This document shows positions 1-59,932 of a stretch of 59,932 nucleotides of DNA, one piece after another. The stretch spans positions 1 to 59,932 of IMG/VR virus record IMGVR_UViG_3300042560_001663; one strand, 5' to 3'. Made by a program: the position numbers and the translations under genes. The stretch is from a virus. Positions within the stretch are counted from its first letter, which is position 1, and the number at the start of each line of letters is the position of its first letter. The notes under the pieces are model-generated. The model made no database searches. It was not told the DNA's origin and saw nothing but the letters and a program-made list of their open reading frames with translations.

Positions 1-836
1 GTAGAAGATAAAGTTGGTTGTTTATAAGCAAACACGGCAAAGTTTGGATCAATTCCAGAACGATATAAGTTTAAATCTAACTGATAAGAATTGGATGATG
101 CAAAAGTAATAGATTGAACTACATTTGCACCATTAAGACTAGAGGAGGAAAGTTCTAAATTAGAGCCTATAGGTTGATTCTGTATATCAAAATACTGATT
201 CCCTGCCCAACGATTTTTGTAGGAATTTCCTCTGTCAGAGGTATTAGTAGTGTCCCAAGGATGAAATCCAGATCCACTCATTATATACATTTGAGTATTC
301 GAAGTCGGTTGAAATCCTCTATAAGTATTTCCAAAGTTTTTATTAGACTGAATTGTATGTCTTACAACTCCCCAAGGATATAATGATCCTGCAGTCACAT
401 CTTTATCGTAAAAGGTATTGGTAGATCCATATCCAACTGGAGAAACACCACCAGCAACTTGAACAGTAATTCCAATTCCAGTAGCACCATTTGCAGATCC
501 ACCGATATCCTCTGCGGATAATGTCACATATTCTCCATCAGTATAACCATATCCAGGACGATTAACATAAATTGCATTTACTGGCCCATTATTTCTATAA
601 ACAGCAAAACTTGCTCCAGTCCCGATACCTGTAGTTGTCGCAGGAAAAACATCATAATAATCTGTGTTTGAAGTTCCAACTATTCCACCACCACTATAAG
701 CACTAATACCTGTTACAATGCCAGTTTGAGTTCCTCCGTGCCAACCTAACCAAGTAAATGCTTCTTCAAGTTGTAGAACAACATCAGTTCTTGCCCATCC
801 TGCTGATTTTGAAATTGTAGTTGTTGTAATTGCCAT
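1..836 (-). CDS. Virion structural protein, partial (3' end beyond window)
   Basis: An open frame starts at the ATG at 836 (MAITTTTISKSAGWA) and stays open for about 278 codons to the window edge, so its C terminus is missing. The protein is rich in Gly, Ser, Thr and Asn and carries segments such as RPGYGYTDGEYVTL that resemble the PGxGYT repeats of the giant protein encoded upstream. It starts 8 bases after the fibre gene stops, at the end of the late structural operon, so a tail, neck or fibre-associated role is likely. The precise role is not recognised. Confidence 0.75.
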   Translation of the reverse strand, partial: MAITTTTISKSAGWARTDVVLQLEEAFTWLGWHGGTQTGIVTGISAYSGGGIVGTSNTDYYDVFPATTTGIGTGASFAVYRNNGPVNAIYVNRPGYGYTDGEYVTLSAEDIGGSANGATGIGITVQVAGGVSPVGYGSTNTFYDKDVTAGSLYPWGVVRHTIQSNKNFGNTYRGFQPTSNTQMYIMSGSGFHPWDTTNTSDRGNSYKNRWAGNQYFDIQNQPIGSNLELSSSSLNGANVVQSITFASSNSYQLDLNLYRSGIDPNFAVFAYKQPTLSS

Positions 837-843
837 TTGTTAC

Positions 844-3615
844 TTATGCCTCCAGTTGAAGAATGGTTAGGTTTGCTGTGATTGCTTGAGTAGAACCAGA
901 AAGATTTGTGATTGCTGCATAAATTGTGGTATCAGCAGGATTATCTAAATTACCGCCCATTACAAAAGGAGAAATAATCTGAGTTGTTGAAATACCTGTT
1001 GTAACAACTTCAGCAATCACTCCACTTCCAGGTGATGGATCAATACCAACACTTCTGGATGCATCATTTGATCTTGATGTGCTATCAGTATATAGTCTTA
1101 ACCATCCTGCAGTGGATAAACCAACTTTCATCAGAGCATATGACTTAAATCCAGTGATGTTGGTATTTCCAATTCCATTATTTACTATTGAAGTCGTAAC
1201 TCCAGTGACTGTGGTTCTTGATTGTAAAGAACCGCCAGAAGCAGTAATTGTTGCAATACCCGAATTAAATGTAACATCAAGTCCAGTTCCAAAATTAACT
1301 GTTACTGCGGATCCAACTGGAGTATTATCATCTCTAATTGCGATTCCAGTTCCCGCAGCGGTAACATTTAATAATGCAGAACCATCAATAGCAGGAAGTG
1401 ATCCCGTCAATTGTCCTGCTGGTAGATTAGTGAGTCCTGAACCAGATCCAGAGAATGATGATGCCGTAACTATACCAGAAACTAATGTATCACCAGAAAC
1501 TGTAAGTTTTGATGTTGGATTTGTTGTCCCAAATCCAGCATTTCCAGATCCTACAATTCTAAATCTTTCTAAATCATTGGTTCCTAAAATTAATGGAGCA
1601 TTATCAATATTAAACAGTGAGAGTGAATTTGAAGAAACTGTGGGATAATTGATATTATTATAAGAAGAACCAACTTTTGCAAGGAATCCAACTCCACCAG
1701 AATTGTTTGTAAAATAAAGTTGTCCTGCACCAGTGGATGATGAAGATTGAATATGAATGTCGGGAGCCGAGCCATAAATATGGATTTCTTCATTTGGATT
1801 TGTAGTGCCAATTCCAATTGAAGAATTACTGATTAATCTGGAAGCAGTAACAACTCCAACATTAAGGTTTGGAGTTCCCGCAAGTGCATAAGCAGTTGTT
1901 GCAGCAGATACTGAACTTGCACCAGAAACAGTGGCAATACCTGAAGCAAAAGAAACACTGACATTATTTCCAAAGTCAATAGTTCCAGCGGTTCCAACTG
2001 GTGTTCCATCTTCTCGAACTACAACACCACTTCCAGAACCAGTTACATTAATCAATGCAGATCCATCAATAGCTGGAAGGGCACCAGTTAATTGACTTGC
2101 ATTTAATGTTCCATGGAAACTAGTCGCAGATACAACACCAGCAACTGTGAGTGCTTCTGTAACTATTGTGGTCTTGATACCTACATTGCCACTTGAATTG
2201 ATATACTGACGAATATTTCCTTGACCATCAGCAATAACTACATTGTTTGATGATGTACGGATGTCTAGATTTCCAGAGTTTCCATCATAGGCACCAAGAA
2301 TTACATTATATGAACCTGTAGAAACCTTCTGCCCTGCTCTCTCACCAATACCAATGTTATATTGTCCAGTAGTTGTATCATAGTATGAAAGTTCTCCAAT
2401 ACCAATATTTCTACCAGATCCTCCACTCAAAGATGCAAGAACTTGATCTCCAATTGCAATATTTCTTCCACTTCCAGAACCTGTAGGTAGATTACCAAAT
2501 CTCAAGTTAGAACTAGCATCCGCTTGAATTCTTCCTTGAGAAATTGTAGTAATACCAGAGACATTCAATGATGATGCATTTGCTGTTCCACCAGTAAGAT
2601 TAGTTGCATCTGTGATAGATCCCGAAAAGTTTCCTACAAATGTTGTGGCAGTAACTACTCCAGAAATTAATGCATTACCATTAACAGTAAGGGTGCTTGT
2701 TGGATTTGTGGTTCCTATTCCAACATTAGAAAGTGTATGAATTCCTGCGTTTGTTGATACCCAATATGATTCTCCAGAACCACCTCCACCTGTACTAGTA
2801 ATAGTAACTTTACCAGTACTCTGGTCTATAGAGATTCCAGAACCTGCTTCAATATAAGTTACAATTCCTGTTAATGAAGATCCGTTTCCAGTAGAACTTA
2901 ATAATCCTGTAGTTGCTAAACCAACATAAGTTTCTGTTGCATATGTAGACGTATCAACAGATCCATCTGCCTTTAAAAATTGACTTGAAGTTCCTCCAGT
3001 CTTTACAAATGAAGATGCAGTTACAACTCCAACACTCATTCCAAAACTTGAGGTATTGCCAAGTCCTAATGTATCATTGAGAGTTTGAGAACCTCCCCCA
3101 CCACCAGTTGCAGTAATCGTAACATTGCCAGTTGATTGATCAACAGAAATTCCAGAACCTGCAGTAATATAAGTTACTGCAGCTCCAGTTAAAGTTGCAC
3201 CCCCTAAATTAATAGAAGAAGCATTTATAACTCCAGAATTTCCGTCAATAGTTACCCCTAAACCAACAGTAATTGTATTATTTGTTCCATCTAATGTTAT
3301 TGATGATGTCCCAACCGTAAGAATTCCAGTTATTCTTGCGTCTCCATTAACCCACAAAGAAGTTCCCGATGCACCTACCGAACCAACTTCTAAAGAAAAT
3401 CTTGGATCAATTGTGCCAATACCAACATTGCTTAATGTGTTAATACCAGAAATTGTCTTATCCCAGATAGGTGCAGAAAGTGTGTCAGTACTTCCTGCAC
3501 CCAAATAAGTATAAAGTTCTAGAAAATTACTATTGATTTTTCCGCCAGCAGCACGTAGGGAGTCTCCCGTTCCATCATTTCCTATAGCACCAGTGTTTAT
3601 TCCTAGTCTTGCCAT
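844..3615 (-). CDS. Repeat-rich tail fibre-like structural protein (923 aa)
   Basis: The protein begins MARLGINTGAIGNDGTGDSL and is built of recurring modules of the type NVGIGTTNPTSTLTVNG, VVTATTF and GSALLNVTG, with Gly/Ser/Thr-rich beta-strand repeats throughout. This architecture is typical of trimeric cyanophage tail fibres or adhesins, which contact the host surface. No C-terminal chaperone domain of endosialidase type is evident. It follows the giant baseplate-associated gene after 25 bases and has its own late-type promoter (TCTAAATA) about 22 bases before the ATG. The receptor cannot be inferred. Confidence 0.8.
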   Translation of the reverse strand: MARLGINTGAIGNDGTGDSLRAAGGKINSNFLELYTYLGAGSTDTLSAPIWDKTISGINTLSNVGIGTIDPRFSLEVGSVGASGTSLWVNGDARITGILTVGTSSITLDGTNNTITVGLGVTIDGNSGVINASSINLGGATLTGAAVTYITAGSGISVDQSTGNVTITATGGGGGSQTLNDTLGLGNTSSFGMSVGVVTASSFVKTGGTSSQFLKADGSVDTSTYATETYVGLATTGLLSSTGNGSSLTGIVTYIEAGSGISIDQSTGKVTITSTGGGGSGESYWVSTNAGIHTLSNVGIGTTNPTSTLTVNGNALISGVVTATTFVGNFSGSITDATNLTGGTANASSLNVSGITTISQGRIQADASSNLRFGNLPTGSGSGRNIAIGDQVLASLSGGSGRNIGIGELSYYDTTTGQYNIGIGERAGQKVSTGSYNVILGAYDGNSGNLDIRTSSNNVVIADGQGNIRQYINSSGNVGIKTTIVTEALTVAGVVSATSFHGTLNASQLTGALPAIDGSALINVTGSGSGVVVREDGTPVGTAGTIDFGNNVSVSFASGIATVSGASSVSAATTAYALAGTPNLNVGVVTASRLISNSSIGIGTTNPNEEIHIYGSAPDIHIQSSSSTGAGQLYFTNNSGGVGFLAKVGSSYNNINYPTVSSNSLSLFNIDNAPLILGTNDLERFRIVGSGNAGFGTTNPTSKLTVSGDTLVSGIVTASSFSGSGSGLTNLPAGQLTGSLPAIDGSALLNVTAAGTGIAIRDDNTPVGSAVTVNFGTGLDVTFNSGIATITASGGSLQSRTTVTGVTTSIVNNGIGNTNITGFKSYALMKVGLSTAGWLRLYTDSTSRSNDASRSVGIDPSPGSGVIAEVVTTGISTTQIISPFVMGGNLDNPADTTIYAAITNLSGSTQAITANLTILQLEA

Positions 3616-3637
3616 TACTGCGACTTTATTGTAGAAA

Positions 3638-3645
3638 TATTTAGA
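3638..3645 (-). promoter_or_regulatory. T4-type late promoter (TCTAAATA)
   Basis: TCTAAATA on the minus strand, about 22 bases before the fibre gene ATG and overlapping the stop of the giant gene. It matches the NNTAAATA late-promoter core used by the gp55-gp33-gp45 sigma system of T4-like phages, and has the same spacing as the other late sites in this window. Confidence 0.55.
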
Positions 3646-6600
3646 CTATGTAATTTCTGAATTTTAGTGATGATGTTCTTTGAACTACTGCCGAAGTAGT
3701 AATTCCACCAATTCCCATATTTCCGTAGAAATTAAATTGATTTTCTTCACTTCTATTTTTTAAATCAATTTTACCCCAACTAAAATTACCAAAAGAAGGT
3801 GATGTTGTAATAATTCCAGTATACCCAGATCCAGAAGTTTTAAGAGAATCAAATTTAAATACTTCAGAATCAAAAGTAATATTTGTAGAACTAAAATCTA
3901 TAGTTATTCCAATTCCAGTAATTCTAGTATAGATTCGTTTTACAAAAGTTGTACCAATACCAACCACATCAGTTTCTGTAACAAAAATACTATCAACCTG
4001 ATAGACATTATCTATGAATTGAGTGCCTACACCAATAACATTAGTATCAAAATCTAATGATTTTATTGATGTTGATGCTAATCCAACATTTGAATCGTAA
4101 ACTACAAAATAATCATTAACATTAAGTGAACTTATAGTAATTGCAGTTCCTACTAAAGATTGATTTCTGAGGAAAGAATCTTCGGGAATATACAAATCAA
4201 AAATAAATTTATCGATTGAATCTTGTGTCGTTGTTCCAAATCCAACTATAATTCCAGAATCTCCGGAGTATGAAGAAACCTGATTAGTTTCAATAATTGG
4301 TGTTGGTGATGATATAAGGACAGATGGTGGATTTGTACTTGTATATCCAGATCCTGGATTTGTAATTGAGATTCCTGCCACAGTCCCAGCAGCACTAATA
4401 ATTGCAGAACCAAATGCCTGAGTTGAAGTATTAACTCCAATAGTTGATCCGAAACTAACTGTAGCAGTTGTATATCCAACACCACCATCAGAAATAGCAA
4501 CAGATAAAATTGTACCCATTCCAGAAACAATAGCAGTTCCAATTGCACCCGATTTAGGATCCTGTGATATTAGTTTTATACTCTTTTGAAAAGTTAAAGA
4601 AACATCATTTTCATTTTGAGAGTCAAAGAATGGTTTCAAATTATCAACATAAATTGTTGTTGAACCAATGCCAACAGATTTAATAATATATGCAAAAGGA
4701 TTAATAATTGGTTCATATAATTCCCTATCTTTTCCTACTTCCTTCTCGTTGATAATTTTATCTTCAGTTTGTCTACACCAAGTAACTGGTCTAACTAATC
4801 TTGAATCATTTGATAAACCTGGGCCATAGTAAGGTAAGGTTTTAACTAAATCTACTGATTTTAGAAAATCGACAGTTCTTTCTGTTTCTTGTAACAATTC
4901 GGTTTGGCCTAAAATTGCATCATAACCAATCGTCAATTCATCGCCAGATTTAATAGTTTCTAAAATATTTCTTTCGATGACATCTACTGATCCAGTTCCT
5001 TTATAAAAAATAATCTTACAAGTATCACCAATTCTTGGAGGTTCTGTAAATGTAATTACACTGCCACCGGCAAATTCAAACCCAATTCCAGGAACTTGTA
5101 ATACATCATTTAAAAATACCAAAAGATTATCTTGAATATTAATGTTTGATCCTATTGCAGATCTTAATGAAATCAATGATCCTGCAACTAATAGTGGGAA
5201 AATAGTTCTAGAACCATCAAATAAATTTTCAGGAGTATCTAAAACCTGAAGTTCTCCGATTGACCATCCAGTAAACTTATCAGTAATAGTTTTTTGAATA
5301 GAAATTTGAAATTCTTTGAAAGTTTTTGTTGGATCTGTAGGAATGCCAACAGTTCCACCAACAGAAACTGTAAGTATTTCTCCCTGACCATATCCATATC
5401 CAAGATTTTTAATTTCAAAATCTATCACACTTGACCCTTGTCCAACTACCACATCAATAGTTGCCTGACTTCCCAATCCAGATAAAGAATCGGCACTATA
5501 GATTAGTGGCAGATCCGAATAAGAAAGTGGATCATCGATTATTACATATGGTGGGTTTGAAGAAGTATATCCTGTTCCTGGATTTGTAATTGAAACTCCA
5601 ACAATGTGCCCATTATTTACAATTGCAGTTCCAATGAATTGTATTGAGAGTGTATCTGTACTTGATGTTGCAACACCAACTCTTACTGTCTGAAGACCAG
5701 ATCTATACCCAGAACCACTATTACCAATGCTGACAGATGAAATCGTGCCCAAACCAGAAACAATCGCAGTCCCACCAGCAGATACTAAAGGTTGATATCC
5801 AAAACCTTCAGTAGAACCAACCGAAATAATTATACCACCAGCGGGTATAGATGCAGTATTAACATCATATGCAATTGACGTTGCACCACCAACGAAGGTA
5901 ATAGACGTTATCCCAATAGATTCTGTAAGATAATAATTATTTGTTAATCCTGGACCTTGAAAAATGTCATTAATTAAAATGATGGAATTTTCAGATGAAA
6001 TGTCAGAAGTATTTGATCCATTTGATTTTAAAGTAAATGATTTAGTTTTTCCATTAAACTGTTCCGAAATATCATCAAATATATAATTTCTGTAATATGT
6101 CTCATTTGCACTATCAGATATTCCAGATTTTAGGAATGTTCTCCCTTGAAATTTGGAACTAGTTGTTATCCCTACCCAATCCCTTTCATCTGGGCTTTCT
6201 GTAGAATTTGAAAGGGGAACATTTCCATAAGGAGCTTCTGAAAAATTTAGCGTATTATCTATAATATTATAATTTCCTACAACTTTTGTAACAAGTGTTC
6301 CCGTTGAATATCCTGCAATAGTCGTTCCCATCCAAGGTCTTCTAACTCTAAAAATATTTGTATTCGCCACTCCAACAGATTCAATTTTCATAATTTCATT
6401 ACCAATCTTAATCAAGTCTCCACCAAAAAATGAAGTTATTCCTGCAACATATATCAAATCGTCCGTAGTAAATACATTTTTTGATAATATTGTTGTTTGG
6501 GCTGTTGATGTAATTGGTGATTGTATAATATTATCAATTGCAATTATCGCTTTAGCATTTTGATTATTTGCAGTAAATGTATGAGTAGTTCCTATTCCAA

Positions 6601-9600
6601 CAGACGTTAAATCTAAAATTTTTGGTATGAATTTTAAAGCATCTTCTGCACTTTTTGCCAATTTAATTGTATTTTCATTAACCTTCACAATATAAACTGT
6701 TGATGGTAATTTATTAGTAATTCCTATTCCAACACCAAAATCAGTTGTACCTATACCTATAGATTGAGTTGTTCCTGCACCTGGATTTGTATAAGTAATT
6801 TTTTCTCCAGTAACAAAAAAGTGATTGGGAATAGTGATAGTATCCAAAGAAGTGTTTACAATAAGCGGACTACTTCCGTCAAAATCTCTTTTGAAAATTT
6901 GATTTCCTTTGTGGTTCAAAGGGAAATCACGTTTAATATCACTCTCGGTTCCAAAATAGGTTCCATAATTTGTTTCTATACTTCCATTATTAAGTGATAA
7001 TATATCTTTTTCATCATCTTGATGTCTTAATGCGTTAGAAAATCCAACAATTCTAGTATCAATATTTGGTAATGGAGTGAAAGTAAGTTCTGTTACTAAA
7101 CCATTTTTTCTGAATCCAAAAGTTCCCAATCCAGAATTGGTTTCAATGTTTCCAAATTCAAGAATATACGTTTCACCTGGGTTTTCATCAGTTTGATCGT
7201 CCAAAAGAACAATTTCAGATAATTGATACCTATTATTTGTAGTATCAGCAACTTGAATTAAACAATATGAACAATCGTAATCTTTTAGATATTCAATTAT
7301 AGGAGTTTCAGTTGGGGATATAGATGATAATATTGAAGTTGAAATACCTTGAAGTTCGGCGTGTTTCATATCATATGCATCAATTCCGAAAAAAGTTCCT
7401 CCCAATAATGTTTGGAAAGTATTAATCGTTACTGCAATTCCTGTATTTGGATAAAAATCAATTTTTAATTCTGATCCCGAAATATAGGGATGATAAGTTC
7501 CCAATCCAGAACTAGAATATGGGTTTAATGAATCATTTGTAATTTGGCCATATTGCAATAATTCAACGTTAATTCCATCGTGTACGATATTAAGTTCATC
7601 AAATTCATATTGTCCATTAGAACCTGCAATTTCAACTAAAACTTTTGCAGAATTATATGTTGTTCCAATTCCAACAATGCTTGTTGATCCAGAAGATACA
7701 AATTCACTACTAGTTTTTATTATTACAAAATCTCCAAAACTAGATGTACCAATTCCTAGCATTGAATCTTTTAGATTGTATGATAATGTAGTAATATTAT
7801 AATTATTAATCGAATATTTTACTGGATTAAAGGTTAGAACTCCTTCAGTTCCTTCAATAAAAAAGTCGAAAGACCCCAAATCATATGAAGATTCTAATCT
7901 TGCATATTGATTAAGATACCCAACTCCTTTAGAATGTAGCAAAGAAACTAACATTAATTGTCTTTGTCCAGTAAATCTTCTATCACTTACAAAAGTAACA
8001 TATTTTTGTGCTCTTGCATTAAAAAGTGAAAATCTATGAACTTCAGAAAATCTTGTAAATCTTGGATTGCTGCTAAATTGTGAACTTATATCATCAATTG
8101 ATAAAACTCTATTACCAATAGATTCAAAATAATCAGTTAGAATTCTACTGGAAAATGTGATTTCATCAGAAAAATATCTTTCGGAAATTGAAAGAGAATT
8201 TTCTTTTACTAAATCAAAATCTGTTACACAATTCAAATCCGCAGATCCAACTATATCTACAACAACATCTACATAAGTTTTTTCTGTAGAAATTCCTATG
8301 GACATAGAATTAGAATTTTTTGTTTCTAATTGATATTCCGAAAACTTTTTAAATCCAGTTGTATGATTTAAAGTACTAACCGCATCTTTCCAAGAATCAT
8401 AACTTACTGAAGATTTAATTGAATATGAGAAATTTTGATAGAAATCACTATCCTGAATTCTTTCGGAGTTGAGATTTAAGAATCCAGCACTCGTTTGCCA
8501 TCCATTATTAACTAATGATGAAGAGTCTAAATTAAAAAATGAATCTGTTGTATCCACTAAACTTGCTATTCCTTGAGTTTTTGAAGTTAATCCTTCAACA
8601 ATCTCTCCTGGAATAAAATTTTCTTTTGATACTGCTCTTAATTGATTTGTTATTGGGTTCCACCCATCAACATAACCAAAAGTAGAATTAGATTTAATAT
8701 TTTCCCCAATAAAGTAATTATTTTTTTGCAGTTCGACATTAAAAGTTGGAAAATATTTTTCAGGAATTATTCTTCCCGACGAATTAACAGGATCATAATT
8801 TCCTGGAACTTGTGATTCGGACAATAAACCATTTAAACTATAAGATACAGATCCTATTCCACCTCTATTTTCAGTCACAGAAGTGAGAGTGAACAATTTA
8901 TAATTATAATTTTCGGAATTATAGCCAATACCAGTCGAACCTACTCCCACACTAACATTTTCGATCATAACTTTGTCATTCACTTTAAATGGGAATGAAT
9001 CTGATGTACTAAATCCAACAGATAAAGTAACAGTTACTTCTTTGTTTAGTGAATTATACTTTATAGATCCTATACCAACACCATTTGAATTTTGTATGGG
9101 TAAAATAATTGGAGAGACATTACTTAAACTATATGCATTTTTGCGTATTTCTACATCATTGCTTCCTAAAGTATATTTTAGATCAATTTCTGGAATAAGT
9201 TCGTTTGTTTTTCCATCAAATACTAAAAGTTTTGGTGATGTATTATAACCTCTACCAAAAGAATTAATTCCTACGGATTTAAGTGATGATAAAGGTTCTA
9301 TCTTTACAATTTGATTTAATGAAATACTTGGTCTTAGAGTAAAATCACTTGGAAAATCAAATCCAATATCATTAATTTTTGTTTTTTTAATATTTCCGAT
9401 CGAATAACTCGATGCCTCTAACAGAGCATTTTTCCCGAATTGAGAAACAATCGTAGAAATTCCAGGCAAAGCATAATAATTTCTGCCCTTATTAACTATT
9501 TCTACTTCAAATATTGGACCAAGAGCATTTATTGAATCTGTGTTATATTCAATATTTGAAGAGGAATCGGCATAAAAAATATTTTCTGGTGTTTGTGGTA

Positions 9601-12600
9601 ATGTATATGTAAATGATGTAGATGAAAGAGAAGTTATTGTTTGTTTTCCATTATACTTACTGGAAGTAATTTCAATTTGATTATTAAAAATTACCTCAGA
9701 ATCTATATTAATTTTTTTCTTTTCTTCTGGAAGAACATCGTCATAAACTGGAGTTAATTTATAATATAACTTGTTTGGAATATCATCATTAATAGTTAAA
9801 GTAACCTTTGCATCACTTGTAACTCCAACTATTCCCGTTTTTTGAACTTCGAATTGATTTTTTTTCTTACTTGATTCAAATTTTTGAGTAAAATTGCTGT
9901 CTTTATAAAAATCTAAACTAAATGCTGGATATCTTTGAGATTGATTCGCATAAGAAAGAGAAGAATCTGCTAAATCAAAAATAGCAGTTGAATTTTTATA
10001 GAGTGTTATTGGTGGATTAACTGGTAAAATCGTTCCAAATGAAGAACTTGTAATTCCTACAGGTATTGGTTTTATTATCGTTGCAGTATAAAAAGTATCG
10101 GATAATTTGATATTATTTTTATCTACTCTTATTACATAATATTCTTTCTCACTTTGTAAACCACCCGCGGGTGAAGATGATGTATGTATTACCTTTTGTC
10201 CGTTATATAACTGGTGATCTTGTATGGTGATAGTATTCGTAAATGTATTGACACCGACAGAAACAAACGTCTTTGGATTGATTCCTATTTTTCTATTGTA
10301 ATCATTATATTTTACAGTAAATGTCGTCGAAATTGATGGATTAACGTTAACATAAACGGTATCATTATTATTCAATCCGTGAGTTGATGAGCAAGAAACT
10401 GTAACAAGATTTCTTTCAATTGTTCCAGAAATTACATCAAAATTAGTTTTAAAGCTATGATAGACTCCAGATCCCAATCCCATAAAATATAATGTAGATT
10501 GAGATCTTTGAGTACTAGCAATACCAACAAAAGTACCAGTAGATCCAAGTCCAACTTGAACCGTAGATATACCAATCAAATCATTAGAAATTTTTGCAAC
10601 ATAAACGTTTGATTGGTTGGCAAGAGTGGTAGTTCCAATTCCTGTTGATGAAACTACTAAAGATAATCCACCATTGTTTGAATAGGTAACAAGATCACCA
10701 GTCTCTAGTCCGTGATTTGGAATATAAATTGTTTTAGTTGGAATAAAAATTTGAGTTATTCCTGCTCCAGGATTGCTAAATGTGATAGTTGTACCAATAC
10801 CAACTCCAGATAGAGATCCAAGTCCAACAGAATCTATTGGATCAAAATATAATTCGGTATTAATTCGATAATCATAAGAAGTTTTATAACCTACATTAAT
10901 AATTAATTTTCTCGAATCCTCCTTGAGTTGAGTTGATGATGTATGAGCAGAACCAATTGTCCCCTGATATGATCGAATAACTCTAATTCTTGAATTTAGA
11001 CTATCAACATTGAGGACTTTTAATTTTTCATTCTCAATAGAAAGAATATCATTTTCTTTTATATTTGGATATTTTAAATTACCAGAAACCTTGATGTAAG
11101 TAATAATTCCAGTCACTCCAGCACTTTCAATGCCAGTGACCACAGTTCCTGAATTTATAACACTTAGAATATTTGTTGATATTCCTGCTTTATATGACCC
11201 CTCTATCAAAGAAGATGTTGTATTTAATCCATAAACAGACACAAAGTCACCATTTTTAAAATTATGTGGTTCATTTGCAATAATTATGTAATCACCATTA
11301 TTTCCTGTTGGGTATATTTCTGCATTAGAAATAGTACTAGATGCAACACTTACTGAAGATACATATTTTCCCTCAATTTTGGAAATTTTGGCACTTAAAT
11401 TATAACCTTGAGTACCTGTATTATTAAAAATAATAGAATCATTAACTTTATAGTTTTGCCCTCCCGTTACAATTCCTATTGATTCTACTGAACCAGGAGA
11501 TGCAAATTCAACATCTATTGTTTGATTTAAATTGTTTGGTGCAGTTATGTATGAATATGAAGCTTCATCATTTATTAAATTATAAAAATAAGTGTTTCTT
11601 AACCACCCAGTCTCATTTAAGTCAATATCATCCTGATTTGATTTTTTTGCAAAATTAAATTCTATTGGTTTTGATTTAAAGTAATTACCAATTAAATATG
11701 GAAATTTTGGTTGCTTGTAAGTTGCAAATTTTCCACTACTATCAGAAAATTCTTCTAAAGTAGAAAAGTATGCATAAGTTCCTTCTGGAAATTCTGGAGT
11801 AACGCAAAATCTTCCATTATTCTCATCAAGAAATCTATCATCACTTTTTTTATAAAAGGTAAAATCTTCTACAAAAAAACCAAGATCGAAAGAATTTATA
11901 GATGGCCTATTTGGTTTTGGAGATTCATCACGATCATATCCGGACTTAAGTTGAGTGACAACTCCTCCCGTTTTTGTTATATACCCATATGGACCATAAA
12001 TTGGATTACCATCATATGCCCACCCAATAATGGGAGAATGACTTGTTGTATCTACTTCTACATTATTTTGCTTTATTAAATCAGTTTTTCCATATACTTT
12101 ATTTCCACTCTGATCTGATGGTTGAATTATCTCTCTTAATTTTCTTGGAGCATATAAATGGGAATATTGAAGTCCAAAGCTCTCATTTAACCCATTGGAA
12201 ATAATACCATCATCAGAAGTTATTGAAGAATAATATTTTTTAAATAAATTAATTGTCCAAGATTGTATCTTTGCTACAAATTCTGCCGAAGAACCTGAAG
12301 GAATTATATCTACAGAGGTTGATTCTGGTGAATATCCTATCCCATTTTCAATTACTTTTACAGATGTCAATTGATTATTGGTGATTATTGGAGTTAAAAC
12401 AGCGCCAGTTCCTGTTCCATTTATTATTAAACTTGGAGGAGAATTATATTCTGATCCAGTATTATCAATTAACACTTCAGTAATTTTCCCGTCAGTAGAA
12501 ACGATGGGATTTAACTGTGCAGATTTTCCAGATTTTAAAACAAAAGATGGTTGCCTATAAAAATTAATTATTTCCGAGGATCCATATCCAATTCCACCCG

Positions 12601-15600
12601 AAGTTAAATGGACAGATGTAATTTGTCCCCTAAAAATTGGTTGGACTTCAGCATTAAAAGACTTATTTCCTATAGATGAAATCCCAATATTACCTATAAT
12701 TTCTACTTTAATTTCTGGGTAATTGAATACATGAGTTCCTAATCCAGATGAATTAAATTTAATATATTGTTTGGTATTATAATAAAAATCATAATTTACA
12801 CTACCAATTCCAATGGCAGATAATTTAAAAGAATCATCATTGATTTTTGTTACAATATATTCTGTATTTGTTGTTAGGCCACCAATAGGAGTAAAATCTG
12901 TCGTATATACAACTTTTTCTCCAGAATTATAATTATGATTTTTTATTTCAATTTGAGATAATGATGTATTAATCCCAATATGTGTTGTCGTTCTTTTTTT
13001 ATTTTCATATCCAGATCCTGGATTTTCGATATTAATAGACCCAATAATCGATTTTTGATCATATGATTTAATTTTATGATTACCTATGCCATAGGATAAT
13101 AGAGTAATTGTATTAATTCCAACAATAGCATCATCTAAATTTTTATGAAGTTTAATTGTGAAATCGTCTATTATGGAAACAAAATATGATGCATCCGTAG
13201 ACAATCCTCCAACACCTCTTTGCCCATCTGTTTTGTAAATTACTCTTTCTGCATTTCTAAACTTATGATAAGTTGTAAATCCAATTGTCGATAATGCACT
13301 TCCAATGCCAATTAAATTTGCATTTCCTTGAGAATTAAAAATAGACTCGTGTTCGACCAACTTCATATTTGCATATGCTTTGGCACCAATACCATTTCCA
13401 CCTGTTACTTTGATTATGGGAGTATCTAGATAGTCAAATCCTGGATCTATAATTCTAATTTCTTGAAGTGATCCTCTAACAGCACAAAATCCAGTTGCTC
13501 CAGTGCCAATTGAATCTGTTATACTTAAAATTGGTGGATTAATGACATCATAATTGGATCCGGATGCAGTTACTTCTATTTCTTCTATTTTTCCATAATA
13601 TATGGATTCACTGGATTTGTAATTTAAAATTTCTACACCATTAAGTAAAATTCCGGTAAATCCTGGTTTTGTATCATATACATTACCGTCATCAATTGGC
13701 GAAGATAGTTCTCTGAGAAGTTTTTGTGTATTTAAAGTTTTAAATTTAAATTCATAAATTTCAATTTTATTGTTAGTTACAGTAGTATTGTCTAATAAAG
13801 ATATGAATATATTATTGAAAATATTTGTTCTACTCTTTGCCAAACTAATTCTATTTTCATCAATTCTTTTTACGAAATAAATTCCTTCATCAAACAAGAA
13901 ACTTTTAGTAGTTTTTATTGTAGAAGTAATTCCTTCAGAATCCGTACTTTGTGCGTAAATTACTTCTGGAGTATAATAAATGCAATCTCCAGTATAAAAA
14001 CCATGATCCCAATTTGATGTTATGGTAAAAACATTTCCAGAAAATGTTCCAGAAAAAACAATAGATCTGTCAGTAGCATCTAGTGTTTGTTTATAATATG
14101 ATGGTATGGATGGAGATGTGATTAATGTTTTTTCTCCCAATTTATACACATTCTGTGTATTTGAATTTATTTTTGAAATGTTAGAAAAATACGTTGAATT
14201 TGTTTTTGAGATATTTTTTTTAATTGTATATCTATCTGATAGATCTATAATACCTTGACCCTTTATCGTAAAAGTAGAACTTGAAATTAGATCAATAATT
14301 GTCGAAAGTATTTTTGATCCAGAACTTGAAATTATACTAATTTCATCTCCTATTTTAAATATATTTTTATTTTCTGTAGTTATATTATAAGTATCACCTG
14401 TTCCACGAGAAAGAATTGATTTTACATTATATGATATTGGAATATTAAAGAACCAATCTTTAGAATAAACATCATTAGAATTTACTCCCAAAGTCCTAAT
14501 TACAGAAGTGTCATTTTTGTAATGATATCTCGTATTTCCTAAAATTTCTGTAGAGTTTAAAACAGAAGTTACTCTTAATTTTACCAAAGATCCGTCTGTA
14601 TTATATGCATGAGCATATGTATTAATCCCAATTGATGCAAAATCTGGAATAGTTTTAGTTACTCCCGAACAACCAAAAAATTGTGTTAAAGATTTTGAAC
14701 TGTAAGTAACAACACCTGTAGTTTGATCTCCATAGTTTACCAACAATTCTCCATTTATTGGGAATCCTACTGTAGAATCAACATCAAAAACAGTTGCACC
14801 AGAGGAAACAGGACCAACTATTTTTGTTGTGGGATGAACAGTGAATTTTCCAATAGTTGCACCATTAGCAATCAAATCTCTATTATATCCAGAATCCAAA
14901 CTTAATTTATAATAAGTATTACCAATTCCTGAAATTATTTTTTCAACATAAGTTATTGGACTGCGAGCATATGATATATTCAAATAGTCATTCTGATACA
15001 AAGTTTGATTTGTTAAATCTGAAGGATCGCCAAAAATACTTTCAACAACTATATCATTAGTTAGTCTATAATGAGCATCTGATGGCCTGAAAAGATTTTC
15101 TTTTGGGTTAATAACCTTAACTTCCTTTCCATATAAAACTTTAAATAAAATTTTAAAAGATTCATCTGTTCCTTTGCTCTGATAAAAATCTTTAATTTGT
15201 TTTAAAAATATTGATTGATCCAATTCAGTGTATAAAGATCTATCTTCAAATCCAGGAGAAAGTTGATATTTTATTTTAGATAAAAATTCTTTAAGAAATA
15301 AAGAACTTAAATTGATAATTTTGGTTCCTTTAGAATGTGTTGCTGATTCAGTGGATTTAAATGTTAACTGATCTGGAATATTTTGTGTCGTGTAAGAGGT
15401 TATTCCACTAAATCCTCTTACACATCCTGTAAAAGAACTGGTCGTAATTCCTGTATATGTAATTATTTCGTCATCAATTTGAATTAACCCATAAGATTTT
15501 GGAAAGTTTGATGTTCCCTCTTTGTTTAATCCCAAATCTATTGGAATAGTTGTATCGATATCTGAAATAGTAGATGAAAGAAAGGCGTAATCTGTACTAT

Positions 15601-15784
15601 TTGTTAAGTTATCTACTTTTACATATTGATCTATGTTTTGGATGAGATCAACAGGAGCACTTGTAAATTCCTGCGAAATATAATATTGCGAAAGAAATTC
15701 TGATATTAATGGAAACTCTTCTCTGACATAAGAAGGAAGTTGATTTTTAACAATGTTGCTGAACTGAACTCTCTTTTCTGTCAT
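3641..15784 (-). CDS. Giant baseplate/tail structural protein (4047 aa; VrlC-like cyanophage family)
   Basis: A single uninterrupted frame of 4,047 codons. The N terminus (MTEKRVQFSNIVKNQLPSYV, later LPLISEFLSQYY-like and KGTDESFKILFKVLYG) is of the kind I associate with large baseplate-linked cyanophage proteins annotated as VrlC or baseplate wedge proteins. The body contains many copies of a PGSGYTSxNPPxVxI-like strand repeat and of VGIGTT turns. Around residues 1250-1270 lies WAYDGNPIYGPYGY, the core signature of YHYH domains. The gene sits 4 bases after gp6, which supports a role in the baseplate or tail periphery. It is far longer than T4 gp7 (about 1,030 aa). A structural role is nearly certain; its position in the virion is inferred. 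Confidence 0.85.
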   Translation of the reverse strand: MTEKRVQFSNIVKNQLPSYVREEFPLISEFLSQYYISQEFTSAPVDLIQNIDQYVKVDNLTNSTDYAFLSSTISDIDTTIPIDLGLNKEGTSNFPKSYGLIQIDDEIITYTGITTSSFTGCVRGFSGITSYTTQNIPDQLTFKSTESATHSKGTKIINLSSLFLKEFLSKIKYQLSPGFEDRSLYTELDQSIFLKQIKDFYQSKGTDESFKILFKVLYGKEVKVINPKENLFRPSDAHYRLTNDIVVESIFGDPSDLTNQTLYQNDYLNISYARSPITYVEKIISGIGNTYYKLSLDSGYNRDLIANGATIGKFTVHPTTKIVGPVSSGATVFDVDSTVGFPINGELLVNYGDQTTGVVTYSSKSLTQFFGCSGVTKTIPDFASIGINTYAHAYNTDGSLVKLRVTSVLNSTEILGNTRYHYKNDTSVIRTLGVNSNDVYSKDWFFNIPISYNVKSILSRGTGDTYNITTENKNIFKIGDEISIISSSGSKILSTIIDLISSSTFTIKGQGIIDLSDRYTIKKNISKTNSTYFSNISKINSNTQNVYKLGEKTLITSPSIPSYYKQTLDATDRSIVFSGTFSGNVFTITSNWDHGFYTGDCIYYTPEVIYAQSTDSEGITSTIKTTKSFLFDEGIYFVKRIDENRISLAKSRTNIFNNIFISLLDNTTVTNNKIEIYEFKFKTLNTQKLLRELSSPIDDGNVYDTKPGFTGILLNGVEILNYKSSESIYYGKIEEIEVTASGSNYDVINPPILSITDSIGTGATGFCAVRGSLQEIRIIDPGFDYLDTPIIKVTGGNGIGAKAYANMKLVEHESIFNSQGNANLIGIGSALSTIGFTTYHKFRNAERVIYKTDGQRGVGGLSTDASYFVSIIDDFTIKLHKNLDDAIVGINTITLLSYGIGNHKIKSYDQKSIIGSINIENPGSGYENKKRTTTHIGINTSLSQIEIKNHNYNSGEKVVYTTDFTPIGGLTTNTEYIVTKINDDSFKLSAIGIGSVNYDFYYNTKQYIKFNSSGLGTHVFNYPEIKVEIIGNIGISSIGNKSFNAEVQPIFRGQITSVHLTSGGIGYGSSEIINFYRQPSFVLKSGKSAQLNPIVSTDGKITEVLIDNTGSEYNSPPSLIINGTGTGAVLTPIITNNQLTSVKVIENGIGYSPESTSVDIIPSGSSAEFVAKIQSWTINLFKKYYSSITSDDGIISNGLNESFGLQYSHLYAPRKLREIIQPSDQSGNKVYGKTDLIKQNNVEVDTTSHSPIIGWAYDGNPIYGPYGYITKTGGVVTQLKSGYDRDESPKPNRPSINSFDLGFFVEDFTFYKKSDDRFLDENNGRFCVTPEFPEGTYAYFSTLEEFSDSSGKFATYKQPKFPYLIGNYFKSKPIEFNFAKKSNQDDIDLNETGWLRNTYFYNLINDEASYSYITAPNNLNQTIDVEFASPGSVESIGIVTGGQNYKVNDSIIFNNTGTQGYNLSAKISKIEGKYVSSVSVASSTISNAEIYPTGNNGDYIIIANEPHNFKNGDFVSVYGLNTTSSLIEGSYKAGISTNILSVINSGTVVTGIESAGVTGIITYIKVSGNLKYPNIKENDILSIENEKLKVLNVDSLNSRIRVIRSYQGTIGSAHTSSTQLKEDSRKLIINVGYKTSYDYRINTELYFDPIDSVGLGSLSGVGIGTTITFSNPGAGITQIFIPTKTIYIPNHGLETGDLVTYSNNGGLSLVVSSTGIGTTTLANQSNVYVAKISNDLIGISTVQVGLGSTGTFVGIASTQRSQSTLYFMGLGSGVYHSFKTNFDVISGTIERNLVTVSCSSTHGLNNNDTVYVNVNPSISTTFTVKYNDYNRKIGINPKTFVSVGVNTFTNTITIQDHQLYNGQKVIHTSSSPAGGLQSEKEYYVIRVDKNNIKLSDTFYTATIIKPIPVGITSSSFGTILPVNPPITLYKNSTAIFDLADSSLSYANQSQRYPAFSLDFYKDSNFTQKFESSKKKNQFEVQKTGIVGVTSDAKVTLTINDDIPNKLYYKLTPVYDDVLPEEKKKINIDSEVIFNNQIEITSSKYNGKQTITSLSSTSFTYTLPQTPENIFYADSSSNIEYNTDSINALGPIFEVEIVNKGRNYYALPGISTIVSQFGKNALLEASSYSIGNIKKTKINDIGFDFPSDFTLRPSISLNQIVKIEPLSSLKSVGINSFGRGYNTSPKLLVFDGKTNELIPEIDLKYTLGSNDVEIRKNAYSLSNVSPIILPIQNSNGVGIGSIKYNSLNKEVTVTLSVGFSTSDSFPFKVNDKVMIENVSVGVGSTGIGYNSENYNYKLFTLTSVTENRGGIGSVSYSLNGLLSESQVPGNYDPVNSSGRIIPEKYFPTFNVELQKNNYFIGENIKSNSTFGYVDGWNPITNQLRAVSKENFIPGEIVEGLTSKTQGIASLVDTTDSFFNLDSSSLVNNGWQTSAGFLNLNSERIQDSDFYQNFSYSIKSSVSYDSWKDAVSTLNHTTGFKKFSEYQLETKNSNSMSIGISTEKTYVDVVVDIVGSADLNCVTDFDLVKENSLSISERYFSDEITFSSRILTDYFESIGNRVLSIDDISSQFSSNPRFTRFSEVHRFSLFNARAQKYVTFVSDRRFTGQRQLMLVSLLHSKGVGYLNQYARLESSYDLGSFDFFIEGTEGVLTFNPVKYSINNYNITTLSYNLKDSMLGIGTSSFGDFVIIKTSSEFVSSGSTSIVGIGTTYNSAKVLVEIAGSNGQYEFDELNIVHDGINVELLQYGQITNDSLNPYSSSGLGTYHPYISGSELKIDFYPNTGIAVTINTFQTLLGGTFFGIDAYDMKHAELQGISTSILSSISPTETPIIEYLKDYDCSYCLIQVADTTNNRYQLSEIVLLDDQTDENPGETYILEFGNIETNSGLGTFGFRKNGLVTELTFTPLPNIDTRIVGFSNALRHQDDEKDILSLNNGSIETNYGTYFGTESDIKRDFPLNHKGNQIFKRDFDGSSPLIVNTSLDTITIPNHFFVTGEKITYTNPGAGTTQSIGIGTTDFGVGIGITNKLPSTVYIVKVNENTIKLAKSAEDALKFIPKILDLTSVGIGTTHTFTANNQNAKAIIAIDNIIQSPITSTAQTTILSKNVFTTDDLIYVAGITSFFGGDLIKIGNEIMKIESVGVANTNIFRVRRPWMGTTIAGYSTGTLVTKVVGNYNIIDNTLNFSEAPYGNVPLSNSTESPDERDWVGITTSSKFQGRTFLKSGISDSANETYYRNYIFDDISEQFNGKTKSFTLKSNGSNTSDISSENSIILINDIFQGPGLTNNYYLTESIGITSITFVGGATSIAYDVNTASIPAGGIIISVGSTEGFGYQPLVSAGGTAIVSGLGTISSVSIGNSGSGYRSGLQTVRVGVATSSTDTLSIQFIGTAIVNNGHIVGVSITNPGTGYTSSNPPYVIIDDPLSYSDLPLIYSADSLSGLGSQATIDVVVGQGSSVIDFEIKNLGYGYGQGEILTVSVGGTVGIPTDPTKTFKEFQISIQKTITDKFTGWSIGELQVLDTPENLFDGSRTIFPLLVAGSLISLRSAIGSNINIQDNLLVFLNDVLQVPGIGFEFAGGSVITFTEPPRIGDTCKIIFYKGTGSVDVIERNILETIKSGDELTIGYDAILGQTELLQETERTVDFLKSVDLVKTLPYYGPGLSNDSRLVRPVTWCRQTEDKIINEKEVGKDRELYEPIINPFAYIIKSVGIGSTTIYVDNLKPFFDSQNENDVSLTFQKSIKLISQDPKSGAIGTAIVSGMGTILSVAISDGGVGYTTATVSFGSTIGVNTSTQAFGSAIISAAGTVAGISITNPGSGYTSTNPPSVLISSPTPIIETNQVSSYSGDSGIIVGFGTTTQDSIDKFIFDLYIPEDSFLRNQSLVGTAITISSLNVNDYFVVYDSNVGLASTSIKSLDFDTNVIGVGTQFIDNVYQVDSIFVTETDVVGIGTTFVKRIYTRITGIGITIDFSSTNITFDSEVFKFDSLKTSGSGYTGIITTSPSFGNFSWGKIDLKNRSEENQFNFYGNMGIGGITTSAVVQRTSSLKFRNYIV

Positions 15785-15788
15785 TTGT

Positions 15789-17717
15789 TTATGATCTTAC
15801 TAAATTCCCGTTGTTTGTGTAACTTGATGAAACAATGTAATTTGATGCTGATGGATCTAATCCTGATGAAATTTCATCCACTACCATTTCAAAATTACTC
15901 TTACTAATATCTAGTTGCAAATATAAATCCTGCAATCCTATAACGTCATTTGATTTTGGTGTTACTGATATCTCAATAACAGGTTGCCCATTTTTTTGTT
16001 TTGCTGAAGTAATAATAATGGGATTGAGAGTAATAATCCCAGATGTGTAATTAATTGTTCCAGCATTTCTCCTCAAAATTGTTGGTGTAGTCGAGGACAT
16101 ATTTGGAACATTAAATAAAAAGATTGAACCAGTGGTTCTATTTGTATTTGGAATATCTGATAGGTAAACATCTTGAGAAATTCCACTTACTCTGAATGCT
16201 GTGGATTTTATATTATATCCACTCATACTATTAATATGAAATTCATTCCCAAATCCAATTGAATATTCAGCAAAACTATTCAAAGAAACTCCCAAGTCTC
16301 TTCTAATTTGAATATTTGTAATATTTGAAGTTACAGATTCGTGACTTTCGTCAATAATCTTTAAAAATTTACTATATTTAAATCTAGCACCATATTTGTT
16401 TAATTCTGTCGATTCTGCATACTTATTTGTATTTGATTGTACAATGTTAGAAACATAAGATGCACTAGGAGCAAGATTTGTGTTATAATAAATTTTTGAA
16501 TCGATTTCAATATAAAGATATTTTAAATCCAAAATTTCAGGAATAATACCAGCTACGGCATATTTTTTGAGTTTAAGTTTAATATTTTCTTTAACTAAAT
16601 TTGATAGAAAATCCCCACTTCTCGGTTTAATACTAATAAAAACTTTTCCATACTGTGGAGGAATTAATTCTTCACCACCAAAAACAGATATAGATTCTGT
16701 TTCTGGATAAATTTTTGATGGTATTAAAGTTTCATAGTCATTTGCAGTTACTGCTCTGTTTTGGGAAGAATATATTCTTGGTGCATATTTTTTAATAGAT
16801 TCTACAGATTCAATATTTTCTCCACCAGAAGCAACTAACCCAGTAGTTAAAAGAGATACTCCAGATGTAACCGTATATTCTGTAGAGTTTCTTGTATATG
16901 TTAATCTTCCCGAGTAAGAAAACTGTCCAACTCCATTTGCAGAATCACCATTTGTAACAATATAAGATACTTCTATATAATTTCCGTCTTGGAGGGCCTT
17001 CCCAAAAACATTATCTCCAAAAATTAGTTCATATCTTTCATCTTCAATTTCTTGCAAAAAATAAATCTCAGATTCTTTATCTATTTCAAAAAGACTATCT
17101 TGACGATTATATTTTATAGAAACTGATGACTGTTGATTATTTTTTATGATTACAGAAATTAAATCTGTATCAATTCCTATGTTAGGTAATATAATTTTTT
17201 GATTCGGATTTCTGGAGGTATATGTGAAATTAGATGTTAGCAACGTTCCTTCATAAATTGGAATATCATTGAATGATGCAATATTATCAAAAACAGGAAC
17301 TGTAACATCATCCCAAATCGAAAAAACAAAAGACTGATTTCCAAAAGTTCCGGAGGTACTCGCTACAGGGCCTTTTTTGAGAGTTAATGATACTGGAGTT
17401 GGTTTAATATCTGAACAATCTACAAAAAAACTTATTGTTGCTCTTGCTGCTTTTTTTGAACGGGGTATATATCCAATATTTCTTGCAAGTGCAACAACAT
17501 TTTCTCTAAGTGTTGCACTATCGATGAATACCTCATTTGCAACCATATTTGCATTATATGAGGTAATATAGGTATTATATGCCAACACATCAAGAATAGT
17601 CGAAAGATTAGACCCCTCAAAGTCATAATCTGTGAAATTTGAATTTGCTTTGAGGTAATCTCTAAGTGTGGTTTTAATCTGGTCAAAATCCAGATTCGTA
17701 AAATTTACTAATGGCAT
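15789..17717 (-). CDS. 6: Baseplate wedge protein gp6
   Basis: A 642-residue protein beginning MPLVNFTNLDFDQIKTTLRD, followed by a conserved helical segment (STILDVLAYNTYITSYNANM, then FIDSATLRENVVALARNIGY) characteristic of T4 gp6/baseplate-J family wedge proteins. gp6 forms the inner iris ring of the baseplate that opens during sheath contraction. The length is close to T4 gp6 (660 aa). Its ATG abuts the stop of gp25, and it is followed 4 bases later by the giant gene, the usual T4-like cyanophage order. Confidence 0.95.
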   Translation of the reverse strand: MPLVNFTNLDFDQIKTTLRDYLKANSNFTDYDFEGSNLSTILDVLAYNTYITSYNANMVANEVFIDSATLRENVVALARNIGYIPRSKKAARATISFFVDCSDIKPTPVSLTLKKGPVASTSGTFGNQSFVFSIWDDVTVPVFDNIASFNDIPIYEGTLLTSNFTYTSRNPNQKIILPNIGIDTDLISVIIKNNQQSSVSIKYNRQDSLFEIDKESEIYFLQEIEDERYELIFGDNVFGKALQDGNYIEVSYIVTNGDSANGVGQFSYSGRLTYTRNSTEYTVTSGVSLLTTGLVASGGENIESVESIKKYAPRIYSSQNRAVTANDYETLIPSKIYPETESISVFGGEELIPPQYGKVFISIKPRSGDFLSNLVKENIKLKLKKYAVAGIIPEILDLKYLYIEIDSKIYYNTNLAPSASYVSNIVQSNTNKYAESTELNKYGARFKYSKFLKIIDESHESVTSNITNIQIRRDLGVSLNSFAEYSIGFGNEFHINSMSGYNIKSTAFRVSGISQDVYLSDIPNTNRTTGSIFLFNVPNMSSTTPTILRRNAGTINYTSGIITLNPIIITSAKQKNGQPVIEISVTPKSNDVIGLQDLYLQLDISKSNFEMVVDEISSGLDPSASNYIVSSSYTNNGNLVRS

Positions 17718-18119
17718 TTACCTAGTTGGTTGCAATACAAATTGTAATTGTTGTGTAGGAACATCTGCTCCAATAATATTGTATACTATTTTCACATCGA
17801 AAGAGTTATTATCATAGTTTGGATATGCTTGTACATCAATCAATTGAACTCTCGGTTCATAATTTTGTATGGATTGTTTAATTTCATCGACAATCATTGA
17901 TGCAGAAATATCATCGATATTCTCGAAGAGTGTTCTAGAGATATTTGAACCAAAATTTTCATTAAAAAATTTCTCTCCAGGAATTGTAAATACAATATTT
18001 CGAATTGAACGAGAAATAGCAGTTTCGTTTTTAAGGGCAATCAAGTCACTATTCAGGGGACTAACCTGAAATGACATACTAATATCTTTAAACCCTTGAT
18101 TAACCCTTTCTAAAGGCAT
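17718..18119 (-). CDS. 25: Baseplate wedge protein gp25
   Basis: A 133-residue protein matching the gp25/lysozyme-like baseplate family in size and pattern: a hydrophobic N-terminal strand region, the conserved segment ISRSIRNIVFTIPGEKFFNE, then an acidic helix and a strand-rich end. gp25 nucleates sheath assembly at the baseplate. It is the first gene of the late operon gp25-gp6-giant-fibre and is preceded by the late promoter at 18140. Confidence 0.95.
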   Translation of the reverse strand: MPLERVNQGFKDISMSFQVSPLNSDLIALKNETAISRSIRNIVFTIPGEKFFNENFGSNISRTLFENIDDISASMIVDEIKQSIQNYEPRVQLIDVQAYPNYDNNSFDVKIVYNIIGADVPTQQLQFVLQPTR

Positions 18120-18139
18120 TTAATATTATAATTCTATCT

Positions 18140-18147
18140 TATTTATT
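18140..18147 (-). promoter_or_regulatory. T4-type late promoter (AATAAATA) for gp25 operon
   Basis: AATAAATA lies about 20 bases before the gp25 ATG and overlaps the stop codon of the upstream gene. The core and spacing match the other NNTAAATA sites here. It probably drives the baseplate operon late in infection. Confidence 0.6.
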
Positions 18148-18400
18148 ACCCTTTTATGGATCCATAAATGGGTTCTGTTCCATAATTCCAATCGTCATAA
18201 TCGTCATCATTTCTAATTTTTTCGTGAATTTCGTTCTGATGAAAGAAATCGTGTTTTTTGGGTGTAATGTCATCATTGTTGATTTCACGAAGCATTTTTT
18301 GGTTCAAAATTTTTTCTTCCCAACCATATTCTGTTGCCAAAAATTTAGTTCCCCATTCATTTTTCATAAAATTTTGGTCTTTATCGATGTGTTTAGTCAT
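18146..18400 (-). CDS. Hypothetical acidic protein (84 aa)
   Basis: MTKHIDKDQNFMKNEWGTKF, followed by a charged stretch rich in Asp, Asn and Lys. No domain is recognised. The ATG overlaps the end of the upstream 227-residue gene by 8 bases, and the late promoter of gp25 overlaps its stop. It probably belongs to the conserved structural-neighbourhood block. Confidence 0.7.
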   Translation of the reverse strand: MTKHIDKDQNFMKNEWGTKFLATEYGWEEKILNQKMLREINNDDITPKKHDFFHQNEIHEKIRNDDDYDDWNYGTEPIYGSIKG

Positions 18401-19076
18401 TGTTTTGCTCCTGATTTGTTAGATCAGAACTTTTTACGGGGTTGCTATCCCGAATGTTCTTAATTTCGTACATAAAATCGTCAGATGTTTCAATTTTACG
18501 ACGATTTTCGACAGAATATTCAGTCGAGTCGATTTCATACCCCGGATTTTTAGTAATTCTGTTGCGAGTCCATGCATCGTCATACCATAATATCTTGTTA
18601 TTAGGATATGCATAGAAGTTTCCATTGTCCATTTTGAAAAAATGGGCACATTTGTGCTCTGGAGTTTCACTAAAGTTAGTATTCAGTGTTGATTTTGATT
18701 CCCATGACCAATCAAGAGTAAACATATAGGTTCCTTCATTCTTCTTTCCCTTATAATTGATTAGTTCGGCACGTAAATTAGACAATCTTGAACGTACTTG
18801 AACATCAATATAAGGAGAAAAGCAATCCCACCACATACACTCTTCTAATTCAGGAACTGGTGCATCAGGTTTCCAACAAAATGCATGAATCGGTCTTCTT
18901 GTCCAGTTGACTCCATTTTCTAAAAACGACTCAAAGAGGGGTACGTGCTTCTCTAAGGATGCTACAGAGTGTACATCGCACAAAGTTACCTCTCCGTGCC
19001 CTTTTTTATGATTGTAGAGAAATTCATTGCGAATATAGCAAGTAATCGTTGGAAGATTATGATTTAAGTAAGACAT
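18393..19076 (-). CDS. Conserved cyanophage hypothetical protein (227 aa)
   Basis: The ATG at 19076 gives MSYLNHNLPTITCYIRNEFL. A longer frame would need a TTG codon at 19124 and a lysine-rich leader, so the ATG is preferred. Tryptophan- and cysteine-containing motifs (HAFCWKPDAP, ECMWWDCFSP, MFTLDWSWES) look like a compact globular fold. I recall similar proteins near gp25/gp6 in cyanophages but know no function. It overlaps the next gene by 8 bases. Confidence 0.8.
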   Translation of the reverse strand: MSYLNHNLPTITCYIRNEFLYNHKKGHGEVTLCDVHSVASLEKHVPLFESFLENGVNWTRRPIHAFCWKPDAPVPELEECMWWDCFSPYIDVQVRSRLSNLRAELINYKGKKNEGTYMFTLDWSWESKSTLNTNFSETPEHKCAHFFKMDNGNFYAYPNNKILWYDDAWTRNRITKNPGYEIDSTEYSVENRRKIETSDDFMYEIKNIRDSNPVKSSDLTNQEQNND

Positions 19077-19161
19077 TCGGAAATTTTTTCTGTTTTGGTT
19101 TTTTCGGGTTTTGATTTCCTTCAAAACGAGAAACGACGGCGCTTCCGGTAACTAGTTATAT

Positions 19162-19193
19162 AAAAAAAACACCTAGAGGTTACTCTAAGTGTT
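19162..19193 (-). terminator. Intrinsic terminator after the 47-aa basic protein gene
   Basis: An 11-bp stem (AACACTTAGAG / CTCTAGGTGTT, one G-T wobble) with a 4-base loop, followed on the minus strand by a run of eight T. It ends the transcript of the glycosyltransferase block and insulates it from the downstream structural genes. Confidence 0.85.
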
Positions 19194-19199
19194 TTAAAA

Positions 19200-19343
19200 T
19201 TATTTACCTTGTCCTCTATAGGGTTTTTTTGCTTTATTTCTGCTAGTTGCAGCATACTTTGTATTCTTCCCGAGTCCCTGCCGAGTATTTTTTGGATGAG
19301 ACTCAATTTGTGCTGAGCCACTCAGACTTTTACGATTTGCCAT
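19200..19343 (-). CDS. Small basic conserved cyanophage protein (47 aa)
   Basis: Starts MANRKSLSGSAQIESH, has the central segment KNTKYAATSRNKAKK and ends RGQGK. It is very basic, with no predicted membrane segment. I remember near-identical small proteins as almost universal in T4-like cyanophages, always in this neighbourhood, without known function. Nucleic-acid binding is a guess from charge. Its ATG overlaps the stop of the preceding gene, and a strong terminator follows directly. Confidence 0.85.
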   Translation of the reverse strand: MANRKSLSGSAQIESHPKNTRQGLGKNTKYAATSRNKAKKPYRGQGK

Positions 19344-19492
19344 TAAATTTCCTCCATTTCAATTAATTCTGGACGTATTTCCTCTCCATCATAAAACTTT
19401 TCGGAGAAGTCTTGAAGAATCTCACTACATTCTTCTGCAGTGAGATTCATATAAATTTTACGACCTTGATAAAGTATGTTATATCTTTTCAT
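19343..19492 (-). CDS. Hypothetical protein (49 aa)
   Basis: The ATG at 19492 overlaps the glycosyltransferase stop (ATGA), giving MKRYNILYQGRKIYMNLTAE and an acidic tail EEIRPELIEMEEI. The pattern (a short strand-forming start and then an acidic helix) recurs in small cyanophage proteins. Translational coupling to the glycosyltransferase is likely. Function unknown. Confidence 0.75.
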   Translation of the reverse strand: MKRYNILYQGRKIYMNLTAEECSEILQDFSEKFYDGEEIRPELIEMEEI

Positions 19493-20259
19493 CAGATAAT
19501 ACGAGTTTTTTCGTGTCCTACACGAATACGAGGATCGCACCAGATTTCAAAACCTGCTTCTTTTGCATCAAGACAGAATGAGACATCTTCTCCGCACATG
19601 TCTTGAACATTACCAGATTCAAAGACTTGCATTTTAGGTGCAAACCAAGGATACTCAAGATTCTCGAAGACACCTTTCTTAATCAGAACCCAACCAAACC
19701 CAGTATAATCAACAGTAAAAGGTTTTTTACGTTTCGAAATTGATTCTACGGTTTCGTGATTCATAACTCCACCATTCTTACGGAAATCATCCTCTTCTAA
19801 CCAATGTGCGACAGAAGTTGTGTGACCATCTTCAGTAGCATACCACCCAGCAACTACTTCTCTTTCTGTGCCATCTTCTGAGAGAGCAAGATCACAAAGT
19901 TGCCAGAACTTGTTAGAATCAAAAACAATATCACTATCAATCCAAAGTTGATAATCATACTCAAGTTTTCCATCCCAAGGAAGTTGTTTTGGTCCACGAA
20001 GTACATTTGCACCAAGGCATTTGCACCGTGCAAAGTTAACCATCGATGAGTAATCTTGAGAAATTTGAATACTCATTCCATTTTGTACTAGATCAAAGCA
20101 TAGTTGTACAAATGCTTTTAAGAAAATAAAAGAACATCCTCTGCCAGGAAGACAAAAGACAATTGACTTTCCTTTCATTCTTTCTTTAATTGAATCAATA
20201 TCCCATTCTTGTTTTTGAGATTTTGGTGCAGAAGCTTTTACTGTAAATCCTTTTGCCAT
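19492..20259 (-). CDS. GT-A type glycosyltransferase-like protein (255 aa)
   Basis: Residues 31-45 (KSIVFCLPGRGCSF) resemble the nucleotide-sugar binding start of a GT-A fold, and DYQLWIDSDIVF (DxD at about 108-110) is the metal-binding signature. The C-terminal part (VDYTGFGWVLIKKGVFENL, CGEDVSFCLDAKEAGFEIW) matches the acceptor/ED-containing half of family-2-like or Anp1-like transferases. Such genes are common in T4-like cyanophages and may modify virion proteins, DNA bases or host surface glycans; the target cannot be told. A near-consensus sigma70 promoter precedes it. Confidence 0.85.
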   Translation of the reverse strand: MAKGFTVKASAPKSQKQEWDIDSIKERMKGKSIVFCLPGRGCSFIFLKAFVQLCFDLVQNGMSIQISQDYSSMVNFARCKCLGANVLRGPKQLPWDGKLEYDYQLWIDSDIVFDSNKFWQLCDLALSEDGTEREVVAGWYATEDGHTTSVAHWLEEDDFRKNGGVMNHETVESISKRKKPFTVDYTGFGWVLIKKGVFENLEYPWFAPKMQVFESGNVQDMCGEDVSFCLDAKEAGFEIWCDPRIRVGHEKTRII

Positions 20260-20284
20260 AAGTTTAAAATAACCTTCAGTTCAA

Positions 20285-20313
20285 ATTTTAACACTGTATA
20301 TATGACTTGTCAA
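20285..20313 (-). promoter_or_regulatory. Sigma70-type promoter TTGACA-N17-TAAAAT
   Basis: A perfect -35 hexamer with 17-bp spacing to TAAAAT. The upstream gene's TGA stop lies inside the TTGACA. It is positioned to drive the glycosyltransferase gene and the two small genes after it. Confidence 0.75.
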
Positions 20314-20501
20314 TGTGAAGAATTGAGTGCTGCTTCTTTATTAATCAGCAGTTCCTCATATGACAAATCTTCAATAACATAGTCAGTTTTCATAATACCA
20401 ACCATATTATTAAGGGTGCTCCACGTTGTTTGGAAATCTTCTTCTTTAACTGAATGAAACAAACATCTATCTTTTGCATATATGTGATAGATCTTTTCCA
20501 T
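20310..20501 (-). CDS. Conserved cyanophage hypothetical protein (63 aa)
   Basis: MEKIYHIYAKDRCLFHSVKE, then STLNNMVGIMKTDYVIEDLS and YEELLINKEAALNSSH. The pattern resembles a small protein family common in cyanophages whose function is unknown. Its stop codon is embedded in the -35 box of the next promoter. Confidence 0.8.
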   Translation of the reverse strand: MEKIYHIYAKDRCLFHSVKEEDFQTTWSTLNNMVGIMKTDYVIEDLSYEELLINKEAALNSSH

Positions 20502-20536
20502 ACAAAAATATCTCCGAAAATTTTTTGTAACAAATC

Positions 20537-20686
20537 TTATTTTGTTACTGCATTATATATGAGCACAATTAAAAAAGTAAGTGGTATTAACACTACCTTT
20601 GCCATTGTCTTTGGATACCGAATCATCCATCCTGCAAGAATAACCTTCCAGAAATTCCAATATGGGGGTTTATTTCTTTTTGCCAC
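20537..20686 (-). CDS. Small membrane protein (49 aa; start uncertain)
   Basis: The GTG at 20686 gives MAKRNKPPYWNFWKVILAGW, then a hydrophobic segment VVLIPLTFLIVLIYNAVTK that would form one transmembrane helix. A frame-open extension reaches an ATG at 20725 and a GTG at 20803, but a separate small gene with a good ribosome site covers that stretch in another frame. I favour the short form. Probably a host-membrane peptide. Confidence 0.6.
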   Translation of the reverse strand: MAKRNKPPYWNFWKVILAGWMIRYPKTMAKVVLIPLTFLIVLIYNAVTK

Positions 20687-20750
20687 CTTTTTTAAGAGTC
20701 CTCTTGTCTGGTCTTGAGTATCCATTTTTGTGAATCCATTTGACTCCCAT
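20670..20750 (-). CDS. Tiny basic peptide (26 aa)
   Basis: The ATG at 20750 is preceded by CCGGAGCAAAAA, one of the better ribosome sites in the block. It encodes MGVKWIHKNGYSRPDKRTLK with a Gly-Lys-rich end, and its stop overlaps the start of the membrane peptide. A late-type TCTAAATA lies about 31 bases upstream. The size makes this tentative. Confidence 0.5.
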   Translation of the reverse strand: MGVKWIHKNGYSRPDKRTLKKGGKKK

Positions 20751-20781
20751 TTTTTGCTCCGGAAATTTTTTATTAGAGTGA

Positions 20782-20789
20782 TATTTAGA
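20782..20789 (-). promoter_or_regulatory. Possible late promoter (TCTAAATA)
   Basis: TCTAAATA lies 31 bases before the tiny gene at 20750, with an imperfect AGAGGT/ACCTCT hairpin immediately upstream. It matches the NNTAAATA core seen before the structural genes, but the distance is longer than at other sites. Confidence 0.35.
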
Positions 20790-20838
20790 GGTCGATTTGT
20801 CACCTCTGTAGGTTAGGGTAGTTTGCCTTTTTTAATAA

Positions 20839-20848
20839 GGGGGGGGGG
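20839..20848. repeat. Run of ten G between TTAATAA direct repeats
   Basis: A homopolymer of ten G (C on the coding strand) is flanked by TTAATAA on both sides. It lies in a gene-free stretch. It may be a slippage-prone tract, or a sequencing or assembly artefact. Confidence 0.8.
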
Positions 20849-21024
20849 CTTAATAACAACGCCCGATATAAACAATCAACAATAAATCGCAAACACTGCT
20901 GATAACTATCACGAATCAATCACGATTGCACACTGATTATAATCACTTAACACATTTTCCACATACTATAAACGAAAGGTGAGGGCACTGATTAACACTC
21001 AGCACCCTCACCAGTTACTGACAA
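20849..21024. other. Gene-free interval with one strong hairpin
   Basis: No supported gene on either strand. It holds a 14-bp stem with two G-T wobbles and a 7-base loop at 20978-21012 (GGTGAGGG... / ...CCCTCACC), just after the 41-aa gene stop. There is no clear T tract, so it could be a terminator or an mRNA 3'-end protector. The rest is AT-rich and featureless. Confidence 0.6.
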
Positions 21025-21150
21025 TCAGAACTCTACTTCTGCCTCCTCACGATCACTCTCAACGTCGGCAACGATTGTATCCAGAATGGAAAGAATCTCG
21101 TTTCCGTTGTTACCTTGTGCCAGAAGAGAAAGAATCACTGAACGGTTCAT
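21025..21150 (-). CDS. Small conserved cyanophage protein (41 aa)
   Basis: MNRSVILSLLAQGNNGNEIL, then SILDTIVADVESDREEAEVEF. The helix-forming LLAQGNNGxEILxILDxIVADV pattern is familiar from small proteins near the 3' end of cyanophage operons; function unknown. It is followed by a strong hairpin and preceded by a hairpin-containing leader. Confidence 0.75.
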   Translation of the reverse strand: MNRSVILSLLAQGNNGNEILSILDTIVADVESDREEAEVEF

Positions 21151-21183
21151 AATCACGAAGGAAAGTAAGGTGAACTGTGTGCT

Positions 21184-21216
21184 GGGAATGAGTATATTTA
21201 ATGACCCCTCATTCCC
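21184..21216 (-). promoter_or_regulatory. Hairpin (9-bp perfect stem) in the leader of the 41-aa gene
   Basis: GGGAATGAG pairs perfectly with CTCATTCCC across a 15-base AT-rich loop containing ATTAAATATA. It lies between the DUF7249-like gene and the 41-aa gene. Without a T run it may act as an RNA stabiliser or attenuator, and the loop could hold a -10-like sequence. Confidence 0.5.
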
Positions 21217-21238
21217 GTTGGGTCAGTGTAAATGAAAC

Positions 21239-21493
21239 TTAGAAATCAAACACGTCTGAGTTAAGTTGAACGACGTTAACTTTGGGGTCGGCAAACTTCA
21301 CACCGTCCTTAGTTTCACTCACTCCATACTCATCATAGAGACGATTTACAAGGGTTTCATAATCACCACACTCAGCAGCAAGGTGATACAAACCTTCTTC
21401 ATTGTTGATCCAGAGAGCAACATTCCAGGTCTCATAATTCTCCCAACCGTTATACTCAGTGGAGAGCAGATTGCGTTGGTAGGATGCAGTCAT
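21239..21493 (-). CDS. DUF7249-like conserved protein (84 aa)
   Basis: The core NGWENYETWNVALWINNEEG (residues 15-34) is the hallmark of a small protein family widespread in cyanophages and some bacteria, to my recollection DUF7249. The remainder is an acidic alpha/beta mix ending SDVFDF. Function unknown. It stands alone behind a boundary element with the extended -10 TGCTATTCT. Confidence 0.8.
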   Translation of the reverse strand: MTASYQRNLLSTEYNGWENYETWNVALWINNEEGLYHLAAECGDYETLVNRLYDEYGVSETKDGVKFADPKVNVVQLNSDVFDF

Positions 21494-21580
21494 TGGAGGA
21501 AAAGTGTTGGGGGGTTTGTGTTGATGAATCCCTCACCAACAAGAGTAGAATAGCAGATTTTGAGTGCTGTGCTCATTGAT

Positions 21581-21604
21581 TGTGCCAGTTCATTTATTGG
21601 CACA
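21581..21604 (-). promoter_or_regulatory. Boundary box A (TGTGCCA-N10-TGGCACA)
   Basis: A perfect 7-bp inverted repeat with a 10-base spacer, lying after the 67-aa gene and upstream of a TGCTATTCT -10-like site for the DUF7249-like gene. One of the three perfect copies of the element that recurs across the accessory region. Confidence 0.6.
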
Positions 21605-21616
21605 TCGTATCAACAA

Positions 21617-21820
21617 TCAATCGGAAACTTGAGTGTAAAGTGCATTGAAAGCATTGTAGTCAGTGTAATAAAATGTCTGACGACTTTTGCAAAAAAGATA
21701 ATAAGCATCACAACCAAGTTTATAATCAGAAACAACATAATTCCAGTAACCATCAGTCACAACAGTGCCGATTTGTTCTTTGATCAGGTTGTAATCTACT
21801 TTGGTTTGAGTGTTGCTCAT
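21617..21820 (-). CDS. Hypothetical protein (67 aa)
   Basis: MSNTQTKVDYNLIKEQIGTV, then aromatic-rich strands (YWNYVVSDYKLG, YYLFCKSRQTFYYTDYNAF). No domain recognised. GAGGTG-like sequence precedes the ATG. It is monocistronic between two boundary boxes. Confidence 0.75.
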   Translation of the reverse strand: MSNTQTKVDYNLIKEQIGTVVTDGYWNYVVSDYKLGCDAYYLFCKSRQTFYYTDYNAFNALYTQVSD

Positions 21821-21880
21821 TTGGAGGTGTGTCTCTCAACTTCTATAGAATACACCAAACAGAACTCTGTGCTCATTGAT

Positions 21881-21905
21881 TGTGCCAGTTCAGATATTGT
21901 CCACA
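21881..21905 (-). promoter_or_regulatory. Boundary box B with TATTCTATAGAAG promoter-like site
   Basis: TGTGGACA-N10-TGGCACA, overlapping the end of the membrane-protein gene. About 30 bases downstream lies GTGTATTCTATAGAAG, a -10-like TATTCT fused to the palindrome TTCTATAGAA that recurs at several boundaries. Confidence 0.55.
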
Positions 21906-22276
21906 CTATAAACGAACTGACGACCGATTGCATTGCGAAAGTCATTCAAATTGGAGAGAATCTGTTGACGATTGTGATAGACTTTCTCACAACCTTGAAT
22001 GAACAGAATTGACAGCAAAACAGACATTGCGATGATAGAAAGAACTGCAGATTTGCAATGTGAGTGTAGATAAGTCCGATAGAACTTACCAACAATCAAA
22101 CCAGCATTGTACGTCTTCTCAATCATATTTGCCAGGAAATTGAGCACCCAAAGCAATGCAGAAACGGTGAAGATTTCAGAACCGATTGCATACACTTTGG
22201 TGCCGTATGTGATCACTGTTTGAATCACTTCTGCGGCAGTTTCAAAAGAAGACAGATAGGAAAGTGACAGGTTCAT
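21890..22276 (-). CDS. Two-helix membrane protein (128 aa)
   Basis: The ATG at 22276 gives MNLSLSYLSSFETAAEVIQT. Hydrophobic segments occur at about residues 35-50 (FTVSALLWVLNFLANMI) and 75-92 (SAVLSIIAMSVLLSILFIQG), the latter ending at a cysteine. The C-terminal tail is polar and helical. A host inner-membrane location is likely; function unknown. Confidence 0.75.
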   Translation of the reverse strand: MNLSLSYLSSFETAAEVIQTVITYGTKVYAIGSEIFTVSALLWVLNFLANMIEKTYNAGLIVGKFYRTYLHSHCKSAVLSIIAMSVLLSILFIQGCEKVYHNRQQILSNLNDFRNAIGRQFVYSVDNI

Positions 22277-22696
22277 GATAATTTGTGTGGGAGGTGAGTG
22301 TAGAGAATCCTCAACCACATGAATACAATAACACCTCTCAAGTGCATTTGGGAATGTTATGTGCCACTACAGATATTGTCCATCGTATAATTTAAGACAG
22401 CAAAAAACACTCAATTCTTATATGCTTTTAAGAAACGAGTTACTGATGTCTTCGGTTAGATTGTGCGACGAATGAAGAATCTCTGTGATAAACTTCTGAT
22501 GTCTGTGATAACGAAACTCATAAGATTATGATATTTTTAGTACTGAATCTAGCAGGGAGTTCTATGTATCCAATGCGAAAGACTTATCTCACCAGGTAAA
22601 CTGTCTGTTGTGCTCTCTTGGTATAGAATTGTGCTATAGATTCTGTCTTGAATAACAGTATCTTATGAGTTTATTTATGTTACTTTGATCTTCAAC
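22277..22696. other. Gene-free interval (about 420 bases)
   Basis: Contains boundary box C (22360-22384, TGGACAATATCTGTAGTGGCACA) and a TTGAGA...TATTCA promoter-like pair leading to the membrane-protein gene. No convincing gene or tRNA was found; one 21-codon frame (22456-22521, minus) has no support. The remainder may be the 3' UTR of the gene at 22697. Confidence 0.55.
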
Positions 22697-22870
22697 TCAC
22701 CAACGGTCAGGTGTACTTAAGTCCTCAACATATGCCTCACAGTGTTCAGCAGGTTCCAACTTAAAGAGTTTCTCCCAGTTCAATTGATGCGGATCAAAAT
22801 CACTCATCACGTCCAATTCCAGAGTGACTCTATAACGTTGCTTCTGTGCTTGATGATACGCAACTGACAT
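22697..22870 (-). CDS. Conserved cyanophage hypothetical protein (57 aa)
   Basis: The ATG at 22870 (MSVAYHQAQKQRYRVTLELD) follows AGGAG and lies just downstream of a sigma70 promoter, which rules out the longer frame. The segment SDFDPHQLNWEKLFKLEP is a pattern I recall in cyanophage small proteins. Function unknown. Confidence 0.8.
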   Translation of the reverse strand: MSVAYHQAQKQRYRVTLELDVMSDFDPHQLNWEKLFKLEPAEHCEAYVEDLSTPDRW

Positions 22871-22898
22871 AAGTGGTGCTCCTGATGTGTATGTGAGT

Positions 22899-22927
22899 AT
22901 CCTAAGATGCCTTGTGATTGTTGTCAA
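22899..22927 (-). promoter_or_regulatory. Sigma70-type promoter TTGACA-N17-TAGGAT
   Basis: A perfect -35 with 17-bp spacing to TAGGAT, just upstream of the CAGGAG ribosome site of the 57-aa gene. It decides the start codon of that gene. Confidence 0.75.
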
Positions 22928-23282
22928 GGGGTTGGGTTATTTATTTGAGTGAGTGTAGGTTTATAAAGGTTATGTGGGGATTTTATGATATTCCGGGGGG
23001 TCTTGACATTTGGGAGAGTTCGTGTTATGATGCGACCTCTTAGATAACAAGACTCCGGTACATTAAAAGACTCATAGATCACAACACCTGGACACATTTA
23101 TAAGCATCTAAATCATCACCTTTCAGATACATTCAACTCAACATTTATACACCTATTCTCAACACATTCCCTTATTGATTCTCAATTAGATAATACTTAT
23201 TGAGAATGAATTAAACAGTTCATTTATATTAAATAATACATTTTTAATTGATTTTTAATACTTTTAGGCACAAAATCACCAT
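22928..23282. other. Gene-free, AT-rich divergent interval
   Basis: About 355 bases without a gene. It carries the plus-strand promoter at 23003 and a 9-bp perfect stem ATTCTCAAT/ATTGAGAAT (23178-23207). It then becomes very AT-rich up to the stop of the 59-aa gene. It could encode a small RNA of roughly 170-250 bases. Confidence 0.5.
23003..23031 (+). promoter_or_regulatory. Plus-strand sigma70-type promoter TTGACA-N17-TATGAT
   Basis: A perfect -35 with exact 17-bp spacing to TATGAT, on the strand opposite to every gene in the window. It is back-to-back with the minus promoter at 22899. No reading frame follows, so a noncoding or antisense RNA running toward the tandem paralogues at 23283-23634 is possible. 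Confidence 0.55.
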
Positions 23283-23462
23283 TTATTTGTTTAATCGTTG
23301 CAATTCACTTACAAAGAAAGATGCTTGCTCTGGTGACTCACATACAGTAGCAATGTAACTATAACCATTGGAAAATGTCCGACGAATCTTATTACCTTCT
23401 GCACTGTATGTACCGTACTTTTCATTCAACTGATTCAATACAATTCTCAATAGATTAAACAT
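23283..23462 (-). CDS. Tandem paralogue 2 (59 aa)
   Basis: MFNLLRIVLNQLNEKYGTYS, then GNKIRRTFSNGYSYIATVCE. It is clearly homologous to the gene immediately upstream: same length and about half the residues identical, including KYGTY, EGNKIRRTF and NGYSYI. It starts inside the end of that gene with an 8-base overlap. Function unknown. Confidence 0.8.
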   Translation of the reverse strand: MFNLLRIVLNQLNEKYGTYSAEGNKIRRTFSNGYSYIATVCESPEQASFFVSELQRLNK

Positions 23463-23634
23463 TACAATTCACCACTTGATTGAGTTGATTGACGATTCTT
23501 TCTGCTTCTTTTGATGACTTACATACAGTGGAAATATAACTATAACCATTGGGAAATGTTCTACGAATCTTGTTACCTTCCTGAGTGTATGTTCCGTACT
23601 TGACTTTTATTTGATTGAGAAGAAAACGAATCAT
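23455..23634 (-). CDS. Tandem paralogue 1 (59 aa)
   Basis: MIRFLLNQIKVKYGTYTQEG, then NKIRRTFPNGYSYISTVCKS. Its ATG overlaps the stop of the 99-aa gene (ATGA). With the gene at 23283 it forms a recent tandem duplication. The layout (short helix, strand pair, helix) resembles small inhibitor-like phage proteins, but no function is recognised. Confidence 0.8.
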   Translation of the reverse strand: MIRFLLNQIKVKYGTYTQEGNKIRRTFPNGYSYISTVCKSSKEAERIVNQLNQVVNCNV

Positions 23635-23930
23635 AGATTTACACCAAGCACATTCATAATAACTTGTTTAGTATTACGACCAGAAGGATTGTGATAATTC
23701 ATATAAAGATAATCAAGAACTTTGGCATATTGATCTTCTATACAAAGTAAACCTTTCACTGGACGATGAATCTCAATCTTTAAAACTTTGCACACGTACT
23801 GAACAAAATGTGTTCCTTTTTGAAACAGACTCAGAGTCTTGATTGGAACTAATTTACAATCATTTACCTCAATCAAATCAGGAAGATTAGAATAACCGAA
23901 GAAAGCAGAATCAAAGATTGTGGTAGTCAT
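23631..23930 (-). CDS. Hypothetical protein (99 aa)
   Basis: MTTTIFDSAFFGYSNLPDLI, with conserved-looking segments KLVPIKTLSLFQKGTHFVQY and GLLCIEDQYAKVLDYLYMNY. A mixed alpha/beta protein with no recognised domain. It heads the small operon containing the tandem paralogues. Confidence 0.75.
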   Translation of the reverse strand: MTTTIFDSAFFGYSNLPDLIEVNDCKLVPIKTLSLFQKGTHFVQYVCKVLKIEIHRPVKGLLCIEDQYAKVLDYLYMNYHNPSGRNTKQVIMNVLGVNL

Positions 23931-23965
23931 TGTATCAAGAGAAAGTGAGTTGTTTGACTTTGATT

Positions 23966-24127
23966 TTACACTGAAGGAGTTACATTGATTTCTTTGATGT
24001 TCAATCCACAGAGTTGATTGTAGACACGATTGAGAATCAATTTATCAGCAGACTTTGCCCTTGATTTCTCATACCAAATCGTCACACATCCATCATAGGT
24101 TTCAACTTGGATTCTGTAGTTTTTCAT
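23966..24127 (-). CDS. Hypothetical protein (53 aa)
   Basis: The ATG at 24127 (MKNYRIQVETYDGCVTIWYE) overlaps the stop of the preceding gene. It has a strand-rich start and then a basic helix with ending NIKEINVTPSV. Function unknown. Confidence 0.7.
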   Translation of the reverse strand: MKNYRIQVETYDGCVTIWYEKSRAKSADKLILNRVYNQLCGLNIKEINVTPSV

Positions 24128-24261
24128 TTGATTAAACGTGCAGGAGAACCACAAGAACGATAGAACTCAATCATACGATTTGCTTCTTCAAGTGTAGAGA
24201 AACTTTGCGTTCTCCACTCTTGATTGTTGTATGGAGTTTGGTAAGTGATTGTGAACATCAT
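24124..24261 (-). CDS. Hypothetical protein (45 aa)
   Basis: MMFTITYQTPYNNQEWRTQS, then FSTLEEANRMIEFYRSCG. It looks like a small strand-strand-helix protein. It is coupled on both sides: it starts at the stop of the 51-aa gene and ends by ATGA overlap with the 53-aa gene. A second ATG at 24258 could also serve. Confidence 0.7.
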   Translation of the reverse strand: MMFTITYQTPYNNQEWRTQSFSTLEEANRMIEFYRSCGSPARLIK

Positions 24262-24417
24262 TCAGAAAGTAACAGATTTGACATCATCAGCATACTTTTG
24301 AGCATACCGATTTGCAATGAGTGATGCACTACTGAAACCAAGATACTTTTGATTCTGATACATTGCCCAGATCAATTTCTTGGTTTGAAGATCAGAACAA
24401 GCAACGAAAGTCATCAT
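24262..24417 (-). CDS. Hypothetical protein (51 aa)
   Basis: MMTFVACSDLQTKKLIWAMY, then QNQKYLGFSSASLIANRYAQ. The order of strands and helix resembles the neighbouring 45-aa protein, so the two may be distant paralogues. It is tightly packed between its neighbours with a 1-base gap or less. Function unknown. Confidence 0.7.
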   Translation of the reverse strand: MMTFVACSDLQTKKLIWAMYQNQKYLGFSSASLIANRYAQKYADDVKSVTF

Positions 24418-24663
24418 TCAACCTCCACCATAAACATAGGACACAACACCTTCAGGATGATTGACATTTTCAATCACCTTAATCGGTGCTTCATTAAACT
24501 CTTTTTGCCTTTCTTTGTTATGATCTTTAGCATAGATGCTATCATCATTTCTTCCAAACTTTTTCATAAAGATTTGTTCGCAACGAGGCAAAGATTCAGC
24601 AGCAATCACACACATTCCAGAAGTGTAATCGTAAAGAACATCGGAGATGATGTAGAGATTCAT
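24418..24663 (-). CDS. Hypothetical protein (81 aa)
   Basis: The ATG at 24663 gives MNLYIISDVLYDYTSGMCVI, followed by a basic-acidic helix and the end VVSYVYGGG. The pattern of a strand, a small turn and AAESLPRCEQIFMKKF is reminiscent of small phage proteins without assigned function. An upstream TTG at 24672 is a less likely start. Confidence 0.75.
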   Translation of the reverse strand: MNLYIISDVLYDYTSGMCVIAAESLPRCEQIFMKKFGRNDDSIYAKDHNKERQKEFNEAPIKVIENVNHPEGVVSYVYGGG

Positions 24664-24668
24664 TGGAT

Positions 24669-24896
24669 TCAATCCTGTGCAGAAGAGAAGGTTTCAATGA
24701 ACAAATCCCAGGCAGGATTGTCATCAACAAAAGAATGAATGTTGCACTGATCGCACACCCATTCGTATGCAGAATCACAATCTGCATCAGTATTCAGAAC
24801 AAACGATTGCAGACCTGAAATTGCACTCAGGAAAGCATCATCAGTGACGAGTGATAGACGAAACTTGTTTGTGTGCTTGTCTTGAATCATTGTCAT
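24669..24896 (-). CDS. Hypothetical acidic protein (75 aa)
   Basis: MTMIQDKHTNKFRLSLVTDD, then a Cys- and Asp-rich part (NTDADCDSAYEWVCDQCNIH, FVDDNPAWDLFIETF). The CDQC could bind metal, but partner cysteines are few. First gene of the run ending at 23283, behind boundary box D. Confidence 0.75.
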   Translation of the reverse strand: MTMIQDKHTNKFRLSLVTDDAFLSAISGLQSFVLNTDADCDSAYEWVCDQCNIHSFVDDNPAWDLFIETFSSAQD

Positions 24897-24957
24897 TTGA
24901 GTTGGATTCCTTTGACTCTCTTAATATACAGGAGATTGGGGGCAGTGGGTCGTTGTG

Positions 24958-24981
24958 TGTGCCACCTGTTCAACTGGCACA
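24958..24981 (-). promoter_or_regulatory. Boundary box D (perfect TGTGCCA-N10-TGGCACA)
   Basis: A perfect 7-bp inverted repeat with a 10-base spacer. About 30 bases downstream, CCTGTATATTAAGAG provides a -10-like element for the 75-aa gene. Confidence 0.6.
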
Positions 24982-25003
24982 TCATTACATTTTAGATGTG
25001 AAA

Positions 25004-25189
25004 TCAGACATCATTGTTGTAAACGTCTTGTTCAATTTGAGAGAGAACTTGTTGATTGCACTTTTCTGGAATCAACTCATCATTCTCATCACACAATTCA
25101 CTCAACCAATCATCAAATTGCATCTGATTGAGTGATTGTAGATTGTCCAGTTGTTGTTCAATAGAACGAAGAAGTTGTGCTTGAGTCAT
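25004..25189 (-). CDS. Hypothetical helical acidic protein (61 aa)
   Basis: MTQAQLLRSIEQQLDNLQSL, then a long acidic helix (FDDWLSELCDENDELIPE). It probably folds as a helical hairpin. Its ATG overlaps the stop of the membrane peptide upstream. Function unknown. Confidence 0.7.
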   Translation of the reverse strand: MTQAQLLRSIEQQLDNLQSLNQMQFDDWLSELCDENDELIPEKCNQQVLSQIEQDVYNNDV

Positions 25190-25353
25190 TGTTTTGTATC
25201 AATTTGTAGTTTGATAATTGTTGTCAATGCGATCAGAAAAAGTAAACCAGAAATGAATACTCCTACACCATAAACTCCACAATTTGCATCATGATTCAAT
25301 CCACATGTTGAACTATTCCATGAATCGGAAACTTGAAGTGATTGTTTCATCAT
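25186..25353 (-). CDS. Single-helix membrane peptide (55 aa)
   Basis: MMKQSLQVSDSWNSSTCGLN, then one hydrophobic helix (GVGVFISGLLFLIALTTIIK) and a short polar tail. The N-terminal region with two Cys would lie outside or in the periplasm. Coupled by ATGA at both ends. Function unknown. Confidence 0.7.
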   Translation of the reverse strand: MMKQSLQVSDSWNSSTCGLNHDANCGVYGVGVFISGLLFLIALTTIIKLQIDTKQ

Positions 25354-25517
25354 CAATCACCAAATACTTGTGCATTTTCTTCTGGTGTGACATTGGTAAC
25401 TTCACTTTCCAGAATCTCAATGTTGAACAGATCAAACAACTGATAGAGTGCTTGTTCCAATATCACTGGATTGACTTCTGCTTTATCAATCGTGAATGAA
25501 ATTGTTGAAGTGTTCAT
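25353..25517 (-). CDS. Hypothetical protein (54 aa)
   Basis: MNTSTISFTIDKAEVNPVIL, then EQALYQLFDLFNIEILESEV. A beta-alpha-beta pattern. It starts at the stop of the upstream gene and ends by ATGA overlap. Function unknown. Confidence 0.7.
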   Translation of the reverse strand: MNTSTISFTIDKAEVNPVILEQALYQLFDLFNIEILESEVTNVTPEENAQVFGD

Positions 25518-25708
25518 TAGAAATCAACCTCCCAATCTTTGTCGTTGTGAAGAGAAACCCAGAAGTGATTTTTGTTGTTGAGTGAACGTAGAAAGACACG
25601 ATCACCTTTGTTTTGTTCAATCACACATTCCGATTCTGATTGCATTAGGTTACAGAATCGGTTGCGTGCTTTCTTAGACTTTGGAGTGACAAATGCGGTG
25701 TTCATCAT
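25517..25708 (-). CDS. Small paralogue of the protein at 59613 (63 aa)
   Basis: MMNTAFVTPKSKKARNRFCN, with a C-terminal strand pattern NKNHFWVSLHNDKDWEV. It aligns along its length with the protein at 59613-59822 (TPKSKKARNRF versus APKSSKAKNRF, and the matching F/Y-W strand near the end). So the family has two members 34 kb apart. The start at 25708 overlaps the preceding stop. Confidence 0.75.
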   Translation of the reverse strand: MMNTAFVTPKSKKARNRFCNLMQSESECVIEQNKGDRVFLRSLNNKNHFWVSLHNDKDWEVDF

Positions 25709-26016
25709 CAGAAATCCTTGGTGGAAAATGCAATTCTCATATTGCTGCTCAGAAACAAACAACCCCAGGAATCAAAAGAGAACCAAGGTGCAAGAGTAAA
25801 CACACCAGGGACTTCTTTACACTCTTTCAGTGCTTTCTTGGGAAACCAAATTGTGTGTCGGGGAGTGTGAACTGAACCGAATTGAATTGCTTTTTCAGTT
25901 TCTTTAATCTTCTCAACAGGGAGAACATTAAAGTTGTGCTTGCGTCCCAGATTGATGAGGCAAACACTGTTTTCATTCACGGAAGAATGAATGTCAGTGA
26001 GAGTTGCGGTGTTCAT
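25708..26016 (-). CDS. Hypothetical protein (102 aa)
   Basis: MNTATLTDIHSSVNENSVCL, a central basic strand region, then PRHTIWFPKKALKECKEVPG and VFTLAPWFSFDSWG. The PxHTIWxPKxAL-type pattern suggests a compact beta fold, but no family is recognised. First gene after boundary E. Confidence 0.7.
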   Translation of the reverse strand: MNTATLTDIHSSVNENSVCLINLGRKHNFNVLPVEKIKETEKAIQFGSVHTPRHTIWFPKKALKECKEVPGVFTLAPWFSFDSWGCLFLSSNMRIAFSTKDF

Positions 26017-26075
26017 TGGAGTTTTGTCTCTCAACTTCTATAGAATACAGGAAATTGGTGGCAGTGCTCATACCT

Positions 26076-26100
26076 TGTGCCAGTTCCTTAACTGTCCACA
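26076..26100 (-). promoter_or_regulatory. Boundary box E with TATTCTATAGAAG promoter-like site
   Basis: TGTGGACA-N10-TGGCACA, then an imperfect hairpin with TGCCACC. CCTGTATTCTATAGAAG follows about 33 bases further on, upstream of the 102-aa gene. Confidence 0.55.
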
Positions 26101-26119
26101 TTCTCTACACTTTCCAGCA

Positions 26120-26278
26120 TCAATCGTCCCCAAAGTTGTTAGAAAGAAAGTCCTCAAGTTCAGTAAGTTTGTCGTTACTTAAGTTCCAAACATACTCACT
26201 GATGATAGTATCAAAAAGGTCAGCATCTTCACGACACTTTTCTTTCAAAAACCACTCAATTTCAGTTCGGTTAGTCAT
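26120..26278 (-). CDS. Hypothetical acidic protein (52 aa)
   Basis: MTNRTEIEWFLKEKCREDAD, then an acidic helical tail (NDKLTELEDFLSNNFGDD). It overlaps the preceding gene by 8 bases. Function unknown. Confidence 0.7.
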   Translation of the reverse strand: MTNRTEIEWFLKEKCREDADLFDTIISEYVWNLSNDKLTELEDFLSNNFGDD

Positions 26279-26435
26279 TTTTGGAACATGATTGCAGTTT
26301 GGTCGCATACAGTTTACGGGCACATTCATATTCCTGTTCAGAATAGTTCCCGTTGTCTATTGTCCAGATTAGTGCTTCCAAAAGGACATCAATCTGTTCA
26401 TCAGTGAAGTGAAACTCTTTGCGGGTGTTAGTCAT
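26271..26435 (-). CDS. Hypothetical helical protein (54 aa)
   Basis: MTNTRKEFHFTDEQIDVLLE, then ALIWTIDNGNYSEQEYECAR. Reads as a two-helix protein of the type LTDEQxDxLLEAL seen repeatedly in cyanophage accessory regions. ATGA-coupled to the gene upstream. Function unknown. Confidence 0.75.
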   Translation of the reverse strand: MTNTRKEFHFTDEQIDVLLEALIWTIDNGNYSEQEYECARKLYATKLQSCSKND

Positions 26436-26632
26436 TTCAGAACGTGAATGTAGTCAAAGGTTTTAATACACCAACCAGTTGCACAAGTGATTTCTTCAAC
26501 TAAATCTTCCTCATCACTTGCTTCCCAGACAGTGTTAGTGACTTCATCAATGATTTGTTGTTGGGCATCTTGAGAAATTGTGCCAAAATCATCCTCAAAA
26601 TCAAACTCAATGTCAACGACTTGGAATAACAT
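26432..26632 (-). CDS. Hypothetical acidic protein (66 aa)
   Basis: MLFQVVDIEFDFEDDFGTIS, a helix (QQQIIDEVTNTVWEASDEED), then a strand-rich Cys-containing end. Highly acidic, so a DNA-mimic role is conceivable but unsupported. Located within an overlapping four-gene run. Confidence 0.75.
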   Translation of the reverse strand: MLFQVVDIEFDFEDDFGTISQDAQQQIIDEVTNTVWEASDEEDLVEEITCATGWCIKTFDYIHVLK

Positions 26633-26634
26633 AA

Positions 26635-26817
26635 TCAGTAGTTAGAAACGGTTTGGAAAATGATACCAGTTGAGTTGTAACGCAAGTCAACATCACACTG
26701 GTATTCTTCACTCAAACTGTATGCCAAATCAACTGCACGATCTACATCAGTAGTGGTATTCTCCCAAGGAGCAGCATAACATTTGACATCAATTCGGGTG
26801 TCTGGTGAGTGTCTCAT
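26635..26817 (-). CDS. Hypothetical protein (60 aa)
   Basis: MRHSPDTRIDVKCYAAPWEN, then DRAVDLAYSLSEEYQCDVDL. A beta-alpha-beta pattern typical of small single-domain proteins. It heads the run after boundary F. Function unknown. Confidence 0.7.
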   Translation of the reverse strand: MRHSPDTRIDVKCYAAPWENTTTDVDRAVDLAYSLSEEYQCDVDLRYNSTGIIFQTVSNY

Positions 26818-26875
26818 TGGTTGTGTTTCTTGAACTTCTTAAGAATACAGGTTTTTGGTGGCAGTGGAGATTCTG

Positions 26876-26899
26876 TGTGCCAGTTCTTAGAGTGTCACA
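26876..26899 (-). promoter_or_regulatory. Boundary box F (TGTGACA-N10-TGGCACA)
   Basis: The stop codon of the upstream membrane-protein gene is inside the left arm (TGTGACA). TGGCA/TGCCA can also pair downstream. CCTGTATTCTTAAGAAG, a -10-like TATTCT with the palindrome TTCTTAAGAA, follows before the 60-aa gene. Confidence 0.6.
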
Positions 26900-27176
26900 C
26901 TGATGCAGACTTTGCAGATCTGATGATGAGATTTTTAATGAAATTAAAAATAAAGTAAGCACCAAATACTTTCACCCAAGCAACATTCAGTCCGATAAGA
27001 AACACAAGAGATGCCCAAATGATTGTAGGAGCAAGGAAAAGAATAATGATGCCTGCAGTATACTTACCAATGGTTCTTCCAAGTTCTCGTGCTTCAACGT
27101 TCATCCTTTCTTCAGGAGTCATTTTAAGTTTGTTGAGTTCTTGAATGAGTTGTTCAGGAGTGATTTCTTTTGTCAT
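26895..27176 (-). CDS. Membrane protein, paralogue family M (93 aa)
   Basis: The ATG at 27176 gives MTKEITPEQLIQELNKLKMT, a short cytoplasmic helix, then two hydrophobic segments (AGIIILFLAPTIIWASLVFL and VAWVKVFGAYFIFNFIKNLI). The second pair resembles the proteins at 30777 and 36937 (IGLxVxxxxVFGxxxxxxLI), indicating one family of membrane paralogues. Function unknown; host-envelope modification is a guess. Confidence 0.75.
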   Translation of the reverse strand: MTKEITPEQLIQELNKLKMTPEERMNVEARELGRTIGKYTAGIIILFLAPTIIWASLVFLIGLNVAWVKVFGAYFIFNFIKNLIIRSAKSASV

Positions 27177-27235
27177 TTGCGTGAATTGCTTTGACTTTTT
27201 AAGAATACAGGATTTTGGTGGCAATGCTCATACCT

Positions 27236-27259
27236 TGTGCCACTTATTCAACTGTCACA
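27236..27259 (-). promoter_or_regulatory. Boundary box G (TGTGACA-N10-TGGCACA)
   Basis: The left arm contains the stop region of the metallopeptidase gene; GTGGCA pairs with TGCCAC downstream. CCTGTATTCTTAAAAAG follows before the membrane-protein gene. Confidence 0.6.
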
Positions 27260-27728
27260 GCAGATGCCGTGAAACACTCAAACAGATTGAATCATTTACA
27301 TTTGCGACACCATATTTCTCTTCAATGTATTCATCATAAAGAGTTTCTTCTTGTTCTCTTGCTTCAATTTCGTGCGGTTGATACTCATACTCATACTTTT
27401 CCACTGGTTCTTTACAATAACACATTTTTCCGTAACGAAGTTGCAGTGAACCAGTTACCCATTGACGAAGATGAACCAATTCGTGCAAAAGAGTTTTAAT
27501 ATACAACTCTTTGTCCATATAAGTTGTCAGTTCAATCAAAAAGTGACGAGGACGATGTGCTTCATCAACAAAATCACAATATCCATAAACTTTTTCCCGA
27601 CGCAATCCACGATGTAGAATATCTACATCAACTTTATGACGTGGCAGAAACTTATTGAGAAACCATTGAGTTACATCTTCACAGACAAGTTTGCTGTAAC
27701 CGTATCCAGAATGATAAATGCTGCTCAT
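27255..27728 (-). CDS. SprT-like zinc metallopeptidase (157 aa)
   Basis: The ATG at 27728 (MSSIYHSGYGYSKLVCEDVT) is chosen because the frame upstream lacks a better start. The motif LLHELVHLRQW (HExxH at about 82-86) is the zinc site, and PHEIEAREQEE about 45 residues on supplies a likely third ligand, the arrangement of SprT/gluzincin-like peptidases. Such phage proteins are usually short and may cleave host or phage DNA-bound proteins; the substrate is unknown. A CYCK pair lies between the two motifs. Confidence 0.8.
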   Translation of the reverse strand: MSSIYHSGYGYSKLVCEDVTQWFLNKFLPRHKVDVDILHRGLRREKVYGYCDFVDEAHRPRHFLIELTTYMDKELYIKTLLHELVHLRQWVTGSLQLRYGKMCYCKEPVEKYEYEYQPHEIEAREQEETLYDEYIEEKYGVANVNDSICLSVSRHLL

Positions 27729-27819
27729 AACAAATGATTGAGAAAAAGTTGAGTGATTCTGCATCCCCAGTTCATAAAGATGCAGAATGATGATACAAAG
27801 ATGAGTTTATCAGTTGATG

Positions 27820-28173
27820 TCATCGCAGATACAAATATCCTCCTGCCCAGTCAGCATTTTCAAGACACTTTTCACGAGAAGAAATAGAGAGAAGATTATA
27901 TCTCTCGTGCTTGGCAGGTGCTTTTACACTTGCAGGTTTGAATACGGAACCAGTTTTCTTATCAATAAATGCGTGGATGCTATCACGACGGTCTCCAATG
28001 TGCATCCAGATTTTATGATACTTACGACCAGAACTTTCCAGTTCATAGAAGTAACCATCTGGAGCATCTTGCTGGAGAGCATCACACAGCATCAAACCAT
28101 ACTTAACGATGTTAAGATAAATGGTGTTCCGTGCATCTTGCTGCAAGGCATAATCAGCAAAAGTGGTTGTCAT
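27820..28173 (-). CDS. Conserved cyanophage hypothetical protein (117 aa)
   Basis: The C-terminal half reads YHKIWMHIGDRRDSIHAFID, then KKTGSVFKPASVKAPAKHER and DWAGGYLYLR. I recall this KPASxKAPAKHxRxxL...ADWAGGYLYxR signature from very many T4-like cyanophages, without assigned function. Length is normal for that family. It has its own promoter region at boundary H. Confidence 0.85.
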   Translation of the reverse strand: MTTTFADYALQQDARNTIYLNIVKYGLMLCDALQQDAPDGYFYELESSGRKYHKIWMHIGDRRDSIHAFIDKKTGSVFKPASVKAPAKHERYNLLSISSREKCLENADWAGGYLYLR

Positions 28174-28233
28174 TGGAATGAAATCCCTTGAACTTCTATA
28201 GAATACAGGAAATTGGTGCCAGTGGAGGTTCAG

Positions 28234-28257
28234 TGTGCCAGTTTCTTAACTGTCACA
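28234..28257 (-). promoter_or_regulatory. Boundary box H (TGTGACA-N10-TGGCACA)
   Basis: The stop codon of the methyltransferase gene is inside the left arm. A second TGGCACC copy follows 12 bases later, then CCTGTATTCTATAGAAG upstream of the 117-aa gene. Confidence 0.6.
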
Positions 28258-28981
28258 TCATGGCAAGCATTAGTGGTTTGTTTATACGATCTTTAGTAAT
28301 TTGATAGTATTTCTCATCACTTTCAATGCCAATAAAGTTTCTGTTTGTATTCACGCAAGCAACACCAGTTGTTCCCGAACCCATCGTATTATCAAGCACA
28401 GTATCACCTTCATTGGTATAAGTTTTGATTAAATACTCCATCAAATCTACTGGTTTTTGTGTAGGGTGCAATCCCTTTTCTTGTTTGAATCGCAACACTG
28501 TTTTAGGATATCTTGATCCATCTGGATTATCCCGATGTTTGCTCTTTGCATTACCATAAACCTCACCAATCTTACTGGTATCTGATGAGAACCCACTGTA
28601 AGGAGTTGAATACCACATTTGTGGGTTATATATGGGTTTCTTGCGATAAAAAACTAAAATGTTTTCGTGTGATTTGAGAGGCATCACTTTTGCGTTCATA
28701 GGATTGGTTCCTTGTGGTTTTTCCCAGATCCATTCATAACGAAAGTTCTCAAGATTAGATGCTGCAAGTATAGTTGTGAATGGTTGTGCTGCAGTGAACA
28801 CCATTGCACCATCTTCCTTGCAGATTCTGTTATATTGCCCCCACAATTTGTCTAGAGGAATAATAGAATCCCATTTACAGGCAGTTGTTCCGTATGGCAA
28901 ATCTACCAACACCATATCAACAGAATTATCTGCAAGTGTTGGTAGAATATCTAAACAATCACCTAGATGAAGATTTACCAT
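28253..28981 (-). CDS. DNA methyltransferase, beta-class N6-adenine/N4-cytosine type (242 aa)
   Basis: The catalytic motif appears near the N terminus as VDLPYGTT (residues 26-33, a DLPY variant of DPPY). The AdoMet-binding motif is near the C terminus as DNTMGSGTTGVAC (about 197-209) followed by FIGIESDEKYY. Catalytic before cofactor motif defines the beta class (like YhdJ-type adenine methylases). It overlaps the end of a predicted PD-(D/E)XK nuclease gene by 7 bases, the usual arrangement of a type II restriction-modification pair. It could instead protect phage DNA from host restriction. The sequence specificity cannot be read. Confidence 0.9.
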   Translation of the reverse strand: MVNLHLGDCLDILPTLADNSVDMVLVDLPYGTTACKWDSIIPLDKLWGQYNRICKEDGAMVFTAAQPFTTILAASNLENFRYEWIWEKPQGTNPMNAKVMPLKSHENILVFYRKKPIYNPQMWYSTPYSGFSSDTSKIGEVYGNAKSKHRDNPDGSRYPKTVLRFKQEKGLHPTQKPVDLMEYLIKTYTNEGDTVLDNTMGSGTTGVACVNTNRNFIGIESDEKYYQITKDRINKPLMLAMM

Positions 28982-29511
28982 TGATCCAGAGACTTTACGA
29001 ACGACATACTCTTTAATTTATCGATCTTTGTGCAGATATAATCATCATTCCCAATAGATTTGCCACCTTGTTGAGGAGCAAACACACATTCATCACTTTT
29101 AAGATGTTGAATAAAATCATCTTTGGTGAACCAAAAGAAACGGCAGTCCTCTTCAGTTGGATTGATTCCAAAAAACACAAGACGTTCCCAATCTTTATCT
29201 TTTGAGACGTGATTGATGATAAACTGATCTTCTTTCACACCACCTTTTTTGTCCCGAGTTGCAAGAGAAAACTTGATCTCTGTCATTATACCATCAATCA
29301 ACCTATCGTGTCCAGCAGTGGAAGTTTTTGCTCTTTTAACTTCACTACACCTTGCCTCAAAGTATTTGGACACAAAACGTTCACCAAACTCACCTTTTTG
29401 CTTGGGAGACATAAAAACGTAACTTTGAAAGGGTGTTCCAATCCAGGGATCTTGCACATTTTTATTGATATAATCTTGAAGAGATCCATCAATAAAAATA
29501 GAATCAAACAT
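28975..29511 (-). CDS. Predicted PD-(D/E)XK restriction endonuclease-like protein (178 aa)
   Basis: The ATG at 29511 follows AGAGGAAC and the upstream TAA; a TTG at 29520 is a worse start. The core reads KGEFGERFVSKYFEARC (helix with E41/E44), then GHDRLIDGIMTEIKFSLATR: D69/D73 and E78-x-K80 fit the D...ExK catalytic signature. A C-terminal basic helix region follows. The protein sits directly before a DNA methyltransferase gene with a 7-base overlap, which strongly suggests a restriction partner. No named family is recognised, and catalysis is inferred from motif only. Confidence 0.7.
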   Translation of the reverse strand: MFDSIFIDGSLQDYINKNVQDPWIGTPFQSYVFMSPKQKGEFGERFVSKYFEARCSEVKRAKTSTAGHDRLIDGIMTEIKFSLATRDKKGGVKEDQFIINHVSKDKDWERLVFFGINPTEEDCRFFWFTKDDFIQHLKSDECVFAPQQGGKSIGNDDYICTKIDKLKSMSFVKSLDQW

Positions 29512-29513
29512 TT

Positions 29514-29768
29514 TTACCAAGTTCCTCTTTGAATGTGAATCTTTTTGATTTCCTGATAAAGAAATTGACGAAGTTTAGTGTCTGTGGTGTTATCAAAAGC
29601 ATAATACAGACGATTCAAGTATTCTTGCTGTGTGATGCCAATGTTACCATTCCCACCCAAATCATTGAGTGAAGAACCTCCGATAGACTTTCTCCTGCCG
29701 AAGTTTCCTGTCACATTGCCAGATGTTCTCAGTTTGGGACGAATCTTTGAGAGATTAGAGTATGTCAT
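29514..29768 (-). CDS. Hypothetical basic protein (84 aa)
   Basis: The ATG at 29768 overlaps the upstream stop: MTYSNLSKIRPKLRTSGNVT, a Gly/Ser/Arg-rich stretch (GNFGRRKSIGGSSLNDLG) then a helical C-terminal half (QQEYLNRLYYAF, TKLRQFLYQEIKKI). Basic and probably partly disordered. It immediately precedes the nuclease-methyltransferase pair and may belong to that transcript. Function unknown. Confidence 0.7.
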   Translation of the reverse strand: MTYSNLSKIRPKLRTSGNVTGNFGRRKSIGGSSLNDLGGNGNIGITQQEYLNRLYYAFDNTTDTKLRQFLYQEIKKIHIQRGTW

Positions 29769-29974
29769 CCCATACCTCGTGGAAATTGGTGTTTGCAATC
29801 AGGACACAACCAATGGTCAATTCTATCCCCGTGAAGTAACTCAACTCCTATCACACGACTATAGAAATAGGGAGGAGAATAGTTTTCCCAGTATTCTTCT
29901 GGAATGGGCAAATCAACCCAGTTAGCACCACATTCGGGGCAATTCTCAAGTTTTGTGATGTCAGTGTAGTTCAT
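29765..29974 (-). CDS. Zinc-ribbon protein (69 aa)
   Basis: Two CPxC knuckles, ENCPECGANW near residue 12 and HWLCPDCKHQF near residue 56, frame a single zinc ribbon. The middle part is aromatic-rich. Single-ribbon proteins of this size often bind nucleic acid or act as adaptors; no specific role is recognised. ATGA-coupled at both ends. Confidence 0.8.
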   Translation of the reverse strand: MNYTDITKLENCPECGANWVDLPIPEEYWENYSPPYFYSRVIGVELLHGDRIDHWLCPDCKHQFPRGMG

Positions 29975-30129
29975 TCTTCATCCTCCTCTACAGCAGCATC
30001 AAAACGAAACTCATAGACGGCAGTATTCATATCACTGTTATACAGAGAGTATTTGAAGAATGGAACAGGACATTGTTCCAACCATTCATTAAAATCAATG
30101 TGTTGAGTTGTGAGATTAGGTACAGTCAT
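29971..30129 (-). CDS. Hypothetical acidic protein (52 aa)
   Basis: MTVPNLTTQHIDFNEWLEQC, then FRFDAAVEEDEE at the end. The start overlaps the stop of the 77-aa gene (ATGA), and its own stop overlaps the zinc-ribbon start. The very acidic tail is notable. Function unknown. Confidence 0.7.
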   Translation of the reverse strand: MTVPNLTTQHIDFNEWLEQCPVPFFKYSLYNSDMNTAVYEFRFDAAVEEDEE

Positions 30130-30359
30130 CGTGCAATTACATCCAGAGACTCTAACAGCATCAGTGAAAGTTCTACCTGATTGTCTTCATCAACCACAGG
30201 AATGTTTGCATCAACGAACTCACTTGCAAGTTCTTGCAGAAGTTCGGTCATTCTACTATCAGCATAAGCAAATGAAGCAAACTCTGATTTGAAACCATTA
30301 CACAGAAAACGCAGAGAACGTGTTACTGTCAGGTCTTTAATTTCTTGTTCGTAAGTCAT
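30126..30359 (-). CDS. Hypothetical helical protein (77 aa)
   Basis: MTYEQEIKDLTVTRSLRFLC, then mostly helix with an acidic C-terminal half (NIPVVDEDNQVELSLMLLES). No recognised domain. Coupled to both neighbours by 4-base overlaps. Confidence 0.7.
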   Translation of the reverse strand: MTYEQEIKDLTVTRSLRFLCNGFKSEFASFAYADSRMTELLQELASEFVDANIPVVDEDNQVELSLMLLESLDVIAR

Positions 30360-30499
30360 TTGAAACTCACATTTACGGAAACAACTTTTGCTTTAGGATT
30401 TCTTGCAAGTGCAGTCTCTCGTGCATCTTTAGGACTGATTGCCTGCACTTCTTCGTTGAAGGTTTTACCACCAACATAGAGTTGAACAACGTATTTCAT
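30356..30499 (-). CDS. Conserved cyanophage small protein (47 aa)
   Basis: MKYVVQLYVGGKTFNEEVQA, then ISPKDARETALARNPKAKVV. A strand-turn-strand followed by a helix and final strand; I recall close relatives in many cyanophages (YxVQLYVxGxxFxEEVxA...ALARNPxAKV). Function unknown. Overlaps both neighbours. Confidence 0.8.
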   Translation of the reverse strand: MKYVVQLYVGGKTFNEEVQAISPKDARETALARNPKAKVVSVNVSFK

Positions 30500-30684
30500 T
30501 TGATGTCACCTTCAGCAATCAACGACATAATTTCACGAGCAGTGGCAGCAAAGTTAATGTGGTCTTCAAGTCCTTCATTAGAATAAACATTGAAGACATC
30601 AGATTCTCTGTAAGTGTCAACAATCAATTTGCAGGCATCATAGAGTTCTGCAATGTGATGCTGACGTGTTGGAAAGGAAATCAT
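30496..30684 (-). CDS. Hypothetical helical protein (62 aa)
   Basis: The ATG at 30684 gives MISFPTRQHHIAELYDACKL, then IVDTYRESDVFNVYSNEGLE and a helix ending LIAEGDIK. A longer frame exists but runs through the promoter region with its hairpins. Function unknown. Confidence 0.7.
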   Translation of the reverse strand: MISFPTRQHHIAELYDACKLIVDTYRESDVFNVYSNEGLEDHINFAATAREIMSLIAEGDIK

Positions 30685-30776
30685 TGATGTTGTGTGGTTT
30701 GACTCAACAAAGATAGTATAAGGGCATTGTGGGGGCACACAGGTGCCTCTGTGGACACTTAGAGAAGTGTCACCTT

Positions 30777-30974
30777 TCAAGACATTTTTGCAAGACTTAC
30801 CAAAAGTCTAATCAACAGAAGAACACCAAACACTTGCAGATAAGTAACAGAAAGACCAATCATCAGTGCAAGAATAACATAGAGGACACCTGAAAGAATT
30901 GCCTCTGCAATAATTGCACCAATTACTTTACCGACTGTATGAAGTGCTTCTTTTTTTTCGGTGGAGAGTGTCAT
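30777..30974 (-). CDS. Membrane protein, paralogue family M (65 aa)
   Basis: MTLSTEKKEALHTVGKVIGA, a hydrophobic helix (IIAEAILSGVLYVILALMIG) and a second (VTYLQVFGVLLLIRLLVSLA). The second half aligns with the membrane proteins at 26895 and 36937. A hairpin with GAGGCACC/GGTGCC-like arms lies between it and the next gene. Function unknown. Confidence 0.75.
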   Translation of the reverse strand: MTLSTEKKEALHTVGKVIGAIIAEAILSGVLYVILALMIGLSVTYLQVFGVLLLIRLLVSLAKMS

Positions 30975-31054
30975 TTGTTGTTAAAATGTTGAAGAATAAT
31001 AATTTGCAATGCTCCCAGAGAATATGCTAGGAGAACCAAGATTCCACAAATCAT
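30971..31054 (-). CDS. Tiny membrane peptide (27 aa)
   Basis: MICGILVLLAYSLGALQIII then QHFNNK. One hydrophobic helix. The stop overlaps the ATG of the next gene (ATGA), which supports translation, but there is no clear ribosome site. Tentative. Confidence 0.5.
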   Translation of the reverse strand: MICGILVLLAYSLGALQIIILQHFNNK

Positions 31055-31114
31055 TGAATGTTGTTTGTCTCAGCAGAACTACAATAGACGATTTTGAGTG
31101 CTGTGCCAGGATGT

Positions 31115-31138
31115 TGTGCCAGTTATTCAGGTGTCACA
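31115..31138 (-). promoter_or_regulatory. Boundary box J (TGTGACA-N10-TGGCACA)
   Basis: Left arm TGTGACA lies 2 bases after the GNAT stop; an extra CTGGCACAGCAC copy follows. CTATTGTAG is the nearest -10-like element before the tiny membrane gene. Confidence 0.55.
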
Positions 31139-31139
31139 T

Positions 31140-31526
31140 TCAAGTGTTTGGATGTCTAATATGTGTGTCTGTAGTTGAGAAATCTTTGTTCTTTCCTTTA
31201 TTTGCCTGGAATCCGTGCGATTTATAGAACTTTGCTAATTTTTCTTTCTTTCCTTTTTCTGGTGCTTGATTTAATGTAATTCTTTTGCCTTGTTTATCAG
31301 CATACTTTGATAATCCTTTCATAATTCTTCCACCAACACCTTGTCCACGTTTTTCTGGTGGAATCCAGATATTGTGTAGACGAATGTTGCCAGATTTGTC
31401 ACTGTGAGAAGCATCAACATTTACACCACGATGTTTTTTACCATATGCTCTTGATATTTTGTTCAAAACCTCTTGTGGTGGTTTTGCTGCTTTTGCTTCT
31501 TGAAGAAATTGTGAGAAAGTTTTCAT
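31140..31526 (-). CDS. GNAT acetyltransferase with capsid-targeting-like N terminus (128 aa)
   Basis: The C-terminal two thirds form a small GNAT domain: NIRLHNIWIPPEKRGQGVGG carries the acetyl-CoA-binding RGxGxGG loop (about 60-66), and KLAKFYKSHGF is the usual final strand-helix. The N terminus is MKTFSQFLQEAKAA, which resembles T4 capsid-targeting sequences (MKTYQEFIAE-like) and ends in LQE|A, a fit to the gp21 prohead-protease site. The ATG at 31526 is chosen for this reason over a GTG at 31535. Inference: the enzyme may be packaged in the head and delivered into the host. It follows a late-promoted gene by 5 bases. Confidence 0.75.
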   Translation of the reverse strand: MKTFSQFLQEAKAAKPPQEVLNKISRAYGKKHRGVNVDASHSDKSGNIRLHNIWIPPEKRGQGVGGRIMKGLSKYADKQGKRITLNQAPEKGKKEKLAKFYKSHGFQANKGKNKDFSTTDTHIRHPNT

Positions 31527-31531
31527 TTTTA

Positions 31532-32227
31532 TCACTCTGCTTCATATTCTTCTCTAACAGGTGCATTGCTACGATCCACAAAAGATTGTCTTGTGACTTT
31601 TCTTGATGCAGATTTAGTTGCTGGTTTCTTTTTACCTTGAGTTGCATCCTCTATATCTTTCTCAAGTTGATTCGCAAATCTTGATAGAAAACCAGTTCTT
31701 GCTAACTTAACATCACTTGGATTTCTTGCTGCTTCATCAACTTCATATTCTTCTCTTGCAACATCAGATTGATACCTTTTTGCACTTGCCATTTGCTTTA
31801 ATCGTGCAAGTTGCTGCATCTTTTTGATTTTTCTTTTCTCTTCTGGTGTTGGTGGTGCTTGTGTTTCAGTTTCTTCTTTTGTTAAATGTGGTGCTGCTTT
31901 GTATCCTTTGTGTCCTGCCTGATAGTTTTGCCATGCTTTTGTGTTTGCTTTTCTATCTGCTGCAGTTACAGTCATTGAAGTATCTTCTGGTGCTTTCTTT
32001 TCACCACCATACACAACCTTCTCACAAATACCTACAAACTCCTCAAATGTTCTTGCTCTTGGATTATAGTAAGGAGTGACATCAGAACGATACTGAGTTC
32101 CACCTACATTCTTACCAAGATGCTTTTCTTGTCTTCTCTTTTTCTCTAGTTCGTATTGCTGTTTTGCGGTTTTTGGTTTAGGAATAGGTTGTCCAGTGAT
32201 TCCTACTTCTGTTTTGTCCTTTGCCAT
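31532..32227 (-). CDS. Lys/Arg-rich protein with late promoter (231 aa), putative internal virion protein
   Basis: MAKDKTEVGITGQPIPKPKT, then a charged, largely helical and probably disordered protein with runs such as YELEKKRRQEKHLGKN and KKKPATKSASRKVTRQSF. An internal segment ARTFEEFVGICEKV resembles the MKTFxxF capsid-targeting start of neighbours. It is preceded by an exact TATAAATA late promoter and co-transcribed with the GNAT. A packaged, nucleic-acid-binding internal head protein is my best guess. Confidence 0.65.
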   Translation of the reverse strand: MAKDKTEVGITGQPIPKPKTAKQQYELEKKRRQEKHLGKNVGGTQYRSDVTPYYNPRARTFEEFVGICEKVVYGGEKKAPEDTSMTVTAADRKANTKAWQNYQAGHKGYKAAPHLTKEETETQAPPTPEEKRKIKKMQQLARLKQMASAKRYQSDVAREEYEVDEAARNPSDVKLARTGFLSRFANQLEKDIEDATQGKKKPATKSASRKVTRQSFVDRSNAPVREEYEAE

Positions 32228-32247
32228 TGCTACAAATACTTTTTAGG

Positions 32248-32255
32248 TATTTATA
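32248..32255 (-). promoter_or_regulatory. T4-type late promoter (exact TATAAATA)
   Basis: TATAAATA about 20 bases before the ATG at 32227, followed by an AAATAC/GTATTT inverted repeat in the leader. The same arrangement occurs before the gene at 35254. Confidence 0.7.
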
Positions 32256-32259
32256 GTAT

Positions 32260-32814
32260 TCAATCAATCGGAAGTTTTGCTTGTGAGTTACTCTTTGGGA
32301 TGATAAGTTCTTCCATAATGATTTGCTTTGGTAGAAAGTTCCAACAATAGTAACTAGAACTGAACGTAATCTTGTCGTTTGGTCTACCATCAGGACTGTG
32401 AAACTTCATCCGTTTGTCAAACATCAACAGTTGAAGATCCTTGTCCTTGAATAACTGTTTCGGAGCACTATCATTCAACCAAGTGTTAGTCATAATGAGT
32501 GCAAATGGTTTGCCAAATGATAATGCCCTCTCAAAGAACTTACGTTTGTTTGTGAATGGTGGATTGGATACAATTACATCCCATTTGAGTGGTTCAAAAT
32601 CAAAGAAATCTTGACCATAACGGATGTGGGAGTAGACTACATCATTCTGCTCACCAATCTGCTTGACAAACTCACTATTTGGAGTATCAAATGGGCACCA
32701 GACGATTACATCTTTGGGAATGTATTTCAGAATGGGAGTAACACCGTATTTTGGAGTATAACATTCGTCGTTGTTACCCTCCGAATACATCAGTTTGCCA
32801 CTGTCAAGAGTCAT
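32260..32814 (-). CDS. Small DNA adenine methyltransferase-like protein (184 aa)
   Basis: DECYTPKYGVTPILKYIP, then VIVWCPFDTPNSEFVKQIGE (cofactor-side motif of Rossmann methylases) and WDVIVSNPPFTNKRKFFERA (NPPF catalytic motif, about residues 82-87). The order and small size match phage NPPF/NPPY N6-adenine methylase-like proteins. The glycine-rich AdoMet loop is atypical (CPFDTPNSEF), so activity is uncertain. It overlaps the nuclease gene upstream by 4 bases and completes a ligase-nuclease-methyltransferase cassette. Confidence 0.75.
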   Translation of the reverse strand: MTLDSGKLMYSEGNNDECYTPKYGVTPILKYIPKDVIVWCPFDTPNSEFVKQIGEQNDVVYSHIRYGQDFFDFEPLKWDVIVSNPPFTNKRKFFERALSFGKPFALIMTNTWLNDSAPKQLFKDKDLQLLMFDKRMKFHSPDGRPNDKITFSSSYYCWNFLPKQIIMEELIIPKSNSQAKLPID

Positions 32815-33308
32815 ACAATTTGAGTTCCGTATTGATAGATTTCTTTGCGGGTCAGATTACCAGAGAGACGGGGATCTTTGTGCTTACCGTGAATCTTACG
32901 TTCCCAATCTTTCTTAAGTTTGGGAAGCAGAATCATCAGTACATCATCACCAGTCAGTTTCCACACTTCAACGACTTTGCCACCATCATATCGGGCAATA
33001 TAGTGATTGGAATACTTACCAAGTTTCTCCTCAATCAGATAACGTTCTTGCTCTTCCCAGGTATTTTGGACACTGATACCATTATAAGTCCCATTGATAG
33101 ATTTAGCAATGGTAGATTTATACTCACATTCACCATCTTGATCCACAGCATCAGCACCCGAATAAGTTTCTGCTACTTGATGTCCAAGAATACTAGCAAG
33201 ATGTATCTCACGGGAACGAGCATAACTGAAAGGATCTCCCCAACCTTGTTCTTCACAAAGTTGATACATTTCTTCAAACAGTTGTTGAAATCTTTGTTCG
33301 GGGGTCAT
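32811..33308 (-). CDS. Predicted PD-(D/E)XK nuclease (165 aa) in ligase-methyltransferase cassette
   Basis: With the ATG at 33308 (a GTG at 33317 would overlap the ligase stop), REIHLASILGHQVAETYSGA is followed by DAVDQDGECEYKSTIA: helix Glu34, Asp53/Asp56 and Glu62-Tyr-Lys64 form a D...ExK core, as in many type II restriction enzymes. A C-terminal region rich in Lys/Arg (KDWERKIHGKHKDPRLSG) could bind DNA. It is flanked by 4-base overlaps with a methyltransferase-like gene and a ligase-fold gene. Family not recognised; cleavage is inferred. Confidence 0.65.
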   Translation of the reverse strand: MTPEQRFQQLFEEMYQLCEEQGWGDPFSYARSREIHLASILGHQVAETYSGADAVDQDGECEYKSTIAKSINGTYNGISVQNTWEEQERYLIEEKLGKYSNHYIARYDGGKVVEVWKLTGDDVLMILLPKLKKDWERKIHGKHKDPRLSGNLTRKEIYQYGTQIV

Positions 33309-33313
33309 ATGAG

Positions 33314-34219
33314 TCACCAGTGCTTTGCAAGTGTAAAGTTCATTCTACTAAACTCATCACGATTCACGATTTTGTAACTTCCAAACTGATTGTGCATTAC
33401 AAATCCTTCGTGCTCTGAATCTTTACCATCAATTTTGCAAGTGATGTTATCATCAGATTCAATGTAGAAGAACATATCCATCTTGATAGATTCAATCAAC
33501 TTCCACAATCGCAGCAGGTTGATGTCAACATCATAATTTTCTGCGATTTCGTGTTCGTCAACCTCTTTACCCTCACGAATGTAAGAATTGATGATTTTTT
33601 TGAGTTCTTTTGCTTGTTTGTCACTCACAAAGGTGCAAAGTGTGCTCATTTGACGTGCAAACCCACAAAACTCTTCAATATCATCACGATAAGGACAAAT
33701 TGTTGCTGTTGGTTGAACAAACAAACAGTTTTTTGTGCTGTTCAGTTTCTTCAACAAAGGAGCAGCAGTCATCTCACGAATATCATCAGCACCACTGTAA
33801 ATTGTGTGAGGTGCAATGATAATGTCCTGACGAATTGGTGAAGAGAACTTATAGGTAATTGTGTTAGGAGTGAATGTATCTGCTCCACTCCCGAAACCAA
33901 TCCAATCACCCTGAATCACTGCTTTAGTGCGGGGCAGAAAGTCAAGACAATAAATGAGAATCTGTGCTACCTTTGGTTGATGTCCAAAGTGAGTAAAGAT
34001 GTCATCTTGATTGTAGCAAAGACGAATCTTTTGCTTATTAAATGCTGCTTTAGTGCAGACAAAGAACTTTCCATTCTGAGGATTTGTACCCCAAACAATA
34101 GCAGGAGCACCATCAATTTTCACACTGACATTAGAGTCAGCAGTAAACCAATTCAGAACACTCAAATCTCCTGTCAAGATAGAATCTTCAGGATGTTCCA
34201 AGTGGAGGTTTTGAGTCAT
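33314..34219 (-). CDS. Ligase-fold nucleotidyltransferase, DUF6267-like (301 aa)
   Basis: Residues 5-11 (LHLEHPE) and the motif VKIDGAPAIVWG (KxDG at K34) give the adenylylation site of the ATP-dependent ligase/capping superfamily. AVIQGDWIGFG resembles motif III, EGFVMH (about 271-276) motif IV, and YKIVNR (about 282-287) motif V. I recall this arrangement in cyanophage DUF6267 proteins. The protein lacks an obvious OB-fold domain after motif V, so it is a minimal ligase-like enzyme. It heads the cassette with a nuclease and a methyltransferase, suggesting a nick-and-seal or DNA/RNA end-repair role. Substrate unknown. Confidence 0.75.
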   Translation of the reverse strand: MTQNLHLEHPEDSILTGDLSVLNWFTADSNVSVKIDGAPAIVWGTNPQNGKFFVCTKAAFNKQKIRLCYNQDDIFTHFGHQPKVAQILIYCLDFLPRTKAVIQGDWIGFGSGADTFTPNTITYKFSSPIRQDIIIAPHTIYSGADDIREMTAAPLLKKLNSTKNCLFVQPTATICPYRDDIEEFCGFARQMSTLCTFVSDKQAKELKKIINSYIREGKEVDEHEIAENYDVDINLLRLWKLIESIKMDMFFYIESDDNITCKIDGKDSEHEGFVMHNQFGSYKIVNRDEFSRMNFTLAKHW

Positions 34220-34240
34220 TGTTTGAGTGTCAACAAAGTC

Positions 34241-34269
34241 ATCATAAAGTAAAAAAAGGAACCTTGTGG
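34241..34269 (-). promoter_or_regulatory. Terminator-embedded promoter K (CCACAA-N17-TATGAT)
   Basis: The weak -35 lies in the loop of the terminator at 34251-34275, and TATGAT follows the T run. It is positioned to start the ligase-nuclease-methyltransferase transcript. Confidence 0.55.
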
Positions 34270-34275
34270 GTTCCT
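34251..34275 (-). terminator. Intrinsic terminator before ligase cassette
   Basis: Perfect 7-bp stem AGGAACC/GGTTCCT, 5-base loop, then seven T on the minus strand. It ends the transcript of the 69-aa gene. Confidence 0.8.
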
Positions 34276-34288
34276 CTGTGACAGTTTA

Positions 34289-34498
34289 TCAGGTGTCTTC
34301 TTCTTCTTTGAGTTTGTCCATTGCAGTCTTAGATATTTTACAAACTCGGTTATCTTTGTAAAGTTGAGTTACACGTTCCCGACGAAGTTCAAGAAGTCGG
34401 TTGTAAGTTACTTGCTGTCCTTCAGAAAGATTAAAGTCATTGACTCTCCATTCTTTTTGAAGTTCTTGAAGTTGAATCAGGATTTCAGAGGGTTTCAT
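34289..34498 (-). CDS. Hypothetical charged helical protein (69 aa)
   Basis: MKPSEILIQLQELQKEWRVN, then long helices with heptad-like Leu spacing (YNRLLELRRERVTQLYKDNR). Probably a coiled-coil or helical-hairpin protein. It overlaps the membrane peptide gene by 14 bases and ends at the terminator. Function unknown. Confidence 0.7.
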   Translation of the reverse strand: MKPSEILIQLQELQKEWRVNDFNLSEGQQVTYNRLLELRRERVTQLYKDNRVCKISKTAMDKLKEEEDT

Positions 34499-34670
34499 TG
34501 AGAGTTTCTTGTGTGGTTTCTTGAGTCACTTTAGGTGTCACCCGAATGTTGTAAGGTGAATTGAAGAATCTACGAAATGCAGTAACAATAATCAGGAAAG
34601 TTGATGCAACACCAATCAATCCCAGAAAAGTGACAGCATCACCATTAAAATTAAGAGTTTCAGGAGACAT
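34485..34670 (-). CDS. Single-helix membrane peptide (61 aa)
   Basis: The ATG at 34670 (after AGGAG-like sequence) gives MSPETLNFNGDAVTFLGLIG, a hydrophobic helix (GLIGVASTFLIIVTAFRRFF), then a Thr/Gln-rich tail. Likely inner membrane with N-out topology. Function unknown. Confidence 0.7.
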   Translation of the reverse strand: MSPETLNFNGDAVTFLGLIGVASTFLIIVTAFRRFFNSPYNIRVTPKVTQETTQETLNETL

Positions 34671-34672
34671 AA

Positions 34673-34813
34673 TCAAAAATCGTATTTGGAATTGAGAAAA
34701 GTGTTGAAAGTTTTGTCATCATTTGTATTTTCTTCAAAGAGTTCGTCTTGATAAGATTCTTTGAAGTCAAAGTCATTCAGTTCTTCAACTTGAATGTCAT
34801 CAAACCAATCCAT
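34673..34813 (-). CDS. Small acidic protein (46 aa)
   Basis: MDWFDDIQVEELNDFDFKES, acidic throughout, ending FLNSKYDF. AGAGGTTC upstream of the ATG suggests translation, and it stops 2 bases before the next ATG. Its charge (about 14 Asp/Glu in 46) is extreme. Function unknown. Confidence 0.65.
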   Translation of the reverse strand: MDWFDDIQVEELNDFDFKESYQDELFEENTNDDKTFNTFLNSKYDF

Positions 34814-34873
34814 AGAGGTTCCTCAAATGAACAAAAGTAATATACAGAAGATTGTGGTGTTTTTGTGGTGTTG

Positions 34874-34897
34874 TGTGCCAGTTATTCAGGTGTCCAC
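34874..34897 (-). promoter_or_regulatory. Boundary box L
   Basis: TGGACACCTGAATAACTGGCACA, directly after the 118-aa gene. TGTATATTACTTTTG about 35 bases on resembles a -10 region for the 46-aa gene. Confidence 0.45.
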
Positions 34898-35254
34898 TCA
34901 ACGAGACATAATTGCTTTTAATCTTGCTCTTTTTGCTGTTACTTCTGCACCTGCTTCGTGTTCCATTTCTCCGTGTGCTTGACGGATTTGCATACCTTTC
35001 CAACGGGCAGATGCTCTGGCAACCTGTTTGTTATACTCATTTGGTTGCATTTTAGGATGTTGCTCTGCTTGTAGTTCTCTCTTTATTTCTTTTTTTAATG
35101 CTTCTCTTTCTTGTGCTGCTGCTTGGTTTTCTCTTTGTGCAGATTGGTAGTCAGCAACTTTTTGTTTTTGCTTTGCCATTAAATCAAGTTGTCTCTGACG
35201 CAACTCTTGTCTGCGGGATTCAATGTCTTCATTAAATTGCTGAAAAGTCTTCAT
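34898..35254 (-). CDS. Charged coiled-coil protein with MKTFQQF start and late promoter (118 aa)
   Basis: MKTFQQFNEDIESRRQELRQ is followed by a long Gln/Glu/Arg/Lys-rich helix (DLMAKQKQKVADYQSAQREN) and a basic C-terminal third. The first seven residues match the capsid-targeting-like start of the GNAT at 31526, though no clean LxE|A site follows. A near-exact late promoter (AATAAATA) precedes it. I suggest a packaged internal head protein; T4 IP proteins are of similar size and charge. Confidence 0.65.
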   Translation of the reverse strand: MKTFQQFNEDIESRRQELRQRQLDLMAKQKQKVADYQSAQRENQAAAQEREALKKEIKRELQAEQHPKMQPNEYNKQVARASARWKGMQIRQAHGEMEHEAGAEVTAKRARLKAIMSR

Positions 35255-35268
35255 CTTTACAAATACTT

Positions 35269-35481
35269 TTAGGTATTTATTTTACATTGAGTTTGCTTAT
35301 GTGTATCAGTTGGGAAATGATGAGTTCTTAATACTCCATAAACAATAAAACAGTTGGTAATTAAAATAGACAAAAACATCAAAAGACGAATAAGAGCAAT
35401 CTTATCTGCCTCCTGATTGTTTTTACCTGCTTTTTCTCCCAGAGATTTTGCAATCAATCTCCAGAGACTTTTGTGTTTCAT
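35269..35481 (-). CDS. Single-helix membrane protein (70 aa)
   Basis: MKHKSLWRLIAKSLGEKAGK, a hydrophobic helix (IRLLMFLSILITNCFIVYGV), then a polar His/Thr tail. Its ATG overlaps the previous stop. The downstream late promoter lies within its last codons. Function unknown. Confidence 0.7.
   Translation of the reverse strand: MKHKSLWRLIAKSLGEKAGKNNQEADKIALIRLLMFLSILITNCFIVYGVLRTHHFPTDTHKQTQCKINT
35274..35281 (-). promoter_or_regulatory. T4-type late promoter (AATAAATA)
   Basis: About 20 bases before the ATG at 35254. The sequence from here to the ATG (CTAAAAGTATTTGTA) is nearly the same as that at the 32248 promoter, including the AAATAC/GTATTT hairpin. Confidence 0.65.
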
Positions 35482-35666
35482 TTATCTGATTCTTTAAGTA
35501 GTTTGACTTGATTCCAATCATTCCTATGCACCAAGACACAAACATCATTCACCCGATTGTTGCCTACCCGAACACAAATTGATAGATATTCGTCACAGAC
35601 AAAACGAATCTCACCAACCCAATCTCTGTATTGAACGATGATGCCTTCGGCAAAGGATGGTTTCAT
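35478..35666 (-). CDS. Conserved cyanophage hypothetical protein (62 aa)
   Basis: MKPSFAEGIIVQYRDWVGEI, then RFVCDEYLSICVRVGNNRVN. An all-beta pattern suggesting a small barrel (SH3-like), with a final helix. Familiar from cyanophage accessory regions; function unknown. Coupled to both neighbours. Confidence 0.75.
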   Translation of the reverse strand: MKPSFAEGIIVQYRDWVGEIRFVCDEYLSICVRVGNNRVNDVCVLVHRNDWNQVKLLKESDK

Positions 35667-35962
35667 ACAAAGAACTTGTCCAGTGGTGATTCTTTAAGAG
35701 GAATTGCTGTGTATTTTGTGGTATTCTTAAAGTTTACAACTTTACCCATTGTCTTACTATTTACAGGACTATAGAACTTACACTCCTTGTGATTGTAGAA
35801 TCCCCAGATGGTTCTGGTAGATTTGCCCAGATTGTAATCAAACTTGCGGTGGCAATACAACCAAATAGAAAAGATACCACGTTTGAACTCTTCAACTTCA
35901 TAGACATAATCTTTGGGTGCTTTGTGAGTAAATTGTGGAATCAAATCAACTGAGAGTTTCAT
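35663..35962 (-). CDS. Hypothetical protein (99 aa)
   Basis: The ATG at 35962 (MKLSVDLIPQFTHKAPKDYV) overlaps the upstream TGA. Strands rich in aromatics follow (GIFSIWLYCHRKFDYNLG, TIWGFYNHKECKFYSP). It may be a compact beta protein. Function unknown. Confidence 0.7.
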   Translation of the reverse strand: MKLSVDLIPQFTHKAPKDYVYEVEEFKRGIFSIWLYCHRKFDYNLGKSTRTIWGFYNHKECKFYSPVNSKTMGKVVNFKNTTKYTAIPLKESPLDKFFV

Positions 35963-36129
35963 CAGCAATCGTAATCTTTGACATATGAGAGCAGTTTAAT
36001 CTGTTCTTGTAGTTGTAGTATTTCGTATTGCTGTTCTATAATTTTTTGTTGTAATTGCGAGATTCTATCTTGATATTGAGTTTTAAGATCATCAATCATA
36101 TTGTTGGCATGATCTACGTTTTGTGTCAC
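35962..36129 (-). CDS. Small coiled-coil protein (55 aa, GTG start)
   Basis: The GTG at 36129 overlaps the upstream stop (GTGA), giving MTQNVDHANNMIDDLKTQYQ, then heptads (ISQLQQKIIEQQYEILQLQE). An internal ATG at 36099 would shorten it to 45 residues. Coiled coil of unknown function; the GTGA overlap favours the longer form. Confidence 0.6.
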   Translation of the reverse strand: MTQNVDHANNMIDDLKTQYQDRISQLQQKIIEQQYEILQLQEQIKLLSYVKDYDC

Positions 36130-36365
36130 GTCGTAAATGCCTCAACTACACTGGATTCTACATCTTCAGCAAGAGGATAAGTTCTTGCATTGACTACTTT
36201 GTCACGAAGATTTACATAAAACTGTTCGTTGAAACCATCATCATATTCTTTAATCAAATCAAAACATTCATCATCATCCTCTGCAATCACTGCCCAAAGT
36301 CCACCATATTCACTTCTAGGAAAGGGGCAAAAATGATCAACCAGATAAAGAAACTTTTGTGCCAT
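36126..36365 (-). CDS. Conserved cyanophage hypothetical protein (79 aa)
   Basis: MAQKFLYLVDHFCPFPRSEY, then GGLWAVIAEDDDECFDLIKE. The HFCPFPRSEYGGLWAVIAE signature is one I remember from cyanophages. Function unknown. A strong promoter with an AAGGAG ribosome site precedes it, so high expression is likely. Confidence 0.8.
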   Translation of the reverse strand: MAQKFLYLVDHFCPFPRSEYGGLWAVIAEDDDECFDLIKEYDDGFNEQFYVNLRDKVVNARTYPLAEDVESSVVEAFTT

Positions 36366-36388
36366 TTGTTTTTGTAAGTTACTCCTTA

Positions 36389-36417
36389 AGTTTAATGTGA
36401 AATGATACGATTGTCAA
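36389..36417 (-). promoter_or_regulatory. Sigma70-type promoter TTGACA-N17-TAAACT
   Basis: Perfect -35 and 17-bp spacing. The stop codon of the upstream 45-aa gene is part of TTGACA. AAGGAG lies just before the ATG at 36365. Confidence 0.75.
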
Positions 36418-36551
36418 TAGAACTCTGCCAAGATGTAGTCGCAAGTGACTTCATATTTCTCAGCAAGTTCATTGACTTCTTGCCAGAACTCTTCTGCCTC
36501 TTTGCTTTGTTCTGCTTGTTGAATCAGTTTTTTGATGCTATCGGGAATCAT
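36414..36551 (-). CDS. Hypothetical acidic helical protein (45 aa)
   Basis: MIPDSIKKLIQQAEQSKEAE, then EFWQEVNELAEKYEVTCDYI. Two short helices with charged faces. ATGA-coupled to the peptide upstream; its stop lies in the next promoter. Function unknown. Confidence 0.7.
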   Translation of the reverse strand: MIPDSIKKLIQQAEQSKEAEEFWQEVNELAEKYEVTCDYILAEFY

Positions 36552-36637
36552 TTTTTATTCAGGTAATCAAAGTGTTTGGAAAATAGAACAAAGAAGAACC
36601 AAGCAAATGCTGCTGAAATGATGAGAAACTCTATCAT
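36548..36637 (-). CDS. Tiny membrane peptide (29 aa)
   Basis: MIEFLIISAAFAWFFFVLFS then KHFDYLNKK. One helix with a short basic tail. It begins and ends with ATGA overlaps, which argues that it is translated. Similar one-helix peptides occur at 46088, 49839, 51970, 55285 and 58580. Confidence 0.6.
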   Translation of the reverse strand: MIEFLIISAAFAWFFFVLFSKHFDYLNKK

Positions 36638-36777
36638 TTTTGATGTGTAAGATTTTGAATTGCTTGTTGACGATAATGTGCTTTGAACATAGCATCATCA
36701 CGTTGAATACAGAAGATGTTCCAGGCAATAATTGCAGAGAACCCAATCAATCCAGCAGCAATGTATTTGGTTTTCAT
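36634..36777 (-). CDS. Single-helix membrane peptide (47 aa)
   Basis: MKTKYIAAGLIGFSAIIAWN, then a polar tail (QRDDAMFKAHYRQQAIQN). One N-terminal membrane anchor. Overlaps both neighbours by 4 bases. Function unknown. Confidence 0.65.
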   Translation of the reverse strand: MKTKYIAAGLIGFSAIIAWNIFCIQRDDAMFKAHYRQQAIQNLTHQK

Positions 36778-36932
36778 TTTAGATGCTCTCTGCAGTAAAC
36801 AAAACGTTCCCATTCTTTATCTGTGAAGTTGTCAGAAGCATAGGGAATACCAACAACATAGGCACAGAACTTGTTAATCTCTTCAGAACGGTTACTTGTA
36901 GCAATCAAAGAACTTGCAAGGAGTTCAATCAT
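36774..36932 (-). CDS. Hypothetical protein (52 aa)
   Basis: MIELLASSLIATSNRSEEIN, then KFCAYVVGIPYASDNFTDKE. It is mildly hydrophobic at the start but not a clear anchor. ATGA overlap with the next gene. Function unknown. Confidence 0.65.
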   Translation of the reverse strand: MIELLASSLIATSNRSEEINKFCAYVVGIPYASDNFTDKEWERFVYCREHLK

Positions 36933-36936
36933 TTGT

Positions 36937-37125
36937 TCATTTGGAAGATACGTTAGATTTGAAAATCATATTAGCAAGAAAGATAATAGCAAAGTTCTGC
37001 CAGAAGGACAAAGATACACCAAACCAAGACAGAATCAATCCAAGCAACCACGCTTCAAAAAGAAGTCCAGCAGTTGCAAGGACAATTACACCAAATACAG
37101 CACCAAGAGCAGTAGAAGTTTTCAT
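36937..37125 (-). CDS. Membrane protein, paralogue family M (62 aa)
   Basis: MKTSTALGAVFGVIVLATAG, then LGLILSWFGVSLSFWQNFAI and IFLANMIFKSNVSSK. Two hydrophobic segments. The second half parallels the proteins at 26895 and 30777. Function unknown. Confidence 0.75.
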   Translation of the reverse strand: MKTSTALGAVFGVIVLATAGLLFEAWLLGLILSWFGVSLSFWQNFAIIFLANMIFKSNVSSK

Positions 37126-37244
37126 TTTTCAGAATCAATAATTTTTTTAAGATCTTCACTCAAACGTTTATTTGCACGACGAGTGAGAATAATGTCTGCG
37201 ATGCAATAACCAAAGGCAAATCCTGCCATAATTGTAGTGATCAT
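37122..37244 (-). CDS. Tiny membrane peptide (40 aa)
   Basis: MITTIMAGFAFGYCIADIIL, then a basic/acidic helix (RRANKRLSEDLKKIIDSEK). One anchor with a cytoplasmic charged tail. Overlaps both neighbours. Confidence 0.65.
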   Translation of the reverse strand: MITTIMAGFAFGYCIADIILTRRANKRLSEDLKKIIDSEK

Positions 37245-37663
37245 ACTGCAACTGCTCCTTCAGGAATAGAAACAACTTCGGGAAGTTTGGAATTATCAAA
37301 CTGGTGCATATTATAGCACACCCACTTACCACTACGGAAGACATATGCGTATTCTTCACTGTTATCGGGAAGAAGAAACTCACAGAGGTCTGCATCAAGA
37401 CGGGGAGGGCAATCTTCACCACGTTGAGAGTAGTATTGAGGACCATATTCTGCATTTTTAGCAGATCCATTATCATTCCATCGTTCATCAGTCCAACAGG
37501 AAGACATATCACCACCATCAATCAGTTCAGCAGCAAGTTCTTTGTTGTTGTAGTGAGTAGTCAGAATACGACCCAACCATTCAGGATAACCATCCCAGTG
37601 ATGATATGCTGAAAGAATAGAACCATCAGAGAGTTCAAGTCCAATTCGTGAACGGGTGCCCAT
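37241..37663 (-). CDS. Conserved phage hypothetical protein (140 aa)
   Basis: MGTRSRIGLELSDGSILSAY, then HHWDGYPEWLGRILTTHYNN and KWVCYNMH. The SRIGLELxDGSIxSxYHHWDGYPxxLG pattern is widespread in phages and plasmids as an uncharacterised small domain. Length typical. It follows boundary M with a GAGGCA/TGCCTC hairpin next to the start. Function unknown. Confidence 0.85.
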   Translation of the reverse strand: MGTRSRIGLELSDGSILSAYHHWDGYPEWLGRILTTHYNNKELAAELIDGGDMSSCWTDERWNDNGSAKNAEYGPQYYSQRGEDCPPRLDADLCEFLLPDNSEEYAYVFRSGKWVCYNMHQFDNSKLPEVVSIPEGAVAV

Positions 37664-37753
37664 AAAATAGTTGAAGTGTGGTTTGTGTTGAGAGGCAACC
37701 TCTGTGCCTCATAAACTTATGATAGAACGGCACAGGGCAGTTTCAAGATGCTC

Positions 37754-37777
37754 TGTGCCAGTTCTGCAAGTGTCACA
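37754..37777 (-). promoter_or_regulatory. Boundary box M (TGTGACA-N10-TGGCACA)
   Basis: TGTGACACTTGCAGAACTGGCACA directly after the nuclease-like gene stop. GGCACAG also pairs with CTGTGCC 18 bases on. A second hairpin (GAGGCA/TGCCTC) stands near the next start. Confidence 0.6.
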
Positions 37778-38347
37778 TCAGAAGTCCAAATAATCCTCTA
37801 TTGCTTCATCAATCTTTTGAGAAAGTGAAGTCGGAGGAAGAATAGGATTAACTTCTCCAATGTCACACTGATAATAGTCTCCCAAATTAAGTTCAATCAT
37901 TGCACCATCTGCACCCTCTTGATAGAGTGAACGTGCAACTTCATCTTCCAGAACAACAACCCGACGTGCTGTCAAATCAAGAACCAGAAGATAATCATAG
38001 GTAGAGTCTTTTTTGAAATCCTCTACAGTTTTTGTTTCAGACAGAAAAGACTTGACCTTGAACTTTTTAGTTGCGTGAACATCTTTACGTTTGTAGAAAA
38101 GATCCTTTCCCATCTTCATCTCAATTCGGATGAAGTTTCCAGTTTCATCTTCCCAGATGAAATCATAACCAGTTTTGTCAACCCTGACGAGATCAGAAAA
38201 CTTTGCAAGTCCCTTTTCAACAGCAGTGGCACGGGCAAAGTTATCTGCATTGGAGGAGAAACCTTTGTCGGAGTAGAGAGAATCTACAACTCCAAAAACT
38301 TTGTTCCAGTTCACACCAGTTTCAAGGTGATCAATTAGATGAGTCAT
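37778..38347 (-). CDS. Predicted PD-(D/E)XK nuclease next to helicase (189 aa)
   Basis: Start taken at the ATG at 38347 (MTHLIDHLETGVNWNKVFGV), since the -10-like TATATT lies just before the alternative ATG at 38365. ATAVEKGLAKFSDLVRV (helix Glu44), then TGYDFIWEDE and NFIRIEMKMGKD give Asp62...Glu76-Met-Lys78, a clear D...ExK core. DYLLVLDLTARRVVVLED is the strand that often follows. It lies downstream of a DEAH helicase with one small gene between, resembling split helicase-nuclease restriction or repair systems. Catalysis is inferred. Confidence 0.65.
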   Translation of the reverse strand: MTHLIDHLETGVNWNKVFGVVDSLYSDKGFSSNADNFARATAVEKGLAKFSDLVRVDKTGYDFIWEDETGNFIRIEMKMGKDLFYKRKDVHATKKFKVKSFLSETKTVEDFKKDSTYDYLLVLDLTARRVVVLEDEVARSLYQEGADGAMIELNLGDYYQCDIGEVNPILPPTSLSQKIDEAIEDYLDF

Positions 38348-38389
38348 AGTGTCAGTAGTGGACATATGCAATATACACAAGATGAGAGG

Positions 38390-38560
38390 TCAATCAATAG
38401 GTAATGTGCCACTTGATTGACTGGCACAGTGCTGTTTGATATACTTTTGTGCCTGCAATGAAGTGTTTACAACATCAAGTTGCCGTCCATTGTGAATAAT
38501 CATCAGTTTCTTCCCAAAAGGAACCGCAGCATAATCACCTTTAATAAATCCTTCTTTCAT
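38390..38560 (-). CDS. Conserved cyanophage small protein (56 aa)
   Basis: MKEGFIKGDYAAVPFGKKLM, then IIHNGRQLDVVNTSLQAQKY. This small beta-rich protein (KKLMIxHNGxQLDVVNTSxQA) is familiar from cyanophages. The ATG overlaps the helicase stop (ATGA). Its last codons contain the boundary box. Function unknown. Confidence 0.75.
   Translation of the reverse strand: MKEGFIKGDYAAVPFGKKLMIIHNGRQLDVVNTSLQAQKYIKQHCASQSSGTLPID
38405..38428 (-). promoter_or_regulatory. Boundary box N (perfect TGTGCCA-N10-TGGCACA)
   Basis: A perfect inverted repeat, here inside the last codons of the 56-aa gene. TTGACC, then TATATT, follow toward the nuclease-like gene, but spacing is not ideal. Confidence 0.5.
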
Positions 38561-39783
38561 CGTTTAATAGTAGAAATTGCTGGTTCTCCGTGTTGAAATA
38601 CAGTATCAACAACGTTCTGAATCTTCTTGGCAGTGCTGATACCAACCGAATTAAAAGTGGGAATCACCACAAGTCCATAAGATTTGTGATATTCTGATAG
38701 ATTGCCTGGTGTGATTGTCCCATTGCGAAGTCCTGCAGCATCTTTGTGATGTAATCTTACCACTCTTCCAATCGTTTGGCAGATACCGATTGCATCCATT
38801 GAACGCATAAAGATGACTGCTTCCAAACCTGAAACATTGATACCTTCAGACAGAATAGAATGATGAAGCAAAACAAACTTCTTAGAGTCATCCTTACTCC
38901 ATTCGTGCAGAGTATCAAAGAACTCTTCACGATTGACTTTCTTACCATCAATAATCGCACCAGTCTTAGATGTAATCACCATCCAAGAGTATCCACGTTG
39001 CTCAAGTTGAATACAGAAAGGAGTTTGTGACATCAAAGCAGTGATTTGTTTGGTTGCTTTGGCACATACAAGAACCTTAGAAACTGCTGCCTCATCAATA
39101 CTTTCCAGTAGATGATTACAGTCACGTTCAAACACATTGGTGCTGTCCAATGAAACTTGCTTGGCAATAATCTTTGGTGGAATGATATAACCTTCCCGAA
39201 CCATTCTTGGTGCAGGAACATTTGCAATGATGTTACCATAAACCTGAACATTGTTCATTCCAGGTTTCTTGGGTGTGGAAGAATACTTTGGAGTTGCAGT
39301 GTAGAAGTAACAACGTTCTGACTGTTCACTGAAGTATTCTACCGCAGGATAAAAGTTCTTCTGCACCGAATTGTGTGCTTCATCAAAGTGAATTGTATGA
39401 ACTTTGATGCCCGACTCCATCACCTTATGCAGAGAGTGATAGGTAGTGAAGATGAGTTTATGAGTTTTGGTATGAAACCACCATTTGAACAAAATATCGG
39501 AGTTTGTTGAGGATGTATGATGTGTCTCTCCCGAGTGACAATGATACACAGAAGCATTTGTGATGTGCTCCAGATACTCAGAAGAGAGTTGATTCGCAAG
39601 CAAAATTCGCGGAGCAACAACTACAACAGTCTGAGGAGTTTCTGATTCAAACTGAGAGATTGTATTTGCAATTCCTACAAGAGTCTTACCTGCACCTGTG
39701 GTTGCACAAATGATACCTTTCTTGTGTTCTTTCTGAGCATCACAGCACTCAATCTGATGTGGACGAAGTGAAACAGAAACCAT
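38557..39783 (-). CDS. Superfamily 2 DEAH helicase, UvsW/type-III-like (408 aa)
   Basis: Motif I is CATTGAGKTLVG (27-34), Ia VVVVAPRILLANQ, II FDEAHNS (DEAH at 134-137), III YTATPK, V SEGINVSGLEAVIF and VI QTIGRVVRL. All helicase motifs of SF2 are present. There is an N-terminal Q-like element (LRPHQIECC). The length is shorter than T4 UvsW (about 500 aa). It could act in branched-DNA repair (UvsW-like) or as the motor of a restriction-like complex with the nuclease at 37778. Its partner cannot be decided from sequence. Confidence 0.9.
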   Translation of the reverse strand: MVSVSLRPHQIECCDAQKEHKKGIICATTGAGKTLVGIANTISQFESETPQTVVVVAPRILLANQLSSEYLEHITNASVYHCHSGETHHTSSTNSDILFKWWFHTKTHKLIFTTYHSLHKVMESGIKVHTIHFDEAHNSVQKNFYPAVEYFSEQSERCYFYTATPKYSSTPKKPGMNNVQVYGNIIANVPAPRMVREGYIIPPKIIAKQVSLDSTNVFERDCNHLLESIDEAAVSKVLVCAKATKQITALMSQTPFCIQLEQRGYSWMVITSKTGAIIDGKKVNREEFFDTLHEWSKDDSKKFVLLHHSILSEGINVSGLEAVIFMRSMDAIGICQTIGRVVRLHHKDAAGLRNGTITPGNLSEYHKSYGLVVIPTFNSVGISTAKKIQNVVDTVFQHGEPAISTIKR

Positions 39784-39838
39784 AAGGTAAGAATCAATGA
39801 AGTAATCATATCAAAAATCTGCTGCTGTGGCAAGTGAG

Positions 39839-39862
39839 TGTGCCAGTTGATAAAGTGTCACA
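39839..39862 (-). promoter_or_regulatory. Boundary box O (TGTGACA-N10-TGGCACA)
   Basis: The stop codon of the 531-aa gene lies in the left arm (CTGTGACAC). TGGCA also pairs with TGCCA downstream. ATATGATTACTT is the nearest -10-like site before the helicase gene. Confidence 0.6.
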
Positions 39863-41453
39863 GCATAATTAAGTGTGGTGCTGCTGTTAAAGATACCTCA
39901 ACATCTTCATACATTTTACCGAAACTTACCTTTTTACTTAAAAGATTTGAGGTTCCAGAACCTCCAACCTTCACAAATCCTCTCTTTGTGATTGCTCCAA
40001 AGATTGTAAAGAAGATTGCTTTTTTTAAAAATGTCCTAAAAGTTCTTCCACCAACAAAGAAGAAATAAGATAACAAAAGTGAGGTATAATGCTCATAAAC
40101 TCTGTTATTTGGAATTGCATCAACATTTGTTCTAAATCCACCTTCATTTTTAATCATTCTGATGACATTTTTTTGATACAATTCAAATCCACTTGCGTAT
40201 TGCATTTCTTCAAAAAATGGTTTCATAACTTTTTCTAATTCTTTAAATGTATGAAAACCTCTACTACTCAACAGTTGACTGCATTTTTTATATGATGAAA
40301 GTTTTTTAATTTCAGTAAAGTTGTTTCTTGCGGTTGTTCTATTTGTTCTATTCAGTTCACTTAAAATAATATCATCAAACACTCTTAGAAGTTTTATACT
40401 AAGCAATCTCATAATCTGATTATATCCAGAGTATTTTCTAAGAAATGGTTCTAATGACTTAGGTGCCATTCCAGCAACCCACGGAGTAGACGCAGATTTT
40501 GAAGCATCAATATAAAACTTTCCATTAAAACTACCAGATCCCATTGCTGGAAGAGGTTCAAGTCCAAAAATAGTATTATCAAACTCAGGATCTATTTTTT
40601 TATAGTTAAAGTCAAAAAATAGTTTCCACGTTGATGCAGATCCAGCATCTCTTACATCCCATTTATCATACTTAATATCAATTACATCTTCAATTATTTT
40701 CTCAACTTCAATTGGAGATTTTCCACCTAAAACAATTACTAATTGTGAATATGGATCAAGATTACTTTTAGGAACTTTGCCGATTTTTGAAATATCACCC
40801 GCAAGTTTTACTGAAGTTGTAGAATCTCTTCCTTTTGGCATTTTATGTGAGATTGGAATCAAATCACCTGTCTTTAGATACTTCTTAATTAAACCAGCAT
40901 AAGTTTTATCTTTAAATTTGAAATAATTGAGGAGAATAGTTTCATCTTTTTTAGGTTTTATAATAGTATCATTAAAATCTTTTTTGATTTCATTAACTTT
41001 ACTATGATTGACAATATAAAAATCAGCAGGAGTTAAATTCGTTACACTTGCTCCAGCAGATAATGCATCCGCAAATACTTTTGAAAGTCTAGTAAGGCAC
41101 TTATTTTTGATAGTGTCTACAAATACACTATCTTGTCCGTATATTCTATAATCTTTTCCCGTTTGTAGAAAACTAGAGTTAAAAAGACTCACCATTTGAT
41201 TATAAATTGCTTCTAAATGCACATCACCTTTTCCTTTCTCAAAACTATACTTAGATTTAAGAACAGAAAAATTAAAGTTTGGTTCTAAATGAGATTTATA
41301 TTCTTGAGATAATTGTGTTATCTTAAAATCTTTAAAGATGTTTATCCACTCTTCTTTGTGTTGCTCCGAATTAGTTTTATAATCAGGATTTTTTAGAAAA
41401 TATGCAAATGCCAAACACGCAAGATTTTCTTTTGGATCTGCTACTGCTGCCAT
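39858..41453 (-). CDS. Unrecognised 531-aa protein, predicted late/virion-associated
   Basis: MAAVADPKENLACLAFAYFL, a Lys-rich mixed alpha/beta protein without a known domain. Notable parts are LVIVLGGKSPIEVEKIIEDV, WKLFFDFNYKKIDPEFDN and a hydrophobic stretch near residues 467-500 (LLLSYFFFVGGRTF, KKAIFFTIFGAITKR) that could insert into membranes. It is visibly more AT-rich than its neighbours, like the structural genes, and has a late-type TCTAAATA 14 bases before the ATG. A packaged or tail-associated, possibly membrane-active, protein is the best guess; transfer from another source is an alternative. Confidence 0.75.
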   Translation of the reverse strand: MAAVADPKENLACLAFAYFLKNPDYKTNSEQHKEEWINIFKDFKITQLSQEYKSHLEPNFNFSVLKSKYSFEKGKGDVHLEAIYNQMVSLFNSSFLQTGKDYRIYGQDSVFVDTIKNKCLTRLSKVFADALSAGASVTNLTPADFYIVNHSKVNEIKKDFNDTIIKPKKDETILLNYFKFKDKTYAGLIKKYLKTGDLIPISHKMPKGRDSTTSVKLAGDISKIGKVPKSNLDPYSQLVIVLGGKSPIEVEKIIEDVIDIKYDKWDVRDAGSASTWKLFFDFNYKKIDPEFDNTIFGLEPLPAMGSGSFNGKFYIDASKSASTPWVAGMAPKSLEPFLRKYSGYNQIMRLLSIKLLRVFDDIILSELNRTNRTTARNNFTEIKKLSSYKKCSQLLSSRGFHTFKELEKVMKPFFEEMQYASGFELYQKNVIRMIKNEGGFRTNVDAIPNNRVYEHYTSLLLSYFFFVGGRTFRTFLKKAIFFTIFGAITKRGFVKVGGSGTSNLLSKKVSFGKMYEDVEVSLTAAPHLIML

Positions 41454-41467
41454 AACCCTTTTTCAAG

Positions 41468-41475
41468 TATTTAGA
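41468..41475 (-). promoter_or_regulatory. Possible late promoter (TCTAAATA)
   Basis: TCTAAATA 14 bases before the ATG of the 531-aa gene. Same octamer as before the fibre gene, but closer to the start than the other late sites. Confidence 0.45.
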
Positions 41476-41481
41476 AGTCAC

Positions 41482-41958
41482 TTAGCATCCAAACAACAAT
41501 GCACCAATACCTGCTCCAAGTGCTTGCCAAGAATAGTTATTGCTGTAAGTATTACTCCAACTACTATTGGAGTAGTTTCGTCCATAACTTGAATTCCAAC
41601 TTCCACTGGACGTTCTACTATTTCCACCAGAAATTGCACCAGCAATACCAGCACCCAAAAGTGCTCCTGCAGTAGGATTGCAATTCCTACGACGATAATA
41701 ATTTACTGGTGGTTGAGTAACATATCCACCACCATTTCCACTATAAACTTTAGATGAATAAACCTCTCCAGTTTGGCAATTTACAGTCAGTTCAGTTGTT
41801 TGCACTCCACCCTGAATATAGTTTCCGTAATTATTATAATACCCAGGAACATAATTTTCCTGATATTGCCGACAAACTTGATAGGTATTAGTTTGTTGAG
41901 CAAATACTGGTGTGGGTGATGCAATCAAACCAGCAAGCAGAAATGCTTTGAGTTTCAT
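41482..41958 (-). CDS. Secreted glycine-zipper protein (158 aa)
   Basis: The ATG at 41958 gives a classic signal peptide: MKLKAFLLAGLIASPTPVFA then QQT. The mature part has YQENYVPGYYNNYGNYIQGG, a Cys/Arg/Pro region (YYRRRNCNPTAGALLGAGIA), a glycine zipper (ALLGAGIAGAISGG), a Ser/Asn/Tyr-rich stretch and a terminal GAGIGALLFGC. Probably exported to the periplasm or outer membrane; glycine zippers insert or oligomerise in membranes. Related proteins occur in cyanophages. A role in superinfection exclusion or lysis is possible. Confidence 0.8.
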   Translation of the reverse strand: MKLKAFLLAGLIASPTPVFAQQTNTYQVCRQYQENYVPGYYNNYGNYIQGGVQTTELTVNCQTGEVYSSKVYSGNGGGYVTQPPVNYYRRRNCNPTAGALLGAGIAGAISGGNSRTSSGSWNSSYGRNYSNSSWSNTYSNNYSWQALGAGIGALLFGC

Positions 41959-41979
41959 TTGGAGTTTAATTCTAAAGTC

Positions 41980-42007
41980 ATCATAAACAAAAAAGAGGAC
42001 TTGTAAA
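41980..42007 (-). promoter_or_regulatory. Terminator-embedded promoter P (TTTACA-N16-TATGAT)
   Basis: The -35 TTTACA forms most of the loop of the terminator at 41989; TATGAT follows the T run. It drives the secreted-protein gene. Confidence 0.65.
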
Positions 42008-42013
42008 GTCCTC
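41989..42013 (-). terminator. Intrinsic terminator with promoter in loop
   Basis: GAGGAC/GTCCTC 6-bp stem, 7-base loop TTTACAA, then six T on the minus strand. Ends the transcript of the 54-aa gene at 42027. Confidence 0.75.
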
Positions 42014-42026
42014 GTGTGCCAGTAAT

Positions 42027-42191
42027 TCAACCGCCCTTTTCTTTCAAACTCCGTACAAGATACTCAGTAAATGCTTCCATCTTCTGTGGTGCAACTTGTG
42101 AAATGTTATAATCAATCGCATCTTTAAGTGCAGTCATTTCATTCCATTCTGTATCTGTAAGTTTTTCTGCGTGTTTGGATGAAAATGACAT
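42027..42191 (-). CDS. Conserved cyanophage small protein (54 aa)
   Basis: The ATG at 42191 gives MSFSSKHAEKLTDTEWNEMT, then NISQVAPQKMEAFTEYLVRS. The FSSKHAExLTDxEWxEMxALK pattern is one I recall from cyanophages. GGGAGCA precedes the ATG. Function unknown. Confidence 0.8.
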   Translation of the reverse strand: MSFSSKHAEKLTDTEWNEMTALKDAIDYNISQVAPQKMEAFTEYLVRSLKEKGG

Positions 42192-42286
42192 AGTTTTTTT
42201 GCTCCCAGAAATATCTTGAAATCCTAACACTATTTAATCAAGTTTGGAGGTTGCTTAAGATTGTCTTTAGAGTGTTGTTACAAAAC

Positions 42287-42511
42287 TTAATCATTAAAGA
42301 ATGAACCAAAACTACCACGACTGTCTGGTTTTCTGCTCTCCAACATATCCATCAGTTCTTCAATTTTCTTGCATTGTTCTAAATCAAGTAGAAGTTTGGA
42401 AAGTTGTTGAACTACCAGTGGTTTTTCATTTGTTGCAGCACTTTTAATTGCAGCACGAAGGTGTGATTCTGCTTCTAAAAGATGATCCAGTGTTTGTTTT
42501 GATAGTGCCAT
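42287..42511 (-). CDS. Conserved small helical protein (74 aa)
   Basis: MALSKQTLDHLLEAESHLRA, then helices (PLVVQQLSKLLLDLEQCKKI) and a Gly/Ser end. The start touches the stop of the AbrB-tailed gene. Mainly helical; function unknown. Confidence 0.75.
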   Translation of the reverse strand: MALSKQTLDHLLEAESHLRAAIKSAATNEKPLVVQQLSKLLLDLEQCKKIEELMDMLESRKPDSRGSFGSFFND

Positions 42512-43080
42512 TAAACTTTCCTCAAAAGATAAGAACCGTCACCTCTATCAACCCACTCAACTTTATCACCTTCTTTTAGATTTGCTGCCTCAAGAAGATC
42601 CTCAGGAAACTGAACAAAATAATTATCAACGCCCTCTTCAATTATTTGTTGAACAGGAAGTTGCCACTTCACTACTTTATCTTCTTTTGATTCCCAAAAA
42701 TCATTCCAAGCACCTTGACATTCAGGTGAGGCATCATTTTTATCACAGGATAAAGATTCGTTTGCAATTTGATATTCTAAATCACTGTGTCCCCAAGGAC
42801 GCATACCATCATCTTTTCCTTCATAATACTCTCTTTCACTCAGGACTTCTTTGACATAATTATCATATGCCTCAATATGTCCTTTACCATTACCATTCAG
42901 CAGTGCAAGAAGTTCACAGCAATATTGAGTGTTATGCTTGAAATAATTATACTGCTCCTCTACAACACCTTTAATGACATCATAGATTTCTTGTGGTGTT
43001 GCTTCTGCCGATGAAATGGCATCGTGCATCCAATTTTCAAGATTTTCAAGTGAATACTTTTTGTAATCAAAGTCAGTCAT
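42511..43080 (-). CDS. Acidic protein with AbrB/SpoVT-like C-terminal domain (189 aa)
   Basis: The ATG at 43080 gives MTDFDYKKYSLENLENWMHD, a mostly helical acidic region (residues 1-140), then NYFVQFPEDLLEAANLKEGD and KVEWVDRGDGSYLLRKV. That last stretch matches the swapped-hairpin AbrB/MazE fold (xPxxLLExxxLKEGDxVEW). AbrB domains bind DNA or act as antitoxins; here it is fused to a longer acidic domain. A transcription-related role is plausible. Confidence 0.8.
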   Translation of the reverse strand: MTDFDYKKYSLENLENWMHDAISSAEATPQEIYDVIKGVVEEQYNYFKHNTQYCCELLALLNGNGKGHIEAYDNYVKEVLSEREYYEGKDDGMRPWGHSDLEYQIANESLSCDKNDASPECQGAWNDFWESKEDKVVKWQLPVQQIIEEGVDNYFVQFPEDLLEAANLKEGDKVEWVDRGDGSYLLRKV

Positions 43081-43082
43081 AA

Positions 43083-43331
43083 TTAAAACCAAGAACCTTT
43101 GAGTGATTTGTGAGATTGCTTCATTGCCTTATAGAGTTTTTTAATCTCTTGATAGGCATCTTCAGCAGTCATCTTACCACCGATTGCCATATTTGTCAAG
43201 TAAGAGACGTGATGTGAAAAGTTATTCAGATTGTTGATTGTAGCAATATCCAGAAAACTCATATCAGCATCTGGGTTCATTGGAGGAGTTGGATACAAAA
43301 ACTCCTCTTTCACTTGTTTTGATGTTGTCAT
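43083..43331 (-). CDS. Conserved cyanophage hypothetical protein (82 aa)
   Basis: MTTSKQVKEEFLYPTPPMNP, then LDIATINNLNNFSHHVSYLT and EDAYQEIKKLYKAMKQSHKS. Helical after a proline-rich leader. It precedes the AbrB-tailed gene by 2 bases. Function unknown. Confidence 0.75.
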   Translation of the reverse strand: MTTSKQVKEEFLYPTPPMNPDADMSFLDIATINNLNNFSHHVSYLTNMAIGGKMTAEDAYQEIKKLYKAMKQSHKSLKGSWF

Positions 43332-43522
43332 TTATTACCAAGATTAAATTGATTTATAGTGTAGGGTTCTGCTGCTAAAATATCAATACGAGCATCAACT
43401 GCATCAATATGATTTGAGAGTTCATATAAGCAGTTGCTTGTTTCTATATTTTCTTCTTCCAGATTTTTAATTCGTTCTTCTAGTTTTTCAATTAGGTCAA
43501 GAAGATTTTGATTATTTTCCAT
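43328..43522 (-). CDS. Small coiled-coil protein (64 aa)
   Basis: MENNQNLLDLIEKLEERIKN, then LEEENIETSNCLYELSNHID. Clear heptads across the first 50 residues, with a polar tail. ATGA overlap with the next gene. Function unknown. Confidence 0.75.
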   Translation of the reverse strand: MENNQNLLDLIEKLEERIKNLEEENIETSNCLYELSNHIDAVDARIDILAAEPYTINQFNLGNK

Positions 43523-43646
43523 AATTTTTATAATAATTGTTATATGCCATAAATCTTGAAACTGATGGGATTACATTGAGACTTTCACAACATCTCAAGT
43601 AAGATATAAACTCATACCAAGGTGCTGTGGGGTCAGTATCACTCAT
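43512..43646 (-). CDS. Hypothetical protein (44 aa)
   Basis: MSDTDPTAPWYEFISYLRCC, then ESLNVIPSVSRFMAYNNYYK. The start overlaps the stop of the 69-aa gene and its end overlaps the coiled-coil gene by 11 bases. Function unknown. Confidence 0.6.
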   Translation of the reverse strand: MSDTDPTAPWYEFISYLRCCESLNVIPSVSRFMAYNNYYKNYGK

Positions 43647-43852
43647 ACTTTCTCAAAACAAACACTATTGAACTTACCATAAACACCACGAAGATGCAGT
43701 TTTGTGTGCCAAGTGTGAATTTCTACTCTTTCCACATAGTAGGTGTCTCCTTCAAAGAGAACACCAACTGGATTGTCATTATTGCCCCATCTTACCTGTT
43801 CTTCAATGCTTCCAGTATATCTTACTTTGTCCCCTGATTTGAAGTTTTCCAT
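43643..43852 (-). CDS. Hypothetical beta-rich protein (69 aa)
   Basis: MENFKSGDKVRYTGSIEEQV, then GVLFEGDTYYVERVEIHTWH. The start FKxGDKVRYTG and the strand spacing suggest a KOW/SH3-like small barrel. Function unknown. A short gap follows the overlapping gene upstream. Confidence 0.75.
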   Translation of the reverse strand: MENFKSGDKVRYTGSIEEQVRWGNNDNPVGVLFEGDTYYVERVEIHTWHTKLHLRGVYGKFNSVCFEKV

Positions 43853-43857
43853 AGGAT

Positions 43858-44025
43858 TTACGGATTACCTTTTCTATTTAACTTTTGCATTTCTAGCAAA
43901 GTTTCTAATGGAATCCAAGCAGGATTTTCCTTGTTAAATTGAACTTGCACTTCAGTTATTTTTTGTTTTAGACTTTGACTCCACACTTCTCTTGTTTGTT
44001 TTACGTTGCTGAATGGGTTCTCCAT
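43858..44025 (-). CDS. Overlapping small protein (55 aa)
   Basis: The ATG at 44025 gives MENPFSNVKQTREVWSQSLK, then FNKENPAWIPLETLLEMQKL. Its first 74 bases overlap, in another frame, the 3' end of the 81-aa gene. The stop lies 5 bases before the next ATG, so it fills what would otherwise be a gap, and the sequence looks like a genuine folded protein. A shorter GTG start at 43953 is possible. Confidence 0.65.
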   Translation of the reverse strand: MENPFSNVKQTREVWSQSLKQKITEVQVQFNKENPAWIPLETLLEMQKLNRKGNP

Positions 44026-44197
44026 CACGATAAAAGATTTTGATTTTCTTCTTATCTAGTTTATATCTGGTGAGGTGTTTTTGCAAGTCATAATCATCAC
44101 GAAACCAACACACTCTGTTCTCTTCAGTGACTTCTAACCGAACGGGCATTGAAGGATAGGGAAACAGTTGAGGTTCAATCATTCCTGGGATCTCCAT
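43952..44197 (-). CDS. Hypothetical basic protein (81 aa)
   Basis: MEIPGMIEPQLFPYPSMPVR, then EENRVCWFRDDYDLQKHLTR and a Lys/Arg-rich tail. The ordered part ends about residue 60; the tail overlaps the 55-aa gene. It overlaps the DUF4385 gene by 19 bases. Function unknown. Confidence 0.75.
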   Translation of the reverse strand: MEIPGMIEPQLFPYPSMPVRLEVTEENRVCWFRDDYDLQKHLTRYKLDKKKIKIFYRDGEPIQQRKTNKRSVESKSKTKNN

Positions 44198-44640
44198 TCT
44201 TTTCTCATTCTAACATATTCAGAATCATTGGCAACCCTGTCCCGTATGTTCTTAAATACCATCGCAGCCATTGCTTTAACCGATGTAAGTGCGTCTTTTT
44301 CTTGAGGTAATACGGAACCAGACGAATCGTATTTTTGTCCACTCTTATGATTCGCATACCTTCTGGACCTAGTGAATCCCATTTCAAGGAACTTCCGTGC
44401 CATATCCATTCCAATGAAATCTTTCTGTCGTTTGTAATCACAATACATTTCGTATATCTTATGAGAAGATTTACGAGCAGTATCCACATCTTTGAACCTC
44501 CAGTGGCGGCAAATGTCGTCAGTGTAAGGTCTAACGAGGAGCACACCTTGCTCCCCACGACCGATACGATAAAGTTTTTTCGTATTTAGATTGGTGAAAT
44601 CAAGGGTTTTGTAATCAAGAGAGTAGTCAAACTCCTTCAT
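44179..44640 (-). CDS. DUF4385 protein (153 aa)
   Basis: LYRIGRGEQGVLLVRPYTDD, then ICRHWRFKDVDTARKSSHKI and DFIGMDMARKFLEMGFTRSR-RYANHKSG. These three blocks are the signature I associate with DUF4385, shared between T4-like cyanophages and bacteria. The length (about 150) is normal. It is basic and probably binds nucleic acid or nucleotides, but no function is established. ATGA overlap with the upstream gene. Confidence 0.9.
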   Translation of the reverse strand: MKEFDYSLDYKTLDFTNLNTKKLYRIGRGEQGVLLVRPYTDDICRHWRFKDVDTARKSSHKIYEMYCDYKRQKDFIGMDMARKFLEMGFTRSRRYANHKSGQKYDSSGSVLPQEKDALTSVKAMAAMVFKNIRDRVANDSEYVRMRKEWRSQE

Positions 44641-45029
44641 CGTTGTCCAGTGATGTCCTCATACCCCATTAGTTTACCATAAGAAAAATGAAGACGCAAG
44701 GTGGGCCAATCTTCCCACTGTCCTTCCCAAGTTGCTGGATAAACCTGAATATATTTCGTCAAATACCAGGGACGAACTTTACCGTGATTGCCATTAGGAA
44801 TCCACCGAAAATTGAGGAGGGTTCTTTTGTCATCATATCCCTCATCACCTTCTTTGAGTTGTACAAAATCAGCAGTATGTGAGTAATCAATGGTATACAA
44901 ATGTCCATCAGGTGATAACCAATAATGTGACATTGTTCCACCAATACCATCTTCAATGTCTTTTGTTTGAAGTTCAGTATCAGTGAAGTGTTCTCCAAGA
45001 TTATATGAAGAACGAACATAGTCAAACAT
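44637..45029 (-). CDS. Conserved hypothetical protein (130 aa)
   Basis: The ATG at 45029 gives MFDYVRSSYNLGEHFTDTEL, then TKDIEDGIGGTMSHYWLSPD and GHLYTIDYSHTADFVQL. The pattern MFDYVRSxxNLG...LQTKDIxxxxGGTMxxYWLSPDG is shared by small phage and bacterial proteins of unknown function. All-beta appearance. Confidence 0.8.
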   Translation of the reverse strand: MFDYVRSSYNLGEHFTDTELQTKDIEDGIGGTMSHYWLSPDGHLYTIDYSHTADFVQLKEGDEGYDDKRTLLNFRWIPNGNHGKVRPWYLTKYIQVYPATWEGQWEDWPTLRLHFSYGKLMGYEDITGQR

Positions 45030-45037
45030 ACCCACGA

Positions 45038-45313
45038 TTACTTTCCTCCGTGTTTTGCTATTGTTGCCTTCCAAAAATCAGTAGTCATTTGATTTGACCC
45101 TTCTATTTTAGCAACAACCACACCATCAATCAAGGCAATCAACGTAGGAGTTGCAACAACACCACAATCCATTGCAAACTGAGTCCATTGATTATGAACC
45201 TTTGCATTGGTAAGAGTCACAACTTTTTCCCAACCTTCTACCTTTTTAAGTTGAGTTTCTGCATAAAGACAAGGACGGCAACCTTGTTGAATAAACAAAT
45301 GGATTTCAGTCAT
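45038..45313 (-). CDS. Thioredoxin-like protein (91 aa)
   Basis: The ATG at 45313 overlaps the upstream stop. MTEIHLFIQQGCRPCLYAET holds the redox CxxC (C12-R-P-C15), and DCGVVATPTLIALIDGVVVA supplies the cis-proline (P56) and the following strand. Glutaredoxin/thioredoxin folds of this size can supply electrons to ribonucleotide reductase, as T4 NrdC does. A longer upstream frame lacks a credible start. Redox partner unknown. Confidence 0.85.
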   Translation of the reverse strand: MTEIHLFIQQGCRPCLYAETQLKKVEGWEKVVTLTNAKVHNQWTQFAMDCGVVATPTLIALIDGVVVAKIEGSNQMTTDFWKATIAKHGGK

Positions 45314-45903
45314 CAGTCCCACCACCAGCAGAGATTTGTAAGTGTATTTAAGAATTGTTCGTGATAAACAGTGCGACTTGGATTTGGTTTCCCGTCTTTC
45401 ATATCTTGAAGATACTGAATAATACCACGAACCACTGGAGTGTCTTGAAAGTATTCGTGCATTCTGTAACAATCAAACTTCTCATTGTATTCAATGAAGT
45501 CGTGTAATGGGTTCATATTACGACGATATCCCCAGATGAATACATCTTCATCTTTGATACCTTCCTTGTTGATGATTTCTAATGGATAAAACTTTTGTCC
45601 ATCTTTGTCTTCAACTGCATCTTCTTCTCTTTCTTCTGTATCAAACTTAAAGTGAAGTCCATCATAATACTTATCGTGTAACTCTTCATCAGGTGCGACA
45701 CGAACTTTCTCATTCTTTGCCAGAATATATTCCATACGACCCTTTGCATCTTCGTCAGTCAAACGAAACACGATGTTGCCGATGTAGTAATCCACAGGGC
45801 CACCATACATATTCTCTGACCTTCTTTTACGAAATGAAAGATGTAGTATCTCAAATCCAGGGTCTTCGTTTTCAGTTTCAACAAGTCCTTGTGTAATACT
45901 CAT
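45313..45903 (-). CDS. Hypothetical acidic protein (196 aa)
   Basis: MSITQGLVETENEDPGFEIL, then a very acidic middle (DTEEREEDAVEDKDGQKFYP) and an aromatic end (LTNLCWWWD). The segment GGPVDYYIGNIVFRLTDEDA suggests a beta-rich core. Immediately upstream of the thioredoxin-like gene with ATGA coupling. Function unknown. Confidence 0.8.
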   Translation of the reverse strand: MSITQGLVETENEDPGFEILHLSFRKRRSENMYGGPVDYYIGNIVFRLTDEDAKGRMEYILAKNEKVRVAPDEELHDKYYDGLHFKFDTEEREEDAVEDKDGQKFYPLEIINKEGIKDEDVFIWGYRRNMNPLHDFIEYNEKFDCYRMHEYFQDTPVVRGIIQYLQDMKDGKPNPSRTVYHEQFLNTLTNLCWWWD

Positions 45904-46091
45904 TTGAACCCCTTTGCCTCTTGTTTTCTATCTAGGACTTCAATGTGACTTAGAAAGTTTCCATTACGGTTCCACCATAAAGATTTTGCATCTTCATAGT
46001 TGTCAAATACTTGATAAGTGCCGTCATTATAAACTACCTTATAATCGTGAAGAAGATAAGGTTCATCTGATGTTTGCTTAAAGATTTTCAT
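45900..46091 (-). CDS. Hypothetical protein (63 aa)
   Basis: The ATG at 46091 overlaps the preceding stop: MKIFKQTSDEPYLLHDYKVV, then FDNYEDAKSLWWNRNGNFLS. A small beta-alpha-beta pattern. ATGA overlap with the 196-aa gene. Function unknown. Confidence 0.7.
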   Translation of the reverse strand: MKIFKQTSDEPYLLHDYKVVYNDGTYQVFDNYEDAKSLWWNRNGNFLSHIEVLDRKQEAKGFK

Positions 46092-46177
46092 TTGTTGATT
46101 GTTGTAAGAAGAACCCATAACCAAACCTCTAATACTATAAGAACAATGATTTCAACAAAAACTGGTGGAAGTGTCAT
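46088..46177 (-). CDS. Tiny membrane peptide (29 aa)
   Basis: MTLPPVFVEIIVLIVLEVWL, then WVLLTTINK. Almost entirely one hydrophobic helix. It ends by ATGA overlap with the next gene and begins 24 bases after the -10 of promoter Q. Confidence 0.6.
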   Translation of the reverse strand: MTLPPVFVEIIVLIVLEVWLWVLLTTINK

Positions 46178-46200
46178 TTGGGGTTCTTTTATATGAGGGT

Positions 46201-46229
46201 ATTATACGACAAAAAGCACCTAATTTCAA
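46201..46229 (-). promoter_or_regulatory. Promoter Q (TTGAAA-N17-TATAAT)
   Basis: Consensus -10 and near-consensus -35 with exact spacing, in an element directly following the homing endonuclease gene. The variant box GACAAACTGGAACA lies upstream, partly inside a second TTGACA. Confidence 0.75.
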
Positions 46230-46259
46230 GGGCCCCCTGTTCCAGTTTGTCAAGGGTCC

Positions 46260-46955
46260 TTATGTTACTCTAACTCTACCCATCTCCCAACCATCACCGG
46301 GACATTCTACACTTCTTTTATTAATTTGCCCATCATTCCACCATTTTGTTCCTCTTACTTTTTGAGATAATATTTTAATTGCTTCTTTTTGTTTTTCACT
46401 TTGAGGTTTTCCTTTTTTTGACTGACTTATTTTTATTTTAGTTTCTTCACTAACAATTTTATTCAAGTTCCATTTTCTTATTTTTTCTTTATGCTCTTCT
46501 GAAAGTTTTCTTCCAATATTCCACTTATTTCCTATTTTTGATTTTTTTAGTTTTTCTATAGTTTGTTTGGAATGTTTTTTAACTCTATGTTTTTCAAGTA
46601 TTTGTTTATGTTTTTCAGAAAGAGTTTTACCTTTATGAATTTTACTCATCTTTTGTTTAGTTTCATCAGTCATTCTCAATCCAGTAGAACCTTCACCACC
46701 ATCAGTTTTATTGCGAAGAATACCAGTTCCCAAATCAATTCTTCCAAGCACATCAATCATATAGATTTCGTGCTTGAATGCGTCTTCTTCCGTTAGATTT
46801 TGTTTAAGAAAAATTATCCTTGATTTATCAGTTGGTTTTCCAACTTCACCCTTAACTTTCTTATATGCTCTATTTTCTTTACCTTTGCCTATGTAATAGG
46901 GAGTTCCATCCTCACGCAAATACGCATAAGTATAAAATCTATATGGATTTACCAT
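46260..46955 (-). CDS. GIY-YIG homing endonuclease with NUMOD3-like repeats (231 aa)
   Basis: FYTYAYLREDGTPYYIGKGK holds the GIY-YIG pair (YAYLR...YYIGKG) and KHEIYMIDVLGRIDLGTGIL gives the catalytic Glu and Asn-side motif, followed by NKTDGGEGSTGLRMTDETKQ. The C-terminal half has four NUMOD3-like repeats (GKTLSEKHKQILEKHR, GRKLSEEHKEKIRKWN and so on), which bind DNA. It is a free-standing SegA-like enzyme that probably spreads its own gene between related phages. It is preceded by a terminator and an exact late promoter, and is followed at once by the recurring boundary element. Confidence 0.9.
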   Translation of the reverse strand: MVNPYRFYTYAYLREDGTPYYIGKGKENRAYKKVKGEVGKPTDKSRIIFLKQNLTEEDAFKHEIYMIDVLGRIDLGTGILRNKTDGGEGSTGLRMTDETKQKMSKIHKGKTLSEKHKQILEKHRVKKHSKQTIEKLKKSKIGNKWNIGRKLSEEHKEKIRKWNLNKIVSEETKIKISQSKKGKPQSEKQKEAIKILSQKVRGTKWWNDGQINKRSVECPGDGWEMGRVRVT

Positions 46956-46983
46956 AGTTCTACTCTTAAACTAACCGCATTAG

Positions 46984-46991
46984 TATTTATA
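46984..46991 (-). promoter_or_regulatory. T4-type late promoter (exact TATAAATA) for homing endonuclease
   Basis: TATAAATA about 29 bases before the endonuclease ATG. A 13-base direct repeat (GCATTAGTATTTA on the plus strand) occurs here and at 47045, flanking the terminator. Confidence 0.7.
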
Positions 46992-46994
46992 TTA

Positions 46995-47018
46995 CAAAGG
47001 AGGAGATTTCTCTCCTCC
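46995..47018 (-). terminator. Hairpin upstream of homing endonuclease
   Basis: Perfect 8-bp stem GGAGGAGA/TCTCCTCC with a 4-base loop, then TTTG. It likely shields the endonuclease gene from early readthrough. Confidence 0.65.
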
Positions 47019-47047
47019 CACCTTACAGATTGCGGTCAGTTAAGGCA

Positions 47048-47299
47048 TTAGTATTTAGATGAACAATCCAAGAAATAAACATATCGTGCAGAATTATCAG
47101 GAGCATATCGTATTACATTACAACGATTATCATACTTATCAACCACTTCAAATGATGGTTCCAATGGTTTACCACCCGAACCAAAGTAAGAAAGTGCAAT
47201 TAAAATAACAATGAAGACGACAGAGGCACCAACAAATACACCAACACCACGGAGCAACTCTTTGAGAGCATACTTATCTTCGGGAGTCATTTTCATCAT
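47048..47299 (-). CDS. Single-helix membrane protein (83 aa)
   Basis: MMKMTPEDKYALKELLRGVG, one helix (VFVGASVVFIVILIALSYFG), then a soluble tail with two Cys (DNRCNVIRYAPDNSARYVYF, LDCSSKY) likely in the periplasm as a disulfide. Its stop lies in the direct repeat upstream of the homing endonuclease. Confidence 0.75.
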   Translation of the reverse strand: MMKMTPEDKYALKELLRGVGVFVGASVVFIVILIALSYFGSGGKPLEPSFEVVDKYDNRCNVIRYAPDNSARYVYFLDCSSKY

Positions 47300-47496
47300 T
47301 CTTTTACCTCAACTGTGGGAACATCAATCCATTTACCATTTTCAAGGGATTGAAGTTTATATAACATACGAGTATAAGTAATCTCCTTGTCTCTAAAAGG
47401 TGGAATCACTCTCAACCAGTGTAGAAACTTCGGCATATCTTCGCAAGTTTCAACTCCTTTGATTTTTGTTTCAGTTTTTAGGTATCGTAGTTTCAT
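47296..47496 (-). CDS. Hypothetical protein (66 aa)
   Basis: The ATG at 47496 gives MKLRYLKTETKIKGVETCED, then WLRVIPPFRDKEITYTRMLY. Beta-rich and basic. ATGA overlap with the membrane-protein gene. Function unknown. Confidence 0.7.
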   Translation of the reverse strand: MKLRYLKTETKIKGVETCEDMPKFLHWLRVIPPFRDKEITYTRMLYKLQSLENGKWIDVPTVEVKE

Positions 47497-47498
47497 AA

Positions 47499-47822
47499 TC
47501 AATCATCCCACGGAGCTTTGCGTTGAAGTAGTTTAGCAAGATTTTCGTTGTATTGTGGTGGTTCATTCAATCGTTCTACAAGAGCATCAAAGTCCTTTGC
47601 AGGTAACACAATGCGTTCTGGTTTTGCACCTTTACCCCAGAACTTCTCAAACTCCCATTGATAGTTCATATCCAACCATCCACCATTTAGAGAATGCCAA
47701 AACTCTCCCCAGATGTGATAATCATCAAAACGAAATCCTTCGTGAGACATCAAACGATACCACCACCAAAATGGTGTATAACTAAGAAACCTATTGCCTA
47801 TAATAAGTTTATGGAAGTTCAT
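47499..47822 (-). CDS. Hypothetical protein with DUF1778-like tail (107 aa)
   Basis: The ATG at 47822 gives MNFHKLIIGNRFLSYTPFWW. FDDYHIWGEFWHSLNGGWLD is aromatic-rich. The C terminus PERIVLPAKDFDALVERLNE, PPQYNENLAKLLQRKAPWDD matches the tail pattern of DUF1778/antitoxin-like proteins (xLxxxDFDALVExLxNPPxxNxxLxxLL). The front part resembles the next gene upstream, so a duplication-fusion is possible. Confidence 0.7.
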   Translation of the reverse strand: MNFHKLIIGNRFLSYTPFWWWYRLMSHEGFRFDDYHIWGEFWHSLNGGWLDMNYQWEFEKFWGKGAKPERIVLPAKDFDALVERLNEPPQYNENLAKLLQRKAPWDD

Positions 47823-48133
47823 TTCTTTGTCCAAGAATAAACATACATTTGCATCCAACCATCATTTAGTTCTGCCCACATTGCGTGAGGAAGTTTATAA
47901 GAATACTTTTTATCTCTCATCCAATAGGTGTATGCTTCCCAGGCATTTCCTACACCCTGCCAACCCCAAATAAAGTTTCTCCATTTGTCATTATCATACA
48001 CCCATTCATTATCAGTATCAAAAATATTAAATTTAAAATGAGGTTTGAAATCGTATTCAAAAAAATGTTTGTTATACTGTTTGCGAGTGTAGTTTTTGTA
48101 TCTTTGACGGAGATTGATAAGAGTGTTAATCAT
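47819..48133 (-). CDS. Hypothetical aromatic-rich protein (104 aa)
   Basis: MINTLINLRQRYKNYTRKQY, then DNDKWRNFIWGWQGVGNAWE and AMWAELNDGWMQMYVYSWTK. The end (xxWxELNDGWMQM) is similar to WHSLNGGWLDMN of the gene downstream, suggesting shared ancestry. Unusually many Trp/Tyr. Function unknown. Confidence 0.7.
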   Translation of the reverse strand: MINTLINLRQRYKNYTRKQYNKHFFEYDFKPHFKFNIFDTDNEWVYDNDKWRNFIWGWQGVGNAWEAYTYWMRDKKYSYKLPHAMWAELNDGWMQMYVYSWTKK

Positions 48134-48327
48134 ACAGTCTCATCCCATTCCTCATATCTGGTATTGATTTTACCAGCATTATTGAAAATATTCAAGTGTC
48201 CTATGCGACCATCCTCAAAATAGAATGCCATCCAAACGTGCTCACCTTCATCCATCACCTCATAATGATAGGATTTGATGTTGTCAAGTAGAAACTCGTC
48301 TGGGTTGAATAGTGTTTTATCGTCCAT
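48130..48327 (-). CDS. Hypothetical protein (65 aa)
   Basis: The ATG at 48327 touches the previous stop: MDDKTLFNPDEFLLDNIKSY, then HVWMAFYFEDGRIGHLNIFN. Probable beta sheet with a final acidic segment. Function unknown. Confidence 0.75.
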   Translation of the reverse strand: MDDKTLFNPDEFLLDNIKSYHYEVMDEGEHVWMAFYFEDGRIGHLNIFNNAGKINTRYEEWDETV

Positions 48328-48530
48328 TATTTTGCCTCCCAATACTTACCATCAGGGCCACAAAGAAACTCATACTCCCTCTCATAAGCACAACGATAAC
48401 CATTAGTCATTTGGGACACAAGGTTCAAATCATTAGGACGAAAACACAAATCCCAGTTATCATTTTTTCTAAGAATGTTTTCTACCCAATTCATACGATA
48501 ATACTTACAATCTTTACAGAGTTTAGTCAT
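48327..48530 (-). CDS. Cys-rich putative zinc-binding protein (67 aa)
   Basis: MTKLCKDCKYYRMNWVENIL, with Cys at 5, 8, 29, 47 and 57, then FLCGPDGKYWEAK. The pattern LCKDCKYYR...CxxP...YRCAxER...LCGPDGKYWE recurs in cyanophages and resembles a small zinc ribbon. Function unknown. Confidence 0.8.
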   Translation of the reverse strand: MTKLCKDCKYYRMNWVENILRKNDNWDLCFRPNDLNLVSQMTNGYRCAYEREYEFLCGPDGKYWEAK

Positions 48531-48846
48531 TTTTCAATTTCTTTTTAAGTTGATATTCACTCAATTTTTCACCATCATAATTGAAAAATGGTTTCTGTTC
48601 CGTGCAAATTTGAGATTTGAAATAAGTCTTTCCAGACCTTTGTGGAAACTCACCTTTAACAAATTCTTGGACATAGTTAATTTCCCCCACACAATTAGAT
48701 TGAAGATCACAACCCTCAAAGTATTTTGGGTTTTCATTCATAAACTTCAAAGTTGCATCTACCAACCTTGTATCTGGTTTAACTGGTTCTGTTGAAACTA
48801 ATTGAAATCCAAATCGGTTAAGTATTTTGTTAAGTAAGTTAATCAT
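48523..48846 (-). CDS. Hypothetical protein (107 aa)
   Basis: MINLLNKILNRFGFQLVSTE, then ENPKYFEGCDLQSNCVGEIN and a basic tail. Two Cys in the middle and one near CTEQKPFF. It starts at the stop of the paralogue-family gene upstream. Function unknown. Confidence 0.75.
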   Translation of the reverse strand: MINLLNKILNRFGFQLVSTEPVKPDTRLVDATLKFMNENPKYFEGCDLQSNCVGEINYVQEFVKGEFPQRSGKTYFKSQICTEQKPFFNYDGEKLSEYQLKKKLKND

Positions 48847-49043
48847 TTTTCAAGTTCCTCCGCAAGTTCATAAAGCATTCTAGCATCAACTACCATATCT
48901 TCACCATCACCAAAGTGATAGTATTGAAACTCATTCACAATCTCACGAACAGCAGTCGCAAGTGCTTCTCTCATATCATCTGTGGGTTCTACAATCAGTT
49001 CCCCACAAAATGCTTTCCAGATTGTTTGTGCTTTATTGTTCAT
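48843..49043 (-). CDS. Paralogue family H member (66 aa)
   Basis: MNNKAQTIWKAFCGELIVEP, then TDDMREALATAVREIVNEFQ and a final ARMLYELAEELEK. It shares the layout MTxxAQxIWxxF...ALxxxIREV...LxxIAxELE with the genes at 49578, 54378, 54738 and 57568. All-helical; function unknown. Confidence 0.75.
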   Translation of the reverse strand: MNNKAQTIWKAFCGELIVEPTDDMREALATAVREIVNEFQYYHFGDGEDMVVDARMLYELAEELEK

Positions 49044-49272
49044 CTTTTAAAAATAGTGCGTCAAGTCGTTCCCTATACAATCTTTCAAAATGTAATGTTA
49101 GTAAGTATTCATCATAAGTAATAGTCATATGATATTTACCTTTCAAAGTAAGAATAGTTTCCATATCTTTAACCTCAGTATGAGGCAAATTTAAAAACTC
49201 TTGATAGGTTATTAGTTTATCTTTATTTTCCTGAGGAAAATCAGGTTCTTGTGGAAAACCAAAATTAGTCAT
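49033..49272 (-). CDS. Hypothetical protein (79 aa)
   Basis: MTNFGFPQEPDFPQENKDKL, then KGKYHMTITYDEYLLTLHFE and a helical end. The proline-rich leader precedes a mixed fold. It overlaps the next gene by 11 bases. Function unknown. Confidence 0.7.
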   Translation of the reverse strand: MTNFGFPQEPDFPQENKDKLITYQEFLNLPHTEVKDMETILTLKGKYHMTITYDEYLLTLHFERLYRERLDALFLKDEQ

Positions 49273-49281
49273 CTTTTCTTC

Positions 49282-49503
49282 TCAATCAATCTCTTCAATT
49301 TGAATAATGTCTCCAAGACGTTCCTCTCCTTTAACTAATTCCCCCTGTTTAGTGAAATAAAATTCAAGAAACTCATACGCATATGTATCTCCAAAATGAG
49401 TAATAAACTTAATATAACCTTCGTGTGGATTTCTCTTATTCTGTCTAAAATTCACACTAACTTTCTTATCAACAAACTTTGAGAGGTCAATTTGAGAAGT
49501 CAT
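49282..49503 (-). CDS. Hypothetical protein (73 aa)
   Basis: MTSQIDLSKFVDKKVSVNFR, then GYIKFITHFGDTYAYEFLEF and an acidic end. An all-beta Sm/SH3-like pattern (VxVNFRQNK...GYIxF). It is preceded by the terminator-promoter at 49527. Function unknown. Confidence 0.75.
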   Translation of the reverse strand: MTSQIDLSKFVDKKVSVNFRQNKRNPHEGYIKFITHFGDTYAYEFLEFYFTKQGELVKGEERLGDIIQIEEID

Positions 49504-49526
49504 CAGGTGTCTGTGTGTATGAGAGT

Positions 49527-49554
49527 ATTATAAGGCAAAAAGGGGTCTTGTGGA
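49527..49554 (-). promoter_or_regulatory. Terminator-embedded promoter R (TCCACA-N16-TATAAT)
   Basis: Consensus -10 TATAAT directly after the T run of terminator 49537; the -35 TCCACA lies in its loop. GCCTTATAATACTCTCATACACA is shared word for word with boundaries U and V. Confidence 0.7.
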
Positions 49555-49560
49555 GACCCC
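49537..49560 (-). terminator. Intrinsic terminator with promoter in loop
   Basis: GGGGTC/GACCCC 6-bp stem, 7-base loop TCCACAA, then five T. It directly follows the box GACACTTAAACTGGCACA at the end of the 55-aa gene. Confidence 0.8.
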
Positions 49561-49577
49561 CTGTGCCAGTTTAAGTG

Positions 49578-49745
49578 TCATTCTGCCTCCAGTTCGTCAG
49601 CAATATCAAGAATGTTTTTTTCGGTAATACCAATATATTTCAATTGATTTACCACTTCACGAAGAGTGGCAGCAAGAGTTTCATTACCACGAAACTTTGG
49701 TTTCCAGTAAGTATCAAGGATTGCTTGTATCTGGTGTTCAGTCAT
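49578..49745 (-). CDS. Paralogue family H member (55 aa)
   Basis: MTEHQIQAILDTYWKPKFRG, then NETLAATLREVVNQLKYIGI and ILDIADELEAE. Shortest member of the family that includes 48843, 54378, 54738 and 57568. It is alone between two terminator-promoter boundaries, so it is independently controlled. Confidence 0.75.
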   Translation of the reverse strand: MTEHQIQAILDTYWKPKFRGNETLAATLREVVNQLKYIGITEKNILDIADELEAE

Positions 49746-49773
49746 TAGAAAGTTCCTCTGTGTGTATGAGAGT

Positions 49774-49802
49774 ATTATAGGGCATCAAGGGGCATCTGTG
49801 AA
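49774..49802 (-). promoter_or_regulatory. Terminator-embedded promoter S (TTCACA-N17-TATAAT)
   Basis: TATAAT with a -35 at exact 17-bp spacing in the loop of a weaker hairpin (GGCA/TGCC). It drives the 55-aa gene. Confidence 0.7.
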
Positions 49803-49838
49803 GTGCCTCTGTACAAGTTCTTCAAGTGTTTTCTATTC

Positions 49839-49961
49839 TCAATACAAACCATCCCTTCTTTGTCTGTTTTTTCTTTTCCTATCCATAAAATATTCAAGAA
49901 CACCAAATCCCATAGAAATAATAATATATGGAAGTAGGATTATCACAATAAATTCAATCAT
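49839..49961 (-). CDS. Tiny membrane peptide (40 aa)
   Basis: MIEFIVIILLPYIIISMGFG, then EYFMDRKRKNRQRRDG. One helix with a strongly basic cytoplasmic tail. It starts 8 bases after the previous stop. Similar in design to the peptides at 36548 and 58580. Confidence 0.65.
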   Translation of the reverse strand: MIEFIVIILLPYIIISMGFGVLEYFMDRKRKNRQRRDGLY

Positions 49962-49969
49962 CAGGTGTC

Positions 49970-50263
49970 TCAACTATAATTGAAGTGTAAATGAGTTTGC
50001 CAAATACCAAAAGATTTCTCTCTCAACATATAAGCAATCACATCAGGAAGAAATCGTGTGTATTTGTCAAGAAATTCCCGTTCTTCAAGTTCTTCTGTTC
50101 CTTGTAGATAAAAATCAATATCTACAAACTTCTCCCATCTTTTCTGGAAATAATCTTCTGGATATGATGGAGAGTTATTGCGGGAGATTTGTAGGAAGAT
50201 AGTTCTACCTTCACCAGTCCCATAATAATCAATCACATAATACTTGTAGAATGGTTCAGTCAT
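49970..50263 (-). CDS. Hypothetical protein (97 aa)
   Basis: MTEPFYKYYVIDYYGTGEGR, then EDYFQKRWEKFVDIDFYLQG and an acidic helix. Alpha/beta; no domain recognised. ATGA-coupled to the preceding gene. Confidence 0.75.
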   Translation of the reverse strand: MTEPFYKYYVIDYYGTGEGRTIFLQISRNNSPSYPEDYFQKRWEKFVDIDFYLQGTEELEEREFLDKYTRFLPDVIAYMLREKSFGIWQTHLHFNYS

Positions 50264-50478
50264 AATCCAATGTTTCTCACATATTCGTGTGCTGTTACTA
50301 TTTTTTGAAGGTCATTAACTTGACTTTTAAGTTCTTCAACTTCTTGTTTAAGTTCCCAAATATAATCCTTCAAGTTCCACTCAACATCACCAATCAGTTG
50401 AAATAGTTCTTCAAGTGTGAGTTCGTGATTGCGAGTTTCACTCCACTTTGCTCGTTCAGGTCTTTCACTCATAGTCAT
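50260..50478 (-). CDS. Coiled-coil protein (72 aa)
   Basis: MTMSERPERAKWSETRNHEL, then DVEWNLKDYIWELKQEVEEL and KSQVNDLQKIVTAHEYV. A clear coiled coil in the second half. An alternative ATG two codons on is possible. Function unknown. Confidence 0.75.
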   Translation of the reverse strand: MTMSERPERAKWSETRNHELTLEELFQLIGDVEWNLKDYIWELKQEVEELKSQVNDLQKIVTAHEYVRNIGL

Positions 50479-50642
50479 TATCCAATAAAGAGATTTGTAG
50501 AAATGTCGTAAAAGTATTGAGGTGGTTCGTCTGGTTTCTTTTCTGGTTCTGGTTGATAAGAACTTTGTGGTTTTTGTTGAGTTTTTAGATACTCTTTGAC
50601 TTCTTCCACACTCATTTCGTGAAGTTTTGGTTGTTCAGTCAT
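50478..50642 (-). CDS. Hypothetical Pro/Gln-rich protein (54 aa)
   Basis: MTEQPKLHEMSVEEVKEYLK, then a disordered stretch (QKPQSSYQPEPEKKPDEPPQ) and a short ending YFYDISTNLFIG. Its stop and the next start overlap as TAATG. Function unknown. Confidence 0.65.
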   Translation of the reverse strand: MTEQPKLHEMSVEEVKEYLKTQQKPQSSYQPEPEKKPDEPPQYFYDISTNLFIG

Positions 50643-50940
50643 TATTCTTCCTCACTCGTTCAAGAAACTCATCTGCTTGGTTACGAAGACCTTCAATCAA
50701 TCCCTCAATATCCTCAATCGCAATATTATTATACTCCCGATTGAGATATTCACAACGAATAGCATCAATCATACTTTCCATTGCAATAATCTGTTGATGC
50801 TCTGGTGTGATTGGTGTGCCGTGAGGAAGTCCAGAAGTTTCAAAATTGTGAAAGTCATTATATCGTTGCAGAATACGATTACTCTTCTCACGACGTTCTG
50901 CTTCCTCAAACATCGCATCAGGATAAGGTTCGCAGTCCAT
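50635..50940 (-). CDS. Hypothetical helical protein (101 aa)
   Basis: The ATG at 50940 gives MDCEPYPDAMFEEAERREKS, then helices (QQIIAMESMIDAIRCEYLNR, IEGLIEGLRNQADEFLERV). Starts after promoter T. Helical bundle, acidic; function unknown. Confidence 0.75.
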   Translation of the reverse strand: MDCEPYPDAMFEEAERREKSNRILQRYNDFHNFETSGLPHGTPITPEHQQIIAMESMIDAIRCEYLNREYNNIAIEDIEGLIEGLRNQADEFLERVRKNND

Positions 50941-50961
50941 AATGTTCCTTTGATTTCTTCT

Positions 50962-50990
50962 ATTATACAACAAAAAAGGGCACCTGTGAA
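50962..50990 (-). promoter_or_regulatory. Terminator-embedded promoter T (TTCACA-N17-TATAAT)
   Basis: Consensus -10 and a -35 in the loop of the terminator at 50972, at exact 17-bp spacing. Confidence 0.75.
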
Positions 50991-50996
50991 GTGCCC
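50972..50996 (-). terminator. Intrinsic terminator after homing endonuclease
   Basis: GGGCAC/GTGCCC perfect 6-bp stem, 7-base loop TTCACAG, then six T. It ends the endonuclease transcript and contains the next -35. Confidence 0.85.
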
Positions 50997-51019
50997 GTGT
51001 TCCAGTTTGTTAGGTGTCC

Positions 51020-51721
51020 TTATGATATTCTAACTCTTTGAGAAGTGTCTATACCTCGTGCTCTTTGATATCCTGTTAAAGTTCCAGGATGAGTAATAAA
51101 TCCAGTTTCTAAACACATCCACTTTTGAGAATTTGTAATTTTAGCATTCTCACTTCTTTGTTCTTTACTTAACGCAAATATACCAACTCCAAGTTCTTTT
51201 GCTTTTTTACCACCTATTCCTGTTTTACCTCCTTTACTGCTTGCTTTTTTCTTTTCTTCTTCGGGCATAGAAAAAAATCCAACACCAAGTTCTTTTGTTC
51301 TTTGACCTCCTTTTTTACCTCCAATTTTTCCAGCATTTTTTGAAAATTGAATTCTCTCTTCTTTTGAATATTTGAAGAAACCTCTTCTTAATTCATAATT
51401 CATCTTACCAACTTCTCTTTTTACATCAAGAGAAACCATACCACCACAATTTTCATTCAAACACCATTTATCGGTATTAAAAAATGGTTTGATTAATCTT
51501 TCTTCAACTTTATTTGCTTCCAACCAACCTTCATCGGTATAATCAAACATCTCTAATATTTGCTTCTTTGGAGTATAAAGTTCCCAACACCATTTGTTTG
51601 TTTTTGGAGAACCCCAATAATCATCATTAAAATATTTTTCCTTATGAACTCCATAATAGTAATATGGAACTTCTTCAAAAGTAATTTTATACAAGTATAT
51701 TCTTGGACTTTGTGAAGTCAT
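51020..51721 (-). CDS. GIY-YIG-like homing endonuclease (233 aa)
   Basis: IYLYKITFEEVPYYYYGVHK carries the GIY-YIG-like pair (YLYKI...YYYYGVHK), and NKVEERLIKPFFNTDKWCLN holds the catalytic Glu/Asn region, followed by NCGGMVSLD. Then come Lys/Gly-rich DNA-binding repeats (AGKIGGKKGGQRTKELGVGF repeated twice) and a C-terminal FITHPGTLTGYQRARGIDTS helix. It is a free-standing homing enzyme of the type common in T4-like phages. Like the one at 46260 it has a terminator plus exact late promoter before it and the recurring boundary element directly after it. Confidence 0.85.
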   Translation of the reverse strand: MTSQSPRIYLYKITFEEVPYYYYGVHKEKYFNDDYWGSPKTNKWCWELYTPKKQILEMFDYTDEGWLEANKVEERLIKPFFNTDKWCLNENCGGMVSLDVKREVGKMNYELRRGFFKYSKEERIQFSKNAGKIGGKKGGQRTKELGVGFFSMPEEEKKKASSKGGKTGIGGKKAKELGVGIFALSKEQRSENAKITNSQKWMCLETGFITHPGTLTGYQRARGIDTSQRVRIS

Positions 51722-51746
51722 CGTAATCTTGTTAGAACGGCATTAT

Positions 51747-51754
51747 TATTTATA
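51747..51754 (-). promoter_or_regulatory. T4-type late promoter (exact TATAAATA)
   Basis: About 26 bases before the endonuclease ATG, directly after a terminator T run. Confidence 0.7.
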
Positions 51755-51756
51755 AT

Positions 51757-51780
51757 AGAAAAGGTGCCCGAAAGCACCTA
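51757..51780 (-). terminator. Intrinsic terminator before homing endonuclease
   Basis: GGTGC/GCACC stem, 6-base loop TTTCGG, then TTTTCT on the minus strand. It should block early transcripts from entering the endonuclease gene. Confidence 0.75.
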
Positions 51781-51817
51781 ATCTGTCCGTAGAGAATTGC
51801 CGTTCCAACAGACATTT

Positions 51818-51973
51818 TTATTTATCAGTATCTTCTTTATTCTGTTTTTCTTTGAGTTTTTTTAATTGTTCTCTGCCATAATTCGTTAATTCGTGTTTTT
51901 TGTTGCGGAGTTCTTCTACTTCTTCTGGATTGAGTAGAAACCCATCAGGAATGTGACCGTATTCTTCAATCAT
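51818..51973 (-). CDS. Hypothetical helical protein (51 aa)
   Basis: MIEEYGHIPDGFLLNPEEVE, then a long charged helix (EQLKKLKEKQNKEDTDK). The start overlaps the stop of the membrane peptide upstream (ATGA). Function unknown. Confidence 0.65.
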   Translation of the reverse strand: MIEEYGHIPDGFLLNPEEVEELRNKKHELTNYGREQLKKLKEKQNKEDTDK

Positions 51974-52095
51974 TGTTGTTTATAAAAAAATAAATGTATC
52001 CAACGATTAATCCAATAGGTAGCAGTTACAAGAAACAACCATAATCCGATAAGACCAAAAAATAGAATAAACTCTTTAAGTTGTTCATTAGACAT
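51970..52095 (-). CDS. Tiny membrane peptide (41 aa)
   Basis: MSNEQLKEFILFFGLIGLWL, then FLVTATYWINRWIHLFFYKQ. One or two hydrophobic segments rich in Phe and Trp. Overlaps its downstream neighbour. Confidence 0.65.
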   Translation of the reverse strand: MSNEQLKEFILFFGLIGLWLFLVTATYWINRWIHLFFYKQQ

Positions 52096-52100
52096 TTTTT

Positions 52101-52316
52101 TCACCCATATCGTTCATTTTGTTCCATAGCATATTCTTTTTGATATTCCAGTTCCCTTTCAAGATACTCAATTTGTTCTTTGAGTTCTTTATTTTGCAGA
52201 TAGAGTTCCTCCAAGTGTGATGTGAGTTTATATGCGTTAATTTCGCACATTTCATAGACACCATCGGTTGTAAGGTCTCCAAAGATAGTTCTCCAATCGT
52301 CGGTTCTGTCAGTCAT
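52101..52316 (-). CDS. Coiled-coil protein (71 aa)
   Basis: The ATG at 52316 gives MTDRTDDWRTIFGDLTTDGV, then a long coiled coil (LEELYLQNKELKEQIEYLER). Overlaps the previous gene by 8 bases. Function unknown. Confidence 0.75.
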   Translation of the reverse strand: MTDRTDDWRTIFGDLTTDGVYEMCEINAYKLTSHLEELYLQNKELKEQIEYLERELEYQKEYAMEQNERYG

Positions 52317-52491
52317 AATATGTATTACAATTCCCATAATTTAAATAATACCAGAACAGTTCTCTCATTCTATCATCGTCTGTAAATCCGTCAAGATGGT
52401 TCCACATATGATTTCTCCAACTATACACACAATACTCAAAAAGATGGATTGATGTATAGATGTTCCACTTTTTCCAAGTGTCATTGTTCAT
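52309..52491 (-). CDS. Hypothetical aromatic-rich protein (60 aa)
   Basis: The ATG at 52491 gives MNNDTWKKWNIYTSIHLFEY, then CVYSWRNHMWNHLDGFTDDD. Many Trp and Tyr, similar in flavour to 47819. It overlaps the previous and next genes. Function unknown. Confidence 0.7.
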   Translation of the reverse strand: MNNDTWKKWNIYTSIHLFEYCVYSWRNHMWNHLDGFTDDDRMRELFWYYLNYGNCNTYYD

Positions 52492-52790
52492 CGCAGTTTC
52501 CTTTTTATTTTGGTAAGGCAATCATTAAAACCTTCTACACTACACTCAACATAAGCATTTTGACTTCCTGCTGCTGATTGTTCTTTCGGTAACCATTCTT
52601 CAATCTGTTCTACAAGTGTTTCAATGTTCTGCCCTGATGGATTGTTGTTGGTAAAGATTTCATCCCACCAATCAGCAATAATCTCATAAAGAGTAGTGGG
52701 TTTTGGTTTTTCTACTTTTTGATACTTTTCTCCACGAAAATAGATACAATCTCCGTCTTTGAGAATAACAGAGGGGTCAATTTCAGTCAT
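52488..52790 (-). CDS. Hypothetical acidic protein (100 aa)
   Basis: The ATG at 52790 gives MTEIDPSVILKDGDCIYFRG, then WWDEIFTNNNPSGQNIETLV and a Cys-containing end with KIKRKLR. The start VILKDGDCIYFRGExYxKVE is nearly repeated inside the 197-aa protein upstream (WFNEV...IYYRLE), so partial homology is possible. Function unknown. Confidence 0.7.
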   Translation of the reverse strand: MTEIDPSVILKDGDCIYFRGEKYQKVEKPKPTTLYEIIADWWDEIFTNNNPSGQNIETLVEQIEEWLPKEQSAAGSQNAYVECSVEGFNDCLTKIKRKLR

Positions 52791-53376
52791 ACTTTCCACC
52801 TTTTACTTCATTAAACCAAAGTCCTTCAAGAAGACGACGAGTTTCACCATCAATAATCTGCACCAACTTCACACGACTAACATCAACAGTAATATCTCCC
52901 TTTCTCTTATACCAAATAACAGAAGTTGGATATTCCAGACGATAATAAATCTCATCATTATAAGAGACAACCTCACCCTCAACAGTATCTTCAAGGTTCA
53001 TTCTTGGTTGAGATTTATCATTATAATCATCTTCTCTTACCTTCTCTTTGTATGCAAAATGAAAACCTGCTTGGAAACCTTGCCACCTCATTTCATCATA
53101 CTCGGAATCAGTTTCCAATTCAGGATATTGCCCCCACCAATCTTTGTATGCTTCTTCTACTGGTGATTTTGTTTTTTCCAGTTCTTCCAGAAGGGAAAGT
53201 TTGGATTTGAGCATTTTGATTTCTTGTTTTAGAAGTTCAATTTCTTTATTGGAATTCATTTGTTTAAGATAAGGAGTAGCATCCATCACACCATCTTTGA
53301 TTGCTTGTCTAAAAGCATTACGCAATCCATCGGCAACTTCTTCGGGATGCTGTGGTTTTGGTTGAAATTCAGTCAT
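52783..53376 (-). CDS. Hypothetical protein with coiled coil (197 aa)
   Basis: MTEFQPKPQHPEEVADGLRN, a coiled coil at about 40-75 (IELLKQEIKMLKSKLSLLEE), then MRWQGFQAGFHFAYKEKVRE and a beta-rich C-terminal third. The WQGFQAGFxxAxK helix is common in cyanophage small proteins, as is the coil-plus-tail layout. Function unknown. Confidence 0.8.
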   Translation of the reverse strand: MTEFQPKPQHPEEVADGLRNAFRQAIKDGVMDATPYLKQMNSNKEIELLKQEIKMLKSKLSLLEELEKTKSPVEEAYKDWWGQYPELETDSEYDEMRWQGFQAGFHFAYKEKVREDDYNDKSQPRMNLEDTVEGEVVSYNDEIYYRLEYPTSVIWYKRKGDITVDVSRVKLVQIIDGETRRLLEGLWFNEVKGGKYD

Positions 53377-53614
53377 TATTCGTCAGTCCTACTTCAAGTC
53401 CTTCCATTCTTCCCATATTATACCCCACAACAAACGCAGAGTGCAACCACTTGTGCATCAAATCCTGACGGGTCTTCACATCTTCTACTTCTGCATCACC
53501 ATAGAACCACTCGGATCGTAAGGAAAAACCACCATCAAGGTCATTAAACCATTCCTGAAATGCGTCTTCAATTGTATCATCAAAGTCCCAATCAGCAGTA
53601 GGATGGTTAGTCAT
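53369..53614 (-). CDS. Hypothetical protein (81 aa)
   Basis: MTNHPTADWDFDDTIEDAFQ, then EWFNDLDGGFSLRSEWFYGD and KWLHSAFVVGYNMGRMEGLE. The last helix resembles the WxxGFxxGYxxGxxxG pattern of 52783 and 53945. ATGA-coupled. Function unknown. Confidence 0.75.
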   Translation of the reverse strand: MTNHPTADWDFDDTIEDAFQEWFNDLDGGFSLRSEWFYGDAEVEDVKTRQDLMHKWLHSAFVVGYNMGRMEGLEVGLTNND

Positions 53615-53757
53615 TTTAAAATAACCTCCGTGCCTAAATTAACACAATACATAATCATATAGAAACCGAATATAGCAAGAAGAGTAAGTGGTTTGTTTCT
53701 TAAATGTTGTGCCAGGAAAAGATTACCAACAATAAGATAGAGATCTGATTTACTCAT
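53611..53757 (-). CDS. Single-helix membrane peptide (48 aa)
   Basis: MSKSDLYLIVGNLFLAQHLR, then PLTLLAIFGFYMIMYCVNLG. Two hydrophobic stretches. It overlaps both neighbours by 4 bases. Function unknown. Confidence 0.65.
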   Translation of the reverse strand: MSKSDLYLIVGNLFLAQHLRNKPLTLLAIFGFYMIMYCVNLGTEVILK

Positions 53758-53942
53758 AATGTATCAAAAGGTTGTTGTGGATCTTTGTGCCAACTTCTAT
53801 TGTAAGTAAGCCATTCTTCTTTTTGATGAGTCATCTGTGCCATCCAGTGTCTTCCGTCTTCATCAATCGCATCAAGATAATGAATACGGGTCTTTGGATC
53901 AATCACTCGTGTGATGTGTGTGAATTTTACTTCGTTAGTCAT
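53754..53942 (-). CDS. Hypothetical protein (62 aa)
   Basis: MTNEVKFTHITRVIDPKTRI, then HYLDAIDEDGRHWMAQMTHQ. Beta-rich first half with a basic-aromatic end. ATGA overlap with the membrane peptide. Function unknown. Confidence 0.75.
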   Translation of the reverse strand: MTNEVKFTHITRVIDPKTRIHYLDAIDEDGRHWMAQMTHQKEEWLTYNRSWHKDPQQPFDTL

Positions 53943-53944
53943 TT

Positions 53945-54163
53945 TTAACTCCCACTATGTTCATAAGATGCGTGTTCATATCCCTCACTATACCCTCTAT
54001 CATATCCATCGTTGTATCCATCTTCGTGCATTGTTAGGGCAAACTTCAAGAGTTGTTCTTCCCAACAATCCCAGTAATTAGATTGTGTCCCATCATCCTT
54101 TTCTCCCACAAATTCATCAAATCCACAAGTTTTAGCAAGTTTAAGGATTTCTTCGTTAGTCAT
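53945..54163 (-). CDS. Hypothetical protein with Gly-Tyr repeat tail (72 aa)
   Basis: The ATG at 54163 overlaps the upstream stop: MTNEEILKLAKTCGFDEFVG, then LLKFALTMHEDGYNDGYDRG and YSEGYEHASYEHSGS. The repeated GYxxGYxxGY pattern is a recurring tail in cyanophage small proteins. Function unknown. Confidence 0.75.
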   Translation of the reverse strand: MTNEEILKLAKTCGFDEFVGEKDDGTQSNYWDCWEEQLLKFALTMHEDGYNDGYDRGYSEGYEHASYEHSGS

Positions 54164-54381
54164 TTCACAAAATCCCCAACCACAGGAATAGGACCACAAA
54201 TCTCATTAACAAAACTTTTTGTATTATTTTTGAGTGTTTGACGACACTCCAAGTTCTTATTGTATGTTTGTTGAAAAAGTGTTCGTTGTTGTTGCTCACT
54301 ATAAGTGATAATAGCACCAGCAACGATTACAATAAAAAATACAGACAAAACTGCCCAATCAATTTCATTAAAGTTTTTCAT
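54160..54381 (-). CDS. Membrane-anchored protein (73 aa)
   Basis: MKNFNEIDWAVLSVFFIVIV, an N-terminal anchor to about residue 26, then a soluble tail with Cys (NLECRQTLKNNTKSFVNEIC) that would lie in the periplasm. Coupled to both neighbours. Function unknown. Confidence 0.75.
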   Translation of the reverse strand: MKNFNEIDWAVLSVFFIVIVAGAIITYSEQQQRTLFQQTYNKNLECRQTLKNNTKSFVNEICGPIPVVGDFVK

Positions 54382-54554
54382 AGGTTTTCAATCTCCTCAC
54401 ACAATTCCAACACATCAGCACACATAATCACACCAGGGCTTTGTTGGAGTTGGTTGATAACTTCACGGAGAGCAGCAGCAACTCCGTCCTGTGGATAGTT
54501 GTAAGTATCCTCTGCTTTGTATGCTTCCATAATCCGTTGTGCTCTTTCAGTCAT
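54378..54554 (-). CDS. Paralogue family H member (58 aa)
   Basis: MTERAQRIMEAYKAEDTYNY, then VAAALREVINQLQQSPGVIM and a helical end with ELCEEIENL. The AALREVINQL core matches ATLREVVNQL of the 49578 protein. Function unknown. Confidence 0.75.
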   Translation of the reverse strand: MTERAQRIMEAYKAEDTYNYPQDGVAAALREVINQLQQSPGVIMCADVLELCEEIENL

Positions 54555-54560
54555 CGTTCA

Positions 54561-54737
54561 TCATCCTCCACAGGAAACCCATCCATCTCTTTTAGCTTCT
54601 TTACTATACCAATAATCAAAATACCACACTCTAAAATCACAACGATAATATTGAACTAAACCAAACTCATTTGCATCCTCTTTTGTTGGACTATGAGTGT
54701 AGATGAGGTCTTTGGTGTCTAATACATTTTTAGTCAT
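54561..54737 (-). CDS. Hypothetical aromatic-rich protein (58 aa)
   Basis: MTKNVLDTKDLIYTHSPTKE, then FGLVQYYRCDFRVWYFDYWY and SKEAKRDGWVSCGG. A beta hairpin region with many Tyr/Trp. It stops before the family H gene. Function unknown. Confidence 0.65.
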   Translation of the reverse strand: MTKNVLDTKDLIYTHSPTKEDANEFGLVQYYRCDFRVWYFDYWYSKEAKRDGWVSCGG

Positions 54738-54944
54738 TTAGAGTGCCTCCACATCATAAGAAATACAATTTAGTTCATCAGCAATATGAGTAAGCCAAGG
54801 TTCATCTTCAAGAATTCCACTTCTATGAATATTGGAAGAAATCACACGAATAGCATTACCAAGTGCTTTCTTCATATCCTCTGTGGGTTCATCTTTAAGA
54901 TTTGCTTTGAATGTTTCCCAGATTTGGTATGCTTGGTTAGTCAT
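54738..54944 (-). CDS. Paralogue family H member (68 aa)
   Basis: MTNQAYQIWETFKANLKDEP, then TEDMKKALGNAIRVISSNIH and a final THIADELNCISYDVEAL. Closest to the protein at 48843 (xxxQIWxxF...EPTxDMxxALxxAIR). Function unknown. Confidence 0.75.
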   Translation of the reverse strand: MTNQAYQIWETFKANLKDEPTEDMKKALGNAIRVISSNIHRSGILEDEPWLTHIADELNCISYDVEAL

Positions 54945-54945
54945 T

Positions 54946-55215
54946 TCAGTTGTCCTCTCTCAAACGAATACTACCTTCAATCTCACCTCGCATATCATAA
55001 AAATACTCTTTGGCAGTAGAAAGGCACCAGTTATCATAGTCCTTTTGTGTTGGATTTCCTTCGGTTTCTTGAAGCCGAAATTGTTCCCACATTTCCAAGA
55101 ACTCATCTACGGAAAGTGTGTATTCCAGAGAAACATATGCTACTTTGGGAATTATGTGATTAGACATAGAAGGAAAATTTTGGACTGCGATGAGAAGGTC
55201 GTTTCCAGTAAGCAT
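54946..55215 (-). CDS. Hypothetical protein (89 aa)
   Basis: MLTGNDLLIAVQNFPSMSNH, then SVDEFLEMWEQFRLQETEGN and NWCLSTAKEYFYDMRGEIEG. Mostly helical; no domain recognised. First gene after boundary U. Confidence 0.75.
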   Translation of the reverse strand: MLTGNDLLIAVQNFPSMSNHIIPKVAYVSLEYTLSVDEFLEMWEQFRLQETEGNPTQKDYDNWCLSTAKEYFYDMRGEIEGSIRLREDN

Positions 55216-55240
55216 AAGAGGTGTCTGTGTGTATGAGAGT

Positions 55241-55268
55241 ATTATAAGGCACTCACAGGGTCTGTGGT
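55241..55268 (-). promoter_or_regulatory. Promoter U (ACCACA-N16-TATAAT)
   Basis: Shares GCCTTATAATACTCTCATACACA with R and V. Here the upstream hairpin (CACAG/CTGTG) lacks a T run, so the terminator half looks degenerate. Confidence 0.6.
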
Positions 55269-55284
55269 GAGGTCTTGTGACGGT

Positions 55285-55374
55285 TTAGAAAGTGTCTTCG
55301 TATTTCAGTTTTAAAACAAATATTACAATCAGGGATATGATACTTACTGAATGCCAAATTTGTTCATCAGTCAT
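55285..55374 (-). CDS. Tiny membrane peptide (29 aa)
   Basis: MTDEQIWHSVSIISLIVIFV then LKLKYEDTF. One helix with charged ends. It overlaps the upstream gene by 8 bases. Tentative because of size. Confidence 0.6.
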   Translation of the reverse strand: MTDEQIWHSVSIISLIVIFVLKLKYEDTF

Positions 55375-55552
55375 AATAAACATCCTCCTCATAAGCAACA
55401 TAGTCAGTTTGAAGATGGCAGAAGAAATCTCCACCACTATCTTCTGGGTGTGTCATAGTATAACACCATTCATCAAAGATTTCTCCTACCCACCACCAGC
55501 CAACTTGGATTTTCTCAAAGAAGTTCATAGGACGATTGTAGAGTTTCGTCAT
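55367..55552 (-). CDS. Hypothetical protein (61 aa)
   Basis: MTKLYNRPMNFFEKIQVGWW, then WVGEIFDEWCYTMTHPEDSG and an acidic Tyr-rich tail. Three consecutive Trp are unusual. ATGA overlap with its neighbour. Function unknown. Confidence 0.7.
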   Translation of the reverse strand: MTKLYNRPMNFFEKIQVGWWWVGEIFDEWCYTMTHPEDSGGDFFCHLQTDYVAYEEDVYYD

Positions 55553-55752
55553 CGGGCACCTTCTTTAATCATTTTACGCATCGTTGTTTCAAAAATAATG
55601 TCTTTTTCCAGTTCGTATGGTGATGCTACTTGGAGATAGGTTTGATACTGATGCTCGTTGAGGTCTTTGGAAGGAATGCAACCATTATAAGAGATGATTT
55701 TTTGGATTGCTTTTTCAATTGGTTCTTCATAAACCCCTTTGAAGATAAACAT
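55549..55752 (-). CDS. Hypothetical protein (67 aa)
   Basis: MFIFKGVYEEPIEKAIQKII, then SYNGCIPSKDLNEHQYQTYL and IFETTMRKMIKEGAR. Helical; no recognised domain. Coupled to the next gene by ATGA. Confidence 0.7.
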   Translation of the reverse strand: MFIFKGVYEEPIEKAIQKIISYNGCIPSKDLNEHQYQTYLQVASPYELEKDIIFETTMRKMIKEGAR

Positions 55753-55755
55753 CAG

Positions 55756-56013
55756 TTATTCTTCATCCTCCTCATCATCACTCCCCCAGTCAATCTCAAC
55801 GGTTTCAAACTGCTCTACATTAGTGTAAGGCATAGGATTTGCAGGTCCTCCCATCTCATAATGGATTTTATCAAACAATTCTCCAAGCACTAAACTCTCA
55901 AATGCTTCCTGGTCTGGATAATCCTCCCAGTCCTCAAACATTTCAGTTGTGGGAGCAACTGTGAGAGTTCGGGTGTAAGTTACTGTGACTGCTTTGAGTT
56001 GGATTTTAGTCAT
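55756..56013 (-). CDS. Hypothetical protein with acidic tail (85 aa)
   Basis: MTKIQLKAVTVTYTRTLTVA, then PTTEMFEDWEDYPDQEAFES and EIDWGSDDEEDEE. A beta start, a helix, and a very acidic end like those at 29971 and 56010. Function unknown. Confidence 0.75.
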   Translation of the reverse strand: MTKIQLKAVTVTYTRTLTVAPTTEMFEDWEDYPDQEAFESLVLGELFDKIHYEMGGPANPMPYTNVEQFETVEIDWGSDDEEDEE

Positions 56014-56183
56014 TCTTCATCCTCAACAGGGAACATAGCATCATACTCTTCATCAGTTAGTGTGAGATACTGGACATCAGCATCTTGATGTTCTTCGGCA
56101 TACATCAGTTGGTAATGTGCAAAGGAACTTTCAGAAGTGCTGGCATATTCTACAAGACCATCAACAAGGCAGAGGTAGTTCAT
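56010..56183 (-). CDS. Hypothetical acidic protein (57 aa)
   Basis: MNYLCLVDGLVEYASTSESS, then FAHYQLMYAEEHQDADVQYL and AMFPVEDEE. A beta-alpha-beta pattern; ends with an acidic tail. ATGA overlap. Function unknown. Confidence 0.7.
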   Translation of the reverse strand: MNYLCLVDGLVEYASTSESSFAHYQLMYAEEHQDADVQYLTLTDEEYDAMFPVEDEE

Positions 56184-56184
56184 T

Positions 56185-56364
56185 TCAGTTCAGAATAATT
56201 GCTAACTCGGTGTTGTTGTCTTTGTATGAAGAACTTACGATGTCTTGAACTTCTATATCATAAACATCCTCAAAACCAATACCAGATGTTTTAACTACGA
56301 TAGTGTCATCAGGAACCTCAAGATTGACGAGAGCATCAATTAGTTGTTTTTTAGTGAGTGACAT
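56185..56364 (-). CDS. Conserved small phage protein (59 aa)
   Basis: MSLTKKQLIDALVNLEVPDD, then TIVVKTSGIGFEDVYDIEVQ. The pattern LIxALxxLxxPDDTxVxxxxxGxGFxDV is widespread in phages and bacteria as a small alpha-beta protein of unknown function. Directly downstream of promoter V. Confidence 0.75.
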   Translation of the reverse strand: MSLTKKQLIDALVNLEVPDDTIVVKTSGIGFEDVYDIEVQDIVSSSYKDNNTELAIILN

Positions 56365-56386
56365 CAGTTTCTTTGTGTATGAGAGT

Positions 56387-56414
56387 ATTATAAGGCAAAA
56401 AGGGCACCTGTGGA
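56387..56414 (-). promoter_or_regulatory. Terminator-embedded promoter V (TCCACA-N16-TATAAT)
   Basis: TATAAT after the T run of terminator 56397, with TCCACA in the loop. The box GACACTTGAAGAACTGGCACA (56422-56442) lies immediately upstream. Confidence 0.7.
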
Positions 56415-56421
56415 GATGCCC
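56397..56421 (-). terminator. Intrinsic terminator with promoter in loop
   Basis: GGGCA(TC)/(GG)TGCCC stem (5-7 bp), a loop holding TCCACA, then five T. It directly follows the 85-aa gene and its boundary box. Confidence 0.8.
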
Positions 56422-56442
56422 TGTGCCAGTTCTTCAAGTGTC

Positions 56443-56700
56443 CTATTTAAGTTCATCTTCTTGTCTTTCAATTTCAAAAGTTTCGTTGAGAAACTCAATT
56501 GCGTATTTTCCTACTACGAATGCATCTTTATCTTCAAAGAACCTAGTGCCGATGGTTCTCATATCATAACCTTCTTTGTGTTTATCAAAGAAAGCAATCA
56601 CATAGCAGTTTTCACTACCATCAGTGTTCTCATACCAACTAACCAGTTCATATTTGTTGTTGTATTTACTGAAACGAAATTCAATCTTACGAAATCTCAT
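56443..56700 (-). CDS. Hypothetical protein (85 aa)
   Basis: MRFRKIEFRFSKYNNKYELV, then ENTDGSENCYVIAFFDKHKE and a helical end. Beta-rich; no domain recognised. Overlaps the upstream gene by 14 bases. Confidence 0.75.
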   Translation of the reverse strand: MRFRKIEFRFSKYNNKYELVSWYENTDGSENCYVIAFFDKHKEGYDMRTIGTRFFEDKDAFVVGKYAIEFLNETFEIERQEDELK

Positions 56701-56887
56701 TGTTCTCCAACATAGTTTTGATTTGTTTGAGATCTTCTACCCTTTGTTTAGCAATGTCATACTCCTCACAATACCAATCAATGTTATTGTTCTCATAATT
56801 GGTTTCCTCCCTAATGTCCCATTCAAGACATTGTAGATGTCCTTCTTGATCGTTGATGAAGTAGTTGAGAGTTTCAATGAGTGACAT
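56687..56887 (-). CDS. Hypothetical acidic helical protein (66 aa)
   Basis: MSLIETLNYFINDQEGHLQC, then WYCEEYDIAKQRVEDLKQIK. Helical hairpin likely. It overlaps the downstream gene by 14 bases and the anchored protein gene by 14 bases. Function unknown. Confidence 0.7.
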   Translation of the reverse strand: MSLIETLNYFINDQEGHLQCLEWDIREETNYENNNIDWYCEEYDIAKQRVEDLKQIKTMLENNEIS

Positions 56888-57149
56888 TTTCAGGAGCAGG
56901 AGGAGGGGGAACAGGTGGAAGTTGTGTAGGTTGTGGTGCGACTTGTGGAGTTTGAGTGGGAAGTGCTATAGGTTGTGGAACGACTTGTGGTTGTTGTGTT
57001 TCTTCAAGTTGTTTTTCAAGTTGTTGAACTTTTTCTTCAAGTTGTGGAGTAGTTGATTGATTGTCTTGTGAAAGTTTATATCCAGCAGCCCCAGCAGCAA
57101 AGATACTTGCAAGTGCCGCACACACAGAAACAGTCTTAGAAAAACTCAT
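56874..57149 (-). CDS. Membrane-anchored coiled-coil/proline-rich protein (91 aa)
   Basis: MSFSKTVSVCAALASIFAAG gives an N-terminal anchor or signal, then a coiled coil (LEEKVQQLEKQLEETQQPQ) and a long Pro/Gln/Thr-rich tail ending PPPPAPENVTH. The layout (anchor, coil, extended Pro-rich part across the periplasm) resembles spanins or TonB-like spacers. A lysis or envelope role is plausible but unproven; no partner spanin was found. Confidence 0.75.
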   Translation of the reverse strand: MSFSKTVSVCAALASIFAAGAAGYKLSQDNQSTTPQLEEKVQQLEKQLEETQQPQVVPQPIALPTQTPQVAPQPTQLPPVPPPPAPENVTH

Positions 57150-57271
57150 TTTGGATCAGCAAGTTTGTAGGGGAACTCTTTGCCCGACAACTCATCATAC
57201 AGCAGTCGGGCAAAGATGATGTGGGGTCTTGTGCCAGTTTCAATTGCGGACGATGTGGCAACAGTCCACAT
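57146..57271 (-). CDS. Possible small protein (41 aa)
   Basis: MWTVATSSAIETGTRPHIIF, then ARLLYDELSGKEFPYKLADP. The stop overlaps the next ATG, favouring translation, but the frame also contains the conserved CTGGCACA box and a 10-bp perfect stem (TTTGCCCGAC/GTCGGGCAAA). It may therefore be a regulatory leader rather than a gene. Confidence 0.45.
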   Translation of the reverse strand: MWTVATSSAIETGTRPHIIFARLLYDELSGKEFPYKLADPK

Positions 57272-57290
57272 AATATCAAGGTTTTTTTTA

Positions 57291-57581
57291 TCAGGTAAGG
57301 GTTTCATCCAACTCATTCAAACGATCAAAGTTCCAAGTTCTTTCAATCAATCCAATATCAAATCCAAACTTATAAGCCCAGAAGAGAATACTTAAGGTGC
57401 TTCCACTTCCAGACTTGATTTGTAGATAAGGCCAAGATGGATAATCATTCCAACTTACAGATACTTGAAGCAAACTCCAACGATTGATGTTTAAGATTTG
57501 CACATAGTATTCGTGTCCAAAATCTTCACGATGATTATACTTAATCAAAAATTTGCGTTTATTAAATTTAATCAAGTTCAT
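57291..57581 (-). CDS. Conserved cyanophage hypothetical protein (96 aa)
   Basis: The ATG at 57581 gives MNLIKFNKRKFLIKYNHRED, then WPYLQIKSGSGSTLSILFWA and YKFGFDIGLIERTWNFDRLN. The WPYLQIxxGxxxxLxxxFWAYKFGFDxxxxxRTWNxxxL pattern is one I recall in T4-like phages. Function unknown. Confidence 0.8.
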   Translation of the reverse strand: MNLIKFNKRKFLIKYNHREDFGHEYYVQILNINRWSLLQVSVSWNDYPSWPYLQIKSGSGSTLSILFWAYKFGFDIGLIERTWNFDRLNELDETLT

Positions 57582-57768
57582 ACAGTTCCTCCGCAATTTT
57601 TAATAGATCATCTTTATCCAGAACAATTAAATCGTTCTGGGCATTATAAGTTTTTACAAAATTAGAGGCAGTCAAAAGAACAGCAGAAACTAACTTTTCT
57701 TCAGTATCAGCACCATTATTGCGACATTCCCATACTGCATTCATAAACTCCTTTGCTCTGTCTGTCAC
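57568..57768 (-). CDS. Paralogue family H member (66 aa, GTG start)
   Basis: A GTG at 57768 within the overlap GTGTGA gives MTDRAKEFMNAVWECRNNGA, then EEKLVSAVLLTASNFVKTYN and KDDLLKIAEELYELD. Same helix layout and ending as the other family H proteins. Function unknown. Confidence 0.7.
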   Translation of the reverse strand: MTDRAKEFMNAVWECRNNGADTEEKLVSAVLLTASNFVKTYNAQNDLIVLDKDDLLKIAEELYELD

Positions 57769-58199
57769 ACTCCCTCCTCAAGATTAGTTTGTTGGACTTC
57801 TTCTTCGGTATATTCTACAGTTCCCATAGGTCCTTTAGGTGCTTTCATCAGTCGTGCAATCTCTTCCTCACGGATTTTATATTCCTGAAACTTATCTTCA
57901 AGGTCTTCATCCATCGTCAGTTCATATTCCTTGCAAACTTTGCGTTGGTCTTCTTCACTTACCCAATCATTAAACACCAGAGACATTGCACCACTACGGA
58001 TACTTTTGGGGTCCATACCAACACACAACATAAACTTCTCAAACAGTTTGAAATACTGCTTTGCGTTCAAGTCTGCAGCAGGTGCAGTAATCAGGTAGTG
58101 CTCTTCAGGAATATAATCATCACCAGTCCACGATGATGTTCCATAAGTTGGTGTGAATGTGGCATCAAATTGCAATCGGACTTCGGCAGAATAAGTCAT
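57765..58199 (-). CDS. Conserved cyanophage hypothetical protein (144 aa)
   Basis: MTYSAEVRLQFDATFTPTYG, then QYFKLFEKFMLCVGMDPKSI and GAMSLVFNDWVSEEDQRKVC. The helix pattern KLFExFMLCxGMxxxSIxxGAMSLVFNDWxSEEDQRKVxxEYEL is familiar from cyanophages. Acidic C-terminal helix and tail. It is the first gene behind promoter X. Function unknown. Confidence 0.8.
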   Translation of the reverse strand: MTYSAEVRLQFDATFTPTYGTSSWTGDDYIPEEHYLITAPAADLNAKQYFKLFEKFMLCVGMDPKSIRSGAMSLVFNDWVSEEDQRKVCKEYELTMDEDLEDKFQEYKIREEEIARLMKAPKGPMGTVEYTEEEVQQTNLEEGV

Positions 58200-58222
58200 T
58201 GGAGTGGTGTTTCAATACAGAT

Positions 58223-58251
58223 ACTATAAAACCCCTGACTGGTAAAGTCAA
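58223..58251 (-). promoter_or_regulatory. Terminator-embedded promoter X (TTGACT-N17-TATAGT)
   Basis: The strongest example: a near-perfect -35 forms the left arm of the terminator stem (CCCTTGACT) and TATAGT follows the T tract, with exact 17-bp spacing. Confidence 0.8.
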
Positions 58252-58254
58252 GGG
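58228..58254 (-). terminator. Intrinsic terminator with promoter in stem
   Basis: CCCTTGACT/AGTCAGGGG 9-bp stem with one wobble, 5-base loop, then TTTT. It ends the 61-aa gene transcript. Confidence 0.75.
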
Positions 58255-58278
58255 CAAGTGGACGGTTTTTAAATTGGA

Positions 58279-58464
58279 CTATGAAGATAGAATTGATCGG
58301 CAAATCCTTTTACAAACTTGTTGATTGTCATCACATTCAATCAAACAATTATAATAATCATTAATCATATCATTTTGTTCGTTTGCCCTCTCTATAGTTT
58401 GGTTTAAATGATCCAAATTTTGTTTCCATCCAGCCAGTTGATTATAAGAAATTAAGTTGTGCAT
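58279..58464 (-). CDS. Hypothetical helical Cys-containing protein (61 aa)
   Basis: The ATG at 58464 gives MHNLISYNQLAGWKQNLDHL, then NEQNDMINDYYNCLIECDDN and QQVCKRICRSILSS. Four Cys in a helical hairpin (CLIEC...CKRIC: CX3C...CX3C) recall the CHCH-type twin CX3C fold, an unusual find in a phage. Function unknown. Confidence 0.65.
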   Translation of the reverse strand: MHNLISYNQLAGWKQNLDHLNQTIERANEQNDMINDYYNCLIECDDNQQVCKRICRSILSS

Positions 58465-58579
58465 AATAACCCCCAATGCACAAAGAACATCATAACAAAG
58501 TTTGGTTTTCGTTCATAGGTTTTCTCACTCCATCATTCTATCACTATTTAGATATTATGTCAGGGTTTCTTAACATAAC

Positions 58580-58681
58580 TTATTCTGCGTCTCTTCTACC
58601 AATCAAATATCCAAGATAAAGACCACATAAAAATGCAATAAAAAAATAAAGTTCTTTAGATACAAATTCAATCATTTCCAT
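58580..58681 (-). CDS. Tiny membrane peptide (33 aa)
   Basis: MEMIEFVSKELYFFIAFLCG, then LYLGYLIGRRDAE. One helix with a C-terminal basic-acidic end. It starts immediately after the phosphoesterase stop. Translation could also start at the second Met (58675). Confidence 0.6.
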   Translation of the reverse strand: MEMIEFVSKELYFFIAFLCGLYLGYLIGRRDAE

Positions 58682-58682
58682 A

Positions 58683-59381
58683 TTAATATTTGATTGTCTG
58701 AAAGAAACCATTCTTTTCTACAATTGCTGTTGTTGAGTCAACGAAATCACCGCAGCACATATACTCAATCTTATCAAACTTTCTCATATTGTTATGGTGT
58801 ATGTGACCACAGATAATGCCCTTATAATCTCCTTTCTGCCTACAATAGTTTGCTAAGTCAGTTTCATATTGATTGATATAATTCTTTCCTTTGATTGTAT
58901 TCTTCAGTGCATAAACCAAAGAAAACCTAAAAATCTTTTCTAAAAACAAACTCATTGGAGTAATGAATTCATATCCCCAATTAAAGCAGAGTTGTTTCCA
59001 AGAACCAGAAGAGAATTCAGAGTGTTGATCTCCGTGTGTGCAAAGATACTTATCTCCATCTTTTGTTTTATACACATATTCTTCAACCATTTTAAAGTTC
59101 TTGTGCTCAAAAGGACAGTATCTCCTCAACATTCCTTCGTGATTTCCAGGAATATAAATGACTTCTACACCTTTCTTTGCAAGGTTTAAAATTTGATGCA
59201 CACATTCAGTATGTTCCTTTTTCCAATGCGTATTATATTTTTCCATACAATACACATCAATAATATCTCCAACCAAGATCAGTTTCTTGGTTTTGATTTC
59301 TTTGAGAAACTTATGAAACTTTTTGACATTGCACCGAGTCACTCCAAGGTGAACATCTGACACGAAGACTGCATCAAACAT
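58683..59381 (-). CDS. Metallophosphoesterase, LpxH-like (232 aa)
   Basis: All calcineurin-fold motifs are present: SDVHLG (8-13), LVGDIIDVY (36-44), IPGNHEG (about 77-83), CTHGDQHSEF and CGHIHHNNM. The layout, size and the helical insert between HGD and GHIHH match LpxH-type UDP-diacylglucosamine pyrophosphohydrolases. In a phage it could alter lipid A precursors or act on another phosphodiester; the substrate is not certain. Overlaps the upstream membrane-protein gene by 8 bases. Confidence 0.9.
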   Translation of the reverse strand: MFDAVFVSDVHLGVTRCNVKKFHKFLKEIKTKKLILVGDIIDVYCMEKYNTHWKKEHTECVHQILNLAKKGVEVIYIPGNHEGMLRRYCPFEHKNFKMVEEYVYKTKDGDKYLCTHGDQHSEFSSGSWKQLCFNWGYEFITPMSLFLEKIFRFSLVYALKNTIKGKNYINQYETDLANYCRQKGDYKGIICGHIHHNNMRKFDKIEYMCCGDFVDSTTAIVEKNGFFQTIKY

Positions 59382-59616
59382 TTTGGTTTTCCTCCAATTC
59401 TTTCATAAGTTCTTTTGCAAGTTTCATTGAACGACGATGCATACTATACCGTGCCCAGGGTGTTTTGGGATGATACATTACAATCCATTTATATTTCTCA
59501 TACTGAAATTTGATGAGATTGATGACAAATAAAAATGCCTTTGCGACACTCTGATCTGTGCAAATCAGGTATGCAGCAAAAGCAAAGAGTATTAAGTATA
59601 TGTATTGGGAAGTCAC
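59374..59616 (-). CDS. Membrane-anchored basic protein (80 aa)
   Basis: MTSQYIYLILFAFAAYLICT, an N-terminal anchor, then basic helices (FQYEKYKWIVMYHPKTPW, HRRSMKLAKELMKELEENQN). It lies between the phosphoesterase and the 69-aa gene, overlapping both, so it could tether the phosphoesterase to the membrane. That link is inferred only. Confidence 0.75.
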   Translation of the reverse strand: MTSQYIYLILFAFAAYLICTDQSVAKAFLFVINLIKFQYEKYKWIVMYHPKTPWARYSMHRRSMKLAKELMKELEENQNV

Positions 59617-59822
59617 TTAATGATATTCCAGTGTGTGTCGTTCTCTTTATTTAACCAGAAACAATACCTCTTGTTAATGGATACTACAAAGAGTTCAGTT
59701 TCAGTCTCTTGTTCCACTTCCATTGCGTGTAGAGAATCCATCTGATTTATAAAACGATTTTTTGCCTTTGAACTTTTAGGAGCAACGTTGATTAAGTGAC
59801 GTTTGGTTTTCATAGAGTTCAT
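59613..59822 (-). CDS. Small protein paralogous to 25517 (69 aa)
   Basis: MNSMKTKRHLINVAPKSSKA, then KNRFINQMDSLHAMEVEQET and YCFWLNKENDTHWNIIK. Homologous to the protein at 25517-25708 over most of its length. First gene behind the strong consensus promoter at 59846. Function unknown. Confidence 0.75.
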   Translation of the reverse strand: MNSMKTKRHLINVAPKSSKAKNRFINQMDSLHAMEVEQETETELFVVSINKRYCFWLNKENDTHWNIIK

Positions 59823-59845
59823 TGTTTTTCAACCCCCACAAAGGG

Positions 59846-59874
59846 ATTATACAGAGATTGGTAGAGTGTGTCAA
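59846..59874 (-). promoter_or_regulatory. Consensus sigma70 promoter TTGACA-N17-TATAAT
   Basis: Both hexamers are perfect and the spacing is 17. This is the best promoter in the window and drives the phosphoesterase operon. A second promoter-like pair (CCACAG-N17-TATAGT) overlaps the terminator just upstream. Confidence 0.85.
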
Positions 59875-59885
59875 GTACATACTAT

Positions 59886-59912
59886 AAAACCCCCAGCAGA
59901 AGACTGTGGGGG
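59886..59912 (-). terminator. Intrinsic terminator
   Basis: CCCCC/GGGGG stem with a 13-base loop, followed by TTTTAT. It ends a transcript entering from beyond the window. Confidence 0.75.
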
Positions 59913-59932
59913 TTAGTGGACGGTTTATGAGG

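Follow-up and report, generated by a model that had tools for sequence, protein, structure and literature searches.

A compact PvuII-like nuclease and mini-methylase gene pair, probably of restriction-modification type, in T4-like cyanophages

The sequence analyzed here (the window) is an IMG/VR virus record of 59,932 bases that contains T4-like cyanophage genes, and its gp6 baseplate wedge gene has its closest relatives in Synechococcus phages. Three ORFs on its minus strand, which we call P1, P2 and P3, run head to tail; they are genuine genes and had been read correctly in the original prediction. The features of the locus are as follows.

33314-34219, minus strand: P1, a DUF6267 ligase-fold nucleotidyltransferase-like protein of 301 amino acids (PF19782, AF2 model, VIA-align, motifs)
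32811-33317, minus strand: P2, a PvuII-like PD-(D/E)xK restriction-endonuclease-like protein, 168 amino acids counted from a GTG codon (PF09225, AF2, Foldseek, VIA-align)
32260-32814, minus strand: P3, a small gamma-type adenine-methylase-like protein of 184 amino acids (phrog_799, motifs X, I and IV)
32811-32814, minus strand: four-base ATGA overlap of the P2 stop and P3 start codons (from the sequence; present in 59 of the 62 homologous loci whose P3 start has a mapped first residue)
34255-34277, minus strand: terminator-like hairpin with a T-run, located between P1 and the ORF upstream of it (9 pairs, 4 of them G-C)

All three genes had been described as overlapping or nearly so. The ATGA overlap between P2 and P3 stands, and it likely couples their translation, but P1 and P2 share GTGA only when the GTG codon is taken as the start of P2. 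The majority of P2 homologs begin at the equivalent of M4 (ATG, position 33308), which is the probable start and would set P2 a few bases apart from P1. The sequence motifs originally pointed out are all present: K34-x-D36-G37, EGFVMH and YKIVNR in P1, D56...E65-x-K67 in P2 (E65 and K67 were formerly called E62 and K64, in a numbering that begins at M4), and NPPF in P3. The claim that the genes have their own terminator and promoter is half supported at most. The hairpin (34277-34255, minus strand) does lie just upstream of P1 and is the sole one in the 2.8 kb scanned, although with 1.5 expected in shuffled sequences this is a chance-level frequency, and the gap between it and P1 (34219-34255) has no convincing sigma-70 promoter, its promoter-like matches being as numerous as expected from shuffling. 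Another ORF, P4, starts 33 bases past P3, so the operon may extend beyond P3.

P2 is best read, from profile matches and its structural model, as a PvuII-like PD-(D/E)xK endonuclease. It matches the Pfam family PF09225 (Endonuc-PvuII) with an E-value of 3e-4 and 21.2 bits, below the curated cut-off of 25. The same family is matched by 25 of 32 P2 homologs, other members too scoring under the cut-off, and we therefore call P2 PvuII-like and regard it as a divergent branch. Its AF2 model, made with 32 homologs, has a mean pLDDT of 93.3 and carries the nuclease fold that had been predicted: in a Foldseek search against the PDB the top 12 matches are all PvuII (best E = 1.6e-7, TM 0.57-0.67 by query length), and VIA-align superposes P2 on PvuII with a Z-score of 14.2 over 148 residues (rmsd 3.7). 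The residues D56, E65 and K67 are invariant in the 32 homologs, and they align with the catalytic residues D58, E68 and K70 of PvuII, whose sequence was checked against PDB entries for this alignment. Sequence identity between the two proteins is about 25%. Direct sequence-profile comparisons are limited by the shallow P2 alignment–PvuII was not found when it was run as a profile against PDB sequences, and hhalign gave an E-value of 0.0037 with a probability of only 9%–so the case for the identity of P2 is built on Pfam and structure. The PvuII residues that contact DNA in recognition of CAGCTG, which we take to be D34, H84/H85 and N140/N141, are not conserved in P2, where other, largely family-invariant, residues replace them, and the target of P2 is therefore predicted to differ from that of PvuII. 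P2 is under strong purifying selection (dN/dS 0.06-0.17). PADLOC gave no match for P2 or P1, and one genome scan with short peptide patterns, which is weak evidence, found no bacterial P2 homologs and so no bacterial R-M context either. The six copies of P2 in phage isolates, with PSSM2_100.1 as that of P-SSM2, are all annotated as hypothetical or predicted proteins.

P3 is methyltransferase-like, as first proposed. Residues 7-174 match the phrog_799 'DNA methyltransferase' profile (E = 3e-34), and among 25 P3 homologs 24 match the EcoRI_methylase family and 23 match Eco57I, in each case weakly; for the P3 of the window itself, all Pfam matches are below the cut-off. Three motifs are invariant, T20-P21 (motif X), C40-P41-F42-D43 (motif I) and N84-P85-P86-F87 (motif IV), and this order X-I-IV with NPPF is that of the gamma class of amino-methylases. 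No obvious target-recognition domain is seen in the 184 residues. The gene is under strong purifying selection (dN/dS 0.05-0.12), and it has relatives with 29-50% identity in Thermus, Fusobacterium, Streptococcus and other phages. In some contigs P3 has no adjacent P2 (L096, L106, L123, L136, L137 and L141) and, judged by eye, overlaps or abuts other genes, coding for an SprT-like (HELTHLRQW), peptide-deformylase-like or ParB-like (DGQHTT) protein. Given such occurrences, P3 may not be specifically tied to P2 and could instead serve phages as a general methylase.

Across viral contigs, P2 and P3 are tightly associated. A scan for P2 found 74 loci, 72 of which have more than 300 bases of sequence downstream. 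P3 lies within 100 bases of P2 in 68 of the 72, with an overlap of exactly four bases in 54, and in 2 more it is over 1 kb away. Among phage isolates, P2 and close relatives of P3 occur in the same six records (P-SSM2, P-SSM5 and P-TIM68). Where the two genes are unlinked they are still usually in one genome, at distances of 6.6 kb in P-SSM2, about 1.1 kb in contig G003 and about 13 kb in G008, and in G022 and G024 they are apart but on one contig. Pairwise distances of P2 and P3 are correlated over 50 loci (r = 0.72). Mean divergence over the same 27 loci is 0.15 for both P2 and P3 compared to 0.44 for P1. This suggests that the spread of the pair postdates the divergence of the genomes.

The strongest alternative to an R-M-like pair, which we nevertheless consider unlikely, is that P3 acts as an orphan methylase and P2 as a nuclease on its own, against which the phage is protected in some other way, their adjacency merely reflecting a shared variable region. 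The contigs that have P3 with other overlapping partners and no visible P2 would fit this, as would the 6.6 kb between the two genes in P-SSM2, and in P-TIM68 a methylase with a TSPPY motif lies directly upstream of P2. The adjacency in 68 of 72 loci, with a mostly identical ATGA overlap, and the co-divergence and co-presence of the genes even when unlinked argue against it. The TSPPY methylase (P-TIM68 gp049) is not a conserved neighbor of P2, and we rejected it as the cognate partner. Nor did palindrome counts in seven P2-bearing and three other phage sequences reveal any P2-specific loss of sites (a weak negative, with degenerate and gapped sites outside the test), which favors protection by methylation over protection by site loss. 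One P2 lineage (L070/L071), represented by records 50 and 17 kb long, has no visible P3. Conversely, P2 is not seen in at least 15 contigs with P3, many of them short; an excess of P3 without P2 is the pattern expected if the nuclease is toxic and the methylase harmless, though fragments cannot prove absence.

The palindrome counts also yielded candidate target sites, all of which we discarded. AGCT is depleted in genomes with or without P2. GTGCAC appeared P2-specific on small data, but P-TIM68, which has P2, contains 16 copies against 28 expected, and the site is also missing from contigs without a visible P2. For AGCGCT the expected number of sites is too small. As a separate observation, CATG is very strongly depleted in the window (17 observed, 182 expected) and likewise in several P3-bearing contigs (G006, G008, G009, G010 and G012), with much weaker depletion in SynMITS9220M01, P-TIM68, P-SSM2 and G005.

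The third gene, P1, has a different history. It matches PF19782 (DUF6267) with an E-value of 1.5e-80, and the ligase fold ascribed to it holds up: although Foldseek detected only a weak likeness to polynucleotide ligases (best E = 0.013), the 50 best VIA-align matches of its AF2 model (pLDDT 90.5) are all ligases, including Naegleria Rnl (Z = 8.5), T4 Rnl1 (7.5) and Rnl2 (7.2). The motif residues K34-x-D36-G37, D105, E271-G272 and K283 are conserved without exception even where identity falls to about 25%, with D105 taking the place of motif III. DUF6267 is found in 369 Synechococcus-phage records and 61 'Cyanophage' records, compared to 373 and 61 for gp6, and nearly all of these records lack P2. 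On the model and this distribution, P1 is probably a separate, unrecognized core ligase-like gene that is near-universal in T4-like cyanophages.

This bears on the proposal that the three genes form one cut, seal and mark cassette, for end repair or counter-defense, rather than a conventional R-M pair. The ligase fold of P1 would suit such a cassette, and in 13 of 39 P2 loci flanked by 2.5 kb of sequence on either side DUF6267 directly adjoins the pair, upstream in 6 and downstream in 7. It is elsewhere within 2.5 kb in 8 loci, however, and farther away or unseen in 18, so that the order of the trio is not conserved as synteny would require. P1 is also far more diverged than the pair, and its distances correlate with those of P2 (r = 0.49), as expected from shared ancestry. 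In P-TIM68 a repeated leader element separates DUF6267 from the pair, a 53-nt repeat being found before the P2-P3 pair, before DUF6267 and after DUF6267. With P1 in an unconserved position and near-universal in phages without P2 or P3, and with a methylase next to the PvuII-like P2 at 68 of 72 loci and co-present with it even when 6.6-13 kb away, we reject the three-gene cassette as very improbable. The true conserved neighbor of DUF6267 is possibly another gene, which follows it in other cyanophages (L215, L216 and L218) and is annotated as cytitidyltransferase (T4-LIKE GC 190).

Two other readings concern P2 only. About as improbable as the cassette, and if anything slightly more so, is that P2 belongs with the BisI-type, modification-dependent nucleases and attacks methylated DNA. 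NhoI and Eco15I are its next-best structural matches (Z about 10.5), and PvuII is their closest canonical relative (PMC11347163), but the PvuII match is clearly higher (Z = 14.2), and a methylase partner in the same cell argues against this reading unless P2 cuts another mark. Least plausible of all is a Holliday-junction-resolvase-like recombination nuclease, as the resolvases Hjc and RecU reach Z-scores of 6-8 (Hjc about 8) whereas PvuII is far ahead over the whole chain and its profile matches 25 of 32 family members.

We conclude that the best reading of the locus, with a probability of roughly 0.77, is that P2 and P3 are a compact, phage-borne, type-II-like R-M pair of T4-like cyanophages, and that P1 is an independent core gene brought next to them, we propose, by chance in this lineage. 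This reading draws on the fold and catalytic triad of P2, the motifs of P3, the coupling of their genes, their co-occurrence, co-divergence and selection, and the loose linkage of P1; from these we infer the enzymatic activities, a shared recognition site and a biological target. P3, as a mini N6-adenine-type methylase, would methylate the phage's own DNA, and P2, presumably a homodimer of PvuII type, would cleave DNA in that cell that lacks methylation. The victim would most likely be the host chromosome, for nucleotide supply and shut-off, and otherwise rival phages. The absence of denA, denB and ndd from cyanomyoviruses (PMC2984593) slightly favors host DNA, but the R-M system of melbournevirus leaves host DNA undegraded (PMC7253447).

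P2 resembles R.PvuII (type IIP, PF09225) in its whole-chain fold, its D...E-x-K residues, its linkage to a methylase gene and its size (168 residues compared to 157), but differs in its low identity of about 25%, its score under the Pfam cut-off, its altered DNA-contact positions and several extra residues inserted close to the recognition region. The PvuII methylase is of m4C type, whereas the NPPF motif of P3 is of m6A type, and unlike PvuII, P2 is carried by a lytic phage and its gene directly overlaps the methylase gene. P3 shares the X-I-IV motif order with NPPF with the phrog_799/EcoRI-methylase family (PF13651), but has 184 residues where M.EcoRI has 326, and in these cyanophages it is paired with a nuclease. 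P1 shares the ligase core fold and the invariant KxDG, EG and K motifs with T4 Rnl1, Rnl2 and Naegleria Rnl, and differs from polynucleotide ligases in having D for E in motif III and in the modest scores of the match (Foldseek E = 0.013, Z = 8.5). Features of type II R-M systems are found at the P2-P3 locus, namely gene linkage (68 of 72 loci) and a putative methylase with (N/D/S)PP(Y/F) and AdoMet motifs. Like chlorovirus CviAI and mel_015/mel_016 of melbournevirus, where the R and M genes are side by side (PMC7253447), the pair would place a restriction enzyme and a methylase on a virus genome, but those are GATC enzymes of eukaryotic giant viruses. As host DNA is not degraded by the melbournevirus enzymes (PMC7253447), their role is not simply transferable to P2 and P3.

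Several other genes in the window deserve mention. A second R-M-like pair is located at 28253-29520 on the minus strand, about 3 kb downstream of P2-P3.

28975-29520, minus strand: R2 (PADLOC REase_II, E = 1.8e-12)
28253-28981, minus strand: M2 (N6_N4_Mtase, E = 1.1e-31; MTase_II, E = 1.5e-87)

R2 overlaps M2, and the two are also neighbors in P-SSM7 and Marine virus AG-345-E15; in ACG-2014f, S-SSM4 and S-ShM2, R2 has no adjacent annotated methylase. A 200-residue protein without a family match (37778-38380, minus strand) has a D...E-x-K-like stretch, GYDFIWEDETGNFIRIEMKMG, and adjoins a DEAD/ResIII helicase gene (38557-39783); it is possibly a third nuclease module. The minus-strand ORFs at 31140-31535 and 34898-35254, one of which codes for a GNAT acetyltransferase, share the N-terminus MKTFxxF..., which in our view resembles the capsid-targeting sequence of T4 internal proteins, and they possibly encode packaged proteins.

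Giant viruses already provide examples of virus-borne R-M pairs (PMC7253447), and jumbo phages have been mentioned as having R-M systems (PMC7824862). What appears to be new is a divergent PvuII-like nuclease together with a mini-methylase in lytic cyanophages; the literature we searched, without REBASE or most subscription papers, contains no description of such a pair in T4-like cyanophages. P-SSM2 and P-TIM68 carry the pair, annotated only as a hypothetical protein and a DNA methyltransferase, so the question can be addressed in isolated model phages.

The DUF6267 fold similarly makes the missing-ligase question testable. Clokie et al. noted that the g30 ligase is missing, and gave as-yet-unidentified distant homologs as one option. 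We found no PF01068 ligase in 12 of 13 isolate genomes searched, nor PF09414 or PF01653 in four of those isolates, and DUF6267 is not named in the literature searched. The freshwater cyanophage S-CRM01 (L219) has a PF01068 DNA ligase domain as well as DUF6267, so DUF6267 does not strictly take the place of DNA ligase. None of denA, denB and ndd is present in cyanomyoviruses, which also mostly lack a recognized DNA ligase, and we raise, as a speculation that is on balance doubtful, the idea that a subset of them cuts the unmarked host chromosome with PvuII-like R-M pairs and that DUF6267 is an active polynucleotide ligase. If true, this would fill two long-standing gaps in T4-like cyanophages, host-DNA degradation and DNA ligase.
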